Origin: Bacteroidota bacterium
GTDB taxonomy: Bacteria > Bacteroidota > Ignavibacteria > UBA10030 > UBA8401
Length of the DNA stretch: 37,413 nt
Direction: 5' to 3'
NCBI GenBank assembly: GCA_019455105.1
Contig: JACFMZ010000002.1
Coordinates: 51,516-88,928 of the forward strand
The notes below the pieces were generated by a model. The model had not been told where the DNA came from. It saw nothing but the letters and a program-made list of their open reading frames with translations, and ran no database searches. The position numbers and the translations under genes were made by a program. This document shows, piece by piece, positions 1-37,413 of this stretch. Within the stretch, counting starts at the first letter, position 1; each line of letters begins with the position of its first letter.

Positions 1-67
1 AGATGAAATGTGCTGGGGGCTGAGCCTGTCGATGCCTACCGAAACGGACAAGGAGTTAATGAAATAA
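1..67 (+). CDS. 3' end of an unidentified upstream gene (partial)
   Basis: An open frame enters from the left edge (first full codon at 2) and stops at TAA 65-67, giving 21 residues that begin DEMCWGLSLS and end ELMK. I do not recognise the family from so little sequence. The DEMC-W-G motif loosely recalls the C-terminal end of copper type II monooxygenase-like domains, but that is only an impression. It is convergent with the channel gene on the other strand, with a hairpin between the two stop codons. The reading is plausible because no other + strand frame stays open here; a chance frame this short cannot be excluded. Confidence 0.35.
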   Translation, partial: DEMCWGLSLSMPTETDKELMK

Positions 68-101
68 TGAAAAAAGCGATTAGCATTACACTAATAGCTT
101 T
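67..101 (-). terminator. Candidate intrinsic terminator for the MscS-type gene
   Basis: Bases 73-83 (AAAGCGATTAG) pair with 91-101 (CTAATAGCTTT) around a 7-base loop, 11 positions with one central mismatch. Read on the - strand, the stem runs directly into a T tract (GCTTTTTT), 35 bases past the channel stop codon. On the + strand the following bases are less T-rich, so it should work mainly for the - strand gene while possibly also ending the upstream + strand gene. Confidence 0.45.
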
Positions 102-135
102 ATAATCAAATATTTATAAAAAATTAACGCTTTGT

Positions 136-1713
136 CTATTTTTTCTGCTTTAATGAAATTTGAAACGATGGTGTTTCATAATTTTTTTCGCGTTGCTCTT
201 CAGGAATGGTAATGGTATTACCGTCTCTTACGGCAGTAAACGACGGCGACATAATTTCTACCCCCGCTTTATTAAACTCATCCTGAATATGTTGATGCAG
301 GTGAGAATAAATATCCGCCATGGCTCCCGGCTCATGAGTGTACACATTCAATTCATACGAAATATTATAATCATTTAAATTTGTCTGAAGAATAAACGGT
401 TCCGGTTTTTTAAGAACTCCTTCGGTTTTAACTGCGGCATTCATCAGCAATTTATGCACCTGTCTCCACGGCGCATCGTAACCGATGGTAACGGTAGTTG
501 GGAGAATTAAACCGTCTTCATGCGCCCGCGCACTGTAATTGATGATGTGGCTTCCCAGCGTCATAGAATTGGGAATGGTAACATCGATGTTTCTATTGGT
601 CCGTATTCGCGTTACCAGAAGATTTTTTTCCACTACTTTGCCGATCGTATCGGCAATTTTTATTTTGTCGCCGATTTTAAACGGACGCATATAGGTAATA
701 ACCACGCCCGCCACAATATTAGAAATAGCCGAAGAAGAACCGAGAGAAAATAACAAACCGAGAAAAACCGAAATGCCTTGAAAGAAAGGAGAATTTGAAC
801 CCGGCAGGTACGGAAAGATAACAATCACGGCAAAAATAATAATCAGCGTTCTGGCAATTTGATACGTCGGCTGAATCCATTCTTCATGAAAATTCGGAAG
901 GGATATTGTTCCTTTTTCAATTTCATCAAAAATAAATTTCAGCAGCTTAATGGCATAGCGGGTAACGAAGAGAATAACAAGAACGGAAAATAAATTCGGC
1001 AGATATTCTACAAAGGTGATAAAAATTTTATTCAGCGGAGAGAGAATATAATTAAACAATGCCGCCGACCAGGAACGGGTAACTTCAAATTGGTTAAAAA
1101 TCAGTGTTACGGTAAAATACAAAACAAGAAGAACGCTGAAAAAACGAAACAATGAATTGGTAATTTTTAGAATGCTGATGATACGCTCTTCTGAAAATAA
1201 TTCCACGCTGCTGAATTTTAACGACTGAATGCGCGTGCCTTTCCATTGTTGTAGTTGGCGAAACATAAATTGATAAAAACGCTGCAGCGCGCGGATAATT
1301 AATACCGAAAACACAATAATAAAAAGCGAAGTAATAAACCCCGAAACAATTTCTTTTATATCCAGCGATTCCATAAACGGAAATTGCGATAAGATGAGAA
1401 GCAGCGTTTCATAAACAACAGCCGCCGAAATTATAAAACGAACTGCCTGCAACACAAGAATAGTAAAAGAACTGATTGCCTTTCTTGAAAGAATTGTGCG
1501 CCCCCGAATAACAATGGAACGAAAATATTTTCCTCTTTCCGATTGAAGCTTTTTATATAACGGGGGAAATAATTTATGCAGCACCCAAAAAATGCCCAAT
1601 GCGAGAATAAGAAAAAGGGCGGCATTTCCGATGCGATAATACAGATTAACGGCAGTACTGCTTGATAAAAAAGCCAATGCTTCGGTGATAAAATCGCTGA
1701 AATTATTTTGCAT
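136..1713 (-). CDS. MscS-family mechanosensitive ion channel
   Basis: Inner-membrane channel protein of 525 residues, longer than E. coli MscS (286), so it belongs to the larger MscS-like group with extra N-terminal helices. Several hydrophobic segments fill residues 1-310. The conserved pore-lining helix and the start of the beta domain follow at about 313-405, recognisable from FSLGSSSAISNIVAG, MRPFKIGDKI (M342) and IPNSMTLGSHIINYS. A cytoplasmic alpha/beta domain and a Lys-rich C-terminus close the protein. By family knowledge it releases solutes under membrane tension during osmotic downshock; a regulated or ion-specific role cannot be told from sequence. It is divergent from recN across 183 bases, and the start ATG has a GGAATGA stretch upstream. 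Family is clear; the specific subfamily is not. Confidence 0.93.
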   Translation of the reverse strand: MQNNFSDFITEALAFLSSSTAVNLYYRIGNAALFLILALGIFWVLHKLFPPLYKKLQSERGKYFRSIVIRGRTILSRKAISSFTILVLQAVRFIISAAVVYETLLLILSQFPFMESLDIKEIVSGFITSLFIIVFSVLIIRALQRFYQFMFRQLQQWKGTRIQSLKFSSVELFSEERIISILKITNSLFRFFSVLLVLYFTVTLIFNQFEVTRSWSAALFNYILSPLNKIFITFVEYLPNLFSVLVILFVTRYAIKLLKFIFDEIEKGTISLPNFHEEWIQPTYQIARTLIIIFAVIVIFPYLPGSNSPFFQGISVFLGLLFSLGSSSAISNIVAGVVITYMRPFKIGDKIKIADTIGKVVEKNLLVTRIRTNRNIDVTIPNSMTLGSHIINYSARAHEDGLILPTTVTIGYDAPWRQVHKLLMNAAVKTEGVLKKPEPFILQTNLNDYNISYELNVYTHEPGAMADIYSHLHQHIQDEFNKAGVEIMSPSFTAVRDGNTITIPEEQREKNYETPSFQISLKQKK

Positions 1714-1859
1714 GATTCATTCCATGTTGAGTTTGTGCGTTAAGGAGTGTAGAGTAAGTTAAATTTTCTTTTGTGAATGTCAAGCGATTAAGTAAGCATT
1801 ATGGCTTATTCAAGCTATTCTATAATATTTTTTAACCGGCGAGAACTATTATTCTTTCA

Positions 1860-1890
1860 TTGAAACTCACTCAATTTCGGTGTATTTTGC
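1860..1890 (+). promoter_or_regulatory. Candidate -33/-7 promoter for recN
   Basis: TTGA (1860-1863), a 19-base spacer and TATTTTGC (1883-1890) resemble the Bacteroidota promoter layout (-33 TTTG-like, -7 TAnnTTTG). The box ends six bases before the recN ATG, so transcription would begin at or beside the start codon. This would explain why no Shine-Dalgarno sequence is visible. The same element order and spacing recur before rfaE1. Based on pattern only. Confidence 0.35.
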
Positions 1891-1896
1891 ACTGAA

Positions 1897-3606
1897 ATGT
1901 TACACTCGCTATACATAAAAAATTACGCTCTCATAGAAGAAATTTCGGTGGAATTTTCTTCCGGATTAACAATTATTACCGGCGAAACAGGAGCCGGGAA
2001 ATCTATTCTCGTGGATGCGCTGAGTCTGCTTCTCGGCGAGCGGGCAAGCACAGAAATGATTCGCACCGGCGCCGATAAAGCCGTTGTGGAAGGAGTCTTT
2101 ACCGTTTCTTCAATAAAAGAAATTTTGGAAATTCTCCGCACGAATGAAATTGATGCTTCCGATGAACTTATTGTGCGGAGGGAAGTTTCCAATAAAGGAA
2201 CAAGCCGCTGCTTCATCAATGATACTCCGGTGAATGTTGCTGCTTTAAAAGAAATCGGCGATGTGCTGGTTGATCTTCACGGTCAGCATGAACATCAATC
2301 GCTGCTTCGTTCGGAAACGCATATAGATTTTTTGGATGCTTTCGGCGGATATGAGAAGGAACTTGCTCACTACAAACTTATGTATCGCACGCTTACTGAA
2401 GCGGCGGGGAAAATGAAGTCGCTTCAAGAACAAGAACATCAGTTGAAAGCAAAAAAATCGCTGTATGAATTTCAGATAAAAGAAATTGATGCCGTTGATC
2501 CGAAGGAAAATGAAGAAGAAAATCTGGAAGCCGAATTAAAAATTCTTGAAAATTCAGAAAAGCTGAGCGAATTAACGATCGGCATTTATTCTCTTTTGTA
2601 TGAATCCGAAACTTCCGTCCGCGATGCGCTTGCCAAAGCGCGAAAGATGATGGAGCAGCTGGCGGAAATTGATTCGCAGTTTTCCAATTCCGTCGGCGAA
2701 ACAAAATCCGCAGAAATTATTGTTGATGAACTTTCAAAATTTGTGCAGAATTACAGCAGCCGGATTGAGTTTAATGCGGAACGGCTGGAAGAAATCCGCG
2801 AACGGCTCGGCTCGCTGACACTGTTGAAGAAAAAGTACGGCGGCACGATTGAATCGCTGCTGGAGTTTAGAAAAAAAATCGGCGAAGAATTTTCTTTAGC
2901 AGAAAATTTTGAAAGCGAGATTGCGAAGTTAGCAAAAGAAATTTCTGCACAGCGCGTTTCCTGCGGCGAGCAGGCGGAACTTCTTGCGCAGAAGCGAAAA
3001 GACGCGGCAAAGAAATTAGAAAAAGCGATTCTTGCTTCAATTGCCGATTTAGGAATTGCCAAAGCAAAATTTGAAACCTTAATGACGCGCCAAACGGGAA
3101 ATCCCGATTCTGCTTCCGTTATCATCAACGGAAAATATTTTGAATCGTCATCAAAAGGAGTTGACAATGTAGAATTCTTGATGAGCACAAATATCGGCGA
3201 AGAGGTAAAACCGCTGGCGAAAGTTGCTTCCGGCGGAGAAGTTTCCCGTATTATGCTGGCGTTAAAGTCAGCGCTTGCAAAATCGGATAAAACTCCGCTG
3301 CTGATTTTTGATGAAATTGATACGGGCGTCAGCGGAAGAATCGGTCAGGCGGTCGGCGTCAGTTTGAAAAATCTTTCGAAACATCATCAGGTTATTGCTA
3401 TTACCCACTTGCCGCAGATTGCCGCGCTGGCGGATTCCCACTTTGCCATAGCAAAATTTGAAAATAACAAGCGAACTTCCACTCAGTTAACAAAACTGGA
3501 AAATGAAGAGCGCGTAAGAGAAGTGGCAAAATTATTGAGCGGCGAAATTATCACTGAAGCAGGATTGAAGAGCGCAAGAGAATTAATGGAAAAGAACAGC
3601 AATTAA
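1897..3606 (+). CDS. recN: DNA repair protein RecN
   Basis: SMC-like ATPase of the RecN family acting in recombinational repair of double-strand breaks in the cytoplasm. Its 569 residues are the usual family length. The N-terminus has the RecN signature and Walker A motif GETGAGKS (29-36). A long Glu/Lys-rich coiled-coil region spans about 150-370. The C-terminal head carries the ABC signature SGGEVSR and Walker B LLIFDEIDTG (D472, E473), followed by AITHLPQIAALAD. It starts at the first ATG after the divergent intergenic region; there is no obvious ribosome binding site, and a candidate promoter lies immediately upstream. cysS follows after 96 bases. Assignment is firm. Confidence 0.98.
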   Translation: MLHSLYIKNYALIEEISVEFSSGLTIITGETGAGKSILVDALSLLLGERASTEMIRTGADKAVVEGVFTVSSIKEILEILRTNEIDASDELIVRREVSNKGTSRCFINDTPVNVAALKEIGDVLVDLHGQHEHQSLLRSETHIDFLDAFGGYEKELAHYKLMYRTLTEAAGKMKSLQEQEHQLKAKKSLYEFQIKEIDAVDPKENEEENLEAELKILENSEKLSELTIGIYSLLYESETSVRDALAKARKMMEQLAEIDSQFSNSVGETKSAEIIVDELSKFVQNYSSRIEFNAERLEEIRERLGSLTLLKKKYGGTIESLLEFRKKIGEEFSLAENFESEIAKLAKEISAQRVSCGEQAELLAQKRKDAAKKLEKAILASIADLGIAKAKFETLMTRQTGNPDSASVIINGKYFESSSKGVDNVEFLMSTNIGEEVKPLAKVASGGEVSRIMLALKSALAKSDKTPLLIFDEIDTGVSGRIGQAVGVSLKNLSKHHQVIAITHLPQIAALADSHFAIAKFENNKRTSTQLTKLENEERVREVAKLLSGEIITEAGLKSARELMEKNSN

Positions 3607-3702
3607 AGTATAATGGTAACCTGCTTTTGTTAAGCAGAAATATATTTCATCCGGTTTTCTTACACGAAAAAAAATAAAAACGAATTACATTCAAAAGATC
3701 TT

Positions 3703-5145
3703 ATGTCCATTGTTATTTACAATTCGCTGACACGAAAAAAAGAAGAATTCAAACCCATTCACGACGGCACTGTGAACATGTATGTCTGCGGACCGACCGT
3801 GTACGGTTTATCGCATCTCGGTCATGCAAAAAGTTATGTTTCCTTTGATGTTGTGGTGCGCTATCTGCGGTATTGCGGTTATAAGGTTACGTATGTTCAA
3901 AATATTACGGATGTCGGTCATTTAACGGATGACGCCGATGAAGGGGAAGATAAAATTGCTAAGCAGGCGCAGAAAGATAAACTGCATCCGATGCAGATTG
4001 TGGAGTTATATACCCGCGAATATTTTGAAGATATGGATGCGTTAAATAATCTTCGCCCCGATATTTCTCCGCGCGCCACCGGACACATTCCCGAACAGAT
4101 TGAAATGGTGCAGGAACTGCTGGCAAAAGATTTTGCGTACGAAGTTAACGGCTCGGTGTATTTTGATGTTACAAAAGATAAAGAATACGGAAAACTTTCC
4201 GGCAGAGTGTTAGACGAAGCAGAAAGCGGAACGCGCGTTGATGTAAAAAGCGAAAAACGAAATTCGGCAGACTTTGCGTTATGGAAGAAAGCCGAACCGA
4301 ATCACATTATGCAGTGGAATTCTCCGTGGGGAAAAGGATTTCCCGGCTGGCATCTGGAATGTTCGGCAATGTCCATGAAATATCTCGGCAATACGTTTGA
4401 TATCCACGGCGGAGGATTAGACAATCAATTTCCGCATCACGAATGTGAAATTGCGCAGAGTGAAAGCATTACCGGACATCCGTTTGTAAAATATTGGATG
4501 CACAACAATCTGGTTACGGTAAACGGACAGAAGATGGGAAAATCGCTCGGCAATTTTGTAACGCTGAAAGAAGCATTCAAAAAATTTGATCCGATAGTGA
4601 TTCGCTTCTTTATTCTGCAAAGCCATTATCGAAGCACGCTCGATTTCAGCGAGCAGGCAATTGAAGGAGCGGCAAAGGGATTGGAGAAACTGCAGAATAC
4701 CGTTCAGCGTTTACGAAATGAAATTCCGAAAGAACGAAAAGGGAAAAAACATTTTTCGGAAGTATTGGAAGAATTGCAGAAAAAATTTTTTGATGCCATG
4801 AATGATGATTTCAATGCACCGCAGGCAATCGGTGTATTGTTTGAAATTGCGCGGGAAACCAATGAACTGATAGCCGTTCCGCAGGAAGCATCGCATGAGT
4901 TTCTGGTAACGCTGAATGAATTTTTTACCGAAGCCGGAGAAACTATTCTGGGAATTTTACCGGAACGAAAAGGCGCTGCGGGCGCTTCGGCTGAGCCGCA
5001 ATTGATGGAATTATTAATTCAGCTTCGGAATGATGCGCGAAAAAACAAAAATTTTGCGGTTTCCGATAAAATTCGTGATGATTTAAAAGCAGCGGGAATT
5101 GTGCTGGAAGACTCAAAAGAAGGAACGTTCTGGAAAAAACAATAA
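3703..5145 (+). CDS. cysS: Cysteinyl-tRNA synthetase
   Basis: Class I aminoacyl-tRNA synthetase that charges tRNA-Cys with cysteine; cytoplasmic. The 480-residue length is typical. Key features are MYVCGPTVYG with zinc-ligand Cys29, the HIGH-type motif HLGHA (38-42), the further zinc-binding stretch HLECSAMS and FPHHECEIAQSE, and the KMSKS-type motif written here as KMGKS (277-281). The C-terminal DALR-type anticodon-binding region holds DDFNAPQAIG and ends with KIRDDLKAAGI. To my knowledge KMGKS is common in Bacteroidota CysRS, so it supports the lineage rather than a defect. The next gene begins 43 bases downstream, suggesting co-transcription. Confidence 0.98.
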   Translation: MSIVIYNSLTRKKEEFKPIHDGTVNMYVCGPTVYGLSHLGHAKSYVSFDVVVRYLRYCGYKVTYVQNITDVGHLTDDADEGEDKIAKQAQKDKLHPMQIVELYTREYFEDMDALNNLRPDISPRATGHIPEQIEMVQELLAKDFAYEVNGSVYFDVTKDKEYGKLSGRVLDEAESGTRVDVKSEKRNSADFALWKKAEPNHIMQWNSPWGKGFPGWHLECSAMSMKYLGNTFDIHGGGLDNQFPHHECEIAQSESITGHPFVKYWMHNNLVTVNGQKMGKSLGNFVTLKEAFKKFDPIVIRFFILQSHYRSTLDFSEQAIEGAAKGLEKLQNTVQRLRNEIPKERKGKKHFSEVLEELQKKFFDAMNDDFNAPQAIGVLFEIARETNELIAVPQEASHEFLVTLNEFFTEAGETILGILPERKGAAGASAEPQLMELLIQLRNDARKNKNFAVSDKIRDDLKAAGIVLEDSKEGTFWKKQ

Positions 5146-5188
5146 ACCTTTTAATTCCTCAATCGTCTATATTAATATAGGAAAGCGA

Positions 5189-5950
5189 ATGAAAAAAATA
5201 TTTTTTGCTCTTATTGTTCTTTTTCATATCGGAGCCGCACAGCAGGCAGCGGGTGATGCCGCAAACATAGAGCCGCGTTATGTGATAGATATTCCGACGG
5301 CAGGAATATTGAAGCGGGGTGCGGTTTCCTTGGATGCAAATTTCTTTCAAGACGGCGGACTGATGTTCGGTTTGACTGCCGGTGCATTGGAAAAATTAAC
5401 GTTCGGCATTTCGTACGGCGGCACGGGAATAATCGGAAAAAATTCCGCAGTGATGCAAAAACTTCCCGGCGTAATGATTAAATACCGAATCGTTGATGAA
5501 TCCACCGTTATGCCGGCAATTGCGTTAGGGTTTGATTCGCAGGGAAAAGAAACGTATCTCGATTCACTGGAACGCTTTACAATAAAATCGCGCGGAATAT
5601 TTATTGCAGGAAGTAAAAATTATTCCATACTCGGATTTTTAAGTTTTCACGGCGGAGTAAATTGGAGCATGGAAAAAGCGGACGGTGATAAAGATATGGA
5701 TGTCTTTGTCGGAATGGAAAAATCAATCGGTTCGGATATTTCGTTTTTAGCGGAATATGATTTTGCGTTTAACGATAATAACAACCGCGCACTGGGAACC
5801 GGTAACGGATATTTGAATGCCGGAATTCGCTGGGCAATTGCTCCGGGGTTGACCTTAGGATTTGATTTCAAAAATATTGTAAAAAACAGCATGAACGCGG
5901 TAACGTTTGCTAACCGCACAATAAAAGTTGAGTATTACACGACTTTATAA
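5189..5950 (+). CDS. Putative YjbH-like outer-membrane beta-barrel protein
   Basis: 253 residues from the ATG at 5189, chosen because GGAAAG lies at the right distance and the protein then opens with a signal peptide (MKKIFFALIVLFHIGAAQ). An in-frame upstream ATG at 5099 would overlap cysS and put 30 unrelated residues before the signal. The mature part (IEPRYVIDIPTAGILKRG...) alternates short beta strands with Gly and aromatic residues and ends with a strand-like segment (IKVEYYTTL). This resembles the YjbH-like barrel proteins often annotated in Ignavibacteria; function is unknown. A perfect 14-base palindrome (CTATATTAATATAG, 5167-5180) overlaps the ribosome binding site region. It is followed by two lipoprotein genes and a second barrel, so a joint outer-membrane role is plausible. 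Confidence 0.7.
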   Translation: MKKIFFALIVLFHIGAAQQAAGDAANIEPRYVIDIPTAGILKRGAVSLDANFFQDGGLMFGLTAGALEKLTFGISYGGTGIIGKNSAVMQKLPGVMIKYRIVDESTVMPAIALGFDSQGKETYLDSLERFTIKSRGIFIAGSKNYSILGFLSFHGGVNWSMEKADGDKDMDVFVGMEKSIGSDISFLAEYDFAFNDNNNRALGTGNGYLNAGIRWAIAPGLTLGFDFKNIVKNSMNAVTFANRTIKVEYYTTL

Positions 5951-6010
5951 CAGGAATGACTTTGCGGATTTAATTGTTGAGGAAGTAAGAATAAAAAGAT
6001 GAGGTGTATC

Positions 6011-7051
6011 ATGAAAAAAATATCAGCAATCGTTCTCATTTTTGTTGTAAGCGCACTGTTAACAGGATGCTATACACATCTCGCAACAGATGAGCTGCAA
6101 TCTTCCGATAATGATTATGCCTATTCCGATACTACTCAAGATGACAGCGGAAATGTAACAATTAATAATCATTATTATCTTGATGATGATTACCGCCAAG
6201 CTCGGTTTCGCTTGTCGTTCAATTATTATTATCCTTCGTATTCATCGTGGATAGGAAGTTACTATCATTCGTACTATGATGATTGGTATTGGGGCTTCGG
6301 CTGGAATCCGCGCCCATATCCGACGTGGGGAAATTATTACGGGTACTATCCGTATTATTCTTCGTGGGTGTATTACCCGTATCCGTATTATCCGTACCGT
6401 TATGATTCATGGCATCCGTATTATTCTCCGTATTGGACATGGAATTCAACGACAGGATATTATCCTTCGACCGCTCAAGGAAGAGTAAGAACGGAAGGAC
6501 AGACACGCGATATTAATAACGGTGGAAGAGGAGAACGTTCACAGCCGATTCCTTCGCCGAAACTTGGAACGCCTGATGCCGCAGTAGCGCCCGCGGCAGC
6601 TGCACCTTCAACACGCACCCGATCTGTGGATGTCGGAACAGCGACCGGTGAGGTGCGGTCAACTCGTTCAGGAAGTCGAAGAGATGAAACGCCGTGGTGG
6701 GAAAGACAGCAGCAGGAAGAACGATCGCGCAGCCGGCAGGTGACCGGCTCACAAGATAATAATGGAAATTCTAATTCGCCGAATATCAATAACACAACAA
6801 AGCGAAAACCTCGTCAGTCCAATACCAGTGTGAATCCCGGAGGAATGCAAAAACCAAATTACACTCCGCCCGCAGAAAATGATAATAAGAATAACGCAGG
6901 GCGTTCGAGAAGAAGTGAAAATAACCAGCCGTCGTATTCGGCGCCGCGTTCTTCATCGCCGCCGCCCACCTATTCACCTCCATCAGGATCGAGAGGCGGT
7001 AATTCACGCGACGGCGGATCGTCATCTTCAGGCGGAGGAAGAAGGAGATAA
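6011..7051 (+). CDS. Tyr/Trp-rich low-complexity lipoprotein
   Basis: 346 residues from ATG 6011, preferred over ATG 5999 because GAGGTG (6001-6006) is correctly placed and the protein then starts with a standard lipoprotein signal: MKK, hydrophobic core, LLTGC with lipidated Cys20. Residues roughly 60-155 are extremely rich in Tyr, Trp, Pro and Ser (for example YYPSYSSW, YYPYPYYPYRY). The rest is Arg/Ser/Asn/Gly/Pro-rich and probably disordered, ending GGGRRR. No enzymatic domain is recognisable. The GCYT start and the TRDxN / RSxPxP stretches recur in the next gene, so the two are probably diverged duplicates. Expected to be anchored in the outer membrane; a structural or surface-exposed role is inference only. 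Confidence 0.85.
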   Translation: MKKISAIVLIFVVSALLTGCYTHLATDELQSSDNDYAYSDTTQDDSGNVTINNHYYLDDDYRQARFRLSFNYYYPSYSSWIGSYYHSYYDDWYWGFGWNPRPYPTWGNYYGYYPYYSSWVYYPYPYYPYRYDSWHPYYSPYWTWNSTTGYYPSTAQGRVRTEGQTRDINNGGRGERSQPIPSPKLGTPDAAVAPAAAAPSTRTRSVDVGTATGEVRSTRSGSRRDETPWWERQQQEERSRSRQVTGSQDNNGNSNSPNINNTTKRKPRQSNTSVNPGGMQKPNYTPPAENDNKNNAGRSRRSENNQPSYSAPRSSSPPPTYSPPSGSRGGNSRDGGSSSSGGGRRR

Positions 7052-7052
7052 T

Positions 7053-7721
7053 ATGAAATATTTCAAATTTGGTTTTGGAATAATTGTAACGGCAATAATT
7101 TTTGCGGGATGTTATACGCAATTGTTAACGCCGCAGCAGTATGTAAAGTATCGAACGCAGACGAAATCAGAATCGCACCCACAGAGCGGCGACGCCGGAA
7201 CATCTTTAAATTACAGCAGAGATTGTCTTTCCTGCCATAGTAAATATGAATTGGAAGACCGCTATCAAGAGCTTTCGGCATCGGGACTTATTACTGTTCA
7301 TGGTTATACATTAGAGAGAAGTTTATGGGATTCGCCGTATGCGATTGAGTATTATACCCCTGATCCGTACGGCTGGAGACGCCCGGTTTTTTCTGAGCCG
7401 TGGTGGATTCCGCCGGCAGCGGCTATTGGAGCCAGTTCTTCTTCGCCGGCATCGAAAGATCGCACTCGTACGGGCGGAAATACCAGGGATGAGAATTCAA
7501 GAGAGAATCGAAGCGAACCGTTACCGGCGTATGTTCCTTCCGCTGCTCCGGCCGGAGGATCAACATCTGCGCCGTCAAATCCGACGCCGGCAGCATCTGC
7601 AGTCTCATCGGCGCCTGCCTCATCGCCGCCGCCGCCCGCTTCAACCGAAACACGAACGAGAAGCAGTTCATCGGATGATTCATCAACACGAACAACCGGT
7701 TCAAGCAGAGACCGACGTTAA
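7053..7721 (+). CDS. Lipoprotein with a CxxCH motif
   Basis: 222 residues starting at ATG 7053. AAGGAGATAAT overlaps the previous stop codon, giving an ideal ribosome binding site; a longer in-frame extension to 6879 lies inside the upstream gene and is rejected. The signal ends IIFAGC, with lipidated Cys20. The only other cysteines form C58-L-S-C61-H62, the signature of covalent c-type heme attachment, although two thiols and a His could also bind a metal. A Tyr/Trp/Pro stretch follows (YTPDPYGWRRPVFSEPWWIPP), then an Ala/Pro/Ser-rich and Arg/Ser-rich tail. The GCYT start and the TRDEN..RSEPLP segment mirror the upstream lipoprotein. Function is unknown; if heme is bound it would be a small envelope electron carrier. 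Confidence 0.85.
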   Translation: MKYFKFGFGIIVTAIIFAGCYTQLLTPQQYVKYRTQTKSESHPQSGDAGTSLNYSRDCLSCHSKYELEDRYQELSASGLITVHGYTLERSLWDSPYAIEYYTPDPYGWRRPVFSEPWWIPPAAAIGASSSSPASKDRTRTGGNTRDENSRENRSEPLPAYVPSAAPAGGSTSAPSNPTPAASAVSSAPASSPPPPASTETRTRSSSSDDSSTRTTGSSRDRR

Positions 7722-7736
7722 GAGAAAGATAATTGT

Positions 7737-9167
7737 ATGAAAAAATTTTCAAGTGTTTTCTTGAGCATTATTTTTGTTGTTTCACTTACACACGCTCAAT
7801 TTTCCGAAGATGCGCTTCGATATACTTCATCATCGGCATCGCTCGGCGCACGGGCATTCGGAATGGGCGGCGCATTCATCGGCGTAGCGGATGATTACAC
7901 GGCGTCGTTCTGGAATCCGGCAGGACTTGCGCAGCTTCGCCGTTTGGAAGTAACCGGCGGAATTTCATCAATCGGGATTGATAATAAAGCAGGCTTTCTC
8001 GGCGCCTCACAAACTGCTTCAACTTCTTCAACGGGTTTGAACGATATTGGCTACGTTTTTCCTTTTCCAACCGTACAGGGAAGTTTAGTTTTTTCTCTAG
8101 GATATAACCGGCGGGAAAATTTTTCTTCCTTAATGAAATTTGACGGATTTAATTCTCAAAGTTCAATTATTCCCACCCTGTATCAATCGGACGGCGATTA
8201 TGATGTACCGTATAATGTGTATTTGGAAAATCAGAACGGCTATACGCCCATTACGCGAAATGTTCAACAGACCGGAACGGTAAAAGAATCCGGCGCGCTG
8301 AACGAGTGGGCGTTTGCCGGAGCTATTGATATTGCGGAAAATTTCTCGGTTGGCGTAAGCATCAATATTATTACCGGCGCTTATAAATATGTGCGGAATT
8401 ATTTGGAAGCGGATACCAAAAATTTTTATGTTAACACCCAAAGCGGACTTACGGCGGATTCTGCCTATCTGCGGTTTAATAAATTTTATTATGACAATTA
8501 TCTTGATGCTGATGTGAACGGCAGCAGTTTTACTTTCGGGCTGATGTACCGTTCGGAAGTTTTTCGCGCCGGACTTATTGCGAAATCGCCGGCAGTTGTT
8601 TCAATAAAAGAAACATATAATGATGAAGGAGAAAGTGTTTTTGATAATACCGGAACGTTCAGCGCGCTGCCGAAGACCACTTATACGACACCGAATTCCA
8701 CGAACACCTACGGAGTTACTTCACCGTGGACGCTGGGCGGAGGAGTTTCTGTGTATGTTCTTCCGTTTGTATTGGTTTCCGGAGATGTTGAATACAGCGA
8801 TTGGACGCAATTGGAGTGGACAGATAATTCCGATTTAGAAAAAACAAATACATCGCTTCAATCTCAGCTTCGACCGGTGACGACATTTCGCTTCGGCACG
8901 GAAATCGACATTCCGTCAACTGATGTTCGTCTGCGTGCAGGATATGCCGTGAAACCTTCTCCATATAAGGGAGATCCCTCTTCGTATGATACGCAGATAA
9001 TTACCGGCGGTGCAGGAATTTTATTGCAGCGAAATGTTTTGCTGGATGCGGCAATAGGATTTGGAAGCTGGAAAACATTTAGAACAAATTACGGATATAA
9101 TACTTCCCGAACGGATGAAACGCTTTCTACCGTGCAGATGAATTTTACTATCTCGTATCGGTTCTAA
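7737..9167 (+). CDS. OmpP1/FadL/TodX-type outer-membrane transport protein
   Basis: 476 residues with a signal peptide (MKKFSSVFLSIIFVVSLTHAQ). The N-terminal motif LGARAFGMGGAFIGVADDYTASFWNPAGLA is characteristic of the FadL/OmpP1 and PorV/UPF0164 superfamily: a hatch-like N-terminus followed by a roughly 14-strand barrel. Length and the spread of amphipathic strands up to the terminal aromatic (MNFTISYRF) fit a full barrel. The FadL group moves hydrophobic molecules across the outer membrane; the substrate here cannot be read. It is the last gene of the run beginning at 5189, 15 bases after the CxxCH lipoprotein, and is closed by a strong terminator at 9220. A PorV-type role is the alternative, though it is longer than the PorV-like protein at 20122. 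Confidence 0.82.
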   Translation: MKKFSSVFLSIIFVVSLTHAQFSEDALRYTSSSASLGARAFGMGGAFIGVADDYTASFWNPAGLAQLRRLEVTGGISSIGIDNKAGFLGASQTASTSSTGLNDIGYVFPFPTVQGSLVFSLGYNRRENFSSLMKFDGFNSQSSIIPTLYQSDGDYDVPYNVYLENQNGYTPITRNVQQTGTVKESGALNEWAFAGAIDIAENFSVGVSINIITGAYKYVRNYLEADTKNFYVNTQSGLTADSAYLRFNKFYYDNYLDADVNGSSFTFGLMYRSEVFRAGLIAKSPAVVSIKETYNDEGESVFDNTGTFSALPKTTYTTPNSTNTYGVTSPWTLGGGVSVYVLPFVLVSGDVEYSDWTQLEWTDNSDLEKTNTSLQSQLRPVTTFRFGTEIDIPSTDVRLRAGYAVKPSPYKGDPSSYDTQIITGGAGILLQRNVLLDAAIGFGSWKTFRTNYGYNTSRTDETLSTVQMNFTISYRF

Positions 9168-9219
9168 GCAGCGCAAAGAAAAAGTTAAGCGAAAATATCC
9201 ATTGAATGTATTTTTTGCC

Positions 9220-9254
9220 AACGCTATTTTAATATTTTGAAATAGCGTTTTTTT
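9220..9254 (+). terminator. Rho-independent terminator
   Basis: A perfect 10-base inverted repeat, AACGCTATTT (9220-9229) and AAATAGCGTT (9240-9249), with a 10-base loop, is followed directly by a T run. It lies 52 bases past the FadL-like stop and ends the 5189-9167 run. Confidence 0.88.
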
Positions 9255-9284
9255 GTTGTGAAAATTTAACTTCTGTCAATAATT

Positions 9285-10442
9285 ATGAAACGTAAAGATT
9301 TTCTTATTTTTTTCTCAATTGTTCTTTCTGTTTACGGACTTATTAACTTTTATATTTTTGTTCGGGCGTGGTCTGCGCTGGCATTCTTTCCGGAAATTCG
9401 TTTTTGGGTAATTACCGGCGGAATACTTCTTGCCGCTGCTTATCCGCTCGGAAGAATTGTTGAACGAAAATCGCTTTCAACTTTTACCGAAGTGATTATT
9501 TATGTCGGCGCACTTTGGCTCGGTGAAATGGTGTATCTGTTTTTATTTACGGCGGTGCTTGATCTTCTTCGCGCAGTAAATTGGCTTATTCCGTTTTTTC
9601 CTGATCATCTTACAATAAATAATCAATACGCCCCGTCTATTGCCGTGCTGAGTATTTTTTCTCTTTCTACTCTTATTTCGCTGTACGGATTTATTAATGC
9701 GCGGTTTCCGAAAATAAAAACTTTGGAATTTATTGTGCCGAAGAAAAATTCTCCCCTTCAAGAATTCCGGATTGCGGCGATTTCCGATATTCATCTCGGC
9801 ACCATTATGGGACCGAAGCGTTTGCAATACATTATAAAAAAAGTTAACAGTCTCCGCGCCGATGTTGTGCTTTTAGTCGGTGATGTGTTTGATGAAGATA
9901 TCGGCAGAGTTATTAAAAACAATCTCGGCAGCTTGCTGCGGGGAATGACATCGACCTACGGAACGTTTGCCGTCACGGGAAATCATGAATATATCGGCGG
10001 CGTAGAACATGCGGTTCGATATTTACGTGAAAACGGCATTACGGTTCTGCGAGATAATGCCGTGGAAGTCGGCGGCGGCATCATTCTTATCGGCAGAGAA
10101 GATAGAAGCATGAACCAATGGAGCGGACATCAACGAAAATCATTACCTGAACTATTGGAAATGCTGCCTCATCATCTGCCGACCATTGTGTTGGATCATC
10201 AGCCGTTTCATTTGGAAGAAGCGGCAAACGCGGGAATTGATCTGCAGCTTTCCGGACATACGCATCACGGACAGTTATTTCCGTTTAACGGCATTACAAA
10301 AAAAGTGTATGAAGTCAGCTGGGGATATAAGAAAAAAAGTCATACTCATGTATATGTTTCCTGCGGCGCCGGTTCGTGGGGTCCGCCGATTCGCACGGGC
10401 AATACGCCGGAAATTCTTTCTATTGTATTGAGAATGCAGTAA
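9285..10442 (+). CDS. Membrane-anchored metallophosphoesterase
   Basis: 385 residues. The first ~150 hold four or five hydrophobic helices, so the enzyme is tethered to the inner membrane. The calcineurin-like phosphoesterase domain follows with its metal-binding motifs in order: SDIHLG (D168, H170), GDVFDE, GNHEY, and SGHTHHG (H325, H327). This architecture matches the YkuE/YaeI-type branch, some of which act on lipid phosphates such as UDP-diacylglucosamine; the substrate here is not shown. The start ATG lies just after the terminator of the previous run and has no good ribosome binding site. The antiporter gene begins 29 bases downstream, so the two probably share a transcript. Confidence 0.92.
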
Positions 10443-10471
10443 TATTTCTGTACACTCGAAAGAGAAGAATT

Positions 10472-11545
10472 ATGAAATTAAAATTTTCCCTTAACTGGCT
10501 GTTTGTCTTTTTACCGATCACCATTATCGGAAAATATTTCTTTCCTCTTCCGGAAACCTGGCTTTTTATTTTTTCTTCTCTCACGATTATTCCGCTGGCA
10601 GGATGGATGGGTAAAGCGACCGAACATCTTGCCGAGCATACCGGCGACAGTATCGGCGGATTATTAAACGCAACCTTTGGCAATGCCGCAGAACTTATTA
10701 TTGCGCTGACAGCGCTGAACGCCGGATTGTATGATGTGGTGAAAGCGTCCATTACCGGTTCCATTATCGGAAATATTTTGCTTGTGCTGGGATTTGCCTT
10801 TCTTGCCGGCGGAGTGAAATATAAAAGACAAACCTTCAATTCAGCCGGCGCTCGGATCATGTCGTCAATGCTCACACTTGCTTCCATCGGATTAATTGCG
10901 CCGGCAATTTTTCATTATTTTGGCGGAAAGAATATCGCCGAACGAGAAACCGATTTGAGCATGGAAATAGCGCTCGTGTTAGTCGGAACATATATTTTAA
11001 GTTTGCTCTTTTCACTAAAAACACATAAACAATTTTTTGTCAGCGAGTCCGTACCAACAGAACATGCTGCGCACAAAACATGGAAAGCCGGAAAGGCAAT
11101 TTCTGTTCTCGTTTTGGTAACCGTTATCATTGCGTGGATGAGCGAAATTCTTATCGGTTCCATTGAAGCCGCCGCTCATGCCATGGGAATGACAAGTGTT
11201 TTTATCGGCGTTATTGTTGTTGCTGTCATCGGCAACGCGGCGGAACATTCCACGGCGGTTTTGACAGCAATGAAAAACAGAATGGATTTAAGTCTCGGAA
11301 TTGCCATCGGCAGCAGCATTCAAGTGGCGTTATTTGTTGCGCCGGTGTTGGTTCTTGTCAGTTATTTTTTTTCCGCACAGCCGATGGATTTAGTTTTTAC
11401 ACCGATTGAAATTCTGGTGATTGCGCTTTCGGTAATTATCTGCGCGCAGATTACCGATGACGGGGAATCCAACTGGCTTGAAGGCGTGCAGCTTATTTCC
11501 GTGTATATAATTTTTGCGTTGGTTTTTTATTTTCTGCCCGCTTAA
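10472..11545 (+). CDS. cax: Calcium/proton antiporter of the CaCA superfamily
   Basis: 357 residues from ATG 10472, chosen for the AGAGAAG upstream and because an in-frame extension to 10376 would overlap the phosphoesterase gene. About eleven hydrophobic segments form two homologous halves, each carrying the cation-selectivity repeat GNAAE (residues 70-74 and about 254-258). The neighbouring GSIIGN and GSSIQV segments are typical of the Cax/ChaA family. By family knowledge it exports Ca2+ (possibly Na+ or K+) in exchange for protons across the inner membrane. An acidic or polar stretch between the halves (EHAAHKTWK) marks the central linker. The pairing with a phosphoesterase has no clear functional meaning. 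Confidence 0.95.
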
Positions 11546-11550
11546 TATTC

Positions 11551-11581
11551 TTGCATTGTAAGCGTTTCAGCCGTACATTCT
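11551..11581 (+). promoter_or_regulatory. Weak candidate -33/-7 promoter for the GHL10 gene
   Basis: TTGC (11551-11554), a 19-base spacer and TACATTCT (11574-11581), 41 bases before the chosen start. The spacing equals that of the candidates before recN and rfaE1, but the -7 box matches TAnnTTTG only partly. Confidence 0.2.
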
Positions 11582-11622
11582 TTACAGTTAGCTCACTTGT
11601 TTTACTCACTTCACAGGTTCCC

Positions 11623-14061
11623 ATGAACATTCGATTACTCTTATTTTGCTTAGGTATTACTGTTTTTTCATCAGTTAATGCTCAACAAACCGTTCAACCG
11701 AAACGAGAATTTCGTGCAGTGTGGGTCGCTTCTGTTACCAATATTGATTGGCCCTCCAATAAATCGCTCTCAACAACAGCACAAAAAAATGAAATTATTT
11801 CCATTTTAGATAAACATAAAGCGAATAATATTAATGCAATTTTACTGCAAGTGCGTCCTTCGTGCGATGCACTCTATCAAGGGGGCTTAGAGCCGCTTTC
11901 GGAATGGTTGGTCGGTTCACAGGGAGGAAATTTAAGTTCGTATTACGATCCGCTTCAATTCTGGATTGATGAAGCCCACAAACGGGGAATGGAACTGCAT
12001 GGCTGGTTTAATCCGTATCGCTCCGTTTTTTCTTCAACAAGCAGCGTGAGCTCATCTCATATTTCTAAAACTCATCCCGAATGGAATATCACGTACGGCT
12101 CAAGTCCGTACAAATTGTTAGATCCCGGAATACCGGATGTGCGAAATTATGTGGTGAGCGTTATTATGGATGTTGTGCGCCGGTATAATATTGACGGAGT
12201 TCACTTTGATGATTATTTCTATCCGTACGGCGGAATGACGAATCAAGATGATTCATCATGGGCAAAGTATCCCCGGGGATTTACCAACCGCGGAGATTGG
12301 AGACGGGACAATGTAAATCTTTTTGTGCGCATGGTGTATGACAGCATTAAAACCGCAAAGCCGTGGGTAAAATTTGGTATTTCTCCGTTCGGAATTTGGA
12401 AGAACGGAGTGCCGAGCGGAATTTCCGGACTGAATTCATATTCAGTAATTTACTGCGATGCCGTAAATTGGATTTCCAATAAAAAAGTAGATTACATCAA
12501 TCCGCAGCTTTATTGGAAAATCGGCGGCTCGCAGGATTATAATAAATTAATGCCGTGGTGGAGTCAGCAGGTTGCTTCTGTGAAACGACATCTTTATACC
12601 GGAAATGCAGCGTACCGTTTAACCGACGCAGCATACACAACGGCGAACGATCCATCGGAAATTCAAAATCAAATTGAATTAAACCGTCTCGGAGACAGAG
12701 CGCAGGGAGTTGTTTTCTTCAGTTCCAAATCCGTTACGGGAAATTTAAAAAATGTTCAGGATTCGCTTCGCGCCAATCAATTTCGCTATGCAGCGCTTCC
12801 GCCGGTGATGCCGTGGCTCGATTCTGTTCCTCCGATGCCGCCGGTAAATGTTCTTGCAACAGCCGGCAGCGGCTCCGTGCAGCTGCAGTGGAACAGCGGC
12901 GCAGCGGCGGCGGACGGCGAAACAGCAAGCCGGTTTGTTGTGTACAGCACGGTGAATTCGTTCAGCAGTGTTGATATCAACGATCCGAAAAATATCCGCT
13001 TCGTAACGCTGGACGGCGCCAAACAATTTATTGAATCCGTTCCCAATATTGCTTCTTCGCAGTATGAAGCAGTGGTCACTTCGCTCGATAAACTTTCCAA
13101 CGAAAGCGCACTGGCAGCAAAAGCGTATGTTGTGCCGGCAGGAAAACCGTTTGTGAAAGTAGAAAAATTCTTTGTTGATTTTAATGAAACGGCAGTCGGT
13201 CAACCGGTGCGCGATACGATTATGATTTATAATTTTGCGCAGGGAGTTCTTTCTCTTGAATCTTATACAAGCGGCGGAAAGGGATTTTCTCTTGAATCGT
13301 ATCCGCATTACGTTGCGGACAGCACAGCGCTTGTGGTAACTTTTTCACCGACAGCTTTCGGCGATGTAACCGATACTCTTGTTCTTCAAAACAATTCGCT
13401 TGTGGGACCGATTAAAATAGTTGTTAAAGGAAAATCTTCCGCGCCTGTTCTGCTGGCTGCCGGCACCAATATTGGTTTTGGAAGTATTGATATGGGGCAG
13501 ACTTTTATAAAACCAATAGCGCTTACCAATCAGTCTTCAAACGGAATTCAGGTTGATTCAATTGTCTCCGTCTCTACTTCAACCGGACATTTTAAAGTTG
13601 ATTCTGTTTCACTTCCCAAGACTATTTTCAAGGGAGATTCGCTTTGGTTAGCTGTTTCCTTTAAACCGGATTCAAATAAATTATACCTCGATACAATTAA
13701 CGTCTATAGTAATGCACAAAACTCGCCGTTGAAAATTGTCTTCTTCGGCATCGGAAAAGTTCCGCTTATTGTTGAGCAGCAGAATACTCAGCATCCGTTA
13801 GCGTATCAGCTTGAACAGAATTATCCGAATCCGTTCAATCCTTCCACCACTATTAAATTCTCGCTCGAGCGCTCCAACCATACGAGCCTGCGCGTATATG
13901 ATATGTTGGGAAGAGAAGTTGCGGTGGTAGTGGATGAAACGCTTACTTCCGGAACGTATGAATATAAATTTAACGGAGAAAATCTATCCAGCGGCGTGTA
14001 TTTGTTTAGAATTACTTCCGGCGAATATATACAAACGAAGAAAATGATTTTACAAAAATAA
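11623..14061 (+). CDS. Secreted GHL10 (DUF187)-family glycosidase-like protein with T9SS sorting domain
   Basis: 812 residues from ATG 11623, chosen because it gives a clean signal peptide (MNIRLLLFCLGITVFSSVNAQ); the in-frame ATG at 11551 adds 24 residues before it. The TIM-barrel GHL10 domain (about 28-390) is recognisable from REFRAVWVASVTNIDWPS, ILLQVRPSCDALY, MELHGWFNPYR, IDGVHFDDYFYP and VDYINPQLYW. It is followed by an FN3-like domain (~402-495), then one or two ASH-like immunoglobulin repeats (~505-710), and a T9SS type A domain (~728-812) with NYPNPFNPS, VYDMLGREV and the QTKKM end. GHL10 proteins are thought to cleave peptidoglycan-derived or other polysaccharides; the substrate is unproven. 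It should be exported, then secreted by T9SS and attached to the surface. It is likely a separate unit, with a weak AT-only hairpin behind it. Confidence 0.93.
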   Translation: MNIRLLLFCLGITVFSSVNAQQTVQPKREFRAVWVASVTNIDWPSNKSLSTTAQKNEIISILDKHKANNINAILLQVRPSCDALYQGGLEPLSEWLVGSQGGNLSSYYDPLQFWIDEAHKRGMELHGWFNPYRSVFSSTSSVSSSHISKTHPEWNITYGSSPYKLLDPGIPDVRNYVVSVIMDVVRRYNIDGVHFDDYFYPYGGMTNQDDSSWAKYPRGFTNRGDWRRDNVNLFVRMVYDSIKTAKPWVKFGISPFGIWKNGVPSGISGLNSYSVIYCDAVNWISNKKVDYINPQLYWKIGGSQDYNKLMPWWSQQVASVKRHLYTGNAAYRLTDAAYTTANDPSEIQNQIELNRLGDRAQGVVFFSSKSVTGNLKNVQDSLRANQFRYAALPPVMPWLDSVPPMPPVNVLATAGSGSVQLQWNSGAAAADGETASRFVVYSTVNSFSSVDINDPKNIRFVTLDGAKQFIESVPNIASSQYEAVVTSLDKLSNESALAAKAYVVPAGKPFVKVEKFFVDFNETAVGQPVRDTIMIYNFAQGVLSLESYTSGGKGFSLESYPHYVADSTALVVTFSPTAFGDVTDTLVLQNNSLVGPIKIVVKGKSSAPVLLAAGTNIGFGSIDMGQTFIKPIALTNQSSNGIQVDSIVSVSTSTGHFKVDSVSLPKTIFKGDSLWLAVSFKPDSNKLYLDTINVYSNAQNSPLKIVFFGIGKVPLIVEQQNTQHPLAYQLEQNYPNPFNPSTTIKFSLERSNHTSLRVYDMLGREVAVVVDETLTSGTYEYKFNGENLSSGVYLFRITSGEYIQTKKMILQK

Positions 14062-14083
14062 ATAAAAGATATTTTATTTTTTT
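14060..14083 (+). terminator. Weak AT-only terminator-like hairpin
   Basis: AAATAAAA (14060-14067) and TTTTATTT (14072-14079) form a perfect 8-base stem with a GATA loop and a following T run, overlapping the stop codon of the GHL10 gene. All pairs are A-T, so stability is low. It marks the left edge of the AT-rich cassette. Confidence 0.35.
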
Positions 14084-14247
14084 ATTGCCTTAATAGTTAA
14101 AATATTTGTACTATTGAAACACCGTTGAGCAAAGATTGTATAAGAGAAAATTACGCGGCTGTGGAATTTTTTATATTGCTTAATGTTCTGCACAGATAGA
14201 GTTTAGTTGACAATTTTTAAATATTCCTTTTGCAAGGAGATTTTCCC

Positions 14248-17200
14248 GTGAAAAGAATTGCTATTATTTCTCTTCTTTCTATTATCCCACTTTTTATCCT
14301 CAAATCCGGCACAACTGGAAAAATTTCCGGTATTGTTACAAATGCGCAAACAGGAGAACGTCTTGTAGGTGTTAATGTTGTTCTTGTTGGTACGGCATTG
14401 GGCACGGCGACAGACATTGATGGAAGTTTTGTTATTGTCAACATCTCACCCGGGCAATATTCTGTTCGCGCCTCCGCACTCGGTTATACTTCTGTTGTAG
14501 AGACGAATGTGCGTGTAATGATAGACCAAACGACTGAAATTAATTTCAAAATATCGGAAGAAGCTGTGCAGGGAGAAGAAGTCGTCGTTGTTGCTCAACG
14601 TCCGGTTGTTCAAAAAGACGTTTCGGCAACTCTTGCAAATATTGATTCTAAAGAAATTGAAAGTCTTCCCGTGACGTCAATTTCTGCTGTGGTCGGATTA
14701 CAAGCTGGTGTTACTGGGGGGTTGATAGTGCGCGGCGGTGGTGCTGACCAAACCGCATTTATGATTGATGGATTAACACTTCGAAATGAGCGGGATAATT
14801 CTCCATACAGCAACATCAGTCTTTCTTCTGTTCAAGATATACAAGTGCAAACTGGGGGATTTAATGCCGAATATGGAAATATCAGGTCTGGTATTGTGAA
14901 TGTTATTACTAAAGAAGGCAGTGTTGACAGGTACACTGTATCGGCAACCGTAAGAATAAGTCCCCCTGCTGCAAAAAATTTTGGACCATCTGTTTTCGAT
15001 AAAAATAGTTATTTTATTCGTTCTAGAATTGATCCGGCGGTTGCATGGACAGGTACAAACAACGTAGCATGGGATATTTACACACAACGTCAATACGCCG
15101 CATTTGATGGATGGAATGCCATTTCACAAGCGACATTAAAAGACAACGATCCGACAAATGATTTGACTCCGGAAGCAGCACAGCAATTGTTTTTGTTCCA
15201 ATTTCGCAGACAAGGAGAAATTGTAAAGCCCGATTATGATGTTGATGCGGGTTTTGGAGGACCGTTTCCTTTTGTTAGTTCTGAATTAGGAAATCTTCGC
15301 TTTTTTGCTTCCTACAGACAAACACAAAACATGTATGTTATTCCTCTCTCCAAAGATTCATATCAAGATTACAACGGACAACTTCGCATCACTTCTGATG
15401 TTGGCAGCGGAATGAAATTGATGTTGCAAGGAATTTTGGGTAGGCAGACCGGAACCAACAGCAATAATTCCGGCGCACCCGGTTTGTTTACTACGGCATC
15501 GGGAATTGCTAGCGTGCTTGATAGAGTAAGTTATATTGATAGGAGAATTTATTCGCCGGATTATTTTGCGCCAAGTACAATTACAATGAATAGTTTTGGC
15601 GGAAAATTTACCCATGTGCTTTCACCAACAACATTTTATGAAGCAAGCTTACAACGCCAATCCTATAAATATGATACTCACCCCGGAGCAGCACGCGATA
15701 TCACAAAAAAATATTTATTTGGAAACTCATATTATACCGATGAATTTCCATACGGATTTGCGGAGTCAAGTCCCGGATGGATTTATTTTTCAAACGGTGT
15801 CGGTTTTAGCAACTCACGCGATAGCAGCCAATTGGCAACCTATTCTTTCAAGTTTGATTTCAACAGTCAGGTTGATAGATATAACGAAATAAAATCAGGC
15901 ATAGAATTTATTTATAATGAGAGCAATGTAAATTACGGCTTAGTGGATTACTTTACCGGAAATTTTACACAATCAAAATGGAATACAACTCCAACGCGTT
16001 TTTCACTCTATGCACAAGATAAATTTGAATACGAAGGTTTAATTGCAAACTTTGGATTGCGTTTTGATTATTCCAACCCCGGGGGAGAATGGTACGATGT
16101 TCAGCCGTTTGATCCAAAATTGGGATTAGTGCAAAATGGTTCAACAAGACTTGATGAAGTTGTGGTAAAAACACCAATTAAAAAAAATCTTAATGTCAGT
16201 CCGAGACTGGGAATTGCTTTTCCTGTAACCGAATATTCAAAATTATTTTTTAACTATGGGCATTTTCGCTCTATGCCACAACCCCAAAACTTATTTTTAG
16301 TTCGCGTAGATCCTCGATTCAGTACGGTTTCGTACATGGCTAATCCGAATAATCCGCTTCCCAAAACAATTGCGTATGAACTTGGATATGAGCATAGTAT
16401 TTTTGAAGAATATTTAATACGTGTTGCCGGTTATTACAAAAATGTTTCTGATCAATCAACAACGATTAGTTATACCGACAAAAAAGGAAATATTTATAGT
16501 ATGTCGGTTCCGAATTCGTATGAAGATATTCGGGGATTTGAAATTACTCTTTCAAGAGACAGGGGAAATTGGATTACCGGTTTTGCAAATTATACATATA
16601 TGGTAAGTTCGTCCGGTAGATTTGGTTATAGCGAAGAAAATGAAGATTTGAATGCCCAAAAAATATATGAGCGTGATAATAAAGTGGCGGATTTGTATCA
16701 AATACGTCCAATACCGCGACCGTACGCTCGTGCAAGTGTTGATTTTTTTACACCTGCTGATTATGGAATAGAATATGGAGGCGTTGGAGTATTTAACGAC
16801 TGGCGATTGAACTTTACCGGTAGCTGGCAAGCAGGATCGTACTTTACTTGGTTTGGTGGTGGTGCGGCGCCACCGGATGTGCGGTACAATGCTCAGTATC
16901 GTGATAATTACAGTCTTGATATGCGCCTGAGCAAAACCTTCAAATTCGGACCGGCGAATATTCAATTGTTTATGGATATTAGCAACTTATTTAATATCAA
17001 AAACTTTTCAGGTTATGGATTTTATGATGCCGCCGATTTTAATAACTATATGAAATCACTCCATTTGAAGTCAGAAATGTATGACAGTCGTTCCGGTTAT
17101 ATTAATATTCCGGGAAGCGATCAGCCGGGTGATACGCGGAAAGATGGTGTAGCATTTACACCAATTGAACCGGTAGGAGTCGTGACGGATCTTTCTCCAT

Positions 17201-17409
17201 CACAAATTCAGCCAACGGCAATTTATTGGGAAAAAAATACGGGGAAATATTTGCAATATAACGGAAGCACATGGAATGAGGTTAGTTCTTCAAAGATGTC
17301 TCAAATTCTTGACGACAAATCGTATATCGATATGCCAAATTTAAGTTCATTTGTTTTCTTAAACCCACGTGATATCTTTTGGGGATTAAAAGTTAGTTTT
17401 GAATTCTAA
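14248..17409 (+). CDS. TonB-dependent outer-membrane receptor
   Basis: 1053 residues from GTG 14248; AAGGAG at 14234-14239 sits eight bases upstream, and a TTG at 14230 would leave that site unused. After a short signal region, a carboxypeptidase-regulatory-like domain (about 22-105: GKISGIVTNAQTGERLVGV, GTATDIDGSF, SALGYTSVVE) precedes the plug (~124-225: LIVRGGGADQTAFMIDG, GGFNAEYGNIRSGIVNVITK). A large 22-strand-type barrel ends in GLKVSFEF. It imports or handles a large substrate using TonB energy. Unlike SusC it is not followed by a SusD gene; instead an FN3 protein starts 15 bases later, with lipoproteins and a PorV-like barrel behind. A proximal TonB box was not identified. No supported promoter was found in the 160 bases upstream. 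Confidence 0.95.
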   Translation: MKRIAIISLLSIIPLFILKSGTTGKISGIVTNAQTGERLVGVNVVLVGTALGTATDIDGSFVIVNISPGQYSVRASALGYTSVVETNVRVMIDQTTEINFKISEEAVQGEEVVVVAQRPVVQKDVSATLANIDSKEIESLPVTSISAVVGLQAGVTGGLIVRGGGADQTAFMIDGLTLRNERDNSPYSNISLSSVQDIQVQTGGFNAEYGNIRSGIVNVITKEGSVDRYTVSATVRISPPAAKNFGPSVFDKNSYFIRSRIDPAVAWTGTNNVAWDIYTQRQYAAFDGWNAISQATLKDNDPTNDLTPEAAQQLFLFQFRRQGEIVKPDYDVDAGFGGPFPFVSSELGNLRFFASYRQTQNMYVIPLSKDSYQDYNGQLRITSDVGSGMKLMLQGILGRQTGTNSNNSGAPGLFTTASGIASVLDRVSYIDRRIYSPDYFAPSTITMNSFGGKFTHVLSPTTFYEASLQRQSYKYDTHPGAARDITKKYLFGNSYYTDEFPYGFAESSPGWIYFSNGVGFSNSRDSSQLATYSFKFDFNSQVDRYNEIKSGIEFIYNESNVNYGLVDYFTGNFTQSKWNTTPTRFSLYAQDKFEYEGLIANFGLRFDYSNPGGEWYDVQPFDPKLGLVQNGSTRLDEVVVKTPIKKNLNVSPRLGIAFPVTEYSKLFFNYGHFRSMPQPQNLFLVRVDPRFSTVSYMANPNNPLPKTIAYELGYEHSIFEEYLIRVAGYYKNVSDQSTTISYTDKKGNIYSMSVPNSYEDIRGFEITLSRDRGNWITGFANYTYMVSSSGRFGYSEENEDLNAQKIYERDNKVADLYQIRPIPRPYARASVDFFTPADYGIEYGGVGVFNDWRLNFTGSWQAGSYFTWFGGGAAPPDVRYNAQYRDNYSLDMRLSKTFKFGPANIQLFMDISNLFNIKNFSGYGFYDAADFNNYMKSLHLKSEMYDSRSGYINIPGSDQPGDTRKDGVAFTPIEPVGVVTDLSPSQIQPTAIYWEKNTGKYLQYNGSTWNEVSSSKMSQILDDKSYIDMPNLSSFVFLNPRDIFWGLKVSFEF

Positions 17410-17424
17410 TACAGCGAGAAAAAC

Positions 17425-19464
17425 ATGAGATATGTACAGAAACAAATTTTATTTTCAATGCTTCTTGCGGGAATGTTATCGGCGCAGGTAGCCGAAGAAA
17501 AAGCATGGATGAGTGTAGGAGCATTACATAATTGGTATTCAAACTATGGCAGCGAGCGCGAAGAAGGCTGGGTTGCCGAACAGCAATATGGTTTACAATG
17601 GCCCGCTTTGTACCAACATCAAGATGCGCAAGCAGCAAAAGGAATGTGGATTGGGACAACAAATTATAGCGACGACAAGGGCTCATTTCAAAATAAAGTT
17701 GTCCATGTCGGTCCGCGCGCTACTGGATCGGGAGAATTTTTCCCCGTTACATTTAGCATGACAAGTAAATATGAACCCCCTGTGGTGACTGTTGATGGCG
17801 CGGCAACATACAGCAAATTAATTGAAAATAACGCCGTTGACAATAGTCAAAAGTATGATAGAATTATTGATAATGTGGTTAATACATCAATCGGATTAAC
17901 GATGCACCGAAAGATTATTGGGTTTAGTCAACAATATCATGACAATTACATCATTTTTGATTATACATTTAAAAATACCGGAATAATTAATGAAAAAGGA
18001 ACACTGCGAGCACCGAAAACTTTAACAGGAGTGTATATCTTCTTTCAACAACGATGGTCTGCAAATGCTGATGTGCGATATGTGATTGGAAACGAAACGG
18101 GATGGGGAAGACAAACGATGAATGATGTGCGTGGTGATACAACGATTGCGGGAACATTCTTTCCCGGAAATGCGGATAATGATATTCGAGCGAGTTACTC
18201 ATGGCACGGACGATACACAGGATTTTCTCAATATGATAATATCGGTGGTCCAATCTTTACTCCGTATTACGATAAAACCGATACAGCAGGAAGAATCGGC
18301 GCTCCTCAATTTGTTGGATGGGGAACCCTTCACGTTGATACGTCACCATCTGATACAACGGATAATATGGGGCAGCCGGCAACAACTTCGTATGAAGATT
18401 CAGATGATGATCTTAATAGAAATAATGACCAGTATAACGCAGCAAAAATGATTTCGGAATACAACTGGATGTTAAAAGGACACGTAATGCCGCGCCATGC
18501 TGATAAAGTAGGTACTGGAACAGATGCTTCACTGGGACGCTCTGGTGGATATTCTTCAGCGCAAGGATATGGTCCTTTTACCCTCGCACCAGGAGATAGT
18601 GTGCGTCTTGTAATTGCAGAAGCGGTTGCCGGACTAAGTAGAGAAGCGGCAGTGTCGGTTGGTAAACAATTTAAGAACGGGTTAATTACTGCAGCGCAAA
18701 AAAACGATTCTGTTTATACAGGACGCAATGCCTTGTTTACTACGTTTCGCCGAGCAATAGCGAATTACTCAACTGGTTGGAATATTCCGCAGCCACCACC
18801 GCCACCGAAGAAGTTCAGCGTTAGCTCAGGTGCGGGAAAAATAATATTGAACTGGGAACCTAATACGGATAATGCGACAGATCCAACAGTTGCAAAGTGG
18901 GAAGTGTGGAGAGCTCAAGGACGTTATGACAGTACGTATTATAAAGTTTGGGAAGGCACCGGAAGCAGTTACAGTGATACATCAGCAGCATTGAATACGG
19001 CATATTATTATTATCTTATTGCTGTTGGTGACCCCGCGGGAAATACAGGAGCCGGAATGACTCCGACGGGTGCCTTGTCAAGCAATCGGTATTATACCCA
19101 AACTTACCTTCCGGCGTTTCGACGAACTCCCCCTTTTAAAACTCTTGCTGAAGCAAAAGGAAAAATAAGAATCGTTCCCAATCCCTATAATATTTCAGCG
19201 CGAGGCGGACTATTGTATCCCGGAGAATCGGATAAAATTTCATTCGTCAATATTCCCGGTCAATGTACGGTACGCATCTATTCGGAATTAGGTGAGTTAA
19301 TCAAAACTATTGAGCACGGCACAACACCTGCCGATGAAACAGGATCACTGGATTATGATATGACAACATCGTCAAATCAAATTATTGTGAGTGGTGTGTA
19401 TATTGCAGTGATTACAACACCGGCAGGAGAAAAAGAAATATTGAAGTTTGTCGTAATACGTTAA
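17425..19464 (+). CDS. Large secreted FN3-domain protein with a divergent C-terminal sorting-like domain
   Basis: 679 residues with a signal peptide (MRYVQKQILFSMLLAGMLSAQ). Residues ~25-450 form a beta-rich domain that I do not recognise (EKAWMSVGALHNWYSNYGSE, GEFFPVTFSM, YHDNYIIFDYTFKNTG). An FN3 domain follows at ~458-550 (KKFSVSSGAGKIILNWEP). The end (~582-679) has PNPYNIS, then RIYSELGELIKTIEHG and SGVYIAVITT, the same plan as the T9SS type A domain but without the NPFNP and QTKKM signatures. It begins 15 bases after the receptor stop and is followed 16 bases later by a lipoprotein, so it is very likely co-expressed. By position it could be the receptor's surface partner, in the place SusD would hold; that is inference. 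Confidence 0.8.
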   Translation: MRYVQKQILFSMLLAGMLSAQVAEEKAWMSVGALHNWYSNYGSEREEGWVAEQQYGLQWPALYQHQDAQAAKGMWIGTTNYSDDKGSFQNKVVHVGPRATGSGEFFPVTFSMTSKYEPPVVTVDGAATYSKLIENNAVDNSQKYDRIIDNVVNTSIGLTMHRKIIGFSQQYHDNYIIFDYTFKNTGIINEKGTLRAPKTLTGVYIFFQQRWSANADVRYVIGNETGWGRQTMNDVRGDTTIAGTFFPGNADNDIRASYSWHGRYTGFSQYDNIGGPIFTPYYDKTDTAGRIGAPQFVGWGTLHVDTSPSDTTDNMGQPATTSYEDSDDDLNRNNDQYNAAKMISEYNWMLKGHVMPRHADKVGTGTDASLGRSGGYSSAQGYGPFTLAPGDSVRLVIAEAVAGLSREAAVSVGKQFKNGLITAAQKNDSVYTGRNALFTTFRRAIANYSTGWNIPQPPPPPKKFSVSSGAGKIILNWEPNTDNATDPTVAKWEVWRAQGRYDSTYYKVWEGTGSSYSDTSAALNTAYYYYLIAVGDPAGNTGAGMTPTGALSSNRYYTQTYLPAFRRTPPFKTLAEAKGKIRIVPNPYNISARGGLLYPGESDKISFVNIPGQCTVRIYSELGELIKTIEHGTTPADETGSLDYDMTTSSNQIIVSGVYIAVITTPAGEKEILKFVVIR

Positions 19465-19480
19465 TTTTGGGAATACAACA

Positions 19481-20101
19481 ATGAGAAATTTAATAAATAT
19501 TTTTTTTAGCGCGGTTGTAATGATGGTAGTTTTTGAATCATGCAATCAATCAACCGGATCTGATTCATACGACTCATTATGGAGTCCTTCAGGCGATTCA
19601 AAAAATACTTCATGGATTGCTCCGTCGGGTGTTGAATTTTCTCAAGTTGACCGCGGATTCCAGTTTACTCCGACATTTGATACGACAAGCGGAGGAAAAG
19701 CATATCTGTTTACTCCAAGTATTTATCAAGTAACAAACATAACGACAGCAGAATATGCAACAGTAAGTTTTAAAGCGAGAATTGTAACGCCTCCTGATTC
19801 TATTGATATTGTTTCCGGCGGAAAAACTACTCATCAATTTGGTGTTATCGAAGGAACCGTTGAGGCGAGCGGCGACTCTGTGAATTTCAGTACAAAATCT
19901 TTTACGCCTAACGTTGAAAATACGATTACATTCAGCACGAACCCCGACTCAATCAGTAAAATATTACGGTTTAGAATTATTGCTAAATGGGATTCTGTTA
20001 TTACCGGAACTCATGTAAACCCTCTTCCAACATCAAAGAAAATAACCGTAGAAGTTAGCGATATTGTTATGAAAGTGTACAAAATTTCAGTATTGAAATA
20101 A
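19481..20101 (+). CDS. Putative small lipoprotein
   Basis: 206 residues, with an N-terminal hydrophobic segment ending VFESC (Cys21). The lipobox is degenerate (Glu at -2), which is tolerated in Bacteroidota, so lipidation is likely but not certain. The mature part is Ser/Thr-rich and beta-strand-rich (KNTSWIAPSGVEFSQVDRG, YATVSFKARIVTPPDS, ENTITFSTNPDSISK), with no recognised domain and a plain C-terminus. It lies inside the receptor operon, 16 bases after the FN3 protein and 20 bases before the PorV-like gene. It is probably an envelope-anchored accessory of the same system; role unknown. Confidence 0.72.
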   Translation: MRNLINIFFSAVVMMVVFESCNQSTGSDSYDSLWSPSGDSKNTSWIAPSGVEFSQVDRGFQFTPTFDTTSGGKAYLFTPSIYQVTNITTAEYATVSFKARIVTPPDSIDIVSGGKTTHQFGVIEGTVEASGDSVNFSTKSFTPNVENTITFSTNPDSISKILRFRIIAKWDSVITGTHVNPLPTSKKITVEVSDIVMKVYKISVLK

Positions 20102-20121
20102 TACATCGTTATAGGAAACGT

Positions 20122-21123
20122 ATGAAAAAAACATTATTGATTATTATTCTTTTTAGCATTTCGCTTTCTGCGGTTGCGCAAAATAGAAAGTTGGCGCAAA
20201 CCGGAATGAAATTTTTGAATGTTGCTACCGATCCAAGGGCGGTTGCAATGGGTGAAGCATTTTGTTCCGTAGAAGGAATGTCATCATCTCTTTTTTATAA
20301 TCCAGCCGGTCTTGCACGGATGGCTGAGTCATTTCAAGCAGAGATTGGTTATACGCAATGGATAGCTGATATTAACCATACATTTGCGAGTGCTGCAATT
20401 GGAACACCTAATAATGACTATGGAGTTTTTGGTGTTACCTTGCAATCTGTTGATTACGGAGCAATTATTCGTACGATTCGCGTAGATAATAGTGCGGATG
20501 GTTATATGGATGTCGGTACGTTTTCTCCATTAGCAATTTCTGTCGGGTTAGGTTATGCAAATGCACTCAGCGATCGATTTTCTGTAGGCGGTAGAGTTGC
20601 CTATAATCTTCAAAATCTTGGTGACGGTATTTCGGAGACGAATAGCCAGCAAAATCCCATTACGTCAACCAATAAGGCAGAAGTTTTATCGTTTGATTTT
20701 GGAATGTTTTATAAAACCGGATTGAAAAGTTTAAATTTTGCTGTTAGCGTTAGAAATTTTTCAAAAGAAATAAAATTTCAACGCGAAACATTCTCGCTTC
20801 CATTAACAATTAGAATTGGCATTTCTGCTAATGTTATGGATTTTGTTTCTTCATCGTCCGATACAGATCCGTTTCTTGTAAGTATCGATGCAATTAATTC
20901 ACGCGACTATCCCGAAACGATTAATATTGGCGGTGAATATGTTTTTATGAAAACATTGGCGTTGCGAGCGGGATATATGTTCGGATATGATGAAAAAGCT
21001 TTTACAGCAGGTTTGGGTATAAATCAAAAAATAAAAGGAATCGGCATTGGAATTGATTATGCCTATGCTCCATTTGGTGTATTCAGTAACGTTAATCGCT
21101 TTGCAATACAATTTTACTTCTAG
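20122..21123 (+). CDS. PorV/PorQ-family outer-membrane protein
   Basis: 333 residues with a signal peptide (MKKTLLIIILFSISLSAVAQ) and an AGGAAA ribosome binding site. The family signature follows: KFLNVATDPRAVAMGEAFCSVEGMSSSLFYNPAGLA. The rest consists of regular amphipathic strands ending NRFAIQFYF. In T9SS, PorV is an outer-membrane barrel that receives cargo C-terminal domains and hands them to the attachment machinery; PorV/PorQ relatives are numerous in Ignavibacteria and often sit beside their cargo. Here it lies in the same operon as the receptor and upstream of a T9SS-signal protein, which suggests a dedicated secretion or anchoring role. Its length matches the PorV/PorQ family. Confidence 0.88.
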   Translation: MKKTLLIIILFSISLSAVAQNRKLAQTGMKFLNVATDPRAVAMGEAFCSVEGMSSSLFYNPAGLARMAESFQAEIGYTQWIADINHTFASAAIGTPNNDYGVFGVTLQSVDYGAIIRTIRVDNSADGYMDVGTFSPLAISVGLGYANALSDRFSVGGRVAYNLQNLGDGISETNSQQNPITSTNKAEVLSFDFGMFYKTGLKSLNFAVSVRNFSKEIKFQRETFSLPLTIRIGISANVMDFVSSSSDTDPFLVSIDAINSRDYPETINIGGEYVFMKTLALRAGYMFGYDEKAFTAGLGINQKIKGIGIGIDYAYAPFGVFSNVNRFAIQFYF

Positions 21124-21140
21124 TAATTTTTAGGATGAGT

Positions 21141-22379
21141 ATGAAACATTATTTTTTACTTGTAACAATCTGCGTTTTGTTATTTTGGGGATGTGAAAAG
21201 GAAGCTGCCCCGAGTATCTACAACCCCAACCATATCGATGCACCTGCCCCAGTGATTGCAAGTATTACGCCGGTCGATAGCGCACAAGGCGGAGTTGATA
21301 CGTTAGTAATATCTGGTTCAAATTTTTCTGCTGAGACAGGAAAAAATATTGTTTATGTTAATGCTACTGCCGCCACAATTTATCAAAGTAATAAAACACA
21401 AATTTTAGTAAAGGCTCCGCGTACAGAAGTCGGGGACAGCGCACTTATTCGCATTGCTGTGCAAGGCGCGGAAAAATTTAGTAATGGTATTTATTATAAA
21501 ATTCAACCGGCAATTATTGATTATGCGGAAGTAACGAATCCAAAATTGTTGGGCGCTAATGAATTTGTAAAAGCCGTTACAACGGATAGTTCGGGAAATG
21601 TCTATGTAAGCGTTACTCTTGTTAGTGCAACGGGCAGTTCCGATTTAGGAATTAGAAAAATTTCTCCGAATGGAGTGATGACAACTTTTGCACCACCGGC
21701 TTCCGGTGTTTCAGAAGTATTGCCCTTAAAGATGGGACCGGATGGTTCCCTTTATACTATACGAAGCTCCCGTCGTATTTTCCGCTATAATTCAGCGGGA
21801 ACAAACTCCGGTACTGCTTGGATTACATTATCTCCCGCCAGTGTTTCCATTACGGATTTTGATTTTTCAACAAATAAAACTTTATGGGCGGCTGGAAGCA
21901 ATAACCCTATTACTAATGCTACGATTTATGCTATTTTACCAAACGCAACAATAAAAACTTTTCCATTTGCTGCCTCAGTAAGATCGGTGCGAGTATATAA
22001 TAATTATCTTTATATGTCAGCACAGAAAGATTCTGTCTGGGGAATTTGGCGTGCACAATTGTTAGCAAACGATGATCTTGGAACTCCCGAACTCTATTTC
22101 GATTTCTCTGCTGCATTTGGTTTATCTGTTATACCGCAAGGAATTACGTTCAGTGCTAACGGCGATCTTTATATTGCCACCAATGCTCCAGCGGGAATTG
22201 TTATTGTTACGCCGTCAAATATTTCTATGGTACGTTACACTGATTATTCAAGTCTTTTTGGGTCGTTTGTTCGATATCTGGCATGGGGAAATGGAACAGA
22301 ATTATATGCAGTAACAAATGAAGGAAAATTTTTGAAAATGTACGCGCGTGCATATAGTGCACCGTACTATGGGCAATAA
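21141..22379 (+). CDS. IPT/TIG-domain lipoprotein with a propeller-like C-terminal part
   Basis: 412 residues from ATG 21141. The AGGA at 21132-21135 is better spaced for it than for the in-frame ATG at 21135, which would add two residues. The signal ends LLFWGC (Cys18). An IPT/TIG immunoglobulin-like fold spans about 37-120 (APVIASITPVDSAQGGVDTLVISGSNFS). Residues ~130-405 have repeats of the NHL/SMP-30 propeller kind (TTDSSGNVYVSVT, MGPDGSLYTIRS, FSANGDLYIATNA). Proteins of this plan are commonly surface lipoproteins beside TonB receptors and can bind glycans or other ligands. It is the last closely spaced gene of the receptor operon, 17 bases after the PorV-like gene. Confidence 0.85.
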   Translation: MKHYFLLVTICVLLFWGCEKEAAPSIYNPNHIDAPAPVIASITPVDSAQGGVDTLVISGSNFSAETGKNIVYVNATAATIYQSNKTQILVKAPRTEVGDSALIRIAVQGAEKFSNGIYYKIQPAIIDYAEVTNPKLLGANEFVKAVTTDSSGNVYVSVTLVSATGSSDLGIRKISPNGVMTTFAPPASGVSEVLPLKMGPDGSLYTIRSSRRIFRYNSAGTNSGTAWITLSPASVSITDFDFSTNKTLWAAGSNNPITNATIYAILPNATIKTFPFAASVRSVRVYNNYLYMSAQKDSVWGIWRAQLLANDDLGTPELYFDFSAAFGLSVIPQGITFSANGDLYIATNAPAGIVIVTPSNISMVRYTDYSSLFGSFVRYLAWGNGTELYAVTNEGKFLKMYARAYSAPYYGQ

Positions 22380-22470
22380 TTGAGATTGAAATAAATCCGT
22401 TTTTTAAGGTACTCCACATAAACTCAATAACAACATTATTTTTTTTGTAGAATTCGTCATAAAGAAAGGA

Positions 22471-22478
22471 GGGGGGGG
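22471..22478 (+). repeat. Homopolymeric G8 tract in an intergenic region
   Basis: Eight consecutive G residues follow AAAGAAAGGA and precede A6-G-T6-C-A8. The tract is 79 bases upstream of the T9SS propeller gene. Such a run is prone to slippage; it is also a known weak spot for sequencing. Any regulatory role is unproven. Confidence 0.6.
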
Positions 22479-22556
22479 TAAAAAAGTTTTTTCAAAAAAA
22501 ATTTTGTAGTAGAAATATTAACTCACTAAACACATCTATTTAGAAAGGATAACACA

Positions 22557-23912
22557 ATGAAAAGAATAACTACATCTTGGGTTATTACATTGTTTCTGTT
22601 AAGCACCGCCTCTGTTTTCGGACAGTATGTTGATGACGGAGTTTTCCCGGATACTAATAGCTATAAAATAGGAGGTCGCGCGCTCAATGGTGCATTAGGT
22701 GTTGACCCTGAAGGAAAGGTTTGGTTTCGACCATATTATAATGATACTGATTCTATAATGACTGCTAACGGCACCAACAAGGCAATTACTCCTATCTACG
22801 TATTTAATGCGAACGGAACCCAGGCAAGTTTTTCACCGATTAAAATTCTGACAGGTCCTGATCAAGATGGTGCAGCAGTAACGGATACGCTTACCGGTAC
22901 TAATACCGGTGGAAGAACAAATCCATCTAACGGAAATTTTGTTATTAATGTCGGAACTAAAGCCGGATTTGCCGCATTTTGGGAAGTTAATTACAAAACC
23001 GGAGAAGGCGTAATAAGAATTGCCACTCCTTATCCAGCTAATAATGCCGGTGTTGGCATTGATGGATCTGGTAATTATTATACCGCTAATGTTCTTGGAG
23101 GTCTTGTTGGTCAAGTTATTTCCCCAACAGGTTCACTTGGTGATAAATATGCAGAATCAGTACCAGAAATTGGCAGACATTTAGCTGTTTCACGTGATGG
23201 AAAAGATGTTTACGTTCCGCGTTTTACCGCTCATAAAATTTATGTCTATCATTCTGAGGATGGTGATGGATTTGGACCGTACGCACTGGTGGATAGTTTT
23301 GGCCACGGCTCCTCTTCTGAGTCAATAGAGATTCATCCGACAACAGGTCATGTGTGGTTTTCTAATGATTCAGTGCGGTCTGTACTTGATACAGTAAGTG
23401 CTACACCAAGAGCATGGGGAAGTAATGTATATTATGAATATGATCCTAAATCAAAAACAATTGTGGACAGTATTCAAGTAGATAGTTGGAGGGGAATAGC
23501 AACATTGTATCCGCGGGGAATTGCTTTCAGCCCGACCGGTGATACCATGTATGTTTCCCATTTTGATGGTAGAGAGAATGCGAATACAATTCGCCGATTT
23601 ATTAAAGGAACAACAAGTGTGAAACGCAATATGGATCTTGTTGCAAATAGTTTTTCTTTAGCACAAAACTATCCTAATCCGTTTAATCCTTCTACCAAGA
23701 TTGATTTCAGTTTAACAAATGCCGCAACAATAAGCTTAAAGGTTTATGATATGCTGGGAAGAGAAATTGCAACCTTAGCACAAGGTACATATTCTGCCGG
23801 CGTATATAACGTAAATTTTGATGCAAAAAATATTTCTGCGGGAATGTATTTTTATACTTTAAAAACTTCTGATGGATTTACGCAGACAAAGAAAATGCTG
23901 TTGATTAAGTAG
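22557..23912 (+). CDS. Secreted beta-propeller protein with T9SS type A sorting domain
   Basis: 451 residues with a signal peptide (MKRITTSWVITLFLLSTASVFGQ) and a good ribosome binding site (AAAGGA). Residues ~25-355 contain propeller-type repeats of the YncE/SMP-30 kind: ALGVDPEGKVWFRPYY, GVGIDGSGNYYTANV, LAVSRDGKDVYVPRF, IEIHPTTGHVWFSND, IAFSPTGDTMYVSHFDG. The C-terminal ~87 residues are a full T9SS type A domain (NYPNPFNPS, VYDMLGREI, SAGMYFYTL, QTKKM). It should be secreted and surface-attached. It shares the propeller theme with the IPT lipoprotein 177 bases upstream and may bind the same ligand. The gap with its G8 tract suggests its own promoter; a strong terminator follows. Confidence 0.9.
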   Translation: MKRITTSWVITLFLLSTASVFGQYVDDGVFPDTNSYKIGGRALNGALGVDPEGKVWFRPYYNDTDSIMTANGTNKAITPIYVFNANGTQASFSPIKILTGPDQDGAAVTDTLTGTNTGGRTNPSNGNFVINVGTKAGFAAFWEVNYKTGEGVIRIATPYPANNAGVGIDGSGNYYTANVLGGLVGQVISPTGSLGDKYAESVPEIGRHLAVSRDGKDVYVPRFTAHKIYVYHSEDGDGFGPYALVDSFGHGSSSESIEIHPTTGHVWFSNDSVRSVLDTVSATPRAWGSNVYYEYDPKSKTIVDSIQVDSWRGIATLYPRGIAFSPTGDTMYVSHFDGRENANTIRRFIKGTTSVKRNMDLVANSFSLAQNYPNPFNPSTKIDFSLTNAATISLKVYDMLGREIATLAQGTYSAGVYNVNFDAKNISAGMYFYTLKTSDGFTQTKKMLLIK

Positions 23913-23934
23913 TAACTATTAATTGAAATTAACG

Positions 23935-23977
23935 AAAAGCCGTTCTTTTGGTAGAAAAAGAGCGGCTTTTTGTTTTT
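23935..23977 (+). terminator. Rho-independent terminator
   Basis: AAAAGCCGTTC (23935-23945) pairs with GAGCGGCTTTT (23960-23970), 11 base pairs with one G-T wobble, with a 14-base loop and then TGTTTTT. It closes the AT-rich cassette 23 bases past the propeller gene. Confidence 0.82.
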
Positions 23978-23996
23978 CTCCCCATTAAACTGTTCA

Positions 23997-24027
23997 TTGA
24001 TACTGCTGAGTAATTTGGGTATATTTT
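23997..24027 (+). promoter_or_regulatory. Candidate -33/-7 promoter for the rfaE1-tamB run
   Basis: TTGA (23997-24000), a 19-base spacer and TATATTTT (24020-24027) match the Bacteroidota promoter layout in seven of eight -7 positions. It sits directly after the terminator and 31 bases before the rfaE1 ATG. The element order and spacing equal those before recN. Confidence 0.4.
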
Positions 24028-24058
24028 CTTGATGCTAAAAATTTCTTAAACATACATT

Positions 24059-25054
24059 ATGATTCAACTGTCGAAAAATAGAGTAACCTCTTTCTTTAAT
24101 GCTCTGCAGGGAAAAAGAATTGCCGTGCTGGGCGATGTTATGATTGATAAATATATCTGGGGTGCGGTTTCCCGCATTTCACCGGAAGCGCCGGTACCGG
24201 TGGTAGATGTTGATCACCAGAATGCGCGTCTCGGCGGCGCGGCGAATGTTGCCAACAATATTCAATCGTTAGGCTGCGAACCGATTCTCATCGGCGTGGT
24301 GGGAAATGATGCGGAAGGGGCTGAACTAAAATCAATTTTAGAAGCGCAGCATTGTTCTTCCGAAGGAATTATTCTTGATGATGAACGAATAACTACCGTG
24401 AAGACTCGTGTTATTGCGCATCAACAGCATGTGGTGCGCATTGATCGCGAACAGCGGAATGATATAAATGAACAGGTGCAGAAAAAAATTCTTTCGTTTC
24501 TGGAATCGAGAATCAATGAGCTTGATGCGATTATTATTGAAGATTACAACAAAGGACTTATAGTAAAAAATTTAATTCATCAGGTTACGGCGCTGGCAAA
24601 GAACTATCAAAAAATTATTACGGTCGATCCGAAGTATCATCATTTTTTTGAATATAAAGGAGTTACGGTATTTAAACCGAACAGAAAAGAGACGGAAGAA
24701 GGAGTCGGGAAAAAATTTACAAGCGAAGAAGAGCTTCTTGCCGCCGGAAAAATTTTACTGCAAAAACTTGAAGCTGAAAATATTCTCTTAACGCGAAGCG
24801 AAAAAGGCATGACCTTGTTTGAAAAAAACGGTGCGGTAACGCACTTCCCGACAAAGGCGCGGAAAGTTGCCGATGTTTCCGGCGCGGGAGATACGGTCAT
24901 CGGCACGCTGACGGCGATGCTTGCCTGCGGAGCCTCAATTCAAGAAGCGGCGATTATTGCCAACCATGCGGGAGGCATTGTTGTCGGCGAAGTCGGCATT
25001 GTTCCGATTGATGCCGAATTGTTGAAAAACGATGTGCTGGAGAATATTGCGTAA
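24059..25054 (+). CDS. rfaE1: D-glycero-beta-D-manno-heptose-7-phosphate kinase
   Basis: 331-residue PfkB-family sugar kinase corresponding to the N-terminal half of E. coli HldE. It phosphorylates heptose 7-phosphate at position 1 on the way to ADP-heptose for the LPS inner core; cytoplasmic. Landmarks are GDVMIDKYIWG, SPEAPVPVVDV, the Gly-rich LGGAANVANNI, VFKPNRKE, and the anion-hole motif DVSGAGDT with catalytic base D278. The end lacks the adenylyltransferase half, which is the next gene: the TAA of this gene overlaps its ATG by one base (TAATG), implying coupled translation. First gene of the run after the terminator at 23935. Confidence 0.95.
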   Translation: MIQLSKNRVTSFFNALQGKRIAVLGDVMIDKYIWGAVSRISPEAPVPVVDVDHQNARLGGAANVANNIQSLGCEPILIGVVGNDAEGAELKSILEAQHCSSEGIILDDERITTVKTRVIAHQQHVVRIDREQRNDINEQVQKKILSFLESRINELDAIIIEDYNKGLIVKNLIHQVTALAKNYQKIITVDPKYHHFFEYKGVTVFKPNRKETEEGVGKKFTSEEELLAAGKILLQKLEAENILLTRSEKGMTLFEKNGAVTHFPTKARKVADVSGAGDTVIGTLTAMLACGASIQEAAIIANHAGGIVVGEVGIVPIDAELLKNDVLENIA

Positions 25055-25533
25055 TGGGAAAAGTATTTTCCATAGCAGAATTAACGGCGCAGCGTCAGCG
25101 CTGGAAAGAAGAAAAGAAAACGGTGGTCTTCACCAACGGCGTGTTTGATCTTCTGCACCGCGGACATGTGAAATATCTTGCGGAAGCAAAAAAACTCGGC
25201 GATGTGCTGATTGTCGGGATGAATACCGATGATTCGGTGCATCGCATTAAAGGTCCGCTTCGGCCGATTGTTCCGGGAGATGACCGTGCATTTGTTCTTT
25301 CTCAGTTAGCTTCGGTAGATGCCGTGTGTCTTTTTACGGAAGAGACTCCTTTCAATCTTATTGCTGCGGTGGTGCCGGATATTTTGGTTAAAGGAGGAGA
25401 CTATACGCTTGATGCCATTGTGGGAAAAGATATTGTGGAACACGCCGGCGGCAAAGTGATGACGATTCCGTTTGTCGAGAACAAATCCACAACCAATATT
25501 GTAGAAATTATTCGTCAGCGGTTCTGCTCGTAG
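25054..25533 (+). CDS. rfaE2: D-glycero-beta-D-manno-heptose 1-phosphate adenylyltransferase
   Basis: 159-residue nucleotidyltransferase matching the C-terminal half of HldE. It attaches AMP to heptose 1-phosphate to form ADP-heptose for LPS. The cytidylyltransferase-like fold is shown by VFTNGVFDLLHRGH with the HxGH motif (H35, H38), VGMNTDDSVHRIKG, and the C-terminal motif ENKSTTNI, equivalent to the ISSTxI nucleotide-binding motif. It is translationally coupled to rfaE1 and separated by nine bases from the tamB-like gene. The split arrangement is common outside Enterobacteria. Confidence 0.95.
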   Translation: MGKVFSIAELTAQRQRWKEEKKTVVFTNGVFDLLHRGHVKYLAEAKKLGDVLIVGMNTDDSVHRIKGPLRPIVPGDDRAFVLSQLASVDAVCLFTEETPFNLIAAVVPDILVKGGDYTLDAIVGKDIVEHAGGKVMTIPFVENKSTTNIVEIIRQRFCS

Positions 25534-25542
25534 CGGCGACGT

Positions 25543-28500
25543 ATGGTAAAAAAAATTTCCAAAATATTGTTATATGTTATTCTGGGCATTGTGGTAAGTA
25601 TCGGTCTGCTGGCGGCGTTTTCGCAAACCGGAATGTTCCGCGCCGGTCTGCGTTCTTCGTTATATAAAATTGCCAATCAGAATCTCAACGGAAGTATTTA
25701 TATCGGTGAAATTAACGGAAATATTTTCACCGGGTTTTCTATTGATACACTCTTTATTTTTATTGATAATGCACCGTTTTTGCAGGCGGGAAAAGTTTCC
25801 GCAAAGTACGATCCGCTGCCGCTGCTGCGAGGGAATCTTTCCATTGTGTCGCTGAAAATTGAAAATCCCGTCATAAATATTTTTCGCAATAAAAACGGAG
25901 AATGGAATATCAACCGGCTTCTTCATCCGCAGGAAATTCCCGAAGACTCTTCACGCTTTCAATCAAAAATTGCAGTCAAGCAGTTTGTTCTCTCCAATGC
26001 GGTGCTTTCTTTTGTGGATTCTACGGAAAATTATGCGGAAAAATATTTTGACGGCAACGGCAATCGCACCTTAAATTATTCCAATGTCTATCTTGAACAT
26101 TTCACTATGGAACTGTCGGGCTTCTATCGGGAAGACCGTCAGGAAGTAGCGATTAAAGAATTATCGTTTTCATCGCCGCGCGAAAATTTTACCTTAACAA
26201 AATTAGCTGCTTCACTTTCTCTTGATAGTTCCGGCGTAACCGTGAAGCAGCTGCTGATGGTAACACCCGTTTCAACGATTGACGTTTCCGCTGAAATGAA
26301 AAATTTCAGTCTCTTTCATCTCCCTTCGCTGGAACAGATGCAGCACCTGCCGTTGAATGTGCAGGTTCGTCCTTCGGTGGTAAATTTCCGCGACCTGCAA
26401 TTTTTTCTTCCCGTTTTATATTTTCTTCACGGCTCGGTTTCGCTCACGGCTCAAATGGATGGAGAATTCGGGGCGTTACAAATAAAAAATATCGACGGAG
26501 AATTCGGCACATCATCAATTCATCTCGCCGGAATGATTTCTAATCTTCACAAGCCGCATGAGTTGTATCTGGATATTACTTCTACGGGGAGCGATATTGA
26601 GCCGTCCGAAGTTTCGGTGCTGCTGCCGTTTTTTTCAATTCCGAAATTTACCGATCTCGGCAGGTCGCAGATAAATTTCCATTATGCCGGCATGCCGCTG
26701 AATTTTTCCACCAAAGGAACGCTGCAGAGTCCTTCCGGAAATTTTTCGTATGATGTTGCCTTAGATATTACCAATCCTTCGCTCCGCTATACGGCGAATG
26801 TTTCGGGAGAGCATGTGAAACTGCACAACATTCTTTCGCAGCCGTCGCTTGCTTCCAATTTGAATGTGCGAATGACCGCGGAAGGAGAAGGGGTTTCGGT
26901 TGATGAACTGAACGCCGCTGCTCATCTTGAAATTGACAGCTCTGAATTTAACGGCATTCCGATTACGAATTCAAAAATTACGCTGACCGCAAAGGAGAAG
27001 ATTATTGCCGGAAAGATTCAACTCTCTTCGCCGGAAGGAAAAATTCACGCCGATACAAAATTTGATTGCACGCAGGAAAAAGAAAACCGCTATCATATTC
27101 TTGCTCGATGCGAAAATCTTAATGCTGCGCCGCTGATTGCGGATCCGTATTTTGCCTCAACGCTGAATTTTACTGTGGATTGGAACGGAACATCGTTTAC
27201 AACATTAGAACAGGAATTTTCATCGCATATTCTTTTTCATCCTTCCGTTTTTGCCGGAAGAGCGTTTGACAGCGCCGATGTTTCGCTTTCGTATTCCGCC
27301 GAGAATTTGAAGCAACACGAATTGATAGTAAAATCTCCGGTAACCGATATTTCCGTTTCGGGCACATTCAGCATCTCCGATCTTCTTGCCGGTATCACCA
27401 CTCAGTTGAATAATGCCAAACAGTTATATTATTCTCAGCGCCGCGCAACGGATAGCTCCTTTGTGTTTGGCGAAGATTCGCTTTCGGCAGGTTCTCCTTC
27501 CGCCGGCACGCCGAGAAACGTTCATGCGAATTATTCCATTGAACTGAAAAATTTATTTCCGCTTTCCGTTCTTCTCAATCAATCGCCGTTCGATATGAAA
27601 GGAACAATTACCGGAACGATCATTGATGATTCAACAACAGTCTCTTTTCTTTCCAAAGGAAAAATTTCCAGCGCCTTCTATGCGGACTCGCTGCTGCCGG
27701 TCGGTATGACGGCGACGAATATGCTGCTGCGCTTTTCAAACGATCCGCACCATCTTAATTCGTTCGATCATTTGCAGGCAAATCTTCTTTTAGACGGAAC
27801 GGAAGTCATTGCAGGAAAAACATCGTTCCACCTTCCGCATATTCAATTTGATATTGCTCAACGGATCGGTTCGCTTTCAATGTACAGCGATATTGATTCT
27901 AATCTGTCAATCGGCATTGAAGGAACCATTGCCGTTATGACCGATCGCGATTCAATCAATTTTTCAAAAATTAATTTACGCTATCAGGGATATGATTTAC
28001 TGTTGGAAAAACCCGCCGTTGTGCAGATTTCTTCCAAAGGTATTGAAACCGACAGCATTCTGTTTTCGCATCGCGATGAATTGGTGATGATAAGCGGATT
28101 GTATTCTTTTTCGGATGAGATCGCCGGAACCGTCCGCTTCTCGCATTTCGATCCGTCGGATGTCTATTTCTTTTTGCCGCCGGGAGAATTGAAAGAGAAT
28201 ATGCTTTCATTTTCGGGCGAGTACGAAGGGAGCGTTGAACTTTCCGGCAGCAGCACCGCGCCTCTCATTCAGGCATCGCTGAAAGGAACCAAGCTGCGCT
28301 ATAAAGAAAAAGCCCTCGGAAATTTATCGGGGATTTTTTCTTATGCCGAAAAAAAATTAACACTGCACACTTCTCTTATGCAGAACGATTCATCGGCGGC
28401 AGATCTGCTGCGCATTTCCGGCGTTCTTCCTATTGATTTACGCTTTACCGATACGGAGGAGAAAATAACTCTTCCCGGTATGGATATTAATTTTTTCACA

Positions 28501-30048
28501 CAACAGTTCCCGATAGAAATTTTTGATGCTTTTATTCCGGAGCTGGCTGATTTTAAAGGAACACTTTCAACGTCGCTGCATATTACCGGAACGCTTCGCG
28601 ATCCGTTTTTTGACGGAAGAGCAGAACTTAGGGAAGGTTCGTTTCTGTTGGAAAAGACCGGCATTACTTACACCGCCGAGGGAACAATTCAATTACAGGA
28701 AAACGCCATTACGTTTCCCGATTTTCATCTTCAGAATATAAGCAGTGATTTCAGCACAGGAAATTTAAAACTCGGCGGCTCTATTCTTATGAAGGGATTT
28801 GTGCCGAATGAATTTCATGTTACCGCTTCGGGTGAAGTTCTTGTGCTGAAGGAAAGTTCCCGTCTTGCCAATGCCGGGTTTTTCGGCAACGTGATTGCCG
28901 CAACCGATAATGCCGGAATTTTATTTGAAGGAACTTTTGAACAGTCGAAAATGAGCGGAACAATTTTTATCCGTCAGGCAAATATGACTTTCCCACCGAC
29001 TCAGCAGGCATCAACATTTTCTGTCGGAAAATTCAGTTCGGTGGTGTTGGTTGACGATACATCAAAACAAAAAATCGATACCGCTGCTATACTGCCCCAA
29101 ATACTTGCGTTGCAGCAGACGCTGCAGAACAAAGAAAAAGGTAACGGAAAGACATTTCTTGACGGATTGACGTATGAGTTTGTTATTCAAACGCAGGGTT
29201 CCGTGCGGATTAACATGATTTTTAACGCCAATGCCGGCGCATATGAAGAATTGTATGCCGAACTGAATGGAAAACTTATTTTAACAAAAGATGCAAAAAA
29301 TGTACAGTTAAAAGGTTCTATTAATGTCGGAAGCGAATCGAATTATACCTTCTATAAAAAATTTAACGCCAGCGGTTCGCTGGTGTTTGTCGGCGTTGCC
29401 GATAACCCGCAGCTGAATATTATTGCCAAATACCAAGGACAGCATTGCAAGAAAGCTGAATTAGGAAGCGATTGTTCGGAATACGAAAACGTTGTGGTAA
29501 CATTAACAATTTCCGGAACGCGGACACAGCCGAAAGTAAAAATCGGTCTGGCAACGCTGGACCAAGACGGAAAAGAAATTCCGCGTACCGGCGATATTGA
29601 TAATGACGCAATTTCCTTCCTGCTGACTTCCTCTCCCGGCATTGCCGGAAAATTCCGCGACGAATTAACATCGCAGGATCGCGATAAAATTACGCAGCAA
29701 ATTACGCAGTCCATTGGCGGAACATATTTGGGAAGCATGCTTTCCGGTTATGTAATGGATTTTATTCAAAAAAATAAAATTCCGTTTGTCAAACAATTTG
29801 AAGTCCGGCAGGTCGGGCTTGATCCCGATGTCCGCATTGGAGCGGAATTTCTTGATGCGTATGTGAATATCGGCGGAAAAGTTTTTACCGATATGAACAA
29901 TGCCAATATCAGCGTGCAGATTCCTTTGGGCGATGCCCGCCGCAGAAATTTTATGCTGGAAGTGGAAAAGAAAACCGACAATCCGGAATTTACAACTCAA
30001 ACCCGCACCACGCTCGGTGCGAGAATTTTCTACCGTTTTACTTTTTAA
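25543..30048 (+). CDS. tamB: TamB-like (DUF490) envelope translocation/assembly protein
   Basis: 1501 residues: one N-terminal membrane anchor (ILLYVILGIVVSIGLLAAF), then a very long beta-rich body, and the conserved DUF490/TamB region in the last ~400 residues (LKGSINVGSESNYTFY, ISFLLTS, GSMLSGYVMDFI, VRQVGLDPDVRIGAEF, LGARIFYRFTF). TamB and other AsmA-like proteins span the periplasm as a hydrophobic groove and are linked to outer-membrane protein insertion or phospholipid transport. The length is in the usual range. There is no separate TamA gene nearby, but the gene two places downstream ends in a BamA/TamA-like barrel. The start has only a weak ribosome binding site; it closely follows rfaE2, and rnr starts five bases after its stop. 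Confidence 0.9.
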   Translation: MVKKISKILLYVILGIVVSIGLLAAFSQTGMFRAGLRSSLYKIANQNLNGSIYIGEINGNIFTGFSIDTLFIFIDNAPFLQAGKVSAKYDPLPLLRGNLSIVSLKIENPVINIFRNKNGEWNINRLLHPQEIPEDSSRFQSKIAVKQFVLSNAVLSFVDSTENYAEKYFDGNGNRTLNYSNVYLEHFTMELSGFYREDRQEVAIKELSFSSPRENFTLTKLAASLSLDSSGVTVKQLLMVTPVSTIDVSAEMKNFSLFHLPSLEQMQHLPLNVQVRPSVVNFRDLQFFLPVLYFLHGSVSLTAQMDGEFGALQIKNIDGEFGTSSIHLAGMISNLHKPHELYLDITSTGSDIEPSEVSVLLPFFSIPKFTDLGRSQINFHYAGMPLNFSTKGTLQSPSGNFSYDVALDITNPSLRYTANVSGEHVKLHNILSQPSLASNLNVRMTAEGEGVSVDELNAAAHLEIDSSEFNGIPITNSKITLTAKEKIIAGKIQLSSPEGKIHADTKFDCTQEKENRYHILARCENLNAAPLIADPYFASTLNFTVDWNGTSFTTLEQEFSSHILFHPSVFAGRAFDSADVSLSYSAENLKQHELIVKSPVTDISVSGTFSISDLLAGITTQLNNAKQLYYSQRRATDSSFVFGEDSLSAGSPSAGTPRNVHANYSIELKNLFPLSVLLNQSPFDMKGTITGTIIDDSTTVSFLSKGKISSAFYADSLLPVGMTATNMLLRFSNDPHHLNSFDHLQANLLLDGTEVIAGKTSFHLPHIQFDIAQRIGSLSMYSDIDSNLSIGIEGTIAVMTDRDSINFSKINLRYQGYDLLLEKPAVVQISSKGIETDSILFSHRDELVMISGLYSFSDEIAGTVRFSHFDPSDVYFFLPPGELKENMLSFSGEYEGSVELSGSSTAPLIQASLKGTKLRYKEKALGNLSGIFSYAEKKLTLHTSLMQNDSSAADLLRISGVLPIDLRFTDTEEKITLPGMDINFFTQQFPIEIFDAFIPELADFKGTLSTSLHITGTLRDPFFDGRAELREGSFLLEKTGITYTAEGTIQLQENAITFPDFHLQNISSDFSTGNLKLGGSILMKGFVPNEFHVTASGEVLVLKESSRLANAGFFGNVIAATDNAGILFEGTFEQSKMSGTIFIRQANMTFPPTQQASTFSVGKFSSVVLVDDTSKQKIDTAAILPQILALQQTLQNKEKGNGKTFLDGLTYEFVIQTQGSVRINMIFNANAGAYEELYAELNGKLILTKDAKNVQLKGSINVGSESNYTFYKKFNASGSLVFVGVADNPQLNIIAKYQGQHCKKAELGSDCSEYENVVVTLTISGTRTQPKVKIGLATLDQDGKEIPRTGDIDNDAISFLLTSSPGIAGKFRDELTSQDRDKITQQITQSIGGTYLGSMLSGYVMDFIQKNKIPFVKQFEVRQVGLDPDVRIGAEFLDAYVNIGGKVFTDMNNANISVQIPLGDARRRNFMLEVEKKTDNPEFTTQTRTTLGARIFYRFTF

Positions 30049-30053
30049 AAAAT

Positions 30054-32231
30054 ATGATAAAACAACTCTTACGTGAAAAGGTGCTTGCCTTTTTGGCAAA
30101 GCATCGAAATGAAGGATTTAAATCCCGCCAGCTGCGTCGGCGAATGTCCGTTAAAACTGATGAAGAATTTCAAATTCTGCGCGATGTGCTTCATACCATG
30201 CTGGATGAAGGAGAACTCGGCTGGACGAAGAAACGCGGCTACCATCTTCTTTCAAAGAAACAGGAAATGCACGGAATTCTTACGCTTTATAAGACGCACG
30301 GCATGGTGGAACTGATTGATTCAAAAGAACAAATTTATATTGATAAAAAATATTACGGCACTGCCTTAAACGGCGATACCGTTGATGTGGGAATTTTTGC
30401 CGTAAAGAAAAAACGGAATGATTCAAGCGAAGTAAAAGAAGGCGAAGTGCTGCACGTTGTGCACCGCGCACAGACGGAATTTATCGGAACGCTGGAGCGG
30501 AGTAAAAACTTTTATTTTGTTCTTCCCGATGATCCGACAATGCCGCGGGATATTTATGTTTCGCCCGATTCGCTGAACGGAACACGCCCCGGAGAAAAAG
30601 TGCTGGTGGAATTAACTGAATGGAAAAACGAGCATGTTAATCCGGAAGGGAAAATAATACAATCGCTCGGCAAAGCGGGCGATCCGTTTGTGGAGCTGGC
30701 TTCGGTTATTCATGCCTATAAACTTCCGACAAAATTTCCGCGGGAAGTGGAAGCAGAAGCTGTTCGTCTTTCGCCGAATATTTCCGACAAAGAAATTGCC
30801 CGCCGTCTTGATTTACGCGGGCTGGATATTGTTACCATCGATCCGGTTGATGCAAAAGATTTTGATGATGCGCTGTCGCTGGAGCTTCGTGAAGACGGTA
30901 GCTACCGGCTCGGCGTGCATATTGCGGATGTTTCGGCGTATGTACTTGAAGGAACAGTGCTTGACGAAGAAGCTTACAATCGCGGAACGAGTGTGTATCT
31001 CGCCAATCAGGTAATTCCCATGCTGCCGGAAAAACTTTCCAACAATATTTGCAGCTTAATGCCGAATGTTGACCGGCTGGCATATTCCTGCATAATGAAC
31101 GTAACGAAAAAAGGAATGGTGCAGTCGTATGAATTTCGCCGCAGCGTAATTAATTCTCACCGGCGGTTTACGTACGAAGAGGTTGAAGAAATTCTCGAAA
31201 AGAAAAAAGGAGAATACTCAGAACTTCTTTTAAATCTTTGGAGTCTTGCAAAAATTCTGCGCCAGAAAAGAATGAAACTCGGCAGCATTGATTTTGATTC
31301 GCCCGAAACAAAATTTCATTATGATGCGCAGGGAAAGCCGGATGAGATTTTATTAAAAAAGCGTCTGCAGAGCCATCAACTGGTGGAAGAATGCATGCTG
31401 CTGGCAAACCAAACGGCGGCAAAACATATTTCTACAATAAAAACCGGGAAAGAAGAACCTCCATTTTTGTACCGCGTGCATGATATTCCCGACGCCGTGA
31501 AATTAAAAGATTTAGCGCAATTTGTGAAGAAGTTCGGATTTTCGCTGAACATTTCAAATGCCGCTTCGTCCAAAGAATTACAGCGTCTTCTGGAACAAGT
31601 TCGCGGAACCAAAGAGGAGAATGTCATAAATGAAGTTGCACTGAGAAGTATGGCAAAGGCAGTCTATTCCGAAAAAAATATCGGTCATTACGGATTAGCG
31701 TTTGAGTATTATGCACACTTCACTTCTCCCATTCGCCGCTATCCGGATTTGCTGGTGCATCGGCTGCTGGATGAATATGCCGCCGGAATGCCGCCGCAGC
31801 GGATGAATGCGTGGAGAAAAAATCTTCCCGTTATGGCAAAATGGTGTTCGCTGCGGGAACGTGTTGCAACGGAAGCCGAACGCGAATCGGTAAAAGTGAT
31901 GCAGGTGGAATATATGCTGCAGCATATCGGCGGCGAGTTTGAAGGAATTATTTCCGGCGTTATGCAATTCGGTCTGTTTATTGAATTGAACGGAATTCAT
32001 GTGGAAGGGCTGCTCCATGTGCGCGATTTGAATGATGATTATTATTCGTATGACGATAAGCGGTATTCGCTGGTCGGCGAGCGGCGCGGAAAAGTTTTCC
32101 GGCTGGGAGATGCAATTACGGTACAGGTGCATTCCGTTAATCCGGAGCGGCGCCAAATTGATTTTCGTTATGTAGAATCCGATATTAAAGAACCAACAAA
32201 AAAGAAAAAGTCGAAGTCAAAACGGAAATAA
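30054..32231 (+). CDS. rnr: Ribonuclease R
   Basis: 725-residue 3'-to-5' exoribonuclease of the RNB family that degrades structured RNA in the cytoplasm. Order of parts: N-terminal winged-helix-like region (LLREKVLAFLAKHRNEGFKS), cold-shock domains (~80-230), and the RNB domain with catalytic acidic cluster IDPVDAKDFDDA (D263, D269, D271, D272). The RNB domain continues with HYGLAFEYYAHFTSPIRRYPDL; then comes an S1 domain (GEFEGIISGVMQFGLFIEL) and a Lys-rich tail (TKKKKSKSKRK) usual for RNase R. It starts five bases after the tamB-like stop, so it is translated from the same transcript. Firm. Confidence 0.97.
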   Translation: MIKQLLREKVLAFLAKHRNEGFKSRQLRRRMSVKTDEEFQILRDVLHTMLDEGELGWTKKRGYHLLSKKQEMHGILTLYKTHGMVELIDSKEQIYIDKKYYGTALNGDTVDVGIFAVKKKRNDSSEVKEGEVLHVVHRAQTEFIGTLERSKNFYFVLPDDPTMPRDIYVSPDSLNGTRPGEKVLVELTEWKNEHVNPEGKIIQSLGKAGDPFVELASVIHAYKLPTKFPREVEAEAVRLSPNISDKEIARRLDLRGLDIVTIDPVDAKDFDDALSLELREDGSYRLGVHIADVSAYVLEGTVLDEEAYNRGTSVYLANQVIPMLPEKLSNNICSLMPNVDRLAYSCIMNVTKKGMVQSYEFRRSVINSHRRFTYEEVEEILEKKKGEYSELLLNLWSLAKILRQKRMKLGSIDFDSPETKFHYDAQGKPDEILLKKRLQSHQLVEECMLLANQTAAKHISTIKTGKEEPPFLYRVHDIPDAVKLKDLAQFVKKFGFSLNISNAASSKELQRLLEQVRGTKEENVINEVALRSMAKAVYSEKNIGHYGLAFEYYAHFTSPIRRYPDLLVHRLLDEYAAGMPPQRMNAWRKNLPVMAKWCSLRERVATEAERESVKVMQVEYMLQHIGGEFEGIISGVMQFGLFIELNGIHVEGLLHVRDLNDDYYSYDDKRYSLVGERRGKVFRLGDAITVQVHSVNPERRQIDFRYVESDIKEPTKKKKSKSKRK

Positions 32232-32248
32232 GTGAAATTGGAAAAGAT

Positions 32249-35200
32249 ATGAAAGAAAAAAAACTGCGCACTACGATGAAGAAATTCTTCCGGCTCTTTG
32301 CCTTTCTTTCGCTGGCTGTTTCTTTCGTCTATGCGCAAGATGGAAACTTCGGCAAGAACAAAGTACAGTATAAACAATTTCATTGGTCGTTTATTCAAAC
32401 CGATCATTTCGATATTTATTTTTATCAAGGCGGGCAGCAGATTGCAAATTTTACGGCAGCCGCGGCAGAATCCGCGTATGCGTCCATTCGAAAAAATTTC
32501 CGCTATCAAATTAACAACCGCATTCCGATTATGGTGTATAATTCGCATAACGATTTTCAGCAGACGAATGTTATCGGCGAATATATGGAAGAGGGAATCG
32601 GCGGAGTAACGGAATTATTTAAGAACCGCGTTGTGCTTCCTTTTGAAGGAAGTTACCGCCAGTTCCGGCATGTTATTCACCACGAACTTGTGCATGCCGT
32701 GCTGAATGATATGTTCTACGGAGGTTCCATTCAATCAATTATTTCCAACAATATCCGCCTGCAGCTTCCCATGTGGTTTAACGAAGGACTGGCGGAATAC
32801 GAAGCGCTGAAATGGGATAACAATTCCGATATGTTTATGCGCGATGCAACAATTTATACGTATCTTCCTCCCATTGATTATCTCGGCGGTTACTTTGCCT
32901 ATCGCGGCGGACAGAGCGTATGGTTTTATATTGCCAATAAGTACGGCGATCAGAAAATTGCCGATATCTTAAACCGCATTAAGGGAGCGCGCAGCGTCGA
33001 TCAGGGATTTAAAAGCAGTATCGGGTTAAGTGTTTCCGAATTGAGTGAGCGCTGGCAGAAAGAACAAAAAATATTGTACTGGCCCGATATTGCCAAACGG
33101 GAAGATCCGGAAGATTTTGCCAATCGTTTAACAAAGCATGTCAAGGATAATAATTTTTACAACACCAGCCCTTCCATTTCTCCGCAGGGAGATAAGATTG
33201 CGTTCATCTCCGACCGGAATGATTATATGGATGTTTTTATTATGTCCACCATTGATAACAAGGTAAAGAAACTTATCGACGGCCAGCAGACGAAAAATTT
33301 TGAAGAACTTCATCTTTTAACGCCGGGAATTTCCTGGTCGCCGGACGGAAAGAAAATTGCTCTTGCCGTAAAAAGCGGCGAGCGTGATGCAATTTTTATT
33401 GTTGATGTTGCCGACGGCTCACAGGAAAAAATTGAATTAGATTTGGAAGGAATTTTTACCGTTGACTGGTCGCGGCAGGGAGATAAGCTGGCGTTTATCG
33501 GCAATACAACGTTTCAATCGGATATTTATACCTACGATCTGACGACAAAGGAATTAAAAAATTTAACAAACGATATTTTTTCCGATTCCGATCCGAGCTG
33601 GGCGCCGGACGGCAGAAAAATTTATTTTGTTTCGGATCGGCGGGGCAATACTGATGCAAAAAAGCTTCCTGCAAATTTTAAAATTTCCCGGTTTAATTAC
33701 AGCCGGTTAGATATTTATGCGGTGGATATTCAGACGCTGCAGATTGAACGGGTTACGAATTTTCCGAACAGCGATGAAACGAACCCCGTGCTTTCGCCGG
33801 ACGGAACGAAGCTGCTCTATGTTTCCGACCGGAACGGCATCGGCAATATTTATGAAAGAAATTTACAAACCGGCGAAGACCGTCCGATTACCAATTCCAT
33901 CACCGGCGTGTATCAGCTTTCGCTTTCGGCAGACGGAAATAAACTTACGTTCTCTTCCTTAAATCAGGCGGGCTTCGATCTTTTTTTAATGAAAACTCCG
34001 TTTGAACGAAAACTTTCTGTTACGGAATTGGAGCCGACGGAATGGATTCGCCGTAAGAATGAAATGGCGTTAAAACTTGCCGATTCATCTTCACAAGTTT
34101 TCGAGGTACACACAAAGCAGGATACAACAAATGTGTACGGCGGAAATATCCGGATTGATTTTAATAACTTTCTCTTTACCGAAGAAGGATCGGCTGCTCA
34201 AAAACAAGAGCCGAGTGATGATGAGAAAGAGCCTTCAATAACAGGAAATATTGATGCCGACGGCAATTACAAAGTTAATAAATACAAACTTAATTTTTCG
34301 CCGGATATTGTGTACGGGAATGCCGCCTTTAATACTTTTTACGGCGTGCAGGGAACCACCATGATGGCGTTCAGTGATATGCTCGGCGACCACCAAATTT
34401 ATTTTCTTACAAACCTGCTGCTGGATTTGAAGAACAGCGACTATGTGCTGGCGTATTATTATCTGCCGCAGCTTATTGATTACGGAGTCGTCGGCTACCA
34501 CAGCGCGCGCTTTCTCTATCTTTCCGATTCGTTATACGGCGCTTCCTTGTACCGCTTTCGAACATACGGCATCACCGGAACGCTGTCGTATCCGCTCGAC
34601 CGGTTTAATCGGTTTGAAGGATCGCTGTCGTGGATGAATCTGCTTCGAGAAAATCTGGATTATTCAATTATTCCGACGCAAAAACGGGAGTTAATTATTC
34701 CTACCATCGGCTACGTGCATGATAATACCCTGTGGGGAGTTACGGCGCCGAATAACGGAACGAGATATACCATCAGCGCATCGTTCAGCCCTTTGCTCGG
34801 AAAAAATTCCATCGATTTCCAAACGTATACGTTTGATTACAGAACGTATTTTAAATTTTTTAAAGATTATTCGTTTGTTATGCGGTACACCGGCGGCGTA
34901 AGCGCCGGAAAAAATCCCCAACACTTTTTTATCGGCGGAACAGACGGATGGATAAACAGAGAGTTTGAAAATAATAATATTCCAATTTACAATATTGAAG
35001 ATTTTGCCTTTCTTACGCCGGTGCTGCCGCTGCGCGGGTATAATTACAATATTAAAAACGGAACCAAATATGCGCTTATGAATTACGAACTTCGCTATCC
35101 GTTCATCCGCTATTTGGTTGCCGGCGGCCTGCCGATTTCCTTAGCGAATGTTATCGGCACAACATTTCTTGATATTGGTTCTTCGTGGACGGACAATGCC

Positions 35201-35386
35201 GCATTCCGCGGTTTTGGAAGAGACGGAAACGGTAATACCGTAACACAAGATCTGCTGGTTGGAACAGGGCTGGGCGTGCGGCTTTTCTTTTTAGGACTTC
35301 CGATAAAGATTGATGTTGCGTGGTCGTGGAATTACAACGGTTTCTCGCCTCCGAAGTATTACTTCTCGCTCGGCGGAGATTTCTAG
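32249..35386 (+). CDS. Fusion of MA-type metallopeptidase, TolB-like propeller and outer-membrane barrel
   Basis: 1045 residues. ATG 32249 has GGAAAAGA upstream; Met10 lacks one. The signal ends FVYAQ. Residues ~30-270 resemble the peptidase MA/gluzincin fold: zinc motif HELVH (145-149) and WFNEGLAEYE with third-ligand candidate E179. Residues ~295-600 hold about six TolB/PD40 repeats (SISPQGDKIAFISDRN, SWSPDGKKIAL, WAPDGRKIYFVSDRRG, LSPDGTKLLYVSDRNG). After a polar acidic linker, ~678-1045 form a BamA/surface-antigen-like barrel (VYGNAAFNTFYGVQG, PLRGYN, KYALMNYELRYPF) ending KYYFSLGGDF. No POTRA repeats are evident. It presumably sits in the outer membrane with peptidase and propeller in the periplasm. 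It begins 17 bases after rnr, in the tamB run. The domain calls are good; the joint function is unknown. Confidence 0.87.
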   Translation: MKEKKLRTTMKKFFRLFAFLSLAVSFVYAQDGNFGKNKVQYKQFHWSFIQTDHFDIYFYQGGQQIANFTAAAAESAYASIRKNFRYQINNRIPIMVYNSHNDFQQTNVIGEYMEEGIGGVTELFKNRVVLPFEGSYRQFRHVIHHELVHAVLNDMFYGGSIQSIISNNIRLQLPMWFNEGLAEYEALKWDNNSDMFMRDATIYTYLPPIDYLGGYFAYRGGQSVWFYIANKYGDQKIADILNRIKGARSVDQGFKSSIGLSVSELSERWQKEQKILYWPDIAKREDPEDFANRLTKHVKDNNFYNTSPSISPQGDKIAFISDRNDYMDVFIMSTIDNKVKKLIDGQQTKNFEELHLLTPGISWSPDGKKIALAVKSGERDAIFIVDVADGSQEKIELDLEGIFTVDWSRQGDKLAFIGNTTFQSDIYTYDLTTKELKNLTNDIFSDSDPSWAPDGRKIYFVSDRRGNTDAKKLPANFKISRFNYSRLDIYAVDIQTLQIERVTNFPNSDETNPVLSPDGTKLLYVSDRNGIGNIYERNLQTGEDRPITNSITGVYQLSLSADGNKLTFSSLNQAGFDLFLMKTPFERKLSVTELEPTEWIRRKNEMALKLADSSSQVFEVHTKQDTTNVYGGNIRIDFNNFLFTEEGSAAQKQEPSDDEKEPSITGNIDADGNYKVNKYKLNFSPDIVYGNAAFNTFYGVQGTTMMAFSDMLGDHQIYFLTNLLLDLKNSDYVLAYYYLPQLIDYGVVGYHSARFLYLSDSLYGASLYRFRTYGITGTLSYPLDRFNRFEGSLSWMNLLRENLDYSIIPTQKRELIIPTIGYVHDNTLWGVTAPNNGTRYTISASFSPLLGKNSIDFQTYTFDYRTYFKFFKDYSFVMRYTGGVSAGKNPQHFFIGGTDGWINREFENNNIPIYNIEDFAFLTPVLPLRGYNYNIKNGTKYALMNYELRYPFIRYLVAGGLPISLANVIGTTFLDIGSSWTDNAAFRGFGRDGNGNTVTQDLLVGTGLGVRLFFLGLPIKIDVAWSWNYNGFSPPKYYFSLGGDF

Positions 35387-35400
35387 TTCTTCCGATAACA

Positions 35401-35460
35401 GAAACGTTTCAGATTTATCTTTTAAAAAAAGAAAACCTGAAACGTTTGCTGATTCTTTTC
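35401..35460 (+). terminator. Candidate terminator between convergent genes
   Basis: AAACGTTTCAG (35402-35412) and CTGAAACGTTT (35437-35447) are a perfect 11-base inverted repeat with a 24-base AT-rich loop, followed on the + strand by a moderately T-rich stretch. It lies 15 bases past the fusion gene. The long loop and the broken T tract lower certainty; it could serve both strands. Confidence 0.5.
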
Positions 35461-35498
35461 TTTCTATTCTTTTTACGAAATTACGTTTAACAAAAAAG

Positions 35499-37413
35499 TT
35501 ACTTTAGAAGAAGCATTTTTTTTGTTTGAACAAAATTTCCTGCCTTTATTTGATACAAATAGATACCGCTGGATAATTGTGAAGCGTCGAATGGTACGCT
35601 GTAACTTCCCGGTGCTTGTTCCGCATTCACTAAAACATTTACTTCTCTGCCGAGCATATCAAACACTGTTAACGTTACTTTTCCTGCTTCTGGCACTTGG
35701 TAACTGATCACCGTTGCCGGATTAAACGGATTGGGATAATTTTGCGATAAAGAAAATTCCGCAGGAAGAGTATTTTTTCTTTCCGCAATTCCTGTGGTGG
35801 TGCCGGGCCAAGTAGTACCGATACGAATGCCGTCAATCTTTAACTGCGGCGCCGCGCTGGAATTTCCCTGACGCAGCGTAACAATTCCTAAATCAGCGGC
35901 ATCTGTTTTCGCGCTGGTATAACTGCTGATTTCTTTTGTTCCCGGTTCGGCAGAAGGAAGCGATGAAGAAAAGACAAAAACATCAATCGGGTCATTGGTT
36001 GTGCTTCCTGAAAGAAATTCATACCGCACCACGACAAGATAGGTTTGATTGAATTGAAGCACGGTTGTTCCGTATTTTCCGCCGCCGGAAACTTCGCTGA
36101 ATTTGCTGATGCCGACAACATAACCGCTTCCCGATGATTTAACATGGACTCGCGTGAAGTAATTTGTTTGAACATCAGAGGGGGATAAGGCAATAAAATA
36201 ATCTCCCGTTTGTGCACTTTCGACATTCATCATAAATGATAAATAAACCGGTCCTTCGGAAATAGGATCGAAGGAGTTATAGACATCCTGACCGGAAGTT
36301 TTTAGCAGTGCGGCGTTGCCGATTCCGGAAGAACTGTATCCGGAAAACGTAAGTCCCGGTGAAACAATAGTAATTGAATTTGCAGTTGCGGTTCCGCTTA
36401 AAACCCAGCCGGCATCTAATAGTACTGTTCCTGCGTTTCCGGTAAAGTCTTCAACAAAATTTGCGCTGCCGTTTGCTGCTTTTTGGTTCGCAATAAAATT
36501 AACTCCGGACGAAGTCGTACCGGCGGTAACAGGAACGGCAGTTTTTTCGTTCGGGTTATCAACGGCAGGGTCGTGAGATTCGTTGACGCCGTTGTAATAT
36601 TCCGGAGCAATGGGGTTTTTAAAAGAAAGATCTGTTAAATCGTACGCATACGGACCGACACTTGAGCCGCCGGTAAAATTTTTATCAATCGGTTCTGCGC
36701 GAACGTAGTATGAGCCGGGCGCAATTCCTTCAATAGTAAAGCCGCCGGTATAGATTTGCGAATCGTACGCATAATAATCCGTTACGGTAGAAATTTGATT
36801 CATCAGCGAATCCGCCCCTGTGCTAATGGCGATAATGTTAGCGCCGGTAACCGCCGAACCGTTTGCTTTTGTAACGGTGCCGGAAATTTTTCCCGTTGTT
36901 GAAGCGAACGAAGCAGCGGGATACAACAGCGAGATAGCCGCAATATCATCAGGATTTAAATCGCCGAGCGGAACATCGTTGATGGTTGCCGTTGGATACA
37001 TAGTGGGAATGTAAATGGTTTTATCGCTGTCGCCGACAAATTTTCCGTTAATTTGTGTATGGTCAAGACCGAGAAAATGTCCGAATTCGTGAACGAAGGT
37101 TGATTTCCATTCATCATAGGTAAAACTATTGGTTGTGCCGTCGGCAAATTTTCCGTTCATAAATGCTTCCCCTTCATCGAGATACCCGTCGCCGTCAACA
37201 TCTTCGGAATAGGCGAAACCGATAATATCGGCGGAAGAGCCGGCGCCGAACATTGCATCGGTAATGGAACCGTCGCTGTCGAAAACTATCGGATTGATGC
37301 CGTCAAGTTTTACGCCTGATAATGAAGAATAAGATGTCCAGTTCGCCCCGGTAACATCAACCGGAAGCGTATCGGCATCGGTATGATTGAAAACAACGGT
37401 AGCGGTTGCCACA
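35499..37413 (-). CDS. Secreted matrixin-type metalloprotease with T9SS sorting domain (5' end missing)
   Basis: At least 637 residues; the reading frame is open to the right edge, so the start and signal peptide lie outside. The metzincin zinc motif HEFGHFLGLDH (bases 37059-37091) fits HExxHxxGxxH, and the Met-turn PTMYPT follows ~30 residues later. Then come a carboxypeptidase-regulatory-like domain (GKISGTVTKANGSAVTGANI ... GSYYVRAEP) and a ~200-residue beta-rich domain of unknown fold (NFVEDFTGNAG to KIDGIRIGTTW). A T9SS type A domain ends the protein (NYPNPFNPA, VFDMLGREV, SSGIYLYQIKAG, QTKKM). It should be a surface or extracellular protease; the substrate is unknown. It is convergent with the fusion gene and separated from it by a hairpin. 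Confidence 0.93.
   Translation of the reverse strand, partial: VATATVVFNHTDADTLPVDVTGANWTSYSSLSGVKLDGINPIVFDSDGSITDAMFGAGSSADIIGFAYSEDVDGDGYLDEGEAFMNGKFADGTTNSFTYDEWKSTFVHEFGHFLGLDHTQINGKFVGDSDKTIYIPTMYPTATINDVPLGDLNPDDIAAISLLYPAASFASTTGKISGTVTKANGSAVTGANIIAISTGADSLMNQISTVTDYYAYDSQIYTGGFTIEGIAPGSYYVRAEPIDKNFTGGSSVGPYAYDLTDLSFKNPIAPEYYNGVNESHDPAVDNPNEKTAVPVTAGTTSSGVNFIANQKAANGSANFVEDFTGNAGTVLLDAGWVLSGTATANSITIVSPGLTFSGYSSSGIGNAALLKTSGQDVYNSFDPISEGPVYLSFMMNVESAQTGDYFIALSPSDVQTNYFTRVHVKSSGSGYVVGISKFSEVSGGGKYGTTVLQFNQTYLVVVRYEFLSGSTTNDPIDVFVFSSSLPSAEPGTKEISSYTSAKTDAADLGIVTLRQGNSSAAPQLKIDGIRIGTTWPGTTTGIAERKNTLPAEFSLSQNYPNPFNPATVISYQVPEAGKVTLTVFDMLGREVNVLVNAEQAPGSYSVPFDASQLSSGIYLYQIKAGNFVQTKKMLLLK

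Follow-up and report, generated by a model that had tools for sequence, protein, structure and literature searches.

An operon of six envelope genes in a Bacteroidota genome holds a fixed, ancestral site in its subclade, and we estimate with a probability of roughly 0.7 that its alleles have been exchanged there in place between lineages. The operon lies in the window, that is, the whole 37,413-nt stretch of DNA that was analyzed. With the operon at one fixed place in the family and its version apparently exchanged between lineages, its odd DNA composition would mark a replaced allele and not an inserted island. An earlier note, made from the sequence alone, had described the block as a transferable module; conflicting trees bear out movement between lineages, but the view of a newly inserted cassette does not hold, as the site is occupied in most subclade relatives.

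The six genes, their order and their single direction were confirmed (Table 1). Gaps between them measured 11–20 bases, except for 177 bases 5′ of gene 6. Gene 1 starts with GTG downstream of an AAGGAGA motif, and its product matched the Pfam families CarbopepD_reg_2 (3.8e-18) and Plug (4.5e-8). Against the SusC/RagA model TIGR04056 it reached 54.5 bits, failing the cut-off of 368; by model score, protein 1 is thus predicted to be a TonB receptor and not SusC. In profile searches, none of the window’s annotated block genes or neighbors matched SusD, in agreement with the earlier description of the locus as lacking SusD and departing from the SusC/SusD pattern. Gene 3, whose lipobox was read from the sequence, had zero matches in Pfam and NCBIfam profile searches. 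It was limited to the window’s own family, where most loci bearing the operon at this site had it, and was not found in operon loci of other families among those compared. The gene 4 product fell under both T9SS equivalog cut-offs (PorV, NF033710, 80.4 versus 250 bits; PorQ, 85 versus 220 bits). The genome encodes ~14 PorV/PorQ family members over the subfamily cut-off, one near-canonical PorV elsewhere and the T9SS translocon SprA (TIGR04189, 1086 bits). For gene 5, Cys20 was invariant in an alignment of 40 relatives, and profile matches in the PDB were propellers and TIG domains, with 3hrp also among them. The sorting domain of protein 6 passed TIGR04183 (43.8 bits, cut-off 23), and its AlphaFold2 model (pLDDT 84.5) matched propellers structurally.

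Table 1 Features of the operon and its immediate surroundings, numbered by window position
Feature	Position	Strand	Description
Left neighbor	11551..14061	+	GHL10 glycosyl-hydrolase-like protein with T9SS sorting domain; Pfam GHL10 5.2e-71
Gene 1	14248..17409	+	TonB-dependent receptor, 1053 aa; N-terminal CarbopepD_reg domain and plug
Gene 2	17425..19464	+	Surface protein: super-beta-sandwich with linker helices, FN3, divergent T9SS-like sorting domain
Gene 3	19481..20101	+	Putative lipoprotein, 206 aa (Cys21)
Gene 4	20122..21123	+	PorV/PorQ-family outer-membrane barrel; NF033709 186 bits (cut-off 90)
Gene 5	21135..22379	+	Lipoprotein with IPT/TIG domain and beta-propeller-like region; Pfam TIG 8.9e-10
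Gene 6	22557..23912	+	Beta-propeller protein; type A T9SS sorting domain (372–451)
Terminator-type hairpin	23931..23974	+	19-pair stem, then T-rich tract; fold z = -5.3; none of 200 shuffles equally stable
hldA	24059–25054	+	Heptose-phosphate kinase; TIGR02198 391 bits
hldC	25054–25533	+	Adenylyltransferase; TIGR02199 202 bits

Hairpins had been placed at both borders of the block; the right one is present, while the left intergenic region (14062–14247) contained no hairpin above chance (fold z = 0.3–0.4). The genes hldA and hldC form a conserved right flank with the same neighbors in relatives. On the left, the GHL10 gene falls outside the composition break described below, and its product is a probable functional partner of the operon.

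Relatives of protein 2 were detected in 55 of 120 related genomes and in about one-fifth of genomes drawn from the phylum (78 of 395). We compared 80 operon loci from named genomes of Ignavibacteria, Melioribacteraceae, Rhodothermales, Calditrichota and others. Most loci with enough sequence kept the gene order 1-2-4-5-6, a core of five genes shared by dozens of Ignavibacteria, Rhodothermia and Calditrichota, which indicates a conserved operon and not a one-off cassette. The operon was also present in a cultured organism, Stygiobacter electus. A search of the open-access literature in one library returned no description of the operon and nothing relevant on PorV in connection with Ignavibacteria. 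The block is, apparently, a widespread surface-uptake operon that has gone undescribed.

Protein 2 had no Pfam match, and its architecture was read from an AlphaFold2 model (pLDDT 90). In the model, a super-beta-sandwich with linker helices (residues ~22–455) is followed by an FN3 domain (~460–540; profile match to PDB 3mpc, E 1.8e-4) and a divergent, T9SS-like sorting domain (578–679) that scored 19.7 bits against TIGR04183, where the cut-off is 23. The model aligned to GH94/GH116/GH15-type enzymes over 230–284 residues (VIA-align Z ~18), with only two long helices before FN3 and the catalytic (alpha/alpha)6 barrel missing. Protein 2 is accordingly modeled as carrying a GH94/GH116-type super-beta-sandwich without the catalytic barrel. 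Eight other places in the genome matched its C-terminal domain, and each of them is immediately followed by a PorV-family gene in the same orientation. Across the 80 loci, such a protein was encoded upstream of 56 of 85 PorV-like genes and downstream of none, with many of these pairs being the operon itself. This arrangement suggests that the C-terminal domain of protein 2 may dock on a partner PorV-family barrel.

The composition of the block breaks sharply from its surroundings, and protein type does not account for the break. GC content at fourfold-degenerate sites (GC4) was 0.27–0.35 in six of six block genes and 0.46–0.64 in 16 of 16 other window genes. At the borders, where the earlier note had asked for a shift in GC or codon usage, GC4 stepped from 0.49 to 0.34 at 14.2 kb and from 0.27 to 0.64 at 24.0 kb. 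That note had argued that protein type leaves the drop unexplained, and this is upheld by envelope and secreted genes outside the block, which have ordinary GC4 (0.48 for the FadL-like gene, and 0.49 for GHL10 and M10, whose products bear sorting domains). The dip in overall GC is modest, with 0.36–0.45 inside and mostly 0.42–0.47 outside, where 0.36–0.40 also occurs at 1–2 kb. All twelve hand counts of G+C per 60 bases given previously were exactly right, but they had been chosen from extremes and are unrepresentative: their means were 20.9 inside and 32.4 outside, as opposed to 23.7 and 25.9 over all 60-base windows.

As host background, ~300 kb of the same genome was sampled as loci, yielding a median GC4 of 0.48 and a 5% quantile of 0.31. 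None of 142 six-gene runs from this genome was as low as 0.32, the closest being on contig C142 (0.323; 0.32–0.33). This contig has a median GC4 of 0.37 and carries the genome’s single-copy pnp. Because this only pnp gene is 63–82% identical to full-length relatives, C142 probably belongs to the host itself, and AT-rich synonymous sites alone are therefore no proof of a foreign source. Part of the dip is also intrinsic, since in every relative the block has a somewhat lower GC4 than the flanks; the offset was -0.29 in the window and ranged from -0.03 to -0.14 among ten relatives. Translational selection or high expression was rejected as the source of the codon shift because ribosomal protein genes and EF-Tu lack the block pattern: their GC4 was mostly 0.45–0.55, and the fraction of C-ending twofold codons was 0.47 in EF-Tu versus 0.14–0.31 in block genes. 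Five of the six block genes fitted the codon tables of AT-rich relatives from genus g3 slightly better than the host’s typical table, gene 3 being the exception. The C142 table gave the best fit of all for the block, while flank genes clearly favored the host’s table.

We then examined the same chromosomal site in related genomes, all of them draft assemblies (G000 denotes the window’s genome). The arrangement GHL10–operon–hldA–hldC–asmA–RNB was present in G021, G002, G006 and G008. G010 lacks the GHL10 catalytic gene but shows the operon with its right flank, and in G004, G013 and G019 the operon adjoins the right flank on contigs that end on the left. In G005 and G007, GHL10 sits directly beside hldA with no block between them, and G003 has no operon at this site. 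The site is thus occupied in relatives from genera g1, g3, g5, g7 and g9, and no genome examined had two operon copies there. Content at the site varied among relatives only in gene 3 and GHL10, with gene order kept. The age of the site implies that the operon was not newly inserted in the window’s genome. In the comparison with sister genomes that the earlier note had also proposed, most carry the block in the same place, in favor of an old site; G005 and G007 lack it, and the GC4 offsets of relatives are only the small ones given above.

Protein identities of block and flanks disagreed, and their phylogenies were decisively at odds. G021 and G019 belong to the same genus and share 90% protein identity in the flank (PfkB/CTP/RNB), but only 56% in the block front and 37% in its tail. 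Between G000 and G021, in turn, identity was 65% in the flank, 71% in the block front and 73% in the tail; their tail-to-flank distance ratio of 0.73 was the lowest of 45 pairs, most of which ranged from 1.7 to 2.9. At the DNA level, G021 and G010 were 75–84% identical to the left of the block and 79% to the right, versus 66–72% or unalignable inside. The flank-protein tree grouped G021 with G019 and G010 (support 100) and placed G000 outside genera g3, g5 and g9. By contrast, trees of proteins 1, 2 and 4 united G000, G021 and G020 (100) apart from G010 and G019; in these trees, G002 joined genomes of g4 and g2, and G008 joined those of g7. For proteins 5 and 6, G000 and G021 clustered with genomes of another family. 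In approximately unbiased (AU) tests, monophyly of g3, supported at 100 in the flanks, was rejected for the TonB, FN3, PorV and tail data (p 1e-5 to 1e-115), and the G000–G021 grouping, present in every block tree, was rejected for the flanks (p 7e-82). Further exchanges were indicated for G008 with G006/G013, G004 with G012 in the front and G010 with G012 in the tail.

Breakpoints were resolved in one relative, G021. Over residues 1–365 of its gene 6 product, identity was 76% with G000 but 33% with its own genus, while over residues 366–452 it was 77–85% with G019 and G002, 65% with G000 and 62% with G010. At the other end, receptor residues 1–60 followed its own genus (72–80% versus 54%), and those beyond ~120 followed G000. 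As affinity switches at both places, the exchanged piece extends approximately from the receptor N-terminal domain to the border of the gene 6 sorting domain. Judged from these identities, G021 gene 6 is a chimera joined at the T9SS sorting domain.

These patterns would be produced if alleles were repeatedly replaced in place by recombination with other lineages, presumably homologous recombination through the flanks and conserved gene ends. For the window’s allele, the simplest reading is an AT-rich donor of the G021 type; this direction of transfer is our inference. Swapping would likely benefit the cell by shifting its substrate range or by letting it evade phages or bacteriocins that exploit the receptor.

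Tree conflict would also arise without transfer if ancestral tandem operon copies had stood at the site and different copies had been lost in each lineage. G009 and G015 do carry tandem copies of the module, located away from this site, and several module paralogues per genome are common. We nevertheless regard such hidden paralogy as unlikely: loss alone cannot render the tails of G000 and G021 more alike than their slower flank genes, nor does it fit a chimeric gene 6 with a local sorting domain in G021, and two copies at this site were seen in no genome examined. Purely vertical inheritance of an ordinary operon, with codon usage drifted or selected and no exchange in the window’s lineage, would agree with the gene order and site common to most relatives, with block GC4 lying a little under the flank in all of them and with the existence of the native AT-rich region C142. 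It is improbable given that the offset in the window is twice that of any relative and has sharp edges, that the codon pattern is unlike that of highly expressed genes and that trees and distance ratios reject it.

The mobile island newly inserted between unrelated flanks that the earlier note had envisaged would explain the composition break and the direct contact of GHL10 and hldA in G005 and G007. We consider it very improbable and reject a new insertion in view of the occupied site in relatives from five genera; moreover, no tRNA was present, the window’s annotated genes included no integrase or transposase, and the block borders shared no direct repeats of note, one 9-mer only. Hardly credible, finally, is an assembly chimera that merged an AT-rich companion organism’s reads into the contig. 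The genome is a draft of 197 contigs with a contamination estimate of 2.8%, yet such a chimera would require two joins at exactly homologous positions that left genes intact, and joins need near-identical stretches, whereas the candidate source type matches the flank DNA at only ~67–72% identity. In-place exchange of alleles at an old site is the reading we prefer.

Clues to function came from gene neighborhoods. Of the 80 loci, 33 have a GHL10 catalytic gene next to the operon, preceding it in some lineages and following it in others, although genomes of the family carry only 1–11 GHL10 genes. In another family, the operon continues at a few loci with genes for a peptidase of the NlpC/P60 type, a member of the enolase superfamily, closest to models of N-acetyl-D-Glu racemase and L-Ala-D/L-Glu epimerase, and a NagX-like protein, and these neighbors suggest peptidoglycan fragments. 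We also take Escherichia coli DigH, which hydrolyzes peptidoglycan strands devoid of peptides, to belong to the GHL10 family. A text search of PMC12288456, on DigH, found no stated link to this family. In our proposed mechanism, proteins 2 and 6 would reach the surface by T9SS, with the PorV-family barrel receiving protein 2 through its C-terminal domain. The surface proteins and the TIG/propeller lipoprotein would bind fragments of glycans set free by enzymes like the neighboring GHL10 protein, and the TonB receptor would import them. A role in glycan capture and TonB-driven uptake is our best reading, a tentative one with somewhat less than even odds. Peptidoglycan-derived fragments would be the most likely substrate, a suggestion we hold weakly. 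It is also less likely than not that the operon represents a phylum-wide, so far undescribed TonB–PorV surface machine for capturing glycan fragments, which would combine a PorV-family barrel with a bound glycosidase-like protein devoid of its catalytic barrel and be exchanged between lineages as a cassette jointed at conserved protein address tags, namely, the gene 6 T9SS sorting domain and the receptor N-terminal domain. The layout of sorting-domain protein, PorV-family barrel and TonB receptor is testable.

Several known systems share parts of this picture. Like SusC/SusD polysaccharide-utilization loci, the block combines a TonB receptor bearing a carboxypeptidase-like N-terminal domain with surface lipoproteins, but it lacks SusD and instead encodes a PorV-family barrel and sorting-domain proteins. 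As for T9SS PorV and its sorting-domain cargo, the barrel is encoded beside sorting-domain proteins, although gene 4 remains under the PorV equivalog cut-off and belongs only to the wider PorV/PorQ family. Protein 2 has the N-terminal super-beta-sandwich with linker helices in common with GH94/GH116/GH65/GH15 glycosidases and phosphorylases; it differs from them in having FN3 and sorting domains and no (alpha/alpha)6 barrel.

With regard to exchange, the closest likeness is to replacement flexible genomic islands of aquatic prokaryotes, which also occupy a fixed place and encode exposed surface structures in differing versions (PMC4033161). Homologous recombination has been invoked to explain their exchange, and phages may be the selecting force (PMC4033161). 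As in such islands, the block is in the same place in relatives and is divergent while both flanks are conserved. Those islands carry different genes in each strain (PMC4033161), whereas here alleles differ at genus and family depth within the same gene order. Because this order is kept and only gene 3 and GHL10 vary, the block acts like a replacement island without being a typical member. A GC dip can, thus, signal an allele swap at an old site and not a new island. RagA/RagB of Porphyromonas gingivalis offers a second parallel, a TonB-linked receptor and surface lipoprotein whose alleles are scattered against the strain phylogeny (PMC5266723). RagAB, however, is a SusC/SusD-type pair within one species (PMC5266723), while the present operon has five to six genes, no SusD and exchange across genera. 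Differing from both parallels (PMC4033161, PMC5266723), the present case has a joint at the sorting domain. Outer-membrane receptors of the little-studied Ignavibacteria would, thus, be exchanged in place across genera, comparable to marine surface loci and to Porphyromonas RagAB.

Seven contigs of the window's own genome (C62, C56, C177, C104, C3, C12 and C32) encode proteins ending in a VPNPY-type C-terminal domain, the kind carried by gene 2 of the operon, and each of these genes is directly followed by a PorV-family gene (loci L055, L056, L050, L057, L058, L052 and L054). About 14 PorV-family genes in this genome exceeded the cut-off. A surface protein gene with a dedicated PorV-family barrel gene looks like a general two-gene unit.

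Composition differs strongly by region within the genome: in a 60-kb stretch of contig C142 (L047-L049), the median GC at fourfold-degenerate sites (GC4) is 0.37, versus about 0.5 elsewhere, and its housekeeping genes are apparently native. On contig C86 (L044), a pair of genes lying next to each other, by eye resembling restriction-modification-type genes, has GC4 values of 0.31 and 0.23, while its flanking genes have 0.58 and 0.64.

Within the window, a pair of reading frames that overlap each other lies 5' of the FadL-like gene; both combine unusually high second-position GC (0.56-0.58) with no Pfam match. The AT-rich hairpin 3' of that gene, near-perfect and with a T run, is a likely terminator.

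In two loci from another family, L157 and L071, the operon is followed by GHL10 (glycosyl-hydrolase-like), NlpC/P60 peptidase and epimerase-like genes.

Coordinates of the features described
Location	Positions	Feature
C86	14856-17475	Low-GC4 gene pair
Window	5999-7051	Reading frame
Window	6879-7721	Reading frame
Window	9220-9249	13-pair hairpin
L157	15938-22018	Operon and following genes, including NagX-like protein
L071	814-5388	Operon and following genes
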